Notes under the pieces: generated by a model
What the model was told of the DNA's origin: nothing
Databases searched by the model: none
The model's input: the letters and a program-made list of their open reading frames with translations, nothing else
Source: Candidatus Woesearchaeota archaeon
GTDB lineage: Archaea; Nanobdellota; Nanobdellia; Woesearchaeales; 21-14-0-10-32-9
Direction: 5' to 3'
Assembly: GCA_021735165.1 (NCBI GenBank)
Contig: JAIPHP010000008.1
Location: forward strand, 1 to 50,189
Length of the DNA: 50,189 nucleotides
Shown here: positions 1-50,189 of the stretch, one piece after another
How positions within the stretch are numbered: position 1 is the first letter of the stretch
Layout of the letters: the number at the start of each line of letters is the position of its first letter
Program-made: the position numbers and the translations under genes

Positions 1-1
1 A

Positions 2-988
2 GAACAATCTGACTCTTGGTATTGCTACAATGGAACTAATTGGGAAGAAATAAGAACAACAAACACAACACAATCAGGATACATATACGAAGAAGCAATG
101 TTCTGGGCAATAGAAACAACATACGAACAAGGAATACAAATAAACCTAGACAACATAACAAACGAATACTTAAACCCTGAAGATGAATGGATATTCAGTT
201 GCCAAGCAACAGATATAAATGGCTTGGTTGGAGAATGGACAAACAGCACAACAACAACAATACAACAAAGCAACACACCGCCAACAATTCCAATACCTGA
301 CTATCCTGATGATGGCGATATATTTTTCATAAACAGAACACCAACGTACAACTGGACAGAAAGCACGGACGAACAAGATGACAATCTAACGTATGACTTA
401 GAAATCTCCACAGACGAAACATTCACAGTCATAATATTAAACCAAACAAACATTTCAAACAATAACCACACTCAACCGACAGAACTTGATTTTGACACAT
501 ATTATTGGAAAGTCAGAGCCTATGATGGTTCATTATATAGCAACTGGAGCAACACAACTAATTTCACATTAGTAACAAACGTAGATATACTAATAGTTCA
601 AGACAATGTTAGTTTTGGAACATTAAATCCGAAAGAATCAGATAACACAACAGATAACAACCCAGAACCATTCCAGTTCATAAGCAACAGCAACACATAC
701 ATAGATTTGTATAACACAACGCCAACACAATCTTTGTGGACAACAGAAAGTCTAGGAACCGAATACTGGAAAATAAAGGCAAGAAACGAAAGCACGGGAA
801 ACTATAATGAATCTGGATCTCTAATAAATTGGCTGAACGTAAATGAAAGCATACCCGACCTAATAACTTATTTAAATTATTCGACAAACAAAAACAACGC
901 CAGCATAGACATATACATAAAAGGACCCGATTATGAGCCACCCGGTTCAAAACAATCAACAATAAACTTCTATTGGGAGGCATCATAA
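2..988 (+). CDS. Partial surface protein with fibronectin/Ig-like domains (5' end outside window)
   Basis: The reading frame is open from the first bases of the window, so only the C-terminal part is present (about 328 residues). It is rich in Asn, Thr and Ser with many N-X-S/T sequons, as expected for a glycosylated exported archaeal protein. A stretch around positions 280-575 looks like a fibronectin-III/Ig-like sandwich: it opens with a Pro-rich linker and contains paired Trp/Tyr motifs such as TYYWKVRAYDG. The last 130 residues form another beta-rich domain with no clear family. No C-terminal membrane anchor is seen. The stop codon touches the ATG of the next gene, so the two are probably co-transcribed surface components. 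The exact function is unknown. Confidence 0.75.
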   Translation, partial: EQSDSWYCYNGTNWEEIRTTNTTQSGYIYEEAMFWAIETTYEQGIQINLDNITNEYLNPEDEWIFSCQATDINGLVGEWTNSTTTTIQQSNTPPTIPIPDYPDDGDIFFINRTPTYNWTESTDEQDDNLTYDLEISTDETFTVIILNQTNISNNNHTQPTELDFDTYYWKVRAYDGSLYSNWSNTTNFTLVTNVDILIVQDNVSFGTLNPKESDNTTDNNPEPFQFISNSNTYIDLYNTTPTQSLWTTESLGTEYWKIKARNESTGNYNESGSLINWLNVNESIPDLITYLNYSTNKNNASIDIYIKGPDYEPPGSKQSTINFYWEAS

Positions 989-2179
989 ATGAATAATAAA
1001 AAAACAACATTAACAATAATGATGCTTCTAATAATATTAACAACAAATGTAACAGCACTAAGCATAGCACCCGCAACAAAAGAAATAATAATAGGAAAAG
1101 AATCTGTAGAATACACCATAAGAATATTTAACAAAGAAAATATAAACAAAAATTATGTTGTAGAAGCAACAGGAGAACTAAAAAATATCATAAAAATTCA
1201 ACCACAAGAATTCGAACTAAAAACAGACCAAGAATATCAAGACATAATAATAACAATAACCCCTGAAGAAAAAATAATGGGCGGAGAATACACAAACAGA
1301 ATAATCATAAAAGAAAAAGATACAACTACAACAACTTTAGGAGCAAATATAGGAATAGCCTCAAAACTAACAATAATAAATCCTGCTAAAGGACCTAATA
1401 TAAAAACAAGATTAATAGCTCCAAACTTTGAAAAAAACAAAGCAAATCATTTTGCTATAGAGGCAACAAACACAGGAAGTTCAGAAGCAAAAGAATGCGA
1501 AGCAATAATAACAATAAAAAATCCTCTGCAAGACACAATAAATATTCTTACGCACACACCTAAAAACATAATGAGCGGAATTACAGAAACATATCACTTA
1601 GCATGGACCCCGAAAATAAACAACGGAAATTACATAATAGAAGCAACAATAAACTGTGAAAATGCTCAACAAACAAAAGACCAGAGAACAATAAATGTAG
1701 GAGAACCTAAAATAACAGTAGAAGACATACAATATGATGAATTTAAACTGGGAAACATAAACAAATTCAAATTAATACTTGAAAATCAATGGAATAAAAA
1801 AATAGAAAATGTATATGCCGAAATACTCCTATTAAAAGATAGCAAAACCTTGCAAGAACAAAAAACAATTACACAAAATTTTGAAGCACAACAAAAGAAA
1901 ATTTTAGAATTCTATTTAGAAACGGAAAATTATATCGAAGGAAGCTATGAGCTTTTAATAAACATCCACTACGCAAACAGCGAAAACACAGAAATATACA
2001 AAACAATATTCAAACAAGAAAGCATAGAGATAAATGGACTTACAGGGAAAATAACGGAAAATACGTCGAATGAAAAAACATCGACTTCGACAGAAAGTTT
2101 ATTAGCACTATTAATAATTTTGGTAATAATAATAATAAACGCAGCATTATTTTATATTATACTAAGAAAAAAGAAATAA
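989..2179 (+). CDS. Secreted, C-terminally membrane-anchored protein with Ig-like (COG1470-type) domains
   Basis: 396 residues. The N-terminus is a signal peptide (Lys-rich start, hydrophobic MMLLIILTT core, probable cut after VTA). The C-terminus is one transmembrane helix of about 22 residues followed by RKKK, which suits an outward-facing protein held in the membrane. The region between is beta-rich. Its first domain (residues 24-115) resembles the NEW3/COG1470 Ig-like domains of archaeal surface proteins, and a second and third similar domain follow. It starts immediately after the stop of the upstream surface gene, so it is probably translationally coupled. It converges with the primase gene with only 3 nt between the stops. 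The role may be cell-surface assembly, but nothing specific can be read. Confidence 0.75.
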   Translation: MNNKKTTLTIMMLLIILTTNVTALSIAPATKEIIIGKESVEYTIRIFNKENINKNYVVEATGELKNIIKIQPQEFELKTDQEYQDIIITITPEEKIMGGEYTNRIIIKEKDTTTTTLGANIGIASKLTIINPAKGPNIKTRLIAPNFEKNKANHFAIEATNTGSSEAKECEAIITIKNPLQDTINILTHTPKNIMSGITETYHLAWTPKINNGNYIIEATINCENAQQTKDQRTINVGEPKITVEDIQYDEFKLGNINKFKLILENQWNKKIENVYAEILLLKDSKTLQEQKTITQNFEAQQKKILEFYLETENYIEGSYELLINIHYANSENTEIYKTIFKQESIEINGLTGKITENTSNEKTSTSTESLLALLIILVIIIINAALFYIILRKKK

Positions 2180-2182
2180 ACC

Positions 2183-4099
2183 TCATTTCTTTTTCAAAAT
2201 AAACAAAGAAAAACCATCAAGAACGTTTTTTATAAAGCTAACAATCTCAAAAACATTTTGATTTAAAATATGTTCAACGCCAACATTGATTGATGCAATC
2301 TTATCACTAAAAATAGCTTCATCAAAATCCTTAGAATTTTTTCTAAGAATTGAAGACTTCCAAGAACTAGTAGATTCAGAGGCTTCTAAAATAAAAACAA
2401 ACCCCTCCTTAGCCAATACAGAATTTAGCTTTTTTAAAACCGAAGAAAAATCTTTAAAATAATGCCAAGAAAAAATAAAAGAAACACAAGAGAATTTATT
2501 ATCAGGAACAAAATCAAAAAAATCGCAATTAGCAAAAGAAACATTTTTTTTCTTAACAATAGACTTTGCTTGCTTAACCCTATTAGCATCAAGTTCTAAA
2601 CCGACATAAGAATTCAACTTGTTAGATAAATACCTAGATTTTTTACCATCTCCACAACCAACATCTAACAAAGAACACTTAGATAAAACAACATATTTTT
2701 TAAAATTTTCAAGCAAAAAATCCGCGATAATTTTATCCTTATTTCTAGCCTCCAATTGATCCTTAGTCAAAGAAGATTTGCCCTTAGAACTCCTATCCAA
2801 ATCAAATTTCAACTTAGAATACTGCAAAGGATTTTTTATTTTAGAACAAAAAGAATCAGGAGTACAAACTTGCAAATCTTGATAATAACGCTTGCAATTA
2901 TGAGGCGGAACAACGCCTTTGTTTTTCTTTAACTGCCTTAACTGACCATTCAAATAAACTTGACGCAAAGGCTCAGCATTTAATTTGTTCCAATCATTCA
3001 AACGTTTATCAATAGCGTCATAGTCCCAGCCACAACCTCTCAAAAAATTAACAAGAGTAAACAACAAACGCTTTTTGCCATCTTTAACTCCTAAAAAAGC
3101 ATTCTTTATACAAGGAGGAAACAACTCCTCACGAATAGCTTCTTCTGGCAACTTAAATTCTTTTTTACCAAGGGAATCGCTGATTTTTGACTCATCAAAA
3201 TTAAAATCATAAGCATTAACAAACAAACGACCAGCTTCACCAGAAACAGCAACAGACCTATCTAAAAAAGGAATATCAAAAGAAACACAATCAATCTCCG
3301 CATCAGATTTCCTAAATTTCAAAATTTTATCAACATTAACAGGAACACTGACAAGTTCAGATTTTTCATGCAAAGAAAAAGGCATCCTATACAAATGTCT
3401 AGAAGCAATCAAAACAGTATCAATCTCTAAAAACTCATCAACCATCAACTTATCAGAAACAGAAGAATCGTCAATAACAGCACGTTCATCTTTTTGAACA
3501 ACTAACTTATCATAAGCAATACCTGTTCTGCGCACAATATTATTAATATCGTTCTTCTCATACTTCAAAATAGCTTTCTCAAACAAAGGCCTAAGCTTAT
3601 CCCTAAGATAAAAAGCAATCTTTCTAGGCGCCTCAGGAAACAAATCCTTAACAAGCTTGCCGTTGAACTCATCAGGAAAAGCTTCGAAAGGAACCCCAAT
3701 ATGAAACCCTTTATTACCTGAAAACTTACAAGTTGCGCAACTGATTCCTTGGTCCTTTAAAATCTTAATTAACAAATGAGTTGCAATTTTACTGTAAACA
3801 AAATGATGACAATCAATATCCAAAATAAGATCCCAACCAACTCTTAACGCATCAAGATCTTGCTTTTTCATAGAACTGTTAATCTGCAAGGGATTGCTCC
3901 ACAATTCCTCAGAACAATGAAAACTACTAGCTTTTTTTTTAGCAAGCTCTAAAACATCTGCCTCATACATTAAAGTATCTGGCCTTTTACCAAAATAATC
4001 TTCAAAACGAATAGCAACCTCCCTATTCTTAGAATAGTGAACTAAAAGTCTCTGAACCTCCCTTCTTTTATAAAATTTTAACGTCTTAGACAAAAGCAT
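2183..4099 (-). CDS. priS: Single-chain DNA primase PriS-PriL(CTD) fused to a class I methyltransferase
   Basis: 638 residues from the ATG at 4099; an upstream ATG at 4120 is possible. That ATG lies 26 nt from a TATA box, which favours a leaderless start at 4099. Residues 1-290 are the archaeo-eukaryotic primase catalytic fold: the Asp pair DID (94-96), SGNKGFH (127-133) and RMPFSLH (about 238-244). Residues 320-430 match the PriL C-terminal iron-sulfur domain, with Cys at 330, 402, 412 and 418 (PPCIK, PPHNC, VCTPDSFC). This gives both primase subunits in one chain, as known in Nanoarchaeum. Residues 460-638 add a Rossmann SAM-methyltransferase with motif I LLDVGCGDG (about 477-485) and acidic LELD, which I do not know as a usual primase partner. 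Near RMPFSLH, the position that often carries the third metal Asp reads Ala-Ser. Role: RNA primer synthesis; the methyltransferase substrate is unknown. Confidence 0.88.
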   Translation of the reverse strand: MLLSKTLKFYKRREVQRLLVHYSKNREVAIRFEDYFGKRPDTLMYEADVLELAKKKASSFHCSEELWSNPLQINSSMKKQDLDALRVGWDLILDIDCHHFVYSKIATHLLIKILKDQGISCATCKFSGNKGFHIGVPFEAFPDEFNGKLVKDLFPEAPRKIAFYLRDKLRPLFEKAILKYEKNDINNIVRRTGIAYDKLVVQKDERAVIDDSSVSDKLMVDEFLEIDTVLIASRHLYRMPFSLHEKSELVSVPVNVDKILKFRKSDAEIDCVSFDIPFLDRSVAVSGEAGRLFVNAYDFNFDESKISDSLGKKEFKLPEEAIREELFPPCIKNAFLGVKDGKKRLLFTLVNFLRGCGWDYDAIDKRLNDWNKLNAEPLRQVYLNGQLRQLKKNKGVVPPHNCKRYYQDLQVCTPDSFCSKIKNPLQYSKLKFDLDRSSKGKSSLTKDQLEARNKDKIIADFLLENFKKYVVLSKCSLLDVGCGDGKKSRYLSNKLNSYVGLELDANRVKQAKSIVKKKNVSFANCDFFDFVPDNKFSCVSFIFSWHYFKDFSSVLKKLNSVLAKEGFVFILEASESTSSWKSSILRKNSKDFDEAIFSDKIASINVGVEHILNQNVFEIVSFIKNVLDGFSLFILKKK

Positions 4100-4120
4100 A
4101 CAAGAAAGAATGACCAGCAT

Positions 4121-4130
4121 TATATATTAT
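4121..4130 (-). promoter_or_regulatory. TATA box of the primase gene
   Basis: Read on the minus strand the sequence is ATAATATATA. Its centre is about 26 nt upstream of the ATG at 4099 but only about 7 nt from the ATG at 4120. Archaeal TATA boxes sit about 26 nt before transcription starts, so this spacing decides for the inner start codon and a leaderless mRNA. Confidence 0.6.
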
Positions 4131-4223
4131 TTTCGAACACAAAAAAACAATAATTAATTTCAATATAGATAATAAGTCCAAAACAAAACTTATGACACAG
4201 ATATTCAATCCTGAACATAAAAA

Positions 4224-4375
4224 TCAATGCTCTAAACTGCTTAGAAACAAAAAAAGCACACTAAACACACTAAGACACGAAAAGTATCAACTGTGTATCT
4301 CTGCTCCAAATGCACAGAAACATAATATTTTTTAGAACAACAAAAAGAAATCACACAGCACATTCTTTTAAAAAA
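4224..4375 (+). repeat. Decayed copy of the intergenic structured repeat
   Basis: This stretch aligns by eye with the repeat after aIF2-beta (19532-19711). Shared blocks, in the same order, are the AATC..TGCTC start, a TAGAAAC/AAGAAAC block, GCACAC, a GTGTAT block, AAATGCACAGAAACA (identical over 15 nt) and GAACAACAAAAA/GCACAACAAAAA. It fills the 270-bp gap between the 4392 gene and the primase promoter. The pairing arms are poorly kept, so it looks like an old copy. Confidence 0.5.
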
Positions 4376-4391
4376 GTCATTAAACAAAAAA

Positions 4392-5021
4392 TTATAAATT
4401 TTCTAAACTTTTGCTAAACTTATAGCTTAAATTATCTACTGTTCGTTCTGATTGCCCCCTAAATTCAACCTCATATAAGCCCCTAGATTTTTTATTCAGG
4501 GTCAATTTGACTTCAGAAATAAATGGCACATAAAAAGATATAAGTGGAAGAGATCTCGGACCACTTTGAATTATTGCGTAATCTATAAATGAGTCTTTTA
4601 TATTATCAAAAGGAACAAATAAAGAATTAGTCTTTCTCACAAAATCTGCTAAGTCCCATTTGAAAGAATCTGAACCTAATTTTTTTAGTTTATCGATCGT
4701 CTCCAATAAATTATTTATTTCAATGTTTTCAAAAAATGTTCCAATATCAGAAATTGGGTTACTATGAGAACACCTCGTCGCATATTTGTTTTCTGGACAG
4801 GTGTTTCCAAGCAACATAAAGTCTATAACTGTTCCATTTGGTTCTTCTAAAAAACCTGCTCTAATAGACTTAGCATGCAAAAAAGAAACTTGTTTTTTAA
4901 ACAAAGAATCATAAATCTGCACAACCTCATGCATTCTCAAATAACCACTAAACTCTTCTTGTTTTAATACCGGTAAATACAAACTTTCAAATTTTTCATG
5001 CACATTTTCCAAATCCATCAT
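4392..5021 (-). CDS. Hypothetical protein, about 209 residues
   Basis: No family recognised. The product is a soluble mixed alpha/beta protein without signal peptide or membrane helix. A small cluster CPENKYATRCSH near residue 85 could bind metal, but the Cys/His count is low. A TATA element (TTTATAAAT on the minus strand, about 5040-5050) is centred about 25 nt from the ATGs at 5021 and 5018, so the ATG is preferred over a TTG at 5033 and the mRNA is probably leaderless. It is divergent from hef, with about 105 bp between the starts, and both promoters lie in that gap. Codon use matches its minus-strand neighbours, so it is probably a real native gene. Confidence 0.6.
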   Translation of the reverse strand: MMDLENVHEKFESLYLPVLKQEEFSGYLRMHEVVQIYDSLFKKQVSFLHAKSIRAGFLEEPNGTVIDFMLLGNTCPENKYATRCSHSNPISDIGTFFENIEINNLLETIDKLKKLGSDSFKWDLADFVRKTNSLFVPFDNIKDSFIDYAIIQSGPRSLPLISFYVPFISEVKLTLNKKSRGLYEVEFRGQSERTVDNLSYKFSKSLENL

Positions 5022-5071
5022 AAAAGAAAGCAAACAAAATTTATAAATATTGTCACTTTAAAATGATCAAC

Positions 5072-5106
5072 TTATTCACTGGACATTCCCACAGATTATT
5101 TAAAAA
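5072..5106 (+). promoter_or_regulatory. hef promoter with an upstream element shared with the radA operon
   Basis: TTATTCACTGGACAT (5072-5086) is identical over 15 nt to a sequence at 38656-38670. In both places it is followed by a C/A-rich CCCACAG or CACACAG block and then a TATA-like element (here TTATTTAAA, about 5096-5104). The TATA element is about 26 nt before the hef ATG. The copy at 38.7 kb has the same order before the radA operon TATA box. Confidence 0.55.
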
Positions 5107-5127
5107 AGCAACAATTACCTTTAAAAC

Positions 5128-7374
5128 ATGCTAAACGGATTAACTCCAAGACTATATCAAGAAACAATACTTAACACAGCAGTAAAAGCAAACACACTCG
5201 CAGTACTCCCGACAGGACTAGGAAAAACAGCAATAGCTGCAATGTTAATGACACAAAGAATAGACAACTATCCAGACTCCAAAATGCTTTTTCTAGCACC
5301 AACAAAACCCTTGGCACAACAACACGAAAAAACTCTTAAAAAATTCTTCCCTAAACTAGAAGAAAAAATAGTATTATTCACAGGAACAATAAAACCAGAA
5401 AAAAGAAAAGAACTATTTGAACAAAACCAAATAATAATAAGCACACCTCAAGGACTAGAAAACGATATAATTTCAAGAAGAATAAAACTTGAAGAAGTAT
5501 CTTTGTTGATTTTTGACGAGGCTCATCGCGCCGTAAAAGACTATGCTTACGTTTTTTTAAGCAAAAAATATCATGAAAAAGCAAAACATGAACGAATACT
5601 CGCATTAACCGCGAGTCCTGGAAGTGATCAAGAAAAAATCTTAGAAGTCTGCAAAAATTTATTCATAGAAGAAATAGAATACAGAAGCAACGAGGACCCC
5701 GACGTAAAAGAATACATACAAGAAATGAGACAACAAACAATAAACGTAGAACTGACAGAAGAAATGCTAAGAATACACAAATTCCTAAAAAATGCACACG
5801 AAAGCAAAATAAACGAAGCAATAAACCTAGGCTACTTACACGGAGCAACCACAAACTACAACAAAACCACCCTCCTAAAAGTAATAGGAGCGCTGCAAGG
5901 AAAAATAGCGAGCGGAGAAAAAGAATACGAAATACTAAAAACAATATCTTTAATAGCTGAAGCACTAAAAATAGAACACGCACTAGAACTACTAGAAACA
6001 CAAGACATTCAACCACTATATACATACCTAACAGACCTAGAAAAACAAGCAAACACAGGAAAAGTAAAAGCGGTTAAAAACTTAGTAAGAGACATAAACT
6101 TTAGATCCGCGAAAATACTAACAGAAAAACTCCTAGAACAAGGACACAGACACCCAAAACTGGATAAACTAAAAGAAGAAACAAAACTGCAAATATGGAA
6201 TGATAAAAAAAGCAAAATAATAATATTCACACAATATAGAGATTCTGCAACAAAAATAAAACAGATCTTAAACGAAGAAAAAATAACCTCTGAAATATTT
6301 GTAGGACAAGCCAAAAAAAAAGATACTGGCTTAAGTCAAAAACAACAAAAACAAATGCTAGAAGACTTTACAAAAGACAAATTCAACTGCTTAATAGCAA
6401 CTAGCGTGGGAGAGGAAGGATTGGATATCCCTGAAGTAGACTTAGTAATATTTTACGAACCCATACCTTCTGCAATACGCACAGTACAAAGAAGAGGAAG
6501 AACAGGAAGACAAAAAGAAGGAAAAGTCATAACGCTACTGACAAAGGGAACAAGAGATGAAGGATACAAATGGGCAGCACATCACAAAGAAAAAAGAATG
6601 TACAAAGCCCTAAAAAATATAAAAAACACACTCCACGAAAAAAACACACAACAAAAACAAACATATAAAACGCATAATCCAGGATTCATAACACAAAACA
6701 ACAAACAACTAAACGAATACACAAGCGAAGAAGAAATCACAATAAAAACAGACTACAGAGAAAAAGGCTCTCAAGTCATGAAAGAGCTGCTAGAACTAAA
6801 AGTAAATTTAAACCTAGAAGGCCTACAAATAGGAGATTATCAACTGTCAGAGCACGTAATAGTAGAATACAAAACAGTAAAAGACTTTGTAGACAGCATC
6901 ATTGATGGACGATTACTAAGCCAAGCAAAAGAACTCAAACAATTCTTCAAACCACTAATAATCATAGAAGGAACAGAAGACATATACAGTCAAAGAAGAA
7001 TACATCCAAACGCGATAAGAGGAATGCTGGCAGCAATAACAATAGGCCTGAGAATACCAATAATACAAACAAAAAATGCAAAAGACACCGCTGCACTACT
7101 AAGACAAATAGCAAAAAGAGAACAAACCACAGATCAAAAAGACTGGCAGATGCACACAACCAAACCTATGAATGATAAAGAAATACAAGAATATATAATT
7201 TCAAGCATACCAGACATCGGACCAAGACTTGCACCCGCACTACTAAAACAATTTAAAACAATAAAAAACATTGCAAATGCAAAAATAGAAGAATTACAAG
7301 AAGTAGAACTCATAGGAAAAATCAAAGCAAAAAGAATCAAAGAGCTCATGGATAAAGAATATGAAAATAACTGA
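5128..7374 (+). CDS. hef: Hef-type fork helicase/XPF nuclease
   Basis: 748 residues, full length for the archaeal Hef family (SF2 helicase plus XPF/Mus81 nuclease), which unwinds and cuts stalled or branched forks. Residues 1-500 are the helicase: Walker A PTGLGKT (28-34), DEAH (130-133), TASPG, and the motif V/VI region GEEGLDIPEVD...QRRGRTGR. Residues 535-650 are the nuclease: GDY (about 569-571), then E580-Y581-K582 and D586 followed by SIIDGRL. The family motif ERKXXXD therefore reads EYKXXXD here, with Arg replaced by Tyr. Residues 690-745 are a helix-hairpin-helix pair (IPDIGPRLAPALL and VELIGKIKAKRI). A TATA-like element about 26 nt before the ATG suggests a leaderless mRNA. The 3' end overlaps the next gene by 14 nt. 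Confidence 0.93.
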   Translation: MLNGLTPRLYQETILNTAVKANTLAVLPTGLGKTAIAAMLMTQRIDNYPDSKMLFLAPTKPLAQQHEKTLKKFFPKLEEKIVLFTGTIKPEKRKELFEQNQIIISTPQGLENDIISRRIKLEEVSLLIFDEAHRAVKDYAYVFLSKKYHEKAKHERILALTASPGSDQEKILEVCKNLFIEEIEYRSNEDPDVKEYIQEMRQQTINVELTEEMLRIHKFLKNAHESKINEAINLGYLHGATTNYNKTTLLKVIGALQGKIASGEKEYEILKTISLIAEALKIEHALELLETQDIQPLYTYLTDLEKQANTGKVKAVKNLVRDINFRSAKILTEKLLEQGHRHPKLDKLKEETKLQIWNDKKSKIIIFTQYRDSATKIKQILNEEKITSEIFVGQAKKKDTGLSQKQQKQMLEDFTKDKFNCLIATSVGEEGLDIPEVDLVIFYEPIPSAIRTVQRRGRTGRQKEGKVITLLTKGTRDEGYKWAAHHKEKRMYKALKNIKNTLHEKNTQQKQTYKTHNPGFITQNNKQLNEYTSEEEITIKTDYREKGSQVMKELLELKVNLNLEGLQIGDYQLSEHVIVEYKTVKDFVDSIIDGRLLSQAKELKQFFKPLIIIEGTEDIYSQRRIHPNAIRGMLAAITIGLRIPIIQTKNAKDTAALLRQIAKREQTTDQKDWQMHTTKPMNDKEIQEYIISSIPDIGPRLAPALLKQFKTIKNIANAKIEELQEVELIGKIKAKRIKELMDKEYENN

Positions 7375-8266
7375 AATCAACGCCAAAACAATAATAACAA
7401 AAAGCAACTTACCAAACACAGACTTCGTCATAAATCCCTACACAGGATGCTCTCACGCATGCATCTATTGCTACGCAGACTTCATGAAAAGATTCACAAA
7501 CCACAACAATGAAAAATGGGGCTCATTTATCGACGTCAAAAAATTTGATGTAGACAGCATAAACCTCGAAAAATACAATAAAAAAATATTACTATTCTCA
7601 AGCGTCACAGACCCATACCAAGGAATAGAAGCAAAATACAAAAGAACAAGAACAATTCTAGAAAAATTCAAAAACACCTAAGTAAAAATAGAAATACTCA
7701 CAAAATCAGGACTCGTAAAAAGAGACATCAAATTATTCAAACAAATACCCAACATAAAAGTAGGAATAAGCCTATCCATACTAGATGAAAAAGACTCCAG
7801 ACACATAGAACCCTTTGCATCAACACCCAAAATAAGAATAGAAGCACTAAAACAACTAAAACAAAACAAAATACCAAACTTTCTTTTCATATCACCATTC
7901 ATGCCAGGCCTAACAGACTTCAAAAAAATAATAAAAGAAACAAAAGAATTCACAGATGAATACTTATTTGAAAACATAAACATCAGACCAAACAATCAAA
8001 GAGCAATCAATAAATACCTAAAAGAAAACCACCCCGAACTAACAAAAATCTACAACTCCCTAACCAAAGAAAAATGGGATCAAATAGAAAAAGAAATAAC
8101 AGAATACTGCAAAAAAGAAAAAATAAAACATACTTCCACCATGGTGGATTCAAAAAAAATCCTAATAACTAATAACTTCTATACCAGGGATATTTTCAAA
8201 ATGCTTCTTGTTCCTAGTAATAATCTTATTAATTCCAAAGTTTTGCATCATTCCGACAATCAATAA
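7361..8266 (+). pseudogene. SplB-like radical SAM protein (COG1533 type) interrupted by an in-frame TAA
   Basis: The N-terminal part (106 residues) holds the radical SAM cysteine motif C-X3-C-X2-C (GCSHACIYCYA) and the FSSVTDPYQGIEAKY motif typical of SPL/COG1533 proteins. A TAA at 7679-7681 stops it. The same frame continues without frameshift to 8266 and holds the rest of the family: ILTKSGLVKRD, HIEPFAST, and the C-terminal half. Together they make about 301 residues, a normal family length, so a single nonsense change (or base-call error) explains the split. If made separately, the downstream part could start at ATG 7901. The gene overlaps hef by 14 nt, and its last 105 bp overlap vapC on the other strand, so the C-terminus may also be altered. 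Function: probably a radical SAM enzyme, substrate unknown. Confidence 0.75.
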
Positions 8267-8551
8267 GTCCATGCTCCCTATTTTTATGCCTTTTTTCTTC
8301 AAAATTCCAGAAAGAACCGCGGCATCAAGTGCAAAATTTGTAGTGGCAGGAATCAACTCTATGTTTTCTAAAAAATCAATAAATACATTAAATTCTTTTT
8401 TTGAGCCATGCATCATAATACCTGCGCCTATTTCAAAAACATTAATTTCAGAAATGTACAAAACTGCTTTGCCTATTTTCTTAAGAAGCTTTTTTGGTTC
8501 TTCCTTACCTTTCATATAATCAATTATAAAAGTCGAATCTAAGCAGTAAAT
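8162..8551 (-). CDS. vapC: VapC-type PIN-domain toxin with apparent ATT start
   Basis: The PIN-domain ribonuclease signature is complete only if translation begins at ATT (8549-8551), giving MYCLDSTFIIDYMKGKE and 129 residues. Starting at the first ATG (8515) would delete the first catalytic Asp. Acidic residues expected for metal binding are visible: Asp in YCLDS, Glu in INVFE, Asp in NFALDAA and Asp in GSMDLLIVG, with the family ending IITRNKKHF. It overlaps the end of vapB by 13 nt, the usual antitoxin-toxin arrangement, so translational coupling could help a weak start. The 3' end overlaps the broken radical-SAM gene on the other strand. Role: tRNA/rRNA or mRNA cleavage unless bound by VapB. 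Confidence 0.8.
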   Translation of the reverse strand: MYCLDSTFIIDYMKGKEEPKKLLKKIGKAVLYISEINVFEIGAGIMMHGSKKEFNVFIDFLENIELIPATTNFALDAAVLSGILKKKGIKIGSMDLLIVGMMQNFGINKIITRNKKHFENIPGIEVISY

Positions 8552-8778
8552 TGTTCATCCCTCCATTTTTCTCTTTCTTTATTTCTTTCTCTTAGTTCGA
8601 GAATGCTTTTTTCTACTAAATCTGCGAATTCATCACTCCAAACACCAAAGAACTTTTCAATATTAGTTTCTTTATTGGCAATTCTTCTAATAACATCTGA
8701 AAAAGATTCATCATCTTTTTTTGCTTTTCTCAATAATTCATAAGCATCTTCCATTATAGTTATGGTCTTTGTCGTCAT
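8539..8778 (-). CDS. vapB: VapB-type antitoxin (COG1753, ribbon-helix-helix family)
   Basis: 79 residues from the ATG at 8778. The N-terminus MTTKTITIMEDAYELLRKAK followed by SFSDVIRRI is typical of the COG1753/DUF217 antitoxins partnered with PIN toxins. The C-terminal part (VEKSILELRERNKEREKW) is a charged helix suited to wrapping the toxin. The start is chosen because a TATA box (TTATATAAAT region, 8801-8813, minus strand) is centred about 27 nt upstream; another ATG lies 6 nt further out. It ends with TAG, uncommon in this window, and overlaps vapC. Twin 8-bp palindromes just upstream are a likely autoregulatory operator. Confidence 0.85.
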   Translation of the reverse strand: MTTKTITIMEDAYELLRKAKKDDESFSDVIRRIANKETNIEKFFGVWSDEFADLVEKSILELRERNKEREKWRDEQFTA

Positions 8779-8780
8779 AA

Positions 8781-8800
8781 ACATATGTGTATGTGTACAC
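8781..8800. promoter_or_regulatory. Probable VapBC operator: twin 8-bp palindromes
   Basis: ACATATGT (8781-8788) and GTGTACAC (8793-8800) are each perfect palindromes with centres 12 bp apart, lying between the vapB TATA box and its ATG. Paired short palindromes about one helical turn apart are the usual layout for ribbon-helix-helix antitoxin binding, so autorepression is inferred. Confidence 0.5.
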
Positions 8801-8824
8801 TTATATAAATATTATGAATAACAA

Positions 8825-8848
8825 ATTATTTTCAATATAGAAAATAAT
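8825..8848. repeat. Perfect 9-bp inverted repeat between vapB and the 8915 gene
   Basis: ATTATTTTC, a 6-nt spacer AATATA, then GAAAATAAT. A related single copy, TTTCAATATAGATAATAA, lies at about 4158-4175. The site is between two divergent promoters, so it could be an operator; a transcribed hairpin is also possible. Confidence 0.5.
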
Positions 8849-8914
8849 CAAATGACCACTTAAAAGTAGTAAATAAACGAAAGTTTTATATATTAATAAT
8901 AAAAACCTAAAAAC

Positions 8915-9655
8915 ATGAAAACTAAACTAACTGCAATAATACTAACAATCCTGGGTTTAGGAATAACAACCACAACAAAAGCGCAAGATCTAACAGCATA
9001 TTTAGAAAAAAAAATAATAAACAAAAATATGTTCTATGGGATGAACTTTGTTGATGAAAAAACAGGAAAAGACAAAGCCATGATGCAACCATACATAGAA
9101 ATAACAAAAGGACCGATAACGTATGCAAACTGGACAAATTTTGATCTAAAAAATGGAAGAACAGATGAAATAGACCACACACTAAAACTAACAAAACAAT
9201 ATGAACTAGGACAAAAAGACAACATAACAATAAGCCCCTCAATAGCGATGTACACATTTCCAAACTCAAATCTAAAAGACGAAAAAGCAATAGCCCTAGA
9301 AACAACATACACAGGAAACACAATGCCTTTTGATATAAACATAAGAATAGAAAAAATCCTAAACGGACAAAAAACAAACGGCGTCTTAATAAACTCGACA
9401 ATATCAAAAACAACAAACATAACAAACAACATAACATCAACTGCAAAAACATCAACAGCATTTAACAACAAATATTTCTCAAACAATTCAGGAATAACAC
9501 ACTTTGATATAAGCGCCAACATAAGCTATAACTTAGGAAAAGGACTCGCAATCACTGCTGAAGGAACATACCAACAAAAAATAGACAAAGAATTCAAGCA
9601 ACTCATAAAAACAGAACCATATTTCAAATTCGCAATATCAAAAAGCATAGAATAA
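8915..9655 (+). CDS. Secreted beta-strand-rich protein, porin/outer-membrane-barrel-like
   Basis: 246 residues. A signal peptide is clear (MKTKLTAIILTILGLG, then KAQ before the probable cut). The mature part is a run of alternating-polarity strands separated by short turns (for example GPITYANWTNFDL, TLKLTKQYELG, DFNIRI-like strands, FDISANISYNLG, FKFAISKSIE) and ends in an amphipathic strand. This pattern is that of bacterial outer-membrane beta-barrels. In an archaeon without a known outer membrane this is unexpected; a secreted beta-sandwich or transfer from a bacterium are alternatives. A TATA box (TTTATATATT, 8885-8894) centred about 26 nt before the ATG fixes the start. A/C-rich codon use is like its neighbours, so any transfer is not recent. 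No family assigned. Confidence 0.65.
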   Translation: MKTKLTAIILTILGLGITTTTKAQDLTAYLEKKIINKNMFYGMNFVDEKTGKDKAMMQPYIEITKGPITYANWTNFDLKNGRTDEIDHTLKLTKQYELGQKDNITISPSIAMYTFPNSNLKDEKAIALETTYTGNTMPFDINIRIEKILNGQKTNGVLINSTISKTTNITNNITSTAKTSTAFNNKYFSNNSGITHFDISANISYNLGKGLAITAEGTYQQKIDKEFKQLIKTEPYFKFAISKSIE

Positions 9656-9812
9656 TGAAAATCATGACTCGTTGCCTACTTAAAAACACAAAGAGATATC
9701 TAGGGAAAAATGCACAAAAAGAACAGACTGCGCACCTTCAAACTTAAAAAATGAATACAACAAACATAAAAAAATTCGTATTAAAAACCTCACAACATCA
9801 AGCAACAAAGAC

Positions 9813-10364
9813 CTAAACATCGTTAAGAAACTCATAAATCTTACGTCCATGCGCAAAAACAAAATCAGAATAATCCAAACGCTCACCATCAAATTCGTAC
9901 AAATCTCCATTTTCTAAATCAGCAACTAAAAAATCATCAACATACAAACTCAAAAACTTAATATCGTCCTCTCCGAAATAATCTAAAACTCTTTTAAACT
10001 TTTTAGCAAAACGCCCAAACCTATTTTGCAAACCATTTAAATCAGAATCTAAAACAGTTTTCAAAAAATAATGTTCATTAAAAGATTTATAAATCTTGGC
10101 AGCATCCCAAAAAAACTTAACACTCTCAAAAACCAAATCATCCAAAAGACCATAAACCTTGCTTTTAGTATTAGGATAAAAAGTGACAGAATATAAACGA
10201 TTCTTTAAAATATTAGAATGACCAGGAATTTTATCAATGGCAAACCCACGAACATAATCAGACAAATACCCAAATTTAAGCAAAGAACCCTCTTTCACAA
10301 AAGAAGGATCATAACCAACCTCTAACTTTGCGAAACGACAATCAAAAATCTTTTTTTCTAACAT
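9813..10364 (-). CDS. Hypothetical protein, 183 residues
   Basis: No family recognised. It is a soluble protein rich in Phe, Tyr and Asp, with motifs such as KFFWDAAKIYKSF and SLYVDDFLVADLENGDLYEF, and neither signal peptide nor membrane helix. A TATA box (TTATAATTTG on the minus strand, about 10387-10397) lies about 26 nt before the ATG at 10364, supporting that start and a leaderless mRNA. The gene has the G/T-rich coding strand typical of minus-strand genes in the first 18 kb, so it looks native. It lies downstream of the multi-HTH gene on the same strand but with its own promoter. Confidence 0.6.
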   Translation of the reverse strand: MLEKKIFDCRFAKLEVGYDPSFVKEGSLLKFGYLSDYVRGFAIDKIPGHSNILKNRLYSVTFYPNTKSKVYGLLDDLVFESVKFFWDAAKIYKSFNEHYFLKTVLDSDLNGLQNRFGRFAKKFKRVLDYFGEDDIKFLSLYVDDFLVADLENGDLYEFDGERLDYSDFVFAHGRKIYEFLNDV

Positions 10365-10452
10365 AAAAAAAGCAAAAACAAAACAAATTATAATAACTTA
10401 CTAAAAAAAGACCGGAAGAAATTCAAGAAAACAAATAAAAAACCGAAAAAAA

Positions 10453-11325
10453 CTAAATATATGGCTTGCTTATAACCTTGTCAGGAAATAAAACACGCAA
10501 ATTATCAACTAAAACAGGTTCAAACTTATCTCTATTATTTAAACCATAACTAACAAAAAAACTAGACAAATCAAGAACAAAAGACAACTCATCCTTAGAA
10601 AAACCATTATCAAAACCAAAATACACCTCGCTTAACTCATAAAAAGAAAGAGACTTTCCATCATAAAAATAAACATCCCTGCGACTAGGAAAACTACTAA
10701 CAACATCTTTATTGACATTATTGTAAACCGAAGAAAGAGATAAATCTAAAAAAGAGGCAACATCAAAAACAGAAAAATCACCTTTAACCAAAACATTATT
10801 TATCCTATCAGAGTATATGTTCCTTGACTTTTTATCAACACTCCTAAAAAAAGAAGAAAGACCTCCAAATTCAAGCACTCTGCAAGCAGTCATCGCATTA
10901 ACACCAACACTTCTAGCAATAAAAGAAAAAGACTTTTTAATATTAGCATCGGAAAGCTCCTTATATAACTGATAAATTTTAAACGAAGAATCAAAATCCA
11001 ATCCTTTCTTAGTATTCATAGACTCATAATCAAAAGCTTTCTCATAAGCCCAAACAAACTCAGAAGAAACCTTAGACAACGCAAAATCTTTAACAAGCCC
11101 CGCAATGGAACCTCTTAGAAAATTCATTTCTTTATGAACATTATTGCTAATTTTAATTTTTTCTGCTCTAATACGCTTAACTTCATCTAATAAACCTTCA
11201 CGTCTAAGATGCATTCTTAAAGTAACGTTAGAAACGCCAAAATATTTAGCCCATTCACCAATAGAATTGCCAAGTTCTAAATTATTTTTCAAAAAGCTCA
11301 ACTTTTCAGCACCAAACTTAACCAT
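10453..11325 (-). CDS. Predicted DNA-binding protein with several helix-turn-helix segments
   Basis: 290 residues from the ATG at 11325 (MVKFGAEKLSF). A longer frame adds an unlikely Phe-rich stretch, and a TATA-like TTTATTAG about 26 nt before 11325 supports the inner start. At least three helix-turn-helix-like segments can be seen: IGEWAKYFGVSNVTLRMHL near the N-terminus, FIARSVGVNAMTACRVLEF in the middle, and VFDVASFLDLSLSSVYNNV later. Each has the alternating helix-turn-helix shape of MerR/Xre-like or resolvase-like HTHs. No catalytic domain is evident. It may be a transcription regulator or recombination-directionality-like factor; no named family is claimed. Confidence 0.6.
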   Translation of the reverse strand: MVKFGAEKLSFLKNNLELGNSIGEWAKYFGVSNVTLRMHLRREGLLDEVKRIRAEKIKISNNVHKEMNFLRGSIAGLVKDFALSKVSSEFVWAYEKAFDYESMNTKKGLDFDSSFKIYQLYKELSDANIKKSFSFIARSVGVNAMTACRVLEFGGLSSFFRSVDKKSRNIYSDRINNVLVKGDFSVFDVASFLDLSLSSVYNNVNKDVVSSFPSRRDVYFYDGKSLSFYELSEVYFGFDNGFSKDELSFVLDLSSFFVSYGLNNRDKFEPVLVDNLRVLFPDKVISKPYI

Positions 11326-11461
11326 AAAAAAAAGAAAACAAAAACAACTAATAAAGCTTGCTAAAAAAAAAGAAAAACTTGCAAAAAAAGTAAATTCTCC
11401 AAATACAAAAAACAACTAATAATTCATATAATTTAAAAAGAAGAAAAAATCGAACAAAAAT

Positions 11462-11860
11462 ATGTATAAACAAAACATAAAAGATTATGCTCCAATAACC
11501 CTAAGAATAAGCATCTCATTAATGTTTTTATGGTTTGGAATAAATCAAGTACTAGATGCAAAAAATTTTATGGGCTATCTGCCAGAGTTCATACTATCAA
11601 CTAACAATCCAGAAATATATGTAATAATTAATGGGCTCATAGAAATTCTACTGGGCGCAGCACTAATAATAGGTATATTCACAAGACCTGTCTCCATTTT
11701 ACTATCAGCGCATTTATTAATAATATCTATAAGTTTGGGATATAATGATATAATGATAAGAGATATGGGACTTACATTAGCAACAATTGCAATATTTCTA
11801 TATGGACCAGATAAATGGTCTTTAGATACATACAAAAACAAATGGAGGCAAAAAACATGA
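11462..11860 (+). CDS. DoxX-family membrane protein
   Basis: 132 residues with four predicted membrane helices: residues 13-30, 51-71, 73-92 and 98-115. The segment LRISISLMFLWFGINQV and the short helical bundle match the DoxX/DoxD-like family, small quinone- or thiol-linked membrane proteins. A TATA-like element lies about 26 nt before the ATG. The last codons overlap the start of the cupredoxin gene (ATGA), so the two are translationally coupled. The pairing suggests a membrane redox function involving copper, which is inference. Confidence 0.8.
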   Translation: MYKQNIKDYAPITLRISISLMFLWFGINQVLDAKNFMGYLPEFILSTNNPEIYVIINGLIEILLGAALIIGIFTRPVSILLSAHLLIISISLGYNDIMIRDMGLTLATIAIFLYGPDKWSLDTYKNKWRQKT

Positions 11861-12327
11861 ACAAAAAAACAACGTTAATAATGCTGCTTTTAATTGCGAC
11901 AATTACGCTTGTTGCGTGCAACCAAAGTGCAAAAACAAGTAGCCCGCAAGAACAAACACAACAAGCGCAAGTAAACATAGACATTTCTAATAAAACCCTG
12001 CAAGAATCAAAAAATACAAACACAGAAACAACAAAATCAAAAAAATTCCATTTAAACGGGATAAATTATGCATTCGTAATGAACAATGAACAAGCACCAG
12101 ATATAATGGTTAACGAAGGAGACTTAGTAACAATAGAATTTGAAAGCCAAGAAGGGTTTCATGACTGGGTTGTAGATGAATTTAATGCGGCAACAGAAAA
12201 AGTCAGACCTGAAGATGGAATGACAACAATAACATTCATAGCTGATAAAAAAGGAACATATGAATACTATTGTAGCGTGGGAAGCCACAGAGCTCAAGGA
12301 ATGTTCGGAAATTTAATAGTACAGTAA
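11857..12327 (+). CDS. Cupredoxin-domain lipoprotein
   Basis: 156 residues. The N-terminus is a lipoprotein signal ending in a lipobox (TLVAC, Cys about residue 21), followed by a Gln/Thr/Ser-rich linker. Residues 65-156 form a single cupredoxin/plastocyanin-like domain. Type 1 copper ligands are visible: His in GFHDW, then Cys, His and Met in YYCSVGSHRAQGM. It should carry electrons or copper at the outer face of the membrane. The start at 11857 is chosen because it overlaps the DoxX stop (ATGA) and gives a proper lipoprotein signal; a longer frame would add 14 residues inside DoxX. Confidence 0.88.
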   Translation: MNKKTTLIMLLLIATITLVACNQSAKTSSPQEQTQQAQVNIDISNKTLQESKNTNTETTKSKKFHLNGINYAFVMNNEQAPDIMVNEGDLVTIEFESQEGFHDWVVDEFNAATEKVRPEDGMTTITFIADKKGTYEYYCSVGSHRAQGMFGNLIVQ

Positions 12328-12369
12328 AAATACCAAACATTTTTATTGTCTTTTTTATTTATAAAATAA

Positions 12370-12801
12370 ATGAATAAAAAATTAATATGGATTTTGCTTC
12401 TTCTAATAACAATAATTATGTCTAGCTGCACAAAACAACCAACCGCATGCATAAAAGAACACTGCTTTGAAATAGAAATATCAAAAACGCAACAAACAAG
12501 AGAAATAGGTCTAATGCACAAAGAATACATGGAATCAAACAAAGGAATGCTATTTATTTTCGATAGACCAGACAATTATCCGTTCTGGATGAAAAACACA
12601 ATAATACCGTTAGATATAATTTGGATAAATTCAAATCAAGAAATAGCCCACATAGAAGAAGCAATACCTTGTAAAAATGATCCCTGTCAAATATATAATC
12701 CCAATAAAAAAGCACTATACGTGCTAGAAATAAACCAAGGCATATCAAAAAACTACAAATTTGAAGAAGGAAACAAAGTAATATTAAAAAACATAAACTA
12801 A
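12370..12801 (+). CDS. DUF192-family lipoprotein (COG1430)
   Basis: 143 residues. A lipoprotein signal (MNKKLIWILLLLITIIMSSC) is followed by a single DUF192 domain with its hallmark segments: TREIGLMHKEYMESNKGMLF, YPFWMKNTIIPLDIIWI, and a C-terminal VLEINQGI. DUF192 proteins are small secreted or membrane-tethered proteins of unclear function. Two extra Cys pairs (CIKEHC and CKNDPC) may form disulfides. It follows the DoxX-cupredoxin pair on the same strand after 42 bp that hold T-rich termination-like runs and a weak TATA-like TTTTATTG, so it may have its own promoter. Confidence 0.85.
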   Translation: MNKKLIWILLLLITIIMSSCTKQPTACIKEHCFEIEISKTQQTREIGLMHKEYMESNKGMLFIFDRPDNYPFWMKNTIIPLDIIWINSNQEIAHIEEAIPCKNDPCQIYNPNKKALYVLEINQGISKNYKFEEGNKVILKNIN

Positions 12802-12805
12802 GAAC

Positions 12806-13003
12806 ATGATAGACATAAAAGAAAAAATAAAAGAAGCAAAACAAGAAACATACTTAACAATAGATGAAATAATCAAAAAATACGAAATAATCAAAAAAAC
12901 ACACAACACAATACATGCAAAACCACAAAAAGAAAAAAAAGAATACATATTCATAAAAATAAACAACAAATACAAAAAAGCCGCGACATACTACAAATCA
13001 TAA
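12806..13003 (+). CDS. Small Lys-rich hypothetical protein
   Basis: 65 residues, very rich in Lys and Ile, without signal peptide. It starts 4 nt after the DUF192 stop, which suggests translation from the same mRNA. The composition (mostly K, I, Y, T, N) is close to what A-rich DNA gives by chance, so it is a weak call. No family is recognised. About 255 bp without a gene follow it, with nothing recognisable there. Confidence 0.4.
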   Translation: MIDIKEKIKEAKQETYLTIDEIIKKYEIIKKTHNTIHAKPQKEKKEYIFIKINNKYKKAATYYKS

Positions 13004-13258
13004 AAAAACAAGAAGAACAAAGTATGCATCAAAAAAAGGAACATAAAGAAAATTCTTCAAAATCGACGATTACACACTCAAAAATCAAATTTTCTAAAAA
13101 AAACAAACCACAACAACATACAAAAGACGTGAATTCTTAACCACTCAACACAAAAAATGAATACGTACTAAAACTTAACACACAATTAAAATGCGCCCTA
13201 ACGCCAACTAAAAATAAACACAAGCTTTTTAAAACAAACAAAAACCAAGTCAAATAGC

Positions 13259-13789
13259 ATGAATACAACAAACGAATGGATAAAAATTAAAAAATCAAAA
13301 GTGCACGGCACAGGAGTATATGCAATAAAAGACATTCCAAAAAACACAAAAATAATAGAATATTTAGGAGAAAAAATAACAAAAAAAGAATCAGACAAAA
13401 GAGCAACAAACCAAATAAAAAAACATGAAAAAAATAAAAAAGAAAACGGTGCAGTATATATATTTGAATTAAATAAGACTCATGACATAGATGGAAATGT
13501 GCCTTGGAACACTGCCAAATACATAAACCATGCTTGCGAAACAAATGCAGAAACAATAAATGAAAATGGACACATATGGATAATCTCCACAAAAAAAATA
13601 AAGAAAGGAGAAGAAATACACTACAACTACGGATACGATATAGAAAACTTTGAAGATCATCCATGCAACTGTGGTTCAAAAAAATGCATAGGATATATAG
13701 TTGCAGAAAAACACTGGTCAAAAATAAAAGAAAAGGTTAAAAAAAAGAACAAAAAAACAAATACAAAAAAACACAAACAATCAAAATAA
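13259..13789 (+). CDS. SET-domain protein-lysine methyltransferase
   Basis: 176 residues. The SET fold is complete: start motif HGTGVYAIKDIPKNT, the AdoMet/catalytic motif YINHACETNAE (NHxC form), GEEIHYNYGYD, and a post-SET zinc segment CNCGSKKC near residue 140. The tail (about 155-176) is Lys/Asn-rich and probably disordered. Small SET proteins are known in some archaea and in bacteria that interact with eukaryotes; possible targets are chromatin proteins or ribosomal proteins. A TATA-like TTTTTAAAAC about 26 nt before the ATG supports the start. The 3' end overlaps the convergent 13781 gene by 9 bp. Confidence 0.88.
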   Translation: MNTTNEWIKIKKSKVHGTGVYAIKDIPKNTKIIEYLGEKITKKESDKRATNQIKKHEKNKKENGAVYIFELNKTHDIDGNVPWNTAKYINHACETNAETINENGHIWIISTKKIKKGEEIHYNYGYDIENFEDHPCNCGSKKCIGYIVAEKHWSKIKEKVKKKNKKTNTKKHKQSK

Positions 13790-14230
13790 TTTATCAATAG
13801 TTCCAGAAACAGGTACACTAACAGACCCTTTAATACTAAAATCTTTAACAACACCTAAATAATTATTCTCAGAATACAAAATCTTAAGCAACCCAGTATA
13901 ATTAATATCTGCATCATTAAAAAAAGCAAACCCAGAAAACTTACCGATCAACCCCTTAGAAACTTTCAAATAAAAAGAAAGACCTAACTCGGAATCATCA
14001 TTAATATCATCATGCAAATACAACCCATTAACACCCACTCTAGAATCAAAAAAACCTTTTAAAGGAATTTCCAACAAACCATTAAAATCATGCTGAAAAA
14101 TAGAAAAAACACTAAAATCAGAAAATAAGTCAAACTCACCACTAAAATATTTATTATCATCAACACCTAAATACATACCCCTAAAAGAAAAATACTTATA
14201 CAAATCACAACTAAATTCTTCATCAACCAT
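13781..14230 (-). CDS. Hypothetical protein downstream of MCM
   Basis: 149 residues from ATG 14230. A GGTG Shine-Dalgarno-like site lies about 13 nt upstream; a TTG directly after the MCM stop at 14257 is another possibility. The protein is rich in Phe, Asp and Gly, with repeating strands (SGEFDLFSDFSVFSIF, GKFSGFAFFNDADINYTG, FSIKGSVSVPVSGTI) that suggest an all-beta fold, perhaps a bactofilin-like or beta-helix shape. No signal peptide is seen. Being so close behind mcm it is probably co-transcribed with it. No family was recognised. Confidence 0.6.
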   Translation of the reverse strand: MVDEEFSCDLYKYFSFRGMYLGVDDNKYFSGEFDLFSDFSVFSIFQHDFNGLLEIPLKGFFDSRVGVNGLYLHDDINDDSELGLSFYLKVSKGLIGKFSGFAFFNDADINYTGLLKILYSENNYLGVVKDFSIKGSVSVPVSGTIDKLF

Positions 14231-14257
14231 CTTCAAAAAAACACCTGCAAACAACAA

Positions 14258-17200
14258 TCACATCCTTTTAACAACACCGTGTTTAGGATTAAAAATATCT
14301 CCCTTTCTTTTGAGATTGTTCAAAATCTCTTCTGTTTTATCACCACTCATACCTTTAATCTCAGCTTCCCTAATAATATCTTCAATAGGAACAACATCCG
14401 TATTAAGTGCCTTTTCTAACTCGACAATAATCTCTTTAACAGTATGCACGTTTCCTCTTTGAGTTGCAGTTATCCCTGTTGCAATCCTATCAATATCAAA
14501 TTTTCCAGTTTCCTCATCCAAACCAATCAAAGTCAAGCAATGATGCAACAAATCAATAGCTCTTCTTGCATCAGCTTTAGTAACTGTTTTAGAAAGCCTA
14601 GTTTTAGCACTTGCCTCAGAAAGCCTAACCAAACCTTCTAATTGTCTAGCACTTATAGGAACAGACTTTATCTTCTCATCACCGCTCCCTGAATTCCTCA
14701 TACTAACAAAATAATCCTTAATTTCACTCATAGCAGGCTCAGTTAAAACAGGTTGAATTCTTTGCTTTGCATAAGCAACATACAACTTAATAAGCTCTGA
14801 ACTAACAGGAGTATCCTCAGAAATCTGATCCTTGTGTAATTTTAAAATAAAACTGGCAAGACGCTCGTCCTTATCTTTATCGGGCAAGTCCTTAACAGGA
14901 AAAATTAAATCAAACCTATTAATAAGAGGCGGCGGTAAATCAATTTGTTTAACAAGAACCTCATATGGATCGAATCTGCCAAACTTTGGATTGGCCGCGG
15001 CCAAAACGGTTGTTTCAGACCTTAAAGTAGCTTGAATGTTAGCTTTGCTAATACTAATGCTTTGTTGTTCCAAAGCTTCGTGCATAGCGCTAGTATCTTC
15101 CGCGCTCATCTTATCAAGCTCATCAATGCAAACCATACCTTTATTTGCTAATACTAAAGCCCCGGCTTCTAAAGCCCAACCACGAGTAAATTCATCACGA
15201 ACAACAGCAGCAGTAAGCCCTGCACCAGATGCACCTTTGCCAGATACAAAACGAGTTTTAGGTGCAACAATAGACACTCTTTTTAATAATTGAGATTTTC
15301 CTGAATTATGACACAATATTCCGTTTGCTATAAATGATTTCGTTGATGGAACTTCAAAGTCATAAACATCCTCAAAACCTTCTAATTCTATTGAAACAAC
15401 GCGTTCATAAGTTTGAGGCTTTTCTCTCATTTGTTGATTGTTCTTTATTTTAATATAATCTAATACTTGTCTTAGTTTTTCTTTTTTCTTCTTCGATTGA
15501 AATCCTATTTCTTTAGCAAATTTCTTTATATTCGAAGATCTTCTTATTGTTAAGTTGTCTTCTATTATTCTCCCTTGTATTCCGAAGTATAAAAGAAGTA
15601 TTTGCACATCTTTTAACAATTGCTCATTTTTTGATTTTAACTGAACAGATAAACTTCCACGCCCTTTTCCAAAAACACAACCATCAGCTTCAAAAATCCA
15701 ACTCAAAAATTCAGAAACGACTTCTTTTTTACTTGAAAAAATTTTCTGAGGAACTTTTTTTTCAGATAAAAAACTTAACGCATTTGTTATTATTTTGCTG
15801 TTTATATCCAAGGTTGTTAATTTTTGTTCTCTGTTTATTTTTCTTATTTTTCCTTTTTCTTTTATTTCGGTTTCTTTTATTAAGTTTTTAGTTTTATATA
15901 TTGATGGTTTTATTCCAAACTCTTTTATTACAAATTTTGATAATATATCTATCAAATCAAGTTCCTCTTCATTAACGTAACAGGAAATCCTCTGTTTTTT
16001 TGAATGGATATTGCCATCTCCTAAAATATATCCATACAGACCTGCAAGTTCTTTGGTTAATTTTTTGGGAAGCACTACTACTTTCGACTGATTTGCAGCA
16101 GTTATTTTTTTAAAATCTGTATCAACCAATTTTTTTACATTATTAGGTATTTTTGGCATGACTCTTATTTTCGATTCAGTAGAAAGATGATCCGCACGAG
16201 TCCAACCTTTTTTTGTCATGAATGGTTGATTAAATGTGCACACCATTTCTTTTCCAGTTTCTGTTTTTATCTTGAGAACTGGTTGTTTTTTATAATGTTG
16301 AAAATTTGATGTGAACGCATAAGGCTTGTCATTTGGCCCTTTCCTTATTTGACATAACGCTTCTTTTATTTTCTGTTTGTGTTTAATTCCAAAGTCTTTA
16401 ATTTGAACCATTCCTTTTGAATGAGTAGCCACTTGAGAAGTTCCGTGAATACAGCCAGGATCACCTATTAATAAAATATGAATATCTCCTCTTCTCTTAA
16501 CACCATCATCTTGTTCTTTTAATCTTCCTCCAAACATTTGAAGCAAAAGAGCTTCTTTAATCCGATCATGACCATAAATACTAGGCGCAATACTCCTAAC
16601 AAGCTTATCATAAACCTGCGGATCCTTTGACAAAGCTAAGATCTCTTTTTCTTTCTCCTTGGAAACTTCCAAAGTCTCAAACTCTTCTTGCAACGGATTA
16701 ATATAATTAACTTCTAACATCAGCTCATAACGAGTACTTTTACCACCTGTTTGAAGAGTTATAGGAACTTCTTTAATTACACCCGTAACAACAATTTTAG
16801 AACCAGGATTTGTTTTCTTATCAGATATGGGACTTACTAAATCATTTTTCAAAAAAATATTTATTCTTTTAGGTTGTTCACCTCCCTGCATATCCTCAGG
16901 ATCTTCTTCTAGAACAATTTTTTGAGCATCAACTAACTCTTTGCTAAGAAGATTAAACTTCCCCTTTCTACCACAAACATTACAACTATTGGGCTCTCTG
17001 AACTTTTGATCAAGCTGAAGAACAGGAATTATATTACCACAACTAGGACACTCAAAACGAGCACTAGTAACCTGCGGTCTAACATCTGATTTTTGCCTAA
17101 CCAAACCTTTAAATTGATACATCTTGTTCAAATTCTTACTTCTTATATCTCTGACTGAAAGATGCGAAGAAGATGGTAAATCAAAAAATCTTACATTTAA

Positions 17201-17431
17201 TTTGACGTCATCAACACCGAATTCGAATTTACTAATAGAATATTCTGCAGCTTTAATGACATCCTCAGGAGTTTCTAATAAATCTTCGGCTAATTCAACA
17301 TCAAATCTTGCCAAATCAGAAAAAGGAATAGAAATGTGTTCTTCACCTTTATTTGCAGCACTAAGTAAAATATCCCTATAATTGGTGTCAAAAAATTCAT
17401 TAAATTTTTGTATTTGTTCTTTGGCATCCAA
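14258..17431 (-). CDS. mcm: Replicative helicase MCM, interrupted by an intein
   Basis: 1057 residues as translated, about 674 after removal of a 383-residue intein, the usual archaeal MCM size. The N-terminal domain carries a zinc finger (CPSCGN...CNVCGR). The AAA+ domain has Walker A split as GDPG | SGKSQ around the intein, Walker B MVCIDELDKM, sensor 1 LAAANPKFGRFDP and the arginine-finger segment INRFDLIFPV. A winged-helix domain ends the protein. The start is taken as TTG 17431 because a GAGGGG site lies 7 nt upstream; TTG 17446 in the same frame is possible. It lies downstream of tbp on the same strand. Function: hexameric 3'-5' unwinding at forks. Activity requires protein splicing, since the ATP-binding loop is broken. 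Confidence 0.95.
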   Translation of the reverse strand: MDAKEQIQKFNEFFDTNYRDILLSAANKGEEHISIPFSDLARFDVELAEDLLETPEDVIKAAEYSISKFEFGVDDVKLNVRFFDLPSSSHLSVRDIRSKNLNKMYQFKGLVRQKSDVRPQVTSARFECPSCGNIIPVLQLDQKFREPNSCNVCGRKGKFNLLSKELVDAQKIVLEEDPEDMQGGEQPKRINIFLKNDLVSPISDKKTNPGSKIVVTGVIKEVPITLQTGGKSTRYELMLEVNYINPLQEEFETLEVSKEKEKEILALSKDPQVYDKLVRSIAPSIYGHDRIKEALLLQMFGGRLKEQDDGVKRRGDIHILLIGDPGCIHGTSQVATHSKGMVQIKDFGIKHKQKIKEALCQIRKGPNDKPYAFTSNFQHYKKQPVLKIKTETGKEMVCTFNQPFMTKKGWTRADHLSTESKIRVMPKIPNNVKKLVDTDFKKITAANQSKVVVLPKKLTKELAGLYGYILGDGNIHSKKQRISCYVNEEELDLIDILSKFVIKEFGIKPSIYKTKNLIKETEIKEKGKIRKINREQKLTTLDINSKIITNALSFLSEKKVPQKIFSSKKEVVSEFLSWIFEADGCVFGKGRGSLSVQLKSKNEQLLKDVQILLLYFGIQGRIIEDNLTIRRSSNIKKFAKEIGFQSKKKKEKLRQVLDYIKIKNNQQMREKPQTYERVVSIELEGFEDVYDFEVPSTKSFIANGILCHNSGKSQLLKRVSIVAPKTRFVSGKGASGAGLTAAVVRDEFTRGWALEAGALVLANKGMVCIDELDKMSAEDTSAMHEALEQQSISISKANIQATLRSETTVLAAANPKFGRFDPYEVLVKQIDLPPPLINRFDLIFPVKDLPDKDKDERLASFILKLHKDQISEDTPVSSELIKLYVAYAKQRIQPVLTEPAMSEIKDYFVSMRNSGSGDEKIKSVPISARQLEGLVRLSEASAKTRLSKTVTKADARRAIDLLHHCLTLIGLDEETGKFDIDRIATGITATQRGNVHTVKEIIVELEKALNTDVVPIEDIIREAEIKGMSGDKTEEILNNLKRKGDIFNPKHGVVKRM
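15305..16453 (-). other. Intein with LAGLIDADG homing endonuclease in the MCM P-loop
   Basis: The insert starts at Cys (codon 16453-16451, CIHGTSQVATHSKG) and ends ANGILCHN (Asn codon at 15305-15307), followed by the extein Ser of SGKSQ. These are the Cys1, His-Asn and +1 nucleophile expected for splicing. It is 383 residues, long enough for an endonuclease, and two dodecapeptide motifs are visible: GLYGYILGDGN and FLSWIFEADG. The block B motif, normally TxxH, reads CTFNQPFMT, with Gln where His is usual. The T/C-rich + strand composition here differs a little from the flanking MCM code, in line with independent movement. Confidence 0.93.
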
Positions 17432-17505
17432 TAAGCATCCCCTCAAAAGTATAAAAAATCAAATAAAAGAAAAAACTAACTAGTAAATAACCGGAAAACC
17501 TTCGA

Positions 17506-18081
17506 TTATTTCTTTAATTTTAGCAAATTTTCAATTAACATATCTACTGCTTTATGAACCATTTCTTCTGATTTTGTTCCTGTACAAACAATTTTACCGT
17601 TGCTAAACAACAAAAATGTCGCTTTAGCCTCCATTAATTTGTAAACAAGACCTGGAAACTGCTCAGGTTCATATTCAGTATTGTCTAATTTCATTGCTAA
17701 CGTATTCAAATTCAAATCCATCCCTATGTTGCCTGAAGCAACTATGTTTTGAACATTAATCTTAGGTTTTATTTTAATTTTAATACCTATTTTTTCAAGA
17801 CTTTCAATTATTCTTTGAATACTTTCATCAACTTTTTCTAAACTTCTAGCTCCTGTGCAAACCACATTTCCTGAACTGAATATGAGTGCAGAAGTTTTAG
17901 GTTCCTTTATTCTAATAACAAGACCTGGAAACTGTTCCGGGTTGTATTCCGTATTTGATAATGTAGCTGCCATCTTCTCCAAAGGAACATCATGTTCTAA
18001 ACTGGTAGAAACAACAATATTCACAACTGTGATGTTCTCGTGTGGGTCAAAGTCTTTGCCGGTGTTCTTTTTTACGGGCAT
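17506..18081 (-). CDS. tbp: TATA-binding protein
   Basis: 191 residues from ATG 18081, which has a GGAGGT Shine-Dalgarno site 6 nt upstream. The two symmetrical TBP repeats are clear: the first holds TEYNPEQFPGLVIRI and SALIFSSGNVVCTGARS, the second TEYEPEQFPGLVYKL and TFLLFSNGKIVCTGTKS. It binds TATA boxes to recruit TFB and RNA polymerase. Having a leader with a Shine-Dalgarno site, it differs from the leaderless genes it serves. TATA-like elements at about 18166-18210 probably drive it. Two origin-recognition-box sequences lie 160-270 bp upstream of the start. It is followed by mcm on the same strand after 74 bp. Confidence 0.96.
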   Translation of the reverse strand: MPVKKNTGKDFDPHENITVVNIVVSTSLEHDVPLEKMAATLSNTEYNPEQFPGLVIRIKEPKTSALIFSSGNVVCTGARSLEKVDESIQRIIESLEKIGIKIKIKPKINVQNIVASGNIGMDLNLNTLAMKLDNTEYEPEQFPGLVYKLMEAKATFLLFSNGKIVCTGTKSEEMVHKAVDMLIENLLKLKK

Positions 18082-18243
18082 ATTTATACCTCCGTTCAAG
18101 CAAATCCAGACAATTATCTATGTATTAATTATTTTTCTACACTGGAAAAATACTTGTTTTTATTTATAAAGAAATGCCCTCTTCTTTATAAATGCTTTTA
18201 TATTAATAAAGATATTTTCAAACACCACACATTACAAACATCA

Positions 18244-18270
18244 AACCCCCTTCATTTCCTATGGAAAACA
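18244..18270 (-). promoter_or_regulatory. Origin recognition box (ORB) upstream of tbp, copy A
   Basis: On the minus strand the sequence contains TTTTCCATAGGAAAT followed by GAAGGGGGT. This is the archaeal Orc1/Cdc6 ORB layout: a TTCCNNNGGAAA dyad followed by an A/G-rich G-string. Confidence 0.65.
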
Positions 18271-18330
18271 ACACATTCAGAGCCCGAGAGCCAAAAACAT
18301 ACCAATACAAGTATGCCAGTATACAAAAGA

Positions 18331-18355
18331 CACCCCTTTGTTTCCTTTGGAACTT
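18331..18355 (-). promoter_or_regulatory. Origin recognition box (ORB) upstream of tbp, copy B
   Basis: On the minus strand: GTTCCAAAGGAAAC then AAAGGGGTG, the closest match in the window to the archaeal ORB consensus. It is in the same orientation as copy A, about 87 bp apart. The same 12-bp word CAGTATACAAAA occurs on both sides of it (about 18318 and 18375). Confidence 0.7.
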
Positions 18356-18457
18356 CTGGTAAATAAATGCAAAACAGTATACAAAAAACACAAAAAATGA
18401 GAAATTGTTGCTCCGAGTTCATTTTTTATATACTCGAAGCTAACACAACAACAACAA

Positions 18458-18805
18458 CTAGTAAACTGCGCCCAGTTGTTCAGCCTTCCTATAATAACCT
18501 AGCCTTCCACCATCAAAATGAAAATAAGTTATATATTCAGCCAACAATTCGGATGATACTTTCAAGGAAACCAGCCAATTGAAAATGTGTTCCGTGTAAC
18601 AATAAGGACAAACATCCATTTTCTTACCAGTTACTATGCAAAAATCATCGCCATAGCTTCTTGATAGAAACTCATCTGTCTTATTATTCAAAGCCTTAAT
18701 TAACTCTGGCTTTGATTCAGCCAACCAAGTTGTCATTTGCTCAGCCAGCCTTTCCGGGCATAACGGATTTGTTATTTGCTGCCCACACGTAACACATGCT
18801 CCCAT
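18458..18805 (-). CDS. Zinc-binding hypothetical protein
   Basis: 115 residues from ATG 18805, which has GGAGGTG 8 nt upstream; a longer frame to 18865 lacks such a site. The N-terminus MGACVTCGQQITNPLCPER has a C-X2-C plus a further Cys, and a second cluster FCIVTGKKMDVCPYCYTEH gives C-X2-C with flanking Cys and His. The two together could hold two zinc ions. The rest is helical (LAEQMTTWLAESKPELIKAL). It resembles small zinc-ribbon proteins seen in DPANN archaea, but no named family can be given. It lies upstream of the ORB pair and tbp on the same strand. Confidence 0.65.
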   Translation of the reverse strand: MGACVTCGQQITNPLCPERLAEQMTTWLAESKPELIKALNNKTDEFLSRSYGDDFCIVTGKKMDVCPYCYTEHIFNWLVSLKVSSELLAEYITYFHFDGGRLGYYRKAEQLGAVY

Positions 18806-19125
18806 TTTATCCACCTCCGGATTTATTTGTTGGTTTTGTGTTTTCTCTACAGGCAAAAGAACCATTCAAAAAATTGATGGAATTACAACACTCTAAGAAA
18901 TCTTCCTCGCGCATCGCAAACCCAAAACAATCAAATGGCTCACAATACCCAAGGAGTATTAATCTTGTGAAATTTAATCAGAGATCTAACTAAGTTCATA
19001 CAGTTAAAACAATATAACTCTCTAGTTAAATTTTCACTCATAAAAACTATTTAAAAAGACTAATATATAAATTTTATTAAAAAAACGCCAAAGGATTTAT
19101 AAAAACAAAACAAATTCTCAAAAAC
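18806..19125. other. 320-bp gap between two divergent genes
   Basis: The gap holds the start signals of the zinc protein on the left (Shine-Dalgarno GGAGGTG) and the TATA box of aIF2-beta on the right (GATTTATAAAAAC, about 19094-19106, 26 nt before its ATG). A second TATA-like AATATATAAATTTT lies at about 19063. A short imperfect inverted repeat AATACCCAAGGAGTATT is at about 18946-18962. Nothing else is recognised. Confidence 0.45.
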
Positions 19126-19533
19126 ATGAATTATGAAGACATGTTAAAACAGGCCAGAGAAAAAATCCCTGAACCTTCTAAAAATACAGAGAGATTTGAA
19201 ATTCCAAAAGTTAGAGGACAAATAGAAGGAAATAAAACAATAATATCAAACTTCAACCAAATAGCAGAACACATAGCAAGACCTGCGCAGCATCTTCTTA
19301 AATATGTACAAAGAGAACTTGCCACACCAGGAATATTTAGAAAACAAGCAGTAATCTTTGGATCAAAAATTTCCGCTTCTAAAATAAATGATGCAATAAC
19401 TAACTACGTAAATGAATTTGTAATCTGTAAGGAATGCAACAAACCAGACACTAAACTAAATAAAGAAGGGGACATATATTACATGAAATGTCAAGCTTGC
19501 GGAGCAAAACACACATTTACATCAAAAATATAA
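19126..19533 (+). CDS. eif2b: Translation initiation factor aIF2 beta subunit
   Basis: 135 residues, the normal archaeal length. It contains the core alpha/beta domain (residues 20-95, with IPKVRGQIEGNKTIISNF and FGSKISASKINDAI) and the C-terminal zinc ribbon CKEC...CQAC. It is a subunit of the aIF2 heterotrimer that delivers initiator Met-tRNA to the small ribosomal subunit. A TATA box 26 nt before the ATG gives a leaderless mRNA. It is on the opposite strand from tbp and converges with an SDR gene. Immediately after its stop begins a 180-bp structured repeat. Confidence 0.95.
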   Translation: MNYEDMLKQAREKIPEPSKNTERFEIPKVRGQIEGNKTIISNFNQIAEHIARPAQHLLKYVQRELATPGIFRKQAVIFGSKISASKINDAITNYVNEFVICKECNKPDTKLNKEGDIYYMKCQACGAKHTFTSKI

Positions 19534-19711
19534 TGAAAATCGCTGCTCCAATTCTGCTAAGAAACTAAAAGTTTTTGCACACAGAAATCAAAACTGATTT
19601 CTTCGTGTATTTCCGTCCTAAATGCACAGAAACAAAGTTTCTGGCACAACAAAAATGAACGAACATTTTTTTGCAAAGCGAAATATTAAGCCTGTTAGGA
19701 TGGCGCGCAAT
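19532..19711 (+). repeat. Structured intergenic repeat, copy after aIF2-beta
   Basis: It begins AATGAAAATCGCTGCTCC at the stop codon and ends GGCGCGCAATAA before the SDR stop. The same ends occur, reversed, at 33151-33293. Internal hairpins include GAAATCA/TGATTTC (4-nt loop) and AGAAAC/GTTTCT. It also shares AAATGCACAGAAACA with the 4.2-kb copy. Confidence 0.55.
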
Positions 19712-19737
19712 AAAAAAAACACGCAAAACAAAAAAAA

Positions 19738-20415
19738 CTAATAATGATTTCTCACATCGATATCTGCGCCAGATTCTAAAAATATATCTCCAGAACAAAC
19801 ACCAATAACAACTTTTGATACTTTTTCAGGAGAAACCCCTTTATGGTTTGTCATATCTGTGCTTGTAAGACCGGGACTTACACCGTATATTTTGATATTG
19901 TCAGGCAATTCTTTAGAAAGCGCTTTAGTAAAAACTTTTACTGCTGCTTTTGTGCCAGAATATGGAGCTAGTTCTTCAGGAGCATATTCAGCGGCAATAC
20001 TGGAAATATTTAATATTATGGCGCTCTTTTTTTGTTTTAAAAAAGGCAAAAACGAAAGAGTATTTTTCATCAAACCCAAAAAATTAGAAAAGACTTGATC
20101 GTTTAAATCATCAAAAGATTGATTTTCAAAACGCTTCCATCTTATAACTCCTGCATTATTAACTAAAATATCAACTTGCAGATTCTTTTTTAATAAAAAA
20201 TCAACACAATTTTTTATAGAAGAATCGCTGCAAACATCTAATTTTAAAGAAAAAGAATCTTTGTTACACAAACCAACAACTTTATTTGCTGACAATTCAT
20301 CATTCTTATAACAAACAACGACCTTGCAACCTTTTTTAGAAAAATCTTTACAAATAGAAGCACCTATACCTCTGCTCCCCCCAGTCACTAAAACCACTTT
20401 GTTTTTCAAATTCAA
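19738..20415 (-). CDS. Short-chain dehydrogenase/reductase (FabG-like)
   Basis: 225 residues with the classical SDR Rossmann fold: cofactor motif TGGSRGIG near the N-terminus, NNAG, catalytic Ser in NISSIAAEY and the YxxxK motif YSGTK. The NADPH-binding form resembles 3-oxoacyl-ACP reductases, but in an archaeon lacking fatty-acid synthesis the substrate is open (alcohol, sugar or isoprenoid). A TTG start at 20415 is preferred because GAGGTGG lies 7 nt before it; GTG 20424 overlaps that site. It is downstream of the PolD operon on the same strand but has its own TATA-like TTTATTAAATATTAG. It converges with aIF2-beta across a structured repeat. Confidence 0.88.
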   Translation of the reverse strand: MNLKNKVVLVTGGSRGIGASICKDFSKKGCKVVVCYKNDELSANKVVGLCNKDSFSLKLDVCSDSSIKNCVDFLLKKNLQVDILVNNAGVIRWKRFENQSFDDLNDQVFSNFLGLMKNTLSFLPFLKQKKSAIILNISSIAAEYAPEELAPYSGTKAAVKVFTKALSKELPDNIKIYGVSPGLTSTDMTNHKGVSPEKVSKVVIGVCSGDIFLESGADIDVRNHY

Positions 20416-20482
20416 AAAAACCACCTCTTACTAATATTTAATAAATTTTTCATCCGCAGTACTAAAAAGCATTTTACATTCT

Positions 20483-20509
20483 TTAGTTACGTGCTTAAAC
20501 ACGTATTGC
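20483..20509 (-). terminator. Hairpin after the PolD large-subunit gene
   Basis: A perfect ACGTG(CTTAAA)CACGT stem at 20489-20504, extended by outer TTAG/CTAA pairs, lies about 45 nt past the DP2 stop and upstream of the SDR promoter. It could end the cdc6-DP1-DP2 transcript or act as an operator of the SDR gene. Confidence 0.4.
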
Positions 20510-20548
20510 TAACAAAAAAACACGAAATCAAAAACGAACACATAAAAT

Positions 20549-23500
20549 TCATATAAATCCAGCCAAACCTGTTTGAATTTCTTTTTCTTTGCCAAAAACA
20601 GACTCAATTCTTCTTTTTGTTAATTCAACAGCCTGCCTAGTATATAAATCTAAATCATATTTGTTAACTAAATCCATACAATAATCAATATACTTAACAA
20701 TACTACCTTCTGAAATAGTAAATATTATTTTACCGCCACAATTAGTACAATTGCCTGCAAGAGGAGGTCTACGAAATTTTTCATTACATGCAACACATCT
20801 AAATTGCTGAAGTGAAAATTTTCTTAAATTTCCTTTTGTATCTCTAATAAAATGCTTGTTTATTATTAATTTGGCAACATCGGCTTCATCGACAGCTCTT
20901 AATTTTATTGCTAAATCCATTTGGGCTTCAACTTTTTCACTCATACTAGGCAATAATTTATACGCAGAACAAAGAACGCCTTCATTAAAATCAGAGGTGT
21001 CGTGAGTAAAACCCATATTTTCATATTGATCTTCTGTATCTAACAAATTACCTATTCTTTTTATATTAATCTTAAAAGGCATTTCGTAGGCTTCCGCGGA
21101 TCTATACAACGCTAAGGGGTATTTCCAAGCAACATCCATATTAAATATCATATCGTCTACCTCGCTTGGAAGTATTGCTGTTGTTAAAACAAGAGGTGCA
21201 TCCATAACGCTGCCTCTGCTGCTGGGTAAATATTTTTGAGAAAAATTTAAGAAAGCATCTAAAGCTAAAGTCACGCAAGACTCATCTCCATCGCAATCTC
21301 GCCTCATAGCAGCATGAACATAAGGATGGGCGAAAAAGGCCTGTGTTTTAGAAAACCCTATAATTCTGGTTATTATTCCTGCGCTAGTATGTGGGGCAAG
21401 GCCGATTGTCAAATGACCTGCCAAATCATCTTTTGAGTTTAAATTATAAAATGGTTTCATACCATAAAGATTTACAAGGATTTCATCAATAAATTTAGAA
21501 GTCCTAAAAAGTATTTCATCAGCAGGTTCATCAGGACTTGAAGGACTACAAGGAATAACTATGTCTTGAGCTTTCAGTTCCAAAATCTGATCTTCAGAAA
21601 CTAAAGGTTTTCCATAAATATCGCAATCATATCCCAAATCCAACAATTTTTTTATTGAAGTCCTTATTTCTTTTGGTTTAAAATGTGTTAGTGTGACTTC
21701 TGAACAATCATATCTTACAGTTCCATCTTTATTTACAGAAACTTCGTGTTTAGCTCTTAAGATTCCTTTCATAATGTGTTCTGCCACATGTTCTTTGTTA
21801 CTTGTTCCTCTCACACCTTTTATCAAATCAGGTATTATGTTTGTCCTTAATCTTTTTTTCATATCATTCATGATTGTTTGTATTTTTATATTTATTTGAG
21901 ATACTTCTCTCTCAATTTCTTTAGTTTTATTATCACAAGATTCGCATCTTCTAAAAGGTGTTTCTTTATTACATTTCTCGCAATAATACATTTTTGTTTC
22001 TGCACGAATTTTTCCTGCTTCTAATGCTGCTTGAAAACTTCTTAACCTTCCGCCTTCTTCACCGACAGGAAAAAGAACGTGAGGAGAACCTGTTAATTTT
22101 CTCATTTTTGCTTTCTCTGGCCTGCCCATTCTAGATCCTATAAATATGCCTGATTTATCTTTTATTTTTATGGGACTTAACAAATTTATAATTTTTAAAA
22201 CATCTTTTTCTGATTCAAACAAAGAATTATTTATCTCGGAATCTAGATTTAAAATATAAAATAAAACATTTTTTAACTCCATATCTAAAATTAAATTGTT
22301 AATTTCTTTCTTGTGAGGCACACCTAATAATTCTAAAGTTCTTTTTGAATCTGAATTTTTTAATATGAATTTATCTTCGTTTTCTGTGCCTGATTTTAAC
22401 CAAACCCTGAGATTTTTAAGTTGCTCGGCAGATATTTCTTTCCAAAAAAAAGTGTGTTGAGGATGTAATGCAATATTTAAAAGTTGACTTATTTGTTTTG
22501 CTGCTTGAAAAGATATCTTGGTCGTTAAATATTTACTTAGTAATTTATTTATTTTTTCAGAATCTATATTAAGCAACTCAGATAATTTTTCAGAATCTAT
22601 TGTCCAAAAAAGATTTATTGCTGCTTCTTCAAATTCTTGTATCCAATATTCTTCGCAGTAACCTGCAGGAATTAACTTGTGCGCTCTATCAAAAAAATCT
22701 CCGAAATTTATTAACACATCTCCTGCGTACAATATTTCTTTTACATCTTGTTTGTGAAACTTTGCATCATCTTCATTTGAAAATTTTAAAACATCACCAT
22801 TATTGAGTTTTACAATGGGTCCTTCTATAGTATCACAAGCAGTATAAGCAGCAGCCTTACCAGGTCGTTCTACTTTTAATTGGGTTCCTGTTGCTACAAA
22901 ATTATTAAGAACTTGCATAGAAGCAGGATGTATTGATTGTGCAGAAAATCCTGATGTTCTTGATCTTCCATATCTAAGTCTGAAAGCTCCACTTCTCATA
23001 GGATGACCCAAAACAGGTCTGCCGCCAACTAAATCTTTCACATAAGTATAGTCAGGATATATTGGTGCTGAATCTTGTGCTTTTGATTTTTTACCTTTAC
23101 TTTTAGCTTTTGCTTGTACTTCTTTAATGTATTTTTCCAAAAAAGACCAATGTTCCATGCCTAAATCTTTGTTCCAGCTAACCAAATTTTTCCATAATTT
23201 AGGTGCTTTTAAAGGAATGCAAGAACTGTGTATTAAACAATATCCGCTTCTTAACAGATTGGTTGATATTCTTGGTATGTCTTTGTACAAAGCACTAGAA
23301 ATTTCTCTTTTCTCAGAAGGGTCTCCTGAAATTTCTACCGGAATGTTTTTCATTAAAAATGCAGATTCTTCTTTACTTGGAAAATATTGTAAATTGGCAA
23401 CATATTCATGGTAGTCTTCCAACTCTGCCGAGCATCGATTTATTTCTTTTTCTGTGGGATCATATTCTTGATATCCCATGTGTTTTCTAACGTAATCTGC

Positions 23501-24010
23501 TATTAATACAGATACTGCTGCGCCAGTTCCTCCTGCAGCTCTTATAGGTCCTGCATAATTTAAACACATATATTTTCCTTTTCCGTCCAATCTCTCTTTT
23601 AGTTCTAATCCTGTAAAGCCTTCTAGTGGCGCAGAAACAACACCTAAAGTTACATATGCAAAACCAGTTCTTATACCTATCTCCATTGCTTCAACAACAT
23701 CTTTAAATTTGCAGAATTTTTCTTGAGCTATTTCTAATGCAATAATCATGGCAACCCTCCAATCTTGGGGAGAAATATCTTTTTCTAGTTCTAAAATTCT
23801 TTCTATAGCTCCGGATCCTTCTATTTGTGGTGCTACTGCGCTTATTAGTCCAACTACTCGTTCTGCTAAGTTTTCTGCTATTTTTACTTCCACAAAATCT
23901 TCAGGATCATAACTTTTTTTTCTTGCTTCTGTCGCTAGTTTGTGTAATTTGAGAGATTCATCTTTAAGTAATTTAAAATACTCTTTTGTTTTTTTGCTTG
24001 CTATAATCAT
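20549..24010 (-). CDS. polC: DNA polymerase D large subunit (DP2)
   Basis: 1153 residues, typical for DP2 without intein. The catalytic centre RRDCDGDE (about 901-908) holds the Asp residues of the double-psi beta-barrel. Two zinc modules are visible: CEKCNKETPFRRCESC and, near the C-terminus, CVACNEKF...CTNCGGK. The extreme C-terminus QTGLAGFI looks like a PCNA-interacting tail. It is the polymerase of the PolD replicase and is co-transcribed with the small subunit, 20 nt downstream of its stop. The order cdc6-DP1-DP2 beside an origin is known in euryarchaea such as Pyrococcus. Confidence 0.96.
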   Translation of the reverse strand: MIIASKKTKEYFKLLKDESLKLHKLATEARKKSYDPEDFVEVKIAENLAERVVGLISAVAPQIEGSGAIERILELEKDISPQDWRVAMIIALEIAQEKFCKFKDVVEAMEIGIRTGFAYVTLGVVSAPLEGFTGLELKERLDGKGKYMCLNYAGPIRAAGGTGAAVSVLIADYVRKHMGYQEYDPTEKEINRCSAELEDYHEYVANLQYFPSKEESAFLMKNIPVEISGDPSEKREISSALYKDIPRISTNLLRSGYCLIHSSCIPLKAPKLWKNLVSWNKDLGMEHWSFLEKYIKEVQAKAKSKGKKSKAQDSAPIYPDYTYVKDLVGGRPVLGHPMRSGAFRLRYGRSRTSGFSAQSIHPASMQVLNNFVATGTQLKVERPGKAAAYTACDTIEGPIVKLNNGDVLKFSNEDDAKFHKQDVKEILYAGDVLINFGDFFDRAHKLIPAGYCEEYWIQEFEEAAINLFWTIDSEKLSELLNIDSEKINKLLSKYLTTKISFQAAKQISQLLNIALHPQHTFFWKEISAEQLKNLRVWLKSGTENEDKFILKNSDSKRTLELLGVPHKKEINNLILDMELKNVLFYILNLDSEINNSLFESEKDVLKIINLLSPIKIKDKSGIFIGSRMGRPEKAKMRKLTGSPHVLFPVGEEGGRLRSFQAALEAGKIRAETKMYYCEKCNKETPFRRCESCDNKTKEIEREVSQINIKIQTIMNDMKKRLRTNIIPDLIKGVRGTSNKEHVAEHIMKGILRAKHEVSVNKDGTVRYDCSEVTLTHFKPKEIRTSIKKLLDLGYDCDIYGKPLVSEDQILELKAQDIVIPCSPSSPDEPADEILFRTSKFIDEILVNLYGMKPFYNLNSKDDLAGHLTIGLAPHTSAGIITRIIGFSKTQAFFAHPYVHAAMRRDCDGDESCVTLALDAFLNFSQKYLPSSRGSVMDAPLVLTTAILPSEVDDMIFNMDVAWKYPLALYRSAEAYEMPFKINIKRIGNLLDTEDQYENMGFTHDTSDFNEGVLCSAYKLLPSMSEKVEAQMDLAIKLRAVDEADVAKLIINKHFIRDTKGNLRKFSLQQFRCVACNEKFRRPPLAGNCTNCGGKIIFTISEGSIVKYIDYCMDLVNKYDLDLYTRQAVELTKRRIESVFGKEKEIQTGLAGFI

Positions 24011-24030
24011 TTTATTTTTTTGTTTTCTTT

Positions 24031-25602
24031 TTATTGATTTGTTGTTATTTCTGAGTCTTTAATCTGCTTTAGTTTTTCTTTTAATTCTTTTTCTTCTTTT
24101 TCTTTTTGTTCTTTTAATTCCTTTAATATTTCCTCTTCTTTTTCTTTTGTTTTTTTACTCATGAAATTAAGCATTTTTACATTTCTTGTTCTTAAATTTA
24201 TTAAAGGCAACCTTGCTGGTTGAGGTTCTAATCCTCTTTTTATTTGATCGTCTGTTGTTTGCGTCCAACAAGAACCATTTATCATAGTTATGTTTCTATA
24301 ATTTTTAACACTTGCTCTGTGTATGTGTCCTGTAATGAAAAAATCAGGAACTATATCTATTATTAAAGGGTCTACATCTTTATCAGGTATATATAGTGTA
24401 GAACCGTGTGTTGGAGCTAAATGTCTTCTTTGTAATAAATATTTCATTATTAAATCTGATCTTTTTTGTCCTCCAGCAGCTCTTATATTAGGTATGTTTT
24501 CAGAATAATAAATGAGTGATCCGCCGTGATATAACAAGCAATCAAAACCAGGAAAATCTTTTGTTTTCCCTATATTTACAACAGAAGGATTGCTTAAAAT
24601 TGTCATGTTTGACATATTCCATAAAGGTTCGGTTATATCTTTAGGTAATGGTTCTTGTGGTTCAGCTAATCGTCCTGCATCGTGATTTCCAGAAATCATT
24701 ATTATTTCTATATGTTTTGGTATTTTTTTAAGCCATTCTGCCGCTTGAGAATATTGTTTTTTTATATCTATTATTTCTAAATCGTCTTCTTGACTGGGAT
24801 ATACTCCAACACCTTCTACTAAATCTCCTGTGTGTATTATGTATTTTAGTTTGTTTGCTATTTCTCTTTGCTCTGGGGATCCATATTCTCCTTTTGTCCA
24901 TTCGATAAATTTTTCAAATTCTTCTTTCATAAATACTTTTGAACCGAAATGTATGTCTCCAAGTATTGCTAAATATTCTTCTTCTTTTTGTTTTTTTAGT
25001 TCTTTTGTTGGGGGTATATCTGGAAATATTATTTTTTGAGCAAATATGGCATCATTAAATTTTTTTCCTATGACTCCTATTATTTCATCTAGAGAAACGT
25101 CATCAACAATAGAAACTAATTCTTTATTTCTTTCATCATTTTTTATTATAACTGTGCAAATACCTGTTTTGTCTTCTAATTTTAAAACATAATTATTGTT
25201 TTTTGTTATGTTTTTTTCTAAAACCATGCCAATTATAGATATTTGTTCATCAGAATTTTTTTGCATAACTCTTGATATGCTTGAAGTTCCTATCATGTCT
25301 TGCCTAATCATTAGAATGTTTGAAATTGTTTCAAATCTTCTATTTATAACACTTACAAAATCTTGATAAGACCTTTTTTTAGGTGGCTTAGTATAATTTT
25401 TTATTATTGTTATTGAAGAATTTTTTTGTTCATTAATCTTTTTGAATTCTTCTAATTTTGTTTCATCTAAAATATCTAATTCGGATCCATAATGATTTAT
25501 TAAATTGTTTAGAAAATCTGAATCTATTTCTTTGTCCATAATATCAGGATTTACTAAAATTCCTTTCTCTATTAAATTTAATAGAATTTCTTTTGATTTC
25601 AT
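24031..25602 (-). CDS. polB: DNA polymerase D small subunit (DP1), proofreading exonuclease
   Basis: 523 residues. Residues 1-75 are a Ile/Lys/Glu-rich N-terminal region. An OB-fold (about 110-190) is followed by the calcineurin-like phosphoesterase: LGDIHFGS, HTGDLVEGVG, ISGNHDAG, LYHGGS and TGHIHRAS, the metal-binding set needed for the 3'-5' exonuclease. The last 45 residues are an unusual charged tail (runs of KEKEEE and EKEEKELKEKLKQ) predicted to form a coiled coil. The gene starts 1 nt after the cdc6 stop and ends 20 nt before DP2, so all three form one operon. Confidence 0.95.
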   Translation of the reverse strand: MKSKEILLNLIEKGILVNPDIMDKEIDSDFLNNLINHYGSELDILDETKLEEFKKINEQKNSSITIIKNYTKPPKKRSYQDFVSVINRRFETISNILMIRQDMIGTSSISRVMQKNSDEQISIIGMVLEKNITKNNNYVLKLEDKTGICTVIIKNDERNKELVSIVDDVSLDEIIGVIGKKFNDAIFAQKIIFPDIPPTKELKKQKEEEYLAILGDIHFGSKVFMKEEFEKFIEWTKGEYGSPEQREIANKLKYIIHTGDLVEGVGVYPSQEDDLEIIDIKKQYSQAAEWLKKIPKHIEIIMISGNHDAGRLAEPQEPLPKDITEPLWNMSNMTILSNPSVVNIGKTKDFPGFDCLLYHGGSLIYYSENIPNIRAAGGQKRSDLIMKYLLQRRHLAPTHGSTLYIPDKDVDPLIIDIVPDFFITGHIHRASVKNYRNITMINGSCWTQTTDDQIKRGLEPQPARLPLINLRTRNVKMLNFMSKKTKEKEEEILKELKEQKEKEEKELKEKLKQIKDSEITTNQ

Positions 25603-25603
25603 T

Positions 25604-26842
25604 TTAGACTTGTATTTTTGCTCTTGTAGAGTCTGATATTCCTAGTTCTTCGTCTAATATATTTATTATTTTTCGTTCAATAGATTTGCTTATGCTTAAA
25701 GATATTTCTCTTGTTCTGCCAAATCTTCCTTTACTTATTACTTTCGCGTTTATTATTCCTATCATATCTAATTCCGCAATAATATCGGAAACTCTTCTTT
25801 GTGTTAGCGGTCTTAAACTTGCAACTTGACAGATGTCTTTGTATAATTCATAAATATCTCCTGTAAATATATTTTTTTGTTTTTTTTGCGCTAATAATAA
25901 AATAGGATATAATGTTGCTTGAAATTGTTTAGGATGGGTTTTTACCATATCTATCAATCTATCTCTTTCTATTTTGTCTTCTGCTTCATCTATGTTTTCT
26001 ATTTTGATTTTTTCTTGATTTTTTCTTTCTGCTACTTCTCCAGCAACTCTTAATAATTCTAATGCTCTTCTAGCATCTCCGTGTTCTCTTGCAGCATATG
26101 CAGCACATTTTTGTATTACGCCATCTTCCAATATATTTTCTTTGAAAGCATTTTCAGCTCTTTTTTTTAGAATGTCTTGTATTTGTATTGCATTATATGG
26201 TGGAAAAACTAATTCTTCTTCACTCAATGATGATTTTACTCGAGGATCTAAATTGTTTGCAAACATCAAATCGTTAGATATTCCTATTATTGATAATTGT
26301 GATTTTTTTAAATCACTATTAATTCTTGTTAAATTATATATTATTTCATCTCCTGCTTTTTTTACAAGCTGATCTATCTCATCCATTATAAGAATTATTG
26401 TTTTTTCTTCATCTTCTAGTGCTTTAAAAAATACATTATATACTTCATCTGTTGGAAGTCCTGTTGGAGGTATTGCTTTACCAAAAAATCTTGCTAATTC
26501 AGCGATTAATCTATATTCTGTATCCGCTATTTTTTTTAATTTACAATTCAAGTAAAATATTTGAAGAGGTATTCCTTTTTCTTTAGACAAATTTTCCATT
26601 TGATCAGCTACATATTTAGTTACTAATGTTTTGCCAGTTCCTGTTTTTCCATATATGAATAAGTTTGATGGTCTATCATTTTTTAATGCTGGAGCTAGTA
26701 TTTGAGCTATTTGTTCTATTTGTCCATCTCTATGATTTATTTCTCCTGGCATATATGAGCTTTGTAACACTTTTTTGTTTTTGAATAAAGAATCTTTTTT
26801 TAAGAACTTTTCAAAAAAATTATTTAGATTATTTTGTACCAT
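25604..26842 (-). CDS. cdc6: Replication initiator Orc1/Cdc6
   Basis: 412 residues from ATG 26842, preceded by GAGGGGG 6 nt upstream; the longer frame to 26944 would add unrelated residues. AAA+ motifs are complete: Walker A YGKTGTGKT, Walker B IILIMDEIDQL, sensor 1 ISNDLMF and the sensor-2 region ARRALELLRVAGE. The C-terminal 80 residues form the winged helix that binds ORB DNA. It should bind the ORBs in the adjacent 790-bp region and load MCM. A TATA box (26879-26889) and an ORB-like dyad between it and the gene suggest autoregulation. It leads the operon cdc6-DP1-DP2. Confidence 0.96.
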   Translation of the reverse strand: MVQNNLNNFFEKFLKKDSLFKNKKVLQSSYMPGEINHRDGQIEQIAQILAPALKNDRPSNLFIYGKTGTGKTLVTKYVADQMENLSKEKGIPLQIFYLNCKLKKIADTEYRLIAELARFFGKAIPPTGLPTDEVYNVFFKALEDEEKTIILIMDEIDQLVKKAGDEIIYNLTRINSDLKKSQLSIIGISNDLMFANNLDPRVKSSLSEEELVFPPYNAIQIQDILKKRAENAFKENILEDGVIQKCAAYAAREHGDARRALELLRVAGEVAERKNQEKIKIENIDEAEDKIERDRLIDMVKTHPKQFQATLYPILLLAQKKQKNIFTGDIYELYKDICQVASLRPLTQRRVSDIIAELDMIGIINAKVISKGRFGRTREISLSISKSIERKIINILDEELGISDSTRAKIQV

Positions 26843-26860
26843 TTTTTCCCCCTCAACAAA

Positions 26861-26889
26861 ATTCCAGAGGAAATGGTGGTTATATAAAT
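26861..26889 (-). promoter_or_regulatory. cdc6 promoter with an overlapping ORB-like dyad
   Basis: The TATA box (minus-strand ATTTATATAA, 26879-26889) places transcription start near 26859, giving a 17-nt leader with a Shine-Dalgarno site. TTCCAGAGGAAATGGTGG (26861-26878, plus strand) lies between TATA and start; it has the ORB dyad and a weaker G-string, so initiator binding there would block the promoter. Confidence 0.55.
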
Positions 26890-26944
26890 ATTCTTCTTTT
26901 GGAACTTCTATTTTATAATATATCTTATAGGAAATATAGTACAC

Positions 26945-26970
26945 TCCCCTTTATTTCCTTTGGAAATGTT
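26945..26970 (-). promoter_or_regulatory. Origin recognition box, left end of oriC
   Basis: The minus strand reads TTTCCAAAGGAAAT followed by AAAGGGGAG: a dyad plus G-string, matching the archaeal ORB consensus closely. Confidence 0.75.
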
Positions 26971-27009
26971 TTTTTAAAAAATGATTTGAGATTGTATCAT
27001 ATTTATGTA

Positions 27010-27064
27010 GTCTTTTAGTGGTCTTTTAGTAGTCTTTTAATGGTCTTTTAGTAGTCTTTTATTG
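27010..27064 (+). repeat. Five tandem 11-bp repeats in the origin
   Basis: Consecutive 11-bp units GTCTTTTAGTG, GTCTTTTAGTA, GTCTTTTAATG, GTCTTTTAGTA and GTCTTTTATTG, with no gaps. The spacing is close to one DNA helical turn, so a protein could bind all units on the same face, or the array could be the melting site. Confidence 0.85.
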
Positions 27065-27505
27065 ATATTAATATGTTTATGAGTATAATATAATAATATA
27101 AATAATAATAATATAAATAATAATAAGATTTGTTAAATAACAGTATTAAAACTGACTTATTTCCATTGAAAAAAAATCAGCAACAAATAAGATGAATTAA
27201 CTTCTATATAGAATATAATTGTATTTTTGTATTAATATAATATAATATAATTAGAATGTTTATAATAATATAATAAATGATAACCTTTTTATTCCTTTAT
27301 TTCTTTTTATTAATATAATAAATAAGAACGCATTTTATAATATGATGTATTATTCAAATAAATAACTAAATAATGATGTTGACTTCTTAAGAATTTAATT
27401 TGATAATTGTTAATCATTTTTATTGTTATCTTATTTTTTTATTATCTTTTTTTTATTAATATCTTTTTATTAATATCTTTTTTTTGATATTAAATCAAAT
27501 TTAAT

Positions 27506-27553
27506 TTATAATCAAGTTAACTTATAATTAAGTTAATTTATAATTAAGTCAGA
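27506..27553 (+). repeat. Three tandem 16-bp repeats in the origin
   Basis: Units TTATAATCAAGTTAAC, TTATAATTAAGTTAAT and TTATAATTAAGTCAGA follow each other without gaps, in the right half of the origin region. Confidence 0.75.
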
Positions 27554-27691
27554 TTCAAATCAAAAGTAAGTAGTGTTTAATTTTCACTAATTAACAATTA
27601 TTAGTTAACAACCATTATTTGATAATTATTATAACAATTATTAATCTTTATCAAAAATTTAATGAATTCTTTTTTTACAAAAAAAATCTCT

Positions 27692-27713
27692 AAAAGAAAT
27701 GAAGGGGTGACAC
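27692..27713 (+). promoter_or_regulatory. ORB-like site at the right end of oriC
   Basis: AAAAGAAATGAAGGGGTGAC keeps the right half of the ORB (GAAATGAAGGGGTG) but has a degenerate left arm. It points opposite to the ORB at 26945-26970. Confidence 0.55.
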
Positions 27714-27733
27714 CTATAAATTTAATTACAAAT

Positions 27734-29407
27734 TCAATTATTTTTTTTCTTTAAAACATTGATTAAATTATCAAGTTCCAACTCAAATCCCGAACAAGGC
27801 ATTTCAAGTTCAAATAAAGAAATAGCTTCTGGAGAAATCTCACCAACATGTCCTATTATTTGATCATTAAATATTATTTTGCCACTTCTTCCTTCCATAT
27901 AAATCTTCAAATCCCCTTTTTTTACATAATATTCAAGATCCAAAGCTTGAAATAAGGAATCTAAAGCTTGTTTTGCAGTTGTAAAATTAGAATTTTCAAA
28001 ACAAAATATGACTGCTAAACTATTGAATTCTTTGATTAAATTTTTGCAAGAAGAATCCTTTTTAAAAACAACACCTATTTCAAACAAATTTTGAGGATAA
28101 TCATACATTTTATTATTTTTCAAATTATAGAGGAGATTGATCATTATATTTCTTCTCATTGAATTAAATTCAGAAGAAAAAGAATTTTTTATACAAACAA
28201 AATCTTCTACTAATTTAGTTTGTATTTCTTTTGATACTAACGAATAAGTATTGGTTTCATTCATACCAAGTCCAACAAAATGTTCTCTTATCTTTCTAAA
28301 TATTTTTTCTGAATAATTTTCCTTTCCTAAACTATAAACCCTATTATTATCTTCTTCTATATTATCATAACCATATCCTATAGCAAGATCTTCTATTAAA
28401 TCTATTTGGTGAATAATATCGGTTCTATAACATGGTACAAATACATCAAAAAAATGTTTTTGAACTTTCACACCAAAACCCATTTTTTCAAGACATTCAA
28501 CAACTTTTTCATCAGAAAGCTCAAGCCCCAAATATTTTTTTATATAATTTTTGTTAAGAAATGTTTTTTCAAATTGTAATTTTGGAGTTACTATTTTTCC
28601 CAGAGAACTATGTTCATAATTTAATGTAACACCATATATTTTTCCTCCCATATCATTTAAAGCAGTAACAATAATATTTATTGCTTTACTTAGCACTTCA
28701 AAATTAAAACCAGAACATTCTATGAAAACATCTTTTGTAGATTCTGATATTTTTCCTGTTTTATGAGAATTTATTATAGGAGGCATACTTAATATTTCGT
28801 TATTTGCATCTATAAAAACAGGATACATTTCTTTTCCTTCAAGAAGATGTGCATATTCTTTTCCTTTTTCGTGTTTTTCAATAATTTGTCTTCCAGTTAA
28901 TTCTTCTGTTTTTTCCAAGGGCACGAATTTTATTTCATCTGGTTTTTTTGCAGTATATGTTATAGGCCATTTAATATTTTCCATAGGATAAATTCCTATA
29001 GCACATTTTTTTCTATTTCTGCCATAAGTAACATGAAGTTTTTCTTGTATTTCTATAATGTCTTTTAATTTATTTTCATCAATTTTTAATCCTTTAATTA
29101 CAGCGCATGCAGTATATGGTCTGACTTTTTCAACTTCTTTTTTTATGTATAAATTATATTTGCTGTTTTCAGATTTATATTCTTTTAATCCTGTTTTTTC
29201 TCCTATAAAAGAACCAAAAGACCTAGAAAATCCTTCATCTGATAACAAATCAGGTCTATTTGGAAAAATTTCTACTACAATTTCCTCTTCATTAATTTCT
29301 TCAAGGTCTGTGCCTAAATAGGGTATTAATTCTTTTAATTTTTCATCAGACAAGTCTTTACCAATAAGTTCTTTTACTCTTTCTTTATTTAATTTTATTG
29401 TCGGCAT
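27734..29407 (-). CDS. pheT: Phenylalanyl-tRNA synthetase beta subunit
   Basis: 557 residues, the short archaeal/eukaryotic form of PheT. The N-terminus MPTIKLNKERVKELIGKDLS, the B1/B3-B4 editing region and the segment EIFPNRPDLLSDEGF are typical. With PheS it forms the (alpha-beta)2 enzyme that charges tRNA-Phe and edits mischarged Tyr. It is the last gene of pheS, LOG-like, pheT on the minus strand, 10 nt after the LOG-like gene. Its 3' end borders the replication origin region. Confidence 0.93.
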   Translation of the reverse strand: MPTIKLNKERVKELIGKDLSDEKLKELIPYLGTDLEEINEEEIVVEIFPNRPDLLSDEGFSRSFGSFIGEKTGLKEYKSENSKYNLYIKKEVEKVRPYTACAVIKGLKIDENKLKDIIEIQEKLHVTYGRNRKKCAIGIYPMENIKWPITYTAKKPDEIKFVPLEKTEELTGRQIIEKHEKGKEYAHLLEGKEMYPVFIDANNEILSMPPIINSHKTGKISESTKDVFIECSGFNFEVLSKAINIIVTALNDMGGKIYGVTLNYEHSSLGKIVTPKLQFEKTFLNKNYIKKYLGLELSDEKVVECLEKMGFGVKVQKHFFDVFVPCYRTDIIHQIDLIEDLAIGYGYDNIEEDNNRVYSLGKENYSEKIFRKIREHFVGLGMNETNTYSLVSKEIQTKLVEDFVCIKNSFSSEFNSMRRNIMINLLYNLKNNKMYDYPQNLFEIGVVFKKDSSCKNLIKEFNSLAVIFCFENSNFTTAKQALDSLFQALDLEYYVKKGDLKIYMEGRSGKIIFNDQIIGHVGEISPEAISLFELEMPCSGFELELDNLINVLKKKNN

Positions 29408-29417
29408 TTTTTTCTAA

Positions 29418-30098
29418 TTATTTAATTTTTTTATTCAATATTATTTTTTTATCTTCTTTCCAATTATTTTTAAGTTCTTTTTTTAATTTCGTATTAATTG
29501 ATATTTTTTTGTTTTTTTGTTTATTTTTAATTAATTTAATAATTAAATTAACAGCTTCTATAGGGGAATTAGAACCATAAATATACTCTGTTTTTCTGAC
29601 ATCAAAATATTTGTTTGTTAGTTCTTCTGCCATGCCCCCACTAGGTGTCAATGCAACAATTGGTTTACTCATCATATATCCATATGTGGCTTCATTAAGT
29701 GTTCCTGCTCCTCCACCTACAAGTATTGCACCATCACAACTATTAAGATTTATAGCATCTCTTGACCAACCTATGCCTGTCGCTATAACAAAATCAGAGT
29801 AATCATTCACCCGACTCATATCTTCCCAAGGAATTATAGAAATTGTTGTTCCTTTCTTGCTTTTTGCACCTTTATGAGCTGCTTCCATAACACCCAAGCC
29901 GCCGCCAGTTAATGTAACAAATCCTTTTTTTGCAATTTCTTGACCGACTTCATAAGCATAATTATACGCTTTCTTTGTAGTTATGACTTTGCTTGAACCC
30001 AAAACTGCAATAACAATATTTCTCTTGGATTTCATAATTTTTATTTTTTGATAATTTAACGTTGAGTAATCTTTCTGTTTGTTTTGTTTTTTATCCAT
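29418..30098 (-). CDS. LOG/TIGR00725-like nucleotide-binding protein
   Basis: 226 residues. The Rossmann-like core of the LOG (lysine decarboxylase-like, cytokinin-activating) and TIGR00725 families is clear: IAVLGSSKV, LTGGGLGVMEAAHKGA, and a form of the PGGxGTxxE motif reading VGGGAGTLNEAT. These bind nucleotides at the phosphoribose; some members are AMP phosphoribohydrolases, but the substrate here is unknown. The last 40 residues are a Lys-rich tail. ATG 30098 is preferred because GAGGT lies 7 nt upstream; an inner ATG at 30035 begins the conserved part. It sits between pheS and pheT in the same operon (12 and 10 nt gaps). Confidence 0.82.
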   Translation of the reverse strand: MDKKQNKQKDYSTLNYQKIKIMKSKRNIVIAVLGSSKVITTKKAYNYAYEVGQEIAKKGFVTLTGGGLGVMEAAHKGAKSKKGTTISIIPWEDMSRVNDYSDFVIATGIGWSRDAINLNSCDGAILVGGGAGTLNEATYGYMMSKPIVALTPSGGMAEELTNKYFDVRKTEYIYGSNSPIEAVNLIIKLIKNKQKNKKISINTKLKKELKNNWKEDKKIILNKKIK

Positions 30099-30110
30099 TT
30101 TTTTACCTCT

Positions 30111-31646
30111 TCATTTTAAAAACGCTTTCATATTTCTTAATTGTTCAAGATCATTTTTATACAGATCTCTAAGATCTGTTAAATTATAATAAGAAACTAT
30201 TATTCTTTCCATACCTAATCCCCAAGCAAGAACAGGACATTCAAAACCCATAAGTGTTTTTGTAACTTCAGGTCTGAATATGCCGCAACCACCCATTTCT
30301 ACCCATTGTTTTTTTATAGGGTTATATACTTCTACTTCCGCGCTTGGTTCTGTATAAGGAAAATATGCAGGTCTTATTCTTACATCACTATAACCCATTT
30401 TTCCAAAAAATTCTTTGAGATATCCTTTTAACTTTGCAAGTGTTCCATTCGGGTCTACAACTATTCCTTCAACTTGTTGAAATTGAAATAAGTGTTTCCA
30501 ATCAACAGCTTCATTTCTAAACACTTTTCCAATTTTAAAGAATTTTTTCGGCAAATCTTCTTCTTTTAATTTATTTATGGTTAATGCGCTAAGAACTGTT
30601 GTGTGAGTTCTTAAAAGAACTTGCCTACTTACATCTTTTGAAAAATCGTATTGCCAACCTTTTGAACCCGTTTCTCCTCCAGTTTCGTGTACAGCTTTAA
30701 CTTTCTTAAACAATTCATAATCAAGTTCTGCGTTTTCTAAGTCTAAATAGAACGTGTCTTGCATTTCTCTTGCCGGATGGTCTTGAGGAACAAACAATGC
30801 GTCCAAATCCCAAAACGCGCTTTGAGATTCTGTTCCTTCCATTTCCTCAAAACCCATTTCAAGCCATAATGATTTCATGTATTCTATTGCTTCATTCACG
30901 AAATGTTTTCTTCCTTTATTTTTGTGGGGAACTTTGCTTTGAACATCAAAAGATCTAAATTTCTTATTTTTCCAAGATCCATCTTTTAACATCGCAGAAG
31001 TTAATCTTTCTTCATAAACAGAAGAATCTTCTTTAATTTCCTTTGCTGCATCTTTTCCTTCATTAGTTATGTGTGCAAACCAATATGTTTTTTTGTCTTT
31101 CTTTAAATTGTTTCTTTTTTCATGTTGCAGAATGTCATGTTCTGAATTTGCAGATAATAATTCAGATCTTTTAATAGGAAATTCATGTTCTAATATGGCT
31201 TGACTTGTTTTTTGCAGGTTTTCTAAAACTTTTTCTGTGTTTTTTGTTATTTCAAATATCAAATCTTCGTTTGTCTTTGTTATTGTGGCAGCATCATCTT
31301 TTCTAAGAATTCCTATTGTAGGACCTACTTCTTCTAGTTCTAAAATTTTATTATTTATTATTTGAGTTTTGGAAATTTTCTTGTTTTTTTTTAAATATTC
31401 CAATAATCTGATTTCTGGAACTTTGTTTTTTTTATATGTTCTTCCTCTATCCGTAATATTTTCATATTCCTCTTCTTGTTTTTCAAGTTCTACCAAACCT
31501 TTATTTGAAAGCCATTGAGCAGCTCTTTGAACTTCTACATCTTTTAATTTAGATATTTTAACTATTTTTTCAAGCTTTTTTTCTTTAACTAATAAAGGAA
31601 GGATTTTTAGTTCTAAATTGGTTAATTCTGATATAATATTTGACAT
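30111..31646 (-). CDS. pheS: Phenylalanyl-tRNA synthetase alpha subunit
   Basis: 511 residues from ATG 31646. It has the N-terminal winged-helix tRNA/DNA-binding-like domains of archaeal PheS (LELKILPLLV...VQRAAQWLSNKGLVELE) and the class II catalytic core with the motif 2 region RTHTTVLSA, FKIGKVFRNEAVDWKHLFQF and motif 3 GLGMERI. A TATA box (TTATATAATG on the minus strand, about 31667-31677) is 26 nt from this ATG and only 8 from the ATG at 31664, which selects the inner, leaderless start. It is divergent from cysS. Confidence 0.94.
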   Translation of the reverse strand: MSNIISELTNLELKILPLLVKEKKLEKIVKISKLKDVEVQRAAQWLSNKGLVELEKQEEEYENITDRGRTYKKNKVPEIRLLEYLKKNKKISKTQIINNKILELEEVGPTIGILRKDDAATITKTNEDLIFEITKNTEKVLENLQKTSQAILEHEFPIKRSELLSANSEHDILQHEKRNNLKKDKKTYWFAHITNEGKDAAKEIKEDSSVYEERLTSAMLKDGSWKNKKFRSFDVQSKVPHKNKGRKHFVNEAIEYMKSLWLEMGFEEMEGTESQSAFWDLDALFVPQDHPAREMQDTFYLDLENAELDYELFKKVKAVHETGGETGSKGWQYDFSKDVSRQVLLRTHTTVLSALTINKLKEEDLPKKFFKIGKVFRNEAVDWKHLFQFQQVEGIVVDPNGTLAKLKGYLKEFFGKMGYSDVRIRPAYFPYTEPSAEVEVYNPIKKQWVEMGGCGIFRPEVTKTLMGFECPVLAWGLGMERIIVSYYNLTDLRDLYKNDLEQLRNMKAFLK

Positions 31647-31666
31647 GCAGTTCGTATTAACCATTT

Positions 31667-31710
31667 ATTATATAATGTTTTTGCATTTTCAAGAATAAAT
31701 TTATATAATT
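31667..31710. promoter_or_regulatory. Divergent promoters of pheS and cysS
   Basis: Two TATA boxes lie in the 83-bp gap: one for pheS on the minus strand (31667-31677) and one for cysS on the plus strand (TTTATATAATT, 31699-31709), each about 26 nt from its ATG. Both aminoacyl-tRNA synthetase genes therefore start from one small control region. Confidence 0.6.
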
Positions 31711-31729
31711 TGGGTGTGTTTTAGTTCTA

Positions 31730-33118
31730 ATGGAAATAAAACTAACAAATTCACTAGGTAAAGAAAAACAAATTTTTAAACCAATAAAAAATGGAGAGGT
31801 CGGCATTTATAGTTGCGGTCCAACAGTTTATAATTATGCACATATAGGTAATTTAAGAGCATATGTTTTTGCAGATATATTAAAGAGGGTTTTTTTATTT
31901 AACAATTATAAGGTAAAGCACGTTATAAACATAACTGACGTTGGCCATCTCAGTGATGATGCTGACGAAGGAGAGGATAAACTTGAAAAGGGTGCTAAAC
32001 GAGAAGGAAAAACGGTGTGGGATATAGCTAAATTTTACACAGAAACATTTTATTCAAATATGAAAGATCTTAATATAATAGATCCTGATGTTTATTGTAA
32101 AGCAACAGAGCACATTCAAGAAATGATTGATATGAATTTAAAGCTTGAAAAAAAAGGGTTTACTTATGTTTCTGAAGGAAATCTTTATTTTAACACTGCA
32201 AATTTTGATAATTATTGGAATTTAATAGGTAAAAAACAAGATGAAGATTCTCAAAAATCAAGAGTTGATCATGATGAACACAAAAAAAACAAAACAGATT
32301 TTGTGCTTTGGTTTACAAGACACAAACACGGCAATCACGCTATGGAATGGAATAGTCCTTGGGGGGTGGGATTTCCAGGCTGGCATATAGAATGTAGTGC
32401 TATGAGCTCAAAATATTTGGGAGAAACTTTTGATATTCACACAGGAGGAATAGATCACATCCCCATACACCACACTAATGAAATAGCTCAAGCTGAGTGC
32501 GCTTTTGGCCACAAATGGGTAAATTATTGGTTGCATAATGAATTTTTAGTTGTTAAAGACTTAGAAAAAATGTCTAAATCAAAAGACAATTTTTTAAGGT
32601 TGCAGACTTTAAAAAACGAAGGATATTCTCCGTTAGATTATAGGTATTTTCTCTTAGGAACTCATTATAGAAAGAAAATATTATTTAGTTGGGAAGCGTT
32701 AATTGGCGCTAAAAATAGTTTAAAAAAATTAAAGAACAAAATCTTGGAATTAAAAAAAGAAAATTCAGATTTTAGAGCTGAAAAATTTAATGAGTATTTG
32801 TTAAAATTTAATAGTTCAATAAATGATGATCTGAACACGCCTCAGGCATTAGCGATTATTTGGGATTGTTTAAATGATGAAATTGGATCTAAAACTAAAT
32901 TAAAATTAGTAACAGAATTTGATAAAGTTTTAGGTCTTAAATTGCTTGAAGAAGAAATTGTTGATGTGCCTAAAGAAATAAAATTGATTGCAGAAAAAAG
33001 GTGGGTTGCCAAACAAAACAAATTATGGGAAGAATCAGACAAACTTCGTGATGAATTAAAACAGAAAGGATACGAGATTTTGGATTCTAAAGATTCATAT
33101 CAAATAAAACGCATTTAA
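31730..33118 (+). CDS. cysS: Cysteinyl-tRNA synthetase
   Basis: 462 residues, full length. Class I signature HIGN ([14 protein letters not shown]) near residue 40, zinc-binding Cys/His (CGPTVYN, IECSAMS, HHTNE) and KMSKS (EKMSKSKDN) are all present, followed by the anticodon-binding helical domain. The segment [18 protein letters not shown] is characteristic of CysRS. It charges tRNA-Cys, so this lineage does not rely only on the SepRS route. A TATA box 26 nt before the ATG gives a leaderless mRNA. A structured repeat follows its stop. Confidence 0.96.
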
Positions 33119-33150
33119 TGAAACTTCGTAATATTTTATTTTTTTAGCTT

Positions 33151-33284
33151 ATTGCGCGCTAGCGAAGGGGGTTTAATACCCCGACTTTTAGGTCGATAGC
33201 ACGCAATCTGAAAATCCCGTCTTGACGACTGATTCTTAATGCTCCGTCCTTTAGGGCGGAGATAGACTCGGAGCAGGGATTTTC
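33151..33284 (-). repeat. Structured intergenic repeat, copy after cysS
   Basis: Two folded modules. The first pairs ATTGCGCGCTA (33151-33161) with TAGCACGCAAT (33197-33207), one mismatch, and encloses GGGG/CCCC and CGAC/GTCG hairpins. The second pairs GAAAATCCC (33210-33218) with GGGATTTTC (33276-33284) and encloses CTCCGTCC/GGGCGGAG (loop TTTA) or, alternatively, TGCTCCG/CGGAGCA. The CCTTTAGGG- and CTTTTAGG-type loops recall IS200/IS605-family end hairpins. Its ends match the 19.5-kb copy in reverse orientation. Confidence 0.7.
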
Positions 33285-33298
33285 ATTAATTTACACCT

Positions 33299-34081
33299 TT
33301 ATTTATTGTGTGTTTCTATACACTTAACATTCATGAGCAATTCGTGATTTTTTGAGGTTATTTTTTTATTTTTTAAATCTTCATAAGCTTTTTTTATTAT
33401 TTGTTCAGACTTAAGATAATTTACTGCTTTGTTAACATCTAATTGAACTTTTAATATGGTGCTGTCCGGCACAGGTTCACGATCACAACCTATATTAAAC
33501 CAACCACCAACCGTCGATATTATGTTGTTTTTTCTAGTATATGATTTTATGGAAAAATACGTTTTGTCTTCTTTTTCATAATATTTTAAAATACCTATGC
33601 TTGTAGCAGTCCAATCAACAAAATATCCTTTTTGTTTTATATCTCCACGAAAGATTATTGTGTTTGTATCTATTTTTAGTTTAGAATTATTATATAACAA
33701 TGTTGTCTTTATATCATATTTTATCGAATCTTCATCTTCTAACTTTAGTACGGATATCATATTTTTATTATTTTCTAAAAACTCAGACTTGTAATTTTCT
33801 TCTTTTAGTGCAGATTGTGATATCCACGTTAATAAATCTAGATTGTTTGTAGGATGATTTATTAGAATTTTTTCTAAAGATTCTTTCTTAATTTTTGCGT
33901 GCAAAGGAAATTTTTTTTCATAATGTGGATTTTCAATTATGTTTATGAATTTTTCAGCATCTTCTTTTTTAGAAAATAAATGATGTATTGATTGGGTATT
34001 TAAAGAATTAATGATTGGTTCTTCTTGACTAAAAAGTGTAGAAGTCAAATATAATAATAAACTAACAAAATATTTTTTCAT
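33299..34081 (-). CDS. Secreted hypothetical protein, 260 residues
   Basis: The N-terminus (MKKYFVSLLLYLTSTLFSQ) is a signal peptide with a probable cut after FS. The first half contains helical segments (FSKKEDAEKFINIIENPHY) and the second half looks beta-rich, with conserved-looking VDWTATSIGILKYYEKEDKTYFS strands. Two Cys (GCDREP and VKCIETH) may form a disulfide. No family recognised. The Gln at the cleavage site recalls Bacteroidetes-type signals, as in the 8915 gene. It is downstream of the TrmB regulator on the same strand and converges with cysS. Confidence 0.65.
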   Translation of the reverse strand: MKKYFVSLLLYLTSTLFSQEEPIINSLNTQSIHHLFSKKEDAEKFINIIENPHYEKKFPLHAKIKKESLEKILINHPTNNLDLLTWISQSALKEENYKSEFLENNKNMISVLKLEDEDSIKYDIKTTLLYNNSKLKIDTNTIIFRGDIKQKGYFVDWTATSIGILKYYEKEDKTYFSIKSYTRKNNIISTVGGWFNIGCDREPVPDSTILKVQLDVNKAVNYLKSEQIIKKAYEDLKNKKITSKNHELLMNVKCIETHNK

Positions 34082-34157
34082 ATTGTTGTTTTAGATATAA
34101 GAGTATATTAAATTTGTGTTATATAAAAAATAAGAAAATAAAAATAAAACGAGTGTT

Positions 34158-34973
34158 TTATTTGGCTTTAACTTTAACTTCTTTTAAACCCTTCCAAGCA
34201 ACATCGAAAAGACTTTGTATGCTTGAAGCAAAGAAAGGTGTGTTTATCCAAATACCTATATCGTATGTCGGATGCACTTCAGAATCATCCATTAACATAA
34301 ATACAATTTCTTTACCGTCTACAACTATAAATCTTCCACCGCCTGTTGTGTGTCTTATTTCTGCAAGACCTGCTAGATCTTTTGCTGCCTTTTCCGTTTC
34401 TTTATTCATAGGCGCAGCTATTCTTATTTTAACTCCTCTTTTTTTAAGTTGTTCAAAAACTGGTTTGAATCCTTCAACCTTTCTTAGGAATCCTTGGCTT
34501 GTTGTCATTATAGTGATTGATTCTTCTGCGTTTCTTAAAGTCATATCTATGTGGTTGTATAAATTATGTCTTCCCTTTAGTGATCCAGACAAATCTGAAG
34601 GTTCTACAAGTTCTACGCCTTGGTTATGTAATGAATTTAATTCATCAACAATTTCAGTTCCTTTCAAGCTTTCTAAGGCCTTGATGTGGTTATCAGCATC
34701 ACTCTTCACATTTTTTTTGACTCTTTCAAGAACTTCTTTTGGAGGAACCGCAATATACTTTATTGGTTTTCCTATTTTCATTACGACAAAACCTTTTTTT
34801 TCTAAAGATTCTAAAACGTCATAACTTCTACTTCTTGGCACATTAGCTATGTCTGAGAGTTCTCCCGCAGTACTAACACCTCTTGATAGAAGAGCAGTCC
34901 ATATTTTAACTTCATACAAATTCAAGTTGAAGTATCTTCTTAATTTACTTAAAAATTCATCTTTAACAATCAT
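34158..34973 (-). CDS. TrmB-family transcriptional regulator
   Basis: 271 residues. The N-terminal 90 residues are a TrmB-type winged helix (NLNLYEVKIWTALLSRGVSTAGELS...RSRSYDVLESLEKKGFV). A short coiled linker follows (LERVKKNVKSDADNHIKALESL), then a phospholipase-D-like ligand/dimer domain of the type seen in TrmB relatives (MTTSQGFLRKVEGF, AAPMNKETEKA). Such regulators bind sugars or other ligands in many archaea, but the effector here is not readable. Its start is preceded by an unusual G-rich patch with repeated GGTGGGG, likely its own operator. The target is probably local and includes itself. Confidence 0.9.
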   Translation of the reverse strand: MIVKDEFLSKLRRYFNLNLYEVKIWTALLSRGVSTAGELSDIANVPRSRSYDVLESLEKKGFVVMKIGKPIKYIAVPPKEVLERVKKNVKSDADNHIKALESLKGTEIVDELNSLHNQGVELVEPSDLSGSLKGRHNLYNHIDMTLRNAEESITIMTTSQGFLRKVEGFKPVFEQLKKRGVKIRIAAPMNKETEKAAKDLAGLAEIRHTTGGGRFIVVDGKEIVFMLMDDSEVHPTYDIGIWINTPFFASSIQSLFDVAWKGLKEVKVKAK

Positions 34974-34982
34974 TTTACATTA

Positions 34983-35012
34983 CCCCCCACCGGTCAGGGT
35001 CTAACCCCACCT
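34983..35012. promoter_or_regulatory. GC-rich direct-repeat operator before the TrmB gene
   Basis: CCCCACC occurs at 34985-34991 and again at 35005-35011, exactly 20 bp (two helical turns) apart, in sequence that is otherwise strongly A/T. Between them lies ACCGGT and a GGGTCTAACCCC partial dyad. It lies just upstream of the regulator ATG, at the expected position for autoregulation. Confidence 0.5.
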
Positions 35013-35050
35013 CTTTTTATGTTGTATTAAAATTAACTACTTTATATATG

Positions 35051-35929
35051 TTACGTTTTTTTACTATTATTAGAAAGTACTGTTTGTGGTTTTTTTAGTA
35101 AGTAGTAAATTTCAGGTCCTATTTCAAACTCGTGAATTTCCCAACCTTCAGAATTCTTTTGTTTTAGAGCTTCTAAGAACCAATGGCGTTTTCCTTTTAT
35201 TACGTTTTTTCCGCTTATTGTTTTTGAAGGAAAACTTATAATTATATTTTTACAAGGTATTTTTAACAATAATTTAGTTGAACTTCCTTTTTTTAAGTAT
35301 TCAAGGCTGTCTAAAGCTTTAAAGAGTAAACAAGTGTCATAATCTCTTATTTTTTTTATTATTTTTGATTGAAAATTTTCATTTGTTAAGTCTCCAGATG
35401 TTGTGTTTCCTTTAATATTTTGAGACGCAAAGAATTTTTGTATAAAGTCCAAATCTATTTCGCTTATGTCCGATGCAAGGTACTCTAAATTTAAATTCCA
35501 ATAAAAATAGGAGAATGGGTTGAATCCACATGCTAAATCTGCGATTTTTTTTGGTTTTCCGCAAATTTCAATTATTTTTGAATAAACTCTATTAAAATAG
35601 GTTATGCGTTCTTTTGTTGAAAGATGAGATTTCAATATTTTTTCAAGTATGTTTTTTTCTTCTTTTGTTTCTTTTCTTAAAATTTCTAAATATTTTTTTC
35701 TTTTTGTTTCATTTAATTGTTGATTTTGAAAAACACCATATAAAGTTCTGAGTTTTTTTCTGATTACTTTTTTATATTCTTTGAATTCTTTTGATTTTTC
35801 ATTAAAATCTTTTTTTTCAAGTTTTAAGTATATTTCCTGATTTTCTTTTTTTGATTCTTCTATTATTTTGTTTAGGAATTCTTCAGGTATGTTTCTGAGT
35901 TCTTTTTTATCTAAAATTTTTGAGTTCAT
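35051..35929 (-). CDS. FmrO/Arm-family 16S rRNA (m7G1405-type) methyltransferase homologue
   Basis: 292 residues. A Lys/Glu-rich helical N-terminal domain (1-110) is followed by STKERITYFNRVYSKI, then the SAM site IADLACGFNPFSYFYW, YLASDISEIDLDF, a LLFKALDSLEYL helix and IISFPSKTISGK. This order is that of the Arm/Rmt (Pfam FmrO) family, which in actinobacteria and pathogens methylates 16S rRNA G1405 and gives aminoglycoside resistance. In this archaeon it may be a normal rRNA modification or a relative with another target. It overlaps the IMPase gene by 4 nt (ATGA), so it belongs to the Pelota operon. Confidence 0.8.
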   Translation of the reverse strand: MNSKILDKKELRNIPEEFLNKIIEESKKENQEIYLKLEKKDFNEKSKEFKEYKKVIRKKLRTLYGVFQNQQLNETKRKKYLEILRKETKEEKNILEKILKSHLSTKERITYFNRVYSKIIEICGKPKKIADLACGFNPFSYFYWNLNLEYLASDISEIDLDFIQKFFASQNIKGNTTSGDLTNENFQSKIIKKIRDYDTCLLFKALDSLEYLKKGSSTKLLLKIPCKNIIISFPSKTISGKNVIKGKRHWFLEALKQKNSEGWEIHEFEIGPEIYYLLKKPQTVLSNNSKKT

Positions 35930-36702
35930 TTTTCATTTGTTATTTTTAGAATTTGTCTATGCAGTATTGGATTTGCAGCAACAAGAGAACCGCAACCTGC
36001 TTTGTACTTATTTCCTTTGCTGTCTGTTACTTCGCATCCGGCTTCAGCCAAAAGCAGATACACCGTGTCCGAATCCCAAGGACAGGGGTTTACAACAGGA
36101 ATAAATATCCAGTCAACTTTTCCACTCGCCACGTAAGTTATCCAGTTGCATACAGAATACCCAGAGTTTAATCTAATATTTCCTTTTGTTGCTTTGTAGA
36201 GTTTCTTTTCAAAATTTAATCTTTCTTTGTTTAATTTTGTTGATAAAAGCCCTGTGCTTGAAATTATTTGTTCTTCTGTTGAACAATTTATTTTTTGTCC
36301 ATTCATAAAAACGCCTTTGTTTTTTTCTGCGTAGTACATTTCGTTTAAAGCAGGCATATAAATTGCTGTGTTTGTTATTTCGTTGCTTTTCATTAAAGAA
36401 ATCATAACCCCATATCCTTCATGTCCATTTGAATAAGCTAATGTTCCATCTATAGGGTCAACAAGCCATTGTATTTTTGCATCTTTGTTATGTTCTTTTA
36501 GCTCTTCAGAGATTATTCCGTGGTCAGGAAACTCTTTTTTTATTTTTTTGATAATGAGTTCATTGCATTTCATGTCTGCATTTGTCGCGAAATCTTTTGG
36601 ATTTTCTTTTATAGTTACTATTTTTGTTTTAGTACGCATTTTTAGAGCTATTTTTCCTGCTTCTCTAGCTGTTTTTATCATAAACTTTTTTATTTCTACC
36701 AT
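35926..36702 (-). CDS. Inositol monophosphatase/fructose-bisphosphatase family enzyme
   Basis: 258 residues. The metal-dependent phosphatase signatures are present: Glu-Glu in IISEEL, the DPIDGT motif (VDPIDGTLAYSNG), and a form of the second motif, WDSDTVYLLLAEAG, in which WDxxAG has diverged. Archaeal members act on inositol-1-phosphate and/or fructose-1,6-bisphosphate; which one cannot be told. A cofactor-phosphate phosphatase role such as NADP or PAP is another option. It overlaps Pelota by 7 nt upstream and the rRNA methyltransferase by 4 nt downstream. Confidence 0.88.
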   Translation of the reverse strand: MVEIKKFMIKTAREAGKIALKMRTKTKIVTIKENPKDFATNADMKCNELIIKKIKKEFPDHGIISEELKEHNKDAKIQWLVDPIDGTLAYSNGHEGYGVMISLMKSNEITNTAIYMPALNEMYYAEKNKGVFMNGQKINCSTEEQIISSTGLLSTKLNKERLNFEKKLYKATKGNIRLNSGYSVCNWITYVASGKVDWIFIPVVNPCPWDSDTVYLLLAEAGCEVTDSKGNKYKAGCGSLVAANPILHRQILKITNEK

Positions 36703-37727
36703 CTCAGAGTACCTGCAATTCCTCCTAGAGAATCAAGTTTTTGCATCGGTTCTTTTCCTATGATAAAAGATATTTCTGATTGCATGCTTTGGGCTAATTT
36801 TAGCAAATTGTCTATCTCTTCGTATTTGTTTTCATCTTTCATTTTTTTTAACATATTTTCTGAAATAACAAGAAATTTTACAGCACCTTCATTTATTTTT
36901 TGTTTAGTTTCTTTTATTCCATAACATGCTTTTTCATGGTTTATTGCAGTCATTATGTTTTCTATTGCTTGTAGTTCTCTGCTAGTTCTCTCGTTTTCGA
37001 GAGCTTTGTTTAATTCCGGCCTTTTCAGAAGTTCATTAAAACTTGTTTTATTAACTTCACTTATGTTTGCTTTGAGAATTTTTTTCTTTATTTCTTTATT
37101 TATTTCTTTTTCTAAATATTCTTTCCAAAATGCGGGGCTTGCAATTATTATTTTATCAGGGGTGTATCTGGAGTTATATTCTTCTATTTGTTTGCTTATT
37201 TCTTTGTAGAAATTTCCTTTTTTTTCATCTTGTTCATCTTTTTTTTGAACGTCTCCTTTAAATTCAGACAGTAAATCATATCCATTTCTTTTTGTTATTC
37301 CAAACATTACTTCTTCTCTGTCAAATGCAACGAGCAATATTTGAGATTTTGGTTTGGTAGCTTCTTCTAATTTTTTTAAGTCATATAAAGCCCAGTTTTT
37401 TTCAATATTTATTGTGTCTCTAATTTCTATGTTAAAAGAATGATGAGATCCTATAGAAACTTCTTCCGGTCCTTCTATTATTGTTCCAAGAACTCTTAAA
37501 GAATTGTTTTCTGGTTCGTATTCTACTTTTTCTGTTTTGATTTTTAAAAATATTGTTTTTCTTACAACTTTAAAGTTTTCATCGGATCCTATTTTTATTT
37601 TTCTTTCGGTTTTTCCTCTGATTAAGTCTCCTTCGGATATTATATGGGATAAACTCCAAAGATCTTCTTCATCTGTAATTCGAATACCTATGTTTCCTTT
37701 TTTCAAATCTTTTCCTAATATTTTCAT
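36696..37727 (-). CDS. pelA: Archaeal Pelota, ribosome rescue factor
   Basis: 343 residues, full length. The N-terminal Sm-like domain (MKILGKDLKKGNIGIRITDEEDLWSL) and two eRF1-like domains are recognisable: the middle domain with LLVAFDREEVMFGI and the C-terminal domain with FLVISENML. It lacks the GGQ loop, as expected. With aEF1-alpha or ABCE1 it splits ribosomes stalled without a stop codon. It leads an overlapping operon with an IMPase and an rRNA methyltransferase. A TATA box at about 37750-37760 serves it and the divergent patatin gene. Confidence 0.93.
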   Translation of the reverse strand: MKILGKDLKKGNIGIRITDEEDLWSLSHIISEGDLIRGKTERKIKIGSDENFKVVRKTIFLKIKTEKVEYEPENNSLRVLGTIIEGPEEVSIGSHHSFNIEIRDTINIEKNWALYDLKKLEEATKPKSQILLVAFDREEVMFGITKRNGYDLLSEFKGDVQKKDEQDEKKGNFYKEISKQIEEYNSRYTPDKIIIASPAFWKEYLEKEINKEIKKKILKANISEVNKTSFNELLKRPELNKALENERTSRELQAIENIMTAINHEKACYGIKETKQKINEGAVKFLVISENMLKKMKDENKYEEIDNLLKLAQSMQSEISFIIGKEPMQKLDSLGGIAGTLRW

Positions 37728-37749
37728 ATGGCTTATTAAAAGAGCGATG

Positions 37750-37760
37750 TCTTTATATAT
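37750..37760. promoter_or_regulatory. Shared bidirectional TATA box between Pelota and patatin genes
   Basis: CTTTATATAT on the plus strand reads ATATATAAAG on the minus strand. It is centred about 27-29 nt from the patatin ATG (37784) and about 28 nt from the Pelota ATG (37727), so one box could set both leaderless starts. Confidence 0.5.
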
Positions 37761-37783
37761 TTTAGTTTATATTTTTTCAATAT

Positions 37784-38569
37784 ATGGCTAATTTGAGAAA
37801 ATCTTTAGTTTTGAGTAGTAGTGGTTCAAGATTGTTTGTAGAGCTCGGTGTCTTAAAAAAATTATATGAAAAAGGTTTTAGTCCGCACGAAATAGTTGGT
37901 TGCTCTGGAGGTTCTTTGATTGGTGCTTGTTTGGCGGCAGGAAAGTCTATTGAAGAAACAGAATCTTATTTTTTTAAACAAAATCCTTTGAAGTTGTTAG
38001 ATGTTAAGATAAATTCTTTAGGTTTAATAGATGGAACTAAAATTGTTAATAGTGTTCTTTCATTTATAGGAGTTAAGAATTTTTCTGAGTTAAAAATGCC
38101 TTTGAAAGTTGTAGCCACTAATATAAATTCAGGGAACGCAGTTATTTTTTCTAAAGGATCTCTTTTTGATGCACTTAGAGCATCGATAGCCGTTCCAGGC
38201 ATATTTCATCCCGTTATTTTAGATGATGCTGTTCTTGTTGATGGGGCGGTTTCTAATCCTTTACCAATAAATTTGGTCAACAAGAGTAATTTGGTTTTGG
38301 CAATTGATGTTTCTTTTTATAATAGAAAAATAACAAGTAAATCTAAAACTTATGATTTATTAAATCAAATAATTTTTTTGAATCAAAATAAAATTGTAAA
38401 AAGAGAGGTCTCTGATTTTCCGAAGGATAATTTCATTTACTGCAGACCTGAAGTCTCTGATTATGGTATGTTCGAATATAAAAAAGAGAGGTTTTTAGAA
38501 ATGATATTTTTAGGCGAAGCAGAAGCTAAAAAATTAGTAAGAAAGAGGATTTTTAAAAAATTTATTTGA
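37784..38569 (+). CDS. Patatin-like phospholipase
   Basis: 261 residues of the bacterial-type patatin/RssA family. The oxyanion-hole strand SSSGSRLFVELGVLKKL is a variant of the usual GGGxRG form; the nucleophile elbow is GCSGGSLIGA (GxSxG), and the catalytic Asp lies in LVDGAVSNPLP. The Ser-Asp dyad is complete, so it should hydrolyse acyl-ester lipids. Archaeal ether lipids are not usual substrates, so host or bacterial lipids, or a protein acyl group, are possible targets. The start is leaderless, from the shared TATA box. Confidence 0.88.
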   Translation: MANLRKSLVLSSSGSRLFVELGVLKKLYEKGFSPHEIVGCSGGSLIGACLAAGKSIEETESYFFKQNPLKLLDVKINSLGLIDGTKIVNSVLSFIGVKNFSELKMPLKVVATNINSGNAVIFSKGSLFDALRASIAVPGIFHPVILDDAVLVDGAVSNPLPINLVNKSNLVLAIDVSFYNRKITSKSKTYDLLNQIIFLNQNKIVKREVSDFPKDNFIYCRPEVSDYGMFEYKKERFLEMIFLGEAEAKKLVRKRIFKKFI

Positions 38570-38655
38570 TTTTTTCTGCAGTGTTTTTTGAGTTGAATCG
38601 GAATATTATTTTTTCAAAACATTTATTGTTCATATGGAAAATAATTGTTTTCGGA

Positions 38656-38690
38656 TTATTCACTGGACATCCACACACAGACTATATAAA
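38656..38690 (+). promoter_or_regulatory. radA operon promoter with the element shared with hef
   Basis: TTATTCACTGGACAT (38656-38670) repeats the hef promoter element exactly, followed by CCACACACAG and the TATA box CTATATAAAT (38682-38691). Transcription should begin near 38712, giving a leader of about 77 nt with an ACACA(AAA)TGTGT hairpin (38716-38728) at its 5' end and a strong GGGTGAT Shine-Dalgarno site before 38789. Confidence 0.6.
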
Positions 38691-38788
38691 TAAAAAAGAT
38701 TATCTATTATGCATGACACAAAATGTGTTGTACCCCACATCTAAATTGGTGTGATGAAATAAAAAGCGAAAAGCAAAGGGTGATATAA

Positions 38789-39112
38789 ATGGAAGAAAAA
38801 AAAATAGATGAAGCAGGCAGAATAGGTGTAAAAGCACCATCTGTAAAAGACATATTAGGAAAAAAACATCCAGAAAAAAAATTTATAGCTGGATCAATTT
38901 CTGCAACGATATGGCTTAACACAAGCCAATCTGAAGATGGAAAAGAAATTTTCTATAGAACAGTAAATCTTGGAAGAAGTTATCTTGACAAAGAAGGAAA
39001 CTGGCAAAATACAAGTTCTCTGAGAACATCAGATTTGCCTAAAGCAATACTCGTATTAAACAAAGCATACGAGTTTTTAGCACTAAAAGATACTGAGCAA
39101 GAAGACGATTAA
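38789..39112 (+). CDS. Small conserved protein co-transcribed with RadA
   Basis: 107 residues. The core segment ISATIWLNTSQSEDGKE followed by FYRTVNLGRSYLDKEGNWQN is like a small single-domain protein widespread in bacteria and archaea (consensus ATIWxNE...YxVxxxRxYKDxDGxW), possibly an oligosaccharide- or nucleic-acid-binding OB-like strand set. It ends acidic (DTEQEDD). A Shine-Dalgarno GGGTGAT lies 5 nt upstream, and radA begins 33 nt after it with its own GAGGTG site, so the two are one operon. Location suggests a RadA accessory role, which is inference. Confidence 0.7.
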   Translation: MEEKKIDEAGRIGVKAPSVKDILGKKHPEKKFIAGSISATIWLNTSQSEDGKEIFYRTVNLGRSYLDKEGNWQNTSSLRTSDLPKAILVLNKAYEFLALKDTEQEDD

Positions 39113-39145
39113 ACAATCTAAATAATAAACACAGAGGTGTAAACT

Positions 39146-40087
39146 ATGAAAGAAGATGAGAGTATAAAAGTAACAGACCTACCGGGCGTTGGTGCCGCAA
39201 CAGCAGATAAATTATCCGCTGCAGGATACGACGATTTATTATCAATAGCTGTTTCAAGCATAGGACAATTAGTTGATGCTGCAGGAGTATCAGAAGCAGT
39301 AGCAAGAAAAATGATACAATCTGCAAGAGAAAACCTAAACATGGGATTTCAAACAGGAATAGAAGTTCTAAAAAGAAGAGACACAGTTCAAAAGATAAGT
39401 ACTGGAAGTCAAAGCTTTGACGATATGATGGGCGGTGGATTTGAAACAGGAGCAATAACAGAATGCTTCGGACAATATGGTTCTGGAAAAACACAAATAG
39501 GTCATTTACTGGCTGTAAGCATACAAAAACAAGATCCTGAAGCAGTAGCTGTATATATAGATACAGAAAGCACATTTAGACCTGAAAGAATAACGCAATT
39601 TGCAAAAGGTCTAGACTTAGAACCTGAAGATGTATTAAAAAACATAAAAGTGGCCAAAGCTTACAATTCAGACCATCAAATGATACTTGCAGAAAAAGCA
39701 GAAGACCTTATAAAAGAAGGTTCAAAAGTAAAACTAATAATAGTAGATTCTTTAACTGCACATTTTAGAGCTGAATTTATTGGTCGTGGAACATTAGCAG
39801 AAAGGCAACAAAAAATAAATAAGCACATGAGAACATTAGCACAACTAGCAGATAAATATAATTTAGCAATATATGTAACAAATCAAGTTATGGCAAAGCC
39901 CGATGCATTTTTTGGTGATCCAACAGAAGCAATAGGGGGACACATAGTCGGTCATAACTCCACTTTTAGAATATATCTAAGGAAAGGAAAAAAGAATACA
40001 AGAGTTGCAAAATTAATAGATTCTCCAAATTTACCTGATGCTGAATGCATATTTAACATAACAGAATCAGGACTTGAAGAAGCTTAA
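39146..40087 (+). CDS. radA: DNA repair recombinase RadA
   Basis: 313 residues, normal for archaeal RadA. The N-terminal helix-hairpin-helix domain (LPGVGAATADKLSAAGYDDL) precedes the RecA core with Walker A GQYGSGKT, Walker B LIIVDSL, and the ATP-cap/L1-L2 region ending VAKLIDSPNLPD. It forms filaments on single-stranded DNA for strand exchange. No intein is present. GAGGTG lies 7 nt before the ATG. It is expressed from the promoter at 38.7 kb together with the small protein upstream. Confidence 0.97.
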   Translation: MKEDESIKVTDLPGVGAATADKLSAAGYDDLLSIAVSSIGQLVDAAGVSEAVARKMIQSARENLNMGFQTGIEVLKRRDTVQKISTGSQSFDDMMGGGFETGAITECFGQYGSGKTQIGHLLAVSIQKQDPEAVAVYIDTESTFRPERITQFAKGLDLEPEDVLKNIKVAKAYNSDHQMILAEKAEDLIKEGSKVKLIIVDSLTAHFRAEFIGRGTLAERQQKINKHMRTLAQLADKYNLAIYVTNQVMAKPDAFFGDPTEAIGGHIVGHNSTFRIYLRKGKKNTRVAKLIDSPNLPDAECIFNITESGLEEA

Positions 40088-40151
40088 AACTTATTTTTTT
40101 TCATTATTTATTCCTAAAATTATTTAAAGAAATAGTTCTTTTTGGTGTTAG

Positions 40152-40165
40152 AGAGAGAAATCTCT
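40152..40165 (+). promoter_or_regulatory. Hairpin in the leader of the TRAM gene
   Basis: AGAGA(GAAA)TCTCT forms a 5-bp stem with a GNRA-type tetraloop 24 nt before the TRAM ATG, just ahead of a GGTG Shine-Dalgarno. It could tune translation, for example by temperature. Confidence 0.4.
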
Positions 40166-40188
40166 TAAGATATAGGTGAAATAAGGAA

Positions 40189-40614
40189 ATGCAAAGATTT
40201 GGAGATAGAAAAGGTTTTAACAGAGCTCCTCCAGTAAATGAAGGAGATGAGTTGGATGTAAGGATAGAAGCCGTTGGAGAAAAGGGCGATGGAGTGGCAA
40301 AAAAAGATGGATTTGTTCTATTTGTTCCGGGAGTGAAAGAAAACGACGAAGTAAGAATAAAAATTACAAGAGTCTTAAAAGCAGTGGGGTTTGCAGAAGT
40401 CATTGGAAAACCAGAAGGACCAATACCTGAAGCGCAACCTCCTCAACAAGAACAAAAAGAACGCATAAGAGAAGCAACACCTGCTCGTAGAGAAGAAGAA
40501 TTTAACTACGACGAATCAAAAGATTCAGAAGATTTCGGCGAAGAATCAGAAGAACAATCAGAGAACTCGAATTTTGATGAAGATTCACAAGACGAAGACG
40601 AAGATAAAAATTAA
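40189..40614 (+). CDS. TRAM-domain RNA-binding protein with acidic tail
   Basis: 141 residues. Residues 15-75 are a TRAM domain (VNEGDELDVRIEAVGEKGDG, then GFVLFVPGVKENDEVRIKI). Stand-alone archaeal TRAM proteins act as RNA chaperones, with cold-shock roles in methanogens and relatives. The remaining 65 residues are very rich in Glu, Asp, Ser and Gln, with a negative charge unusual for an RNA-binding protein; the tail could be a protein-interaction arm. A GGTG site 11 nt upstream and a hairpin in the leader suggest control of translation. Confidence 0.88.
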   Translation: MQRFGDRKGFNRAPPVNEGDELDVRIEAVGEKGDGVAKKDGFVLFVPGVKENDEVRIKITRVLKAVGFAEVIGKPEGPIPEAQPPQQEQKERIREATPARREEEFNYDESKDSEDFGEESEEQSENSNFDEDSQDEDEDKN

Positions 40615-40715
40615 AAAATACTTCTTTTATTTTTTTTAATATTCTTCAAACAACTAATAAAAAAATTTATTTCATTTATAATAAAATTTAAATAAACTCT
40701 TTCTAAAAATAAAAT

Positions 40716-41237
40716 ATGCGACTATTTATAGCAATAGACTTAACGAATGAAACTAAACAATTCTTATCAAAAATAAACACAGAAATCTCAGAAATCCAAG
40801 GGATAAAAACAGTAAACGCAGAAAATTTACATTTAACTCTTCTTTTTTTAGGAGAAAAAAATCCGAATGAAACAATCAAAACACTAAAAGAATTAAAATT
40901 CAAATCGTTTGAATTAGAACTTTCCAAATTCGGATTTTTTCCAAACAGAAGCCACATAAAAACTCTTTGGTTTGGTGTAGAAAAAAAACAAGAACTAATA
41001 ATGATGCAAGAAAAAATCGCAAAAAAATTCAAAAAACAACAAGAATACAAACCACACATAACATACGCCAGAATAAAACACACAAATAGCACACAAAGAA
41101 AAAAAATATTCAAAACAATAGAAAAATTCAAAACCAAAAAACTAAAAATGTGTGTAAACAAAATAAGAATATACAGCTCAGAACTAACACCTCTAGGACC
41201 AATACACAGAGTGATAGACACAATAAATGCTTCATAA
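40716..41237 (+). CDS. thpR: RNA 2',3'-cyclic 3'-phosphodiesterase (ThpR, 2'-5' RNA ligase family)
   Basis: 173 residues. Both H-x-T/S-x signatures of the 2H phosphoesterase fold are present: LHLTLLFLGE and KPHITYARIK. The start MRLFIAIDLTNETKQFL is typical of ThpR. It converts 2',3'-cyclic phosphate RNA ends to 2'-phosphates; the ligase activity also seen in vitro may be secondary. A TATA box (TTTAAATAAA, about 40687-40696) lies 26 nt before the ATG, so the mRNA is leaderless. It precedes uS2 with 136 bp between them. Confidence 0.93.
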   Translation: MRLFIAIDLTNETKQFLSKINTEISEIQGIKTVNAENLHLTLLFLGEKNPNETIKTLKELKFKSFELELSKFGFFPNRSHIKTLWFGVEKKQELIMMQEKIAKKFKKQQEYKPHITYARIKHTNSTQRKKIFKTIEKFKTKKLKMCVNKIRIYSSELTPLGPIHRVIDTINAS

Positions 41238-41277
41238 AACAGCACATTTATAAATAAAAATAGCTTTCTCTTACATA

Positions 41278-41373
41278 AAGCCGAAGCTGATCCGTTATAG
41301 GTTCACAATACGCGCGAGGCAAAAAAAAGCGTGGTATTACATTCTGATAATACTACAATGAGGATAAAATAAA
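41278..41373 (+). promoter_or_regulatory. Structured leader of the uS2 gene
   Basis: A TATA box (CATTTATAAATAA, about 41245-41257) sets transcription start near 41277, so the mRNA has an approximately 97-nt leader, unlike most genes here. The leader is richer in G+C than usual. GTGGTATTA (41331-41339) pairs with TAATACTAC (41348-41356) as a 9-bp stem with an 8-nt loop, ending 3 nt before the GAGG Shine-Dalgarno. It is a candidate ribosomal-protein autoregulatory site. Confidence 0.5.
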
Positions 41374-41970
41374 ATGGCAGAAGAAGAATTACTAATATCA
41401 AATGATGAATATTTAAAATCAGGAATACACATAGGAACAAAATTCAGAACAAAACATATGGAAAATTTCATATACAAAACAAGACCTGATGGATTATCAG
41501 TTCTAAATATACAGCAAACAGACCACAGAATAAAACTTGCGGGAAATCTGCTATCGCAATTCAAGCCAGAAGAAATATTAATTGTTTGCAGAAGAGAAAA
41601 TGGTTGGAAATCCGTAAAAAAATTCGCTGAAATAACAGGAGTACAATATTTTGCAGGAAGATACCCTCCAGGCGTACTAACTAATCCATCGCTAAAAAAT
41701 TTTATAGAAGCAAAAATAATACTTGTTGTTGACGCATGGCCAGACAAAAACGCAGTAGAAGACGCACTAAAAATAGGAATACCTGTAATAGCGATATGTG
41801 ATACAAACAATCAAACAAACAATTTAGATTTGGTGGTTCCTTGCAATAATAAAGGAAAAAAATCATTAGGACTCCTATTTTATTTACTAGCAAAACTATA
41901 CGCAACAAAAACAGGACTGATGAAAGAAACAGAATTCAAATACACAGTAGATGATTTCACAGAAGAATAA
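41374..41970 (+). CDS. rps2: Ribosomal protein uS2
   Basis: 198 residues, the archaeal length. The family segments GIHIGTKFRTKHMENFIYKT, RYPPGVLTNP and VVDAWPDKNAVEDALKIGIPVI are all present. It is part of the small ribosomal subunit head. It is encoded alone here, apart from the usual S13-S4-S11 or L13-S9-RpoN clusters, with a structured leader that may regulate it, and is followed by a hairpin and a methyltransferase gene. Confidence 0.97.
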   Translation: MAEEELLISNDEYLKSGIHIGTKFRTKHMENFIYKTRPDGLSVLNIQQTDHRIKLAGNLLSQFKPEEILIVCRRENGWKSVKKFAEITGVQYFAGRYPPGVLTNPSLKNFIEAKIILVVDAWPDKNAVEDALKIGIPVIAICDTNNQTNNLDLVVPCNNKGKKSLGLLFYLLAKLYATKTGLMKETEFKYTVDDFTEE

Positions 41971-41989
41971 AACTATTGTTACGTCATAG

Positions 41990-42026
41990 AACCCGACACT
42001 AAGTAGGACGTAAAGTCTTACGGGTT
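41990..42026 (+). terminator. Hairpin between uS2 and the methyltransferase gene
   Basis: AACCCG (41990-41995) pairs with CGGGTT (42021-42026), and after an ACAC bulge TAAG pairs with CTTA, making about 10 pairs with a 13-nt loop, followed by ATTTT. It could be a terminator for uS2 or a leader element for the next gene, whose ATG is 14 nt downstream without a Shine-Dalgarno. Confidence 0.45.
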
Positions 42027-42040
42027 ATTTTAAATGCAAA

Positions 42041-42589
42041 ATGAACAATTCAAAAAAAATATTGTATGTCGGTTGCGGATTTTCTATTCCAGGACATCAT
42101 CAAGGTCCAAAATTCAATGAAAATAATAGATACTTCTGTGCAGACATAAAAAGTTGGCAAAGTCAAACAGGAAGATGCTATTATAAAAACTTACCTCTCG
42201 AAATCAAGAAGCACTCACACTTGATTTGGTCTGATGGAAAAAAACTATCTATAAAATCCAATTCAATGAATGAAGTCCACGCACACAACGTTTTAGGAGA
42301 TCCAAATATATCTTCAAAACGCAAATATCTTTTTTTGGATGAAATGTTAAGAGTATTAAATAATACAGGAACAATTTTTATTGGAGAAACGGTGACTCCG
42401 CAAGTATATCCTCTGAATATCTTAGAAAATTTCGCTATGTTGGAAAATTTAAGTTTTACTTATCTGCTAACCCCCAAAAACTCTAACTCTATTGAAATAA
42501 AAAATGCAAAGGAAATTATGGGTGGTTTCGCCGTTACAAAAGATAAATTGGATGAAAAATCTTATCTAATCGCATTCAAGAAAAAATAA
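42041..42589 (+). CDS. Class I SAM-dependent methyltransferase-like protein
   Basis: 182 residues. Motif I reads ILYVGCGFSIPGHHQG, an unusual loop, and the later segments ADIKSWQSQTG, SMNEVHAHNVLGDP and EMLRVLNNTGTIFIGE follow the Rossmann methyltransferase plan (acidic ADI, D/N-rich motif II, helix before strand 5). The catalytic fold is probably intact, but the substrate is unknown. No TATA box is at the usual distance; it is probably read from the uS2 promoter or controlled through the hairpin at 41990. It converges with radB. Confidence 0.7.
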   Translation: MNNSKKILYVGCGFSIPGHHQGPKFNENNRYFCADIKSWQSQTGRCYYKNLPLEIKKHSHLIWSDGKKLSIKSNSMNEVHAHNVLGDPNISSKRKYLFLDEMLRVLNNTGTIFIGETVTPQVYPLNILENFAMLENLSFTYLLTPKNSNSIEIKNAKEIMGGFAVTKDKLDEKSYLIAFKKK

Positions 42590-42611
42590 TAAAATCATTT
42601 CTTTTTTTTAG

Positions 42612-43295
42612 TTAAGAGGCTTCCTCTACTTCTTCCAAACCACTATCAACTATCCTAAATTTAACAGATTTACCTTCAGGCAAAGACCTGTGCTTTCTCA
42701 AAATAGCTGTTTTAACACCATTTAAACTCTGAAGCTCAATTAAACACTTACTAGCATACTTTAAAATGTCCCCGCCAACCATATTAATCTTATTCTTATC
42801 CTCAAAATCACTATAAACCTGATTAGTAACAAGAATGGGAATATCAAACTTCCTAGAAATATGAACCAAATCAGCCAACTGAACGCCTAAACTCCTATTA
42901 ACATTAAAAACATCCTTTGTCTTACCAATCTCCAAACGATACAACATAGCAATACTATCAACTATAATTAAACCAATTTTATCATTAACAATCTTTTTCA
43001 ACTTATCAAAACAAGTCTTTTGATCCTCAAAATCAGTAGGCTTCAAAACGATTAGCTTTTTTAAAACAGATTCATAATCATCAGTTAATTGTTTTAATCT
43101 AGAAACACTAAAACTGCCCTCGGTATCAATGTAAATAATCTTATTATCACGATTCCTAGCTAAACAAATCATACAAAGATTGCTTTTGCCAGAACCTGGA
43201 GGACCAAAAACTGTAGTAACAACATCTTTTTCAAAACCGCCCTCAAGCAACCAATCAATTACTTCAGAGCCAGAACTTATCTTAGTTTCAATCAT
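42612..43295 (-). CDS. radB: RadB, RadA paralogue
   Basis: 227 residues from ATG 43295 (MIETKISSGSEVIDWLLEGG). A TATA box (ATTTATATGT on the minus strand, about 43316-43325) is 26 nt upstream, so the longer frame to 43319 is rejected. The RecA core has Walker A GPPGSGKS and Walker B LIIVDSIAML, with VDSGLEE at the end. There is no N-terminal HhH domain, as in other RadB. It works with RadA as a recombination mediator in euryarchaea. Confidence 0.94.
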   Translation of the reverse strand: MIETKISSGSEVIDWLLEGGFEKDVVTTVFGPPGSGKSNLCMICLARNRDNKIIYIDTEGSFSVSRLKQLTDDYESVLKKLIVLKPTDFEDQKTCFDKLKKIVNDKIGLIIVDSIAMLYRLEIGKTKDVFNVNRSLGVQLADLVHISRKFDIPILVTNQVYSDFEDKNKINMVGGDILKYASKCLIELQSLNGVKTAILRKHRSLPEGKSVKFRIVDSGLEEVEEAS

Positions 43296-43339
43296 AAAAC
43301 GAAGAAAAAACAACCACATATAAATTGTTTTCCATTAAA

Positions 43340-43732
43340 TTACCGAACTTTTCCAATAGACTCAAACAAAGAATACAATCCCTGCTTTAAAGAACCCTTC
43401 TCGCTTACTAAATGATGATTTTTAGGATTTAAAGCCCAACTCTCACTTTTGTCCACATTAACAAAGTAAAAAACAACCCTAGAATCTTTCAAATTATCCC
43501 AATTTTCCAAAACCCAATCTACATTCTTTAACATATTGTAGCAAACAATTCTCTGATTATCAAGAGAATCAATATTTAAATCATTAAGATACCCAGAACA
43601 AACCCACTTAACAGAACTACCATCCTTATTATGAACCAAAACACCATCATTCTCAACATTCAAAGAATCAATTCTTCTAAAAGCAGTATCTTTATACTTA
43701 ATAAATGCCTCAGTCCATTCAATAATGTTCAT
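43340..43732 (-). CDS. Hypothetical protein, 130 residues
   Basis: No family recognised. A small soluble protein with an alpha-beta pattern (MNIIEWTEAFIKYKDTAF, then strands DGVLVHNKDGSSVKWVCSGYL and DSRVVFYFVNVDKSESWAL). The last segment NPKNHHLVSEKGSLKQGLYS is basic. A TATA box (ATTAATAAATAG, about 43755-43765 on the minus strand) 26 nt upstream fixes ATG 43732. It lies between radB and a membrane-protein gene, all on the minus strand with separate promoters. Confidence 0.6.
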   Translation of the reverse strand: MNIIEWTEAFIKYKDTAFRRIDSLNVENDGVLVHNKDGSSVKWVCSGYLNDLNIDSLDNQRIVCYNMLKNVDWVLENWDNLKDSRVVFYFVNVDKSESWALNPKNHHLVSEKGSLKQGLYSLFESIGKVR

Positions 43733-43752
43733 AAAAATAACAACATCAAAAA

Positions 43753-44142
43753 CTATTTATTAATTTTTTCATATTTTGCAACGATGTGGCCCAAAAAATT
43801 AGGCAACAAAAAACAAAAAGCAAACAAAGACCCCGCACTAAATGAATGAGAAGAAACGTCAACAGGCAACAAATAATAAAGCACAAAAAAATTAAGCAAA
43901 CTACCAAAAATCATAACAAACCAAACACCACCATGGTGATGGTGAGAAAAATCATCAAGACCCATAACAAAATTATTAACTAAGAAACCTGTAGAGACTC
44001 CTAAAATACCTAAAACCAAATAACCCCACCAATTAAATAAGACAAGAATAGGAACCACAACAAGAGCGCAAACAGCACTCAAAAAAAGCAAAGCTAATAA
44101 TAACACATAAAACGTAGAATCTTTAACTAAAACATCACCCAT
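43753..44142 (-). CDS. Small membrane protein, four transmembrane helices
   Basis: 129 residues from ATG 44142; a TATA box centred near 44168 supports this start. Hydrophobic helices are visible at about residues 12-32, 36-58, 78-96 and 104-121. Between them a loop with HHHHGG may bind metal. No family is recognised. It is divergent from the NFACT gene, with a 213-bp gap holding both TATA boxes. Confidence 0.6.
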   Translation of the reverse strand: MGDVLVKDSTFYVLLLALLFLSAVCALVVVPILVLFNWWGYLVLGILGVSTGFLVNNFVMGLDDFSHHHHGGVWFVMIFGSLLNFFVLYYLLPVDVSSHSFSAGSLFAFCFLLPNFLGHIVAKYEKINK

Positions 44143-44355
44143 AAACAACAAAACACCCAAACTAATATATAAATATTATTTAAATAAAAAATAAACTTAA
44201 CAATCCTCATAATCTTGAATCAAAATATAAAATGATGTGCTCAAAACATTAAAACATCAAATATTTAGATAAAGACTCTTTGTAATCCAAAAAAACAAAT
44301 TTGCCAAACAACAAAATAACATAAATTATAAAAAAAACAACTTTCTAATAATAAA

Positions 44356-45417
44356 ATGACAGAAATATCAGGGTTAGATTTACATTTTTTAACAAAAGAA
44401 CTACAAACACTAATAGGAGGAAGAATAGAAAAAATATATCAATGGAACAAACAAGAATTTCTATTCAAAATAAATACTAAAACCGGAAAAAAAGAACTAA
44501 AAATAAATCTTCCTAACCAAATTTTCATAACAAACGATAGAAAAGAATCTCCTCAAAAACCACTCCATTTCTGTGAATATTTAAGAAAACACATACAAAA
44601 AAGCACAATTGAAGAAATAAAACAACACGGATTTGAAAGAATACTCGAAATATACTTAAAATATAGGGATCAAAAACAAATTCTAATAATAGAACTATTT
44701 AGGCCAGGAAACATAATTTTAGTGGAAGGAGGAATAATAAAAAACTCGCTTGAAACAAAAAATTTTAAAGATAGAAAAATCGAGCCCAAAGAAAAATTTC
44801 AATACCCTCCCTTGAAAATAAACACAAAAACCTCTACCAAACAAGAAATACTAGAAATATTAAACACATCAAAAACAGAAATAGCAAAAACCTTAGCAAC
44901 AAAACTAGGTTTTGGAGGAAAATATGCGGATGAGATAACTAAAAGAGCAAATCTGCAAAAAAATTTAAATTTTCAAGATTTAAAACAAGAACAAAAAGAA
45001 AATCTAATACAAAACATACAATCAATATTTAAGCAAGATTTAGAACCTGAACATGATGAAAAAGAAGCATACTCAATACACATGACAACAATACCAAATC
45101 TAAAAAAAACAAACACACTTAGCAAGGCAATACAAAACACACAAAACATCGAAAAAGAAAAACCAAAAGAAGACAAAAAAATAATAAAAGTAAAAAAAGT
45201 AATAGAACAACAAGAACAAAGAATGATAGAATTAAAAAAAGAAATACAAGAAAATCAACAAAAAGCAGAAAAAATATACGAAAAATACCAAGAGATCAAA
45301 CAAATATTAGATGAAGCCAAAAAAACATTCAAAGAAAAAAATACAGAATCACTAAAAGAAAACGAAAAAATAAAAAAAATAGATAAGAAAGATAAAAAAA
45401 TAACAATAAAGCTCTAA
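44356..45417 (+). CDS. NFACT/RqcH-type protein lacking the C-terminal NFACT-R domain
   Basis: 353 residues. The N-terminal NFACT-N domain (1-150) is clear: SGLDLHFLTKELQTLIGG, LHFCEYLRKHI, FERILEIYLKYRD and FRPGNIILVEGG. A helix-hairpin-helix segment (about 170-225) and a long Lys/Glu coiled coil (about 275-345) follow, as in RqcH/Rqc2. The family DR motif reads ER here. The C-terminal NFACT-R (DUF814) domain that completes the usual 550-650-residue protein is absent; the gene ends in KKITIKL and is followed by genes on the other strand. It should bind 60S/50S-type stalled large subunits and tRNA, with altered function. Confidence 0.85.
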   Translation: MTEISGLDLHFLTKELQTLIGGRIEKIYQWNKQEFLFKINTKTGKKELKINLPNQIFITNDRKESPQKPLHFCEYLRKHIQKSTIEEIKQHGFERILEIYLKYRDQKQILIIELFRPGNIILVEGGIIKNSLETKNFKDRKIEPKEKFQYPPLKINTKTSTKQEILEILNTSKTEIAKTLATKLGFGGKYADEITKRANLQKNLNFQDLKQEQKENLIQNIQSIFKQDLEPEHDEKEAYSIHMTTIPNLKKTNTLSKAIQNTQNIEKEKPKEDKKIIKVKKVIEQQEQRMIELKKEIQENQQKAEKIYEKYQEIKQILDEAKKTFKEKNTESLKENEKIKKIDKKDKKITIKL

Positions 45418-45614
45418 ATTACATCTCCTATATTAACATTCTCGTCAGGATTAATAATTTCATCCTCAACAACGCCACCATCTTCTGCAGGAGAAACATC
45501 ATCGCCTGCACCAGATACAGAGCCACCCGTTTGCGAATCAACTTCTGAATTAGAGCAACCAACAACAAAAAATGTTAGTAACAAAACCACAACTAAAATT
45601 GATAAATATTTCAT
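45414..45614 (-). CDS. Small acidic lipoprotein
   Basis: 66 residues. The N-terminus MKYLSILVVVLLLTFFVVGC is a lipoprotein signal with Cys at 20. The mature part is a short acidic, Gly/Ser-rich region (DSQTGGSVSGAGDD...PDENVNIGDVI), probably unfolded and surface-exposed. A GGAGGTAAT Shine-Dalgarno lies just upstream of ATG 45614. It follows the secreted helical protein by 5 nt, so they share an operon. The stop overlaps the 3' end of the NFACT gene by 4 nt. Confidence 0.7.
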   Translation of the reverse strand: MKYLSILVVVLLLTFFVVGCSNSEVDSQTGGSVSGAGDDVSPAEDGGVVEDEIINPDENVNIGDVI

Positions 45615-45619
45615 ATTAA

Positions 45620-46615
45620 TTACCTCCTTCTCTCGCCGTTATTGGCATCATCAGGAATTTGGCCACCACCAACAATTCCTAATCGTCCATTCTCAATATT
45701 TTCTTTTAAAGCAATTCTTGCACTATTATTTAAAATTCTGGCTTGAATAGCTTCCTTAAATTCAGAATTCTCAAGTTTATCTCTAACTCTCTCTCTAACT
45801 TCAGATCTAATAAGACTGATTCTCCCGGCATTAGCCTGCAAAACACTCTTGGCATTCTCAATACCGACAGATTTGCCTTCTTCTCTTACTCTTTGAACAA
45901 TTTTCTTTTGTACATCATTAGAAGCGTCTTTAAATTCAGTTCTAACTTTTTCTCTAACTTCTTGAGGACCGAGCTCTCCAGATCTAATTTTCATACCGAT
46001 TCCTTGATCTTCCTTATTCATCTCACCCATAATATTTTCAAATTTACGAGCATTATATTCTCTGGCAACAGTTCTAGTTTCTTCCTTTAAAGTATCCAAA
46101 ACAGAATAATCAGCAGAATCTAAAGATTCTTTTAAAGATGAAACATCCTCGGGAGTTAAATACTCTTTAGTCTTCAACCTAAATTCCTGCGTCAAATCCA
46201 AACCTTGCTTTTTCAAAGCAACATAACTCTCAACACTATTTTCAACTGAATCCTCCTCGCTAAGAGCTGAAGTTTCTTCTAAAACACTCTCCATTTCAGA
46301 AAGAATGCTTTCTAATTCAGAAACATCCTTACCGCTGTTATAAACATAATCAACAACAATTCTTGTACGAACAGCATTTTTTAAAATACTTCTTTCTAAT
46401 TGCATCAACCTAATTTTAGCACCCAAAGGCACAGAAAATGCTTTGACTTCGCTAACCGTTTCATCTTCTAAAGACTCAAGATTTATAGAGTTTTCATCTA
46501 AAACAGTTTCATCGTCAACAGGAACATAAGTACCATTTTCTTCCTGAGCCAAACCAAAAGAACCTAGTGAAACCAAAAAAATCAACAAAATAAATACACC
46601 AAAAACATTTTTCAT
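45620..46615 (-). CDS. Secreted helical protein, 331 residues
   Basis: Start ATG 46615 has GAGGTG 5 nt upstream. A signal peptide (MKNVFGVFILLIFLVSLGSFGLA, cut near LAQ) leads into an acidic segment, then about 280 residues of charged amphipathic helices (many E, R, K, S), for example LMQLERSILKNAVRTRIVVDY and DVQKKIVQRVREEG. It looks like a periplasmic-type coiled-coil or helical-repeat protein. The C-terminus is GERRR. It is followed in the same operon by a small lipoprotein. Similar secreted helical proteins occur in DPANN genomes, but no family name is offered. Confidence 0.7.
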   Translation of the reverse strand: MKNVFGVFILLIFLVSLGSFGLAQEENGTYVPVDDETVLDENSINLESLEDETVSEVKAFSVPLGAKIRLMQLERSILKNAVRTRIVVDYVYNSGKDVSELESILSEMESVLEETSALSEEDSVENSVESYVALKKQGLDLTQEFRLKTKEYLTPEDVSSLKESLDSADYSVLDTLKEETRTVAREYNARKFENIMGEMNKEDQGIGMKIRSGELGPQEVREKVRTEFKDASNDVQKKIVQRVREEGKSVGIENAKSVLQANAGRISLIRSEVRERVRDKLENSEFKEAIQARILNNSARIALKENIENGRLGIVGGGQIPDDANNGERRR

Positions 46616-46724
46616 ATTAACACCTCGCACGTTAATTAAAACAATGTGTGTTTACTTATTTAAAAAAATTGCGGACTAAATCAAATTTTTATCAACAAAT
46701 TCAAATAAAAACTAAAATGGTGGT

Positions 46725-46742
46725 GGTCACTTTAAAGTAGTG
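46725..46742. promoter_or_regulatory. Palindromic element GGTCACTTTAAAGTAGTG upstream of the m5C methyltransferase
   Basis: It contains the perfect palindrome ACTTTAAAGT. A close relative, GACCACTTAAAAGTAGT, lies at 8854-8870 before the beta-strand-rich secreted gene, and a partial one (GTCACTTTAAAATGAT) at about 5053-5068 before hef. Each is 20-70 bp upstream of a TATA box, so a shared regulator is possible. Confidence 0.35.
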
Positions 46743-46864
46743 TATTATTGTAAAGTATTAAATTTTTGTATATAAACAAAATAATTATGAAAATATTTCT
46801 TTGTTGTTTGTTGCTTTCATCATATTATGGAAAAATTCATAAAGTAAACAAATAAAACAAATAT

Positions 46865-47749
46865 ATGAATGAATTACTTGAAAGATATAAAGAACTAGGA
46901 CACGAAATAAAAAAAATAAACCTAAAAATAAAAGACACAATAAGAATAAACACAATAAAAACAACAGAAAATGAATTAATAAAAAGATTAGAAAAAAAAG
47001 AAATAAAACTAAAAAAAATATCTTATTTAAAGCACGGATATGAATATAAAACAAAAATACCTTTAGTATCTACAAATGAATATCTTCAAGGATTAATATA
47101 TATACAAGAAACAGCAAGTCAAATACCTCCTGAAATACTAGACCCTAAACCAAACGAAATAATACTTGATATGGCAGCAAGCCCAGGTTCAAAAACAACA
47201 CAAATAGCACAATTAATGAACAACAAAGGAACAATAATTGCTTTAGACATAGATGGTAAAAGAACACAAAAACTAAAAAACAACCTAGAAAGACTATCAA
47301 TAACAAACACAATAATAAAAACGTTAGATGGAAGACAAATAAAAAAAAATAAAATACTATTTGACAAAATACTCTTAGATGCTCCTTGTTCAGGAAATTA
47401 CTGCATAGAAAAAGAATTCTTCACAAAACGAAAAATAAAAGATTTCATAAACAGATCATGGATACAAAAAGAACTCTTAGACTCCGCATACAAAGTTCTA
47501 AAAAAAGAAGGTTGTTTAGTATATAGTACTTGCTCCTTAGAACCAGAAGAAAACGAAATAGTTATAGATTGGTTTATAAAAAAATATCCAGATATGAAAC
47601 TACAAACCATAAACAAAGAAATAGGAGAACCGGGAATAATAAATCCTTTCGGAAAATCATTAAGTGAAGAAATAAAAAAAACAAAAAGATTATGGCCTGA
47701 AAAAACAAAAACACAAGGTTTTTTCATAGCCAAACTAAAAAAATGCTAA
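46865..47749 (+). CDS. RNA cytosine-C5 methyltransferase (NOL1/NOP2/Sun family)
   Basis: 294 residues. The family signatures are complete: motif I DMAASPGSKTTQIAQ, DIDGKR, motif IV DAPCSGNYC with catalytic-loop Cys (PCSG), and motif VI STCSLEPEENE with the nucleophile Cys (TCS). It methylates C5 of cytosine in tRNA or rRNA; archaeal relatives act on tRNA or 23S rRNA. The N-terminal part lacks a PUA domain. A TATA-like element lies about 26 nt upstream, but a stronger TATA box at about 46769-46777 would give a leader of about 67 nt. It overlaps the PAP2 gene by 7 nt. Confidence 0.92.
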   Translation: MNELLERYKELGHEIKKINLKIKDTIRINTIKTTENELIKRLEKKEIKLKKISYLKHGYEYKTKIPLVSTNEYLQGLIYIQETASQIPPEILDPKPNEIILDMAASPGSKTTQIAQLMNNKGTIIALDIDGKRTQKLKNNLERLSITNTIIKTLDGRQIKKNKILFDKILLDAPCSGNYCIEKEFFTKRKIKDFINRSWIQKELLDSAYKVLKKEGCLVYSTCSLEPEENEIVIDWFIKKYPDMKLQTINKEIGEPGIINPFGKSLSEEIKKTKRLWPEKTKTQGFFIAKLKKC

Positions 47750-48234
47750 AACTGCCCTTTAGAATAATAAGCTTGACAGCATCAACACCCATATTTATTC
47801 TGATAATAGCATATGCAACTTACATAAACATAATATCTTTAAACCACACAATACTAATGATTTTATCTTTTATAGCTTCAACAATAATAATAGCAACACT
47901 AAGAATGTTTTTCAAAAAAGAAAGCCGCAATCAAAAATCTTTTGAAACAACATTCATAAAAAAGTTTGGAATAACAAACAAAAGTAAAATTCACGAATTC
48001 TTTGAAAAAATAAAAAAAAGACAATTCATATCAGGACACGTAACAAGAACAACAATAATAGCATACACAATATTTCTAAATTCATTTACAGAATTCTACA
48101 TTTATGCAGCAATATATATTCTAATAATATCGGCATCCAGAATAATACTTAACAGGCACAACGTTGTTGATTGCATACTAGGAATAATTCTCGGAATAAT
48201 AACAACTCATTTCTTAAATTTATTTCTGTTCTGA
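47743..48234 (+). CDS. PAP2-superfamily membrane phosphatase
   Basis: 163 residues, several transmembrane helices (about 9-30, 36-52, 102-122, 126-145, 146-162). The PAP2 signature is present in its second and third parts, SGH (FISGHVTRTT) and SRxxxxxHxxxD (ASRIILNRHNVVDC). The first part, KxxxxxxRP, is only hinted at by KKESRNQ, so activity may be reduced. It probably acts on lipid phosphates such as polyprenyl diphosphate. It overlaps the m5C methyltransferase by 7 nt and is co-transcribed. Confidence 0.85.
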   Translation: MLKLPFRIISLTASTPIFILIIAYATYINIISLNHTILMILSFIASTIIIATLRMFFKKESRNQKSFETTFIKKFGITNKSKIHEFFEKIKKRQFISGHVTRTTIIAYTIFLNSFTEFYIYAAIYILIISASRIILNRHNVVDCILGIILGIITTHFLNLFLF

Positions 48235-48364
48235 TTCTTTTATATGATCTTTTTCACGAATTATTATATTTTAAAATCCGCATTATTAGTCTTTTCAAAT
48301 TCAATTTTTAGGATGAAGCCTTAAAAAGATAAATTATATAAATGTCTGTTTTTACAATTAATTC

Positions 48365-49429
48365 ATGAGGGGGAGACGGATAGTTTTGTTGTTTGGTTTC
48401 TTGTTATTCTTAGTTTTAATGTTTTTAAGTGTTAGTGCTCAGGTTTCTCAGGAGGAAATTGATTTGAGTTTGGGTTTGCTTGGTCGTAGTAGTGGTGTTA
48501 TGGATTGTTATGTTCATAATTTGTTGGAGCGTGGTGTTTCTTGTTTGGAGGGTTTTGATGTTAGTTGGGATTTGCAGCTTTCTGGTCATTTTAATCAGGC
48601 TCCTGGTCATGGTTTTTATTTGTGCTGCTCTTCTCAAGGCAGAGATGCCGCAGAGGTTTATGGTTTGAATTCTGTGGATTTTTTTGTTGCTAAAACCGGC
48701 CACGTTCGGAATTACAGTCAAGGCAAAAACTATAATGATAATGGTGGAGGTTTGGAAGAGGTTGATGTTGGTGCTTTGAGCTGCACTGTGAGAAATGTTA
48801 GTGCTTGTCTTGGTTATGAGGAAGAATTGTTAGCTGTTAGTAATCCTGTGAATGGGCATGTTGGCAGCACTTCTGATACGACGAGTGGTAATCCTGGTGA
48901 TGATAAGTATCCTTATCCTGGTGGTCATAGTTTTAAATATAGTTTGTGTTGCACGACTCCTGAGCTTTGTTGGGATGGAACAGATAATGACGGTGATGGG
49001 TTTGTTGATTGTGCTGATCCTGACTGTTATGGGTCTGATATTTATCCAGGAACTGGAATTTATGGTACTAGTCCTCAGCTATGTACTGGCAGCCCTTTTG
49101 ATACGAGTGGTTGTAGTACTGGTGTTGTTGGGCAGATTAATGAAAGTTGTCAAGGACCAAATGATGCGGATGATTTGCCTCAGCATTTTTATTGCAGCTA
49201 CGGTTTATACGACGAATTCAATCTAAGAGATGATAACGGGGAGTTGTTGGATGATAGTAGTCAAGTTGGTGTGTGTTGTCCTGTGGGTATGAGTGCGTTT
49301 TATAATGATGTTGATAATTTGTGGGAGTGTAGGGAAAGGGATGAGTGTGGAGTTGCGCCTAGTTTTGTTTGCAAGTTTAGTTTTTTAGATGATCCTGATT
49401 TGGTAAATCGTAGTTGGTTTAATAAGTAG
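48365..49429 (+). CDS. Cys-rich secreted surface protein, stopped by TAG
   Basis: 354 residues to the TAG at 49427-49429. A signal peptide (MRGRRIVLLFGFLLFLVLMFLSVSAQ) is followed by a Cys-rich, Gly/Asp/Ser-rich domain with repeated CC pairs (LCCSS, LCCTT, VCCPV) and a calcium-binding-like loop DGTDNDGDGFVDCADPDC. The same frame remains open after the TAG for 71 more codons with the same character. The codons are strongly G/T-rich, unlike the A/C-rich plus-strand genes upstream. The role is likely surface adhesion. The start has no Shine-Dalgarno match; a TATA-like AAATTATATAAATG lies about 26 nt upstream. Confidence 0.8.
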   Translation: MRGRRIVLLFGFLLFLVLMFLSVSAQVSQEEIDLSLGLLGRSSGVMDCYVHNLLERGVSCLEGFDVSWDLQLSGHFNQAPGHGFYLCCSSQGRDAAEVYGLNSVDFFVAKTGHVRNYSQGKNYNDNGGGLEEVDVGALSCTVRNVSACLGYEEELLAVSNPVNGHVGSTSDTTSGNPGDDKYPYPGGHSFKYSLCCTTPELCWDGTDNDGDGFVDCADPDCYGSDIYPGTGIYGTSPQLCTGSPFDTSGCSTGVVGQINESCQGPNDADDLPQHFYCSYGLYDEFNLRDDNGELLDDSSQVGVCCPVGMSAFYNDVDNLWECRERDECGVAPSFVCKFSFLDDPDLVNRSWFNK

Positions 49430-49645
49430 TCTTGGCTAGCAAGCACAGACTATTTTAATAATAATTTGTGTAATTCTCCGTTTTGGGTTGCTTCTCAATA
49501 TACGCCAAGAGAATTAATGCCCCATTGGGAAGGCAAAAGCACAGCTTGCTGCAAAATGGAAAAATACGGCAAAACAGATTACTGGTTTGATAAAGATAAC
49601 GTTAAAATATTTGGTTATCACGAACCTGAAGAAGAGGAAGAATGA
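49430..49645 (+). other. In-frame continuation of the surface protein after TAG
   Basis: From TAG the frame continues SWLASTDYFNNNLCNSPFW and later KSTACCKMEKYGKTDYW, ending HEPEEEEE and TGA at 49645. The CC pair and aromatic pattern match the upstream part, so this is the true C-terminus that is lost, read through or decoded at TAG. Codons here are A-rich, a change from the G/T-rich part before the stop. Confidence 0.7.
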
Positions 49646-49662
49646 AAACAAGAATGTTTTCT

Positions 49663-50189
49663 TTATCTTCCTAAGGGGTACCCTTGCGGTAATAACAGTT
49701 TTTGTTGTGTCATGCCCCAACAGGCTTCTGTTAACTGCGTATTGTTGTATCCGGCAATGTCTGTTGCAAGAAAATAATCCCCCACACCAAGACTTATTGT
49801 TGGTGGGTCTCTACAATTAAGTATTCCTGCAAATATCTCAGAAACTTTGTTACCGGGTGTTGAGTATGAACCAAAAGAAATATCTGCACGTTTCAATCTA
49901 TATAAACTGTCAACGGATTGACTATTACCATCATGATTGCCAAAGTATATGTCAGCATAGTTATAGCCACCATATTCTTCCAATATCCTATCTTTCAAAT
50001 CATTATCATTTATATCGTCAACCTTGTGTGGTCCAGAATAATTAACTCGTTTCCATTCTTCTAGGGGTGTACCTTCAAGGTTTAGAACTTTTTTTAAGTC
50101 TGTTAGTACTGTGTCTCTTTCTTGAATTTCGATTTCGTGTGCTGGTGTTCCGTAGTGTTGGTTGATGTCGCTTGTGATTATGAATAGTG
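49663..50189 (-). CDS. Partial secreted or surface hypothetical protein (5' end outside window)
   Basis: The frame is open to the window edge (about 174 residues seen), with no stop between 50189 and the TAA at 49663. Segments such as YNYADIYFGNHDG, YRLKRADISFGSYSTPGNK and AGILNCRDPPTISLGVGDYFLATDIAG suggest a secreted, Asp/Gly-rich surface protein. No family recognised. An inner ATG at 49998 is less likely as the real start. It converges with the Cys-rich surface gene with only 17 nt between the stops. The outer part uses A/C-rich codons. Confidence 0.6.
   Translation of the reverse strand, partial: LFIITSDINQHYGTPAHEIEIQERDTVLTDLKKVLNLEGTPLEEWKRVNYSGPHKVDDINDNDLKDRILEEYGGYNYADIYFGNHDGNSQSVDSLYRLKRADISFGSYSTPGNKVSEIFAGILNCRDPPTISLGVGDYFLATDIAGYNNTQLTEACWGMTQQKLLLPQGYPLGR

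Follow-up and report, generated by a model that had tools for sequence, protein, structure and literature searches.

A single-chain archaeal primase with a C-terminal class I methyltransferase domain in one Woesearchaeota genus

Known primase fusions and the present gene

Dombrowski et al. 2020 (PMC7414124) described the fusion of PriS with PriL into one chain as a synapomorphy of DPANN Cluster 2. The single-chain proteins of DPANN Cluster 2 and Undinarchaeota (PMC7414124) have the same order as the protein described here, PriS and then the PriL Fe-S domain, with the same catalytic and cysteine motifs. However, they have no methyltransferase (MTase) and end in a short basic tail. Phages and conjugative elements encode polyvalent proteins, whose many domain combinations include both primase and methylase domains (PMC5512222). 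In these mobile-element proteins the primases are of the Toprim or PrimPol kind, and the methylases modify DNA adenine. PriL of Heimdall-group Asgard archaea and of eukaryotes carries a C-terminal extension of three helices enclosing the Fe-S cluster (PMC12770985).

The gene analyzed here, priSL-MTase, lies in a stretch of 50,189 nucleotides (the window) from a Candidatus Woesearchaeota archaeon with a genome of 1.1 Mb (97.9% complete). In contrast to the polyvalent proteins, it joins a chromosomal replicative primase to an MTase of non-DNA type. Nor does it appear to belong to a mobile element, since the protein has no match in 50,697 phage records and the window contains MCM, PolD, Cdc6, and Hef. 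It resembles the extended PriL of the Heimdall group and eukaryotes in having an extra domain past the PriL Fe-S domain, whereas that extension is made of three helices with no enzyme fold. No primase-MTase chain of this kind was found in the literature searched. The PriS-PriL fusion itself is ordinary and not new; the novelty is the addition of the MTase, which is narrow in distribution. The first-pass annotation had located the novelty there as well, and this judgment stands.

Domain architecture and conservation of the fused protein

On the reverse strand, positions 2183-4120 form a single uninterrupted open frame of 645 codons in the ORF listing. The start at 4099 is favored by the start of the homologue, MLLSKTLKFYKR, and by those of the sister genera (MLLSKTL..). 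The features are as follows.

2183-4099 (-): priSL-MTase gene, 638 aa and stop; longest frame to 4120, 645 aa
3812-3820 (-): PriS metal-binding motif D101-I-D103, kept in all aligned family members
3332-3790 (-): PriS catalytic domain core (PF01896), by Pfam
2885-3142 (-): PriL C-terminal (Fe-S) domain (PF04104), by Pfam
2846-3112 (-): stretch with the four Fe-S cysteines, C337 (3110-3112), C409 (2894-2896), C419 (2864-2866), and C425 (2846-2848), by sequence and alignment
2735-2803 (-): junction with the remnant of a basic tail, reading KGKSSLTKDQLEARNKDK here, by alignment
2186-2734 (-): class I SAM MTase domain, residues 463-645, by Pfam and structure model
2645-2671 (-): MTase motif I LLDVGCGDG, SAM binding, by sequence
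2318-2365 (-): subfamily signature SWKSSILRKNSKDFDE after β5, likely on the substrate side

PF01896 matches residues 111-263 (E 1.2e-10 to 7e-12). PF04104 matches residues 327-411 (E 9e-5) with 22.3 bits, 0.1 bit short of the cut-off of 22.4 bits. The NCBIfam PriL and PriS models (NF003051 among the matches) agree with the Pfam calls, and a PDB PriL chain also supports them. D101-I-D103, taken as the DxD motif of PriS, and the third acidic residue, D234, are invariant in the family alignment; catalysis is predicted. Each of the two Pfam models has one match genome-wide, both in this frame, which is thus the only primase found. Hef, MCM, PolD DP2 and DP1, and Orc1/Cdc6 lie at 5128-26944 of the window, and the MCM helicase (14258-17446) contains a LAGLIDADG-type intein. 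Hef adjoins or sits near priSL in several relatives.

The Fe-S cysteine sites in other primases should also be noted. One sister genus includes two single-chain primases (L053 2434-3825 in G008 and L055 1620-3011 in G005) in which all four cysteines are replaced, the sites reading FPPT, PPHNY, RVW/RVY, and DLE/ALE. All four are retained in their congener G002 (L054), and two of the four are absent (PPNS, VEHSD) from the PriSL of G012 (L012). A natural cluster-free primase would be directly relevant to the dispute over what the primase [4Fe-4S] cluster does. Several genomes of the order (G020, G043, G052, and G053) have a second frame of 250-270 aa, whose match to the PriS profile covers the N-terminal half.

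In the C-terminal part, PF08241 matches residues 485-577 (E 1.2e-13). The full-length AlphaFold model, built from two sequences, has a pLDDT of 38, too low for any use; the model of the MTase domain (pLDDT 69, pTM 0.68) has a complete Rossmann-like fold. Both the GxGxG motif I (LLDVGCGDG) and the acidic end of β2 (GLELD / GIDLD) are present. The PDB fold matches are class I MTases (E 3e-10, TM 0.5-0.65). The closest, 3l8d, ChlM, NodS, UbiG, and BioC, are only 12-21% identical, so that structure does not fix the substrate. Viral fold matches are generic class I MTases only. The amino-type DNA MTase motif IV, (N/D/S)PP(Y/F/W), is absent, the region reading IFSWHYFKDF / IFSWRYMKNF. The domain shares its full extent, Rossmann core, motif I, and acidic β2 end with the Methyltransf_11/23/25/31 class I MTases. 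It differs from them in being joined to a primase and in its subfamily, which is small and unnamed and has an NWxSPxLRKDNPEFDE-like segment. The fused MTase thus appears to resemble small-molecule or protein MTases, and SAM binding and methyl transfer are predicted. The Pfam and NCBIfam matches and the comparison of starts bear out the earlier proposal that one chain of 638 residues combines PriS, the PriL domain with its Fe-S cysteines, and an entire class I MTase.

A congener MAG (G001, Candidatus Woesearchaeota archaeon Tobar13m-G34, contig of L032) has the same three-domain frame with no stops, so the continuity of the reading frame also held. The two proteins are 67% identical as a whole, with 76% for the PriSL part and 46% for the MTase; the neighboring Hef shows 80% identity over 540 residues. 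The NG86 dN is 0.53 for the MTase and 0.20 for PriSL, the MTase evolving about 2.7 times faster. A codon model rejects ω = 1 for the MTase (2ΔlnL 64.5, 188 codons) and for PriSL (503.6), although divergence in the model is saturated and the ω value itself is unreliable. Purifying selection acts on the fused MTase. Both fused copies retain SAM motif I and 18 of the 34 sites that are invariant in the subfamily. The other 16 are not retained in both; for example, the His after motif IV is changed in G001 and the β3 acidic position in G000. These changes make full MTase activity uncertain.

Distribution and origin of the methyltransferase

PriSL-MTase is known in two species of a single genus. In seven genomes of the family outside the genus (G002-G005, G007, G008, and G010), the PriSL alignment reaches query residues 461-463, where the sister protein stops; the next gene varies and is in no case an MTase. 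The first-pass annotation had held that a conserved stop at the junction together with a separately encoded MTase would speak against the fusion. The stop is present in the sister genera, but an adjacent MTase at the fused position is not, which indicates a genuine fusion confined to this lineage. The tail of the sister genera, KGRPxLTxEQKEMRRKYREKKKK, aligns with KGKSxLTxxQxxARNxDK in the fused proteins, where the MTase follows directly.

MTase-profile and PriS searches of 353 genomes of the order gave no other PriSL-MTase among the matches listed, nor did the class and phylum samples among theirs. Because the number of candidates taken from each genome was limited, rare cases may have escaped. 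Several long frames were rejected as fusions of this kind. The PriSL frame of G047 is extended by an upstream open frame only, that of G038 by a low-complexity tail, those of G022 and G355 by inteins, and that of G260 by a NUDIX-like domain; the frames of G217 and G058 have MTase matches and no primase. The apparent inteins lie at two different PriS sites, SGNKGFHI and WDL-CLDID (L061 in G022 and L139 in G355). The NUDIX-like domain (L062, G260:C50:7500-13000; PF00293, 4.5e-6) is C-terminal to PriSL and has apparently lost the Nudix-box glutamates. It is absent from the PriSL of G261 and G262, which belong to the same family as G260.

The best stand-alone relatives of the fused MTase among the matches listed are in G407 (181 aa, 35-37% identity, 156 bits), G491, and G062. 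All three share with it S(W/F)H after β4, E..E/D....W....L, and FD. The subfamily is small, stand-alone, and sporadic in related archaea. In a small tree, the two fused domains group together (92/90) beside these three relatives, with weak support at deeper nodes. The start Met of the G407 enzyme aligns just past the junction, suggesting that an entire enzyme was added to a shortened PriSL tail. The MTase and the primase are on different contigs in G407 and G491, and the stand-alone relatives have no replication gene context. Plasmid matches of a stand-alone relative are distant generic MTases. An MTase gene lying head-to-head with priSL in G003 was rejected as the ancestor, being 19-20% identical and lacking the signature.

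Possible roles of the fused domain

We propose that a standard DPANN single-chain primase gained a complete small class I SAM MTase at its C-terminal basic tail, and that this took place in the ancestor of a single Woesearchaeota genus. The PriSL part would prime DNA as in the sister genera, judging from the conservation of its catalytic and Fe-S residues. The MTase most likely still acts on a protein or small molecule, as its stand-alone relatives would, and may be carried along by the primase as a tethered passenger. Such an accidental, lineage-specific fusion, with the MTase acting independently while anchored to the primase, is close to an even call. It is favored over methylation directed at the replisome and over a mainly structural or DNA-binding module, because the relatives stand alone away from primase and the sister primases lack the domain. 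On the other hand, an essential enzyme might be expected to shed a domain that is purely a passenger.

Alternatively, the fused MTase may methylate the primase or a partner (PolD, MCM, or Orc1/Cdc6) brought close by tethering. Small class I MTases can use protein substrates. The domain is attached to the only primase found, is kept under purifying selection in two species, and lies within the same 50-kb window as the genes for MCM, PolD DP1/DP2, and Orc1/Cdc6. However, its stand-alone relatives lack replication context, the other primases of the family do without an MTase, and the fusion is seen in one genus only. We consider this role unlikely, though worth keeping in view.

Slightly less likely is a mainly structural or DNA-binding role, in which a basic module (pI 9.2) replaces the basic tail of the sister genera while catalysis decays. 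The overwriting of the conserved tail at the junction, the pI of the MTase domain (9.2-9.3), its fast evolution, and the NUDIX-like domain with lost Nudix glutamates at the same position in G260 are consistent with this role. That some residues invariant in the subfamily are missing from one fused copy or the other also keeps it in consideration. Contrarily, the SAM-binding motif and signature residues persist in both copies, and the nearest three stand-alone relatives are basic too (pI 8.3-9.1).

The idea that a replicative primase with its own protein or primer MTase marks each priming event or the bound replisome by SAM-dependent methylation is doubtful. The first-pass annotation had suggested that the enzyme may modify the primer or its 5' end, or else a partner in the replisome. 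This suggestion received no direct support, the domain being of the Methyltransf_11/25 kind without motif IV and its nearest relatives standing alone away from primase. A cap-like mark at initiation, placed on the base, ribose, or 5' triphosphate of the primer, is very improbable. The MTase adjoins the PriL domain, the PriL-CTD contacts the initiating nucleotide, and a distant structural likeness to cap N7 MTases is found among many other class I matches. Nevertheless, there is no DNA-MTase motif IV, the structure matches are mostly small-molecule MTases at 12-21% identity, and a methyl mark would be transient because primers are removed.

An assembly or frameshift artefact, suspected earlier at about position 2750, is scarcely credible even though MAGs are the only source, because the same stop-free architecture recurs in a second species at 67% identity, selection acts on both parts, no Ns are present, and no in-frame ATG or GTG occurs at the junction, only TTG leucine codons.

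Should the MTase act on the replisome, it would be, to our knowledge, the first modifier built into a replicative primase. A self-marking primase, if true, would be a new kind of link from methyl metabolism to replication initiation. If the MTase is a passenger, whole enzyme domains can accrete at the C-terminus of the single-chain DPANN primase, an MTase here and a NUDIX-like domain in G260, and the case helps to judge how far gene fusion can signal functional linkage.
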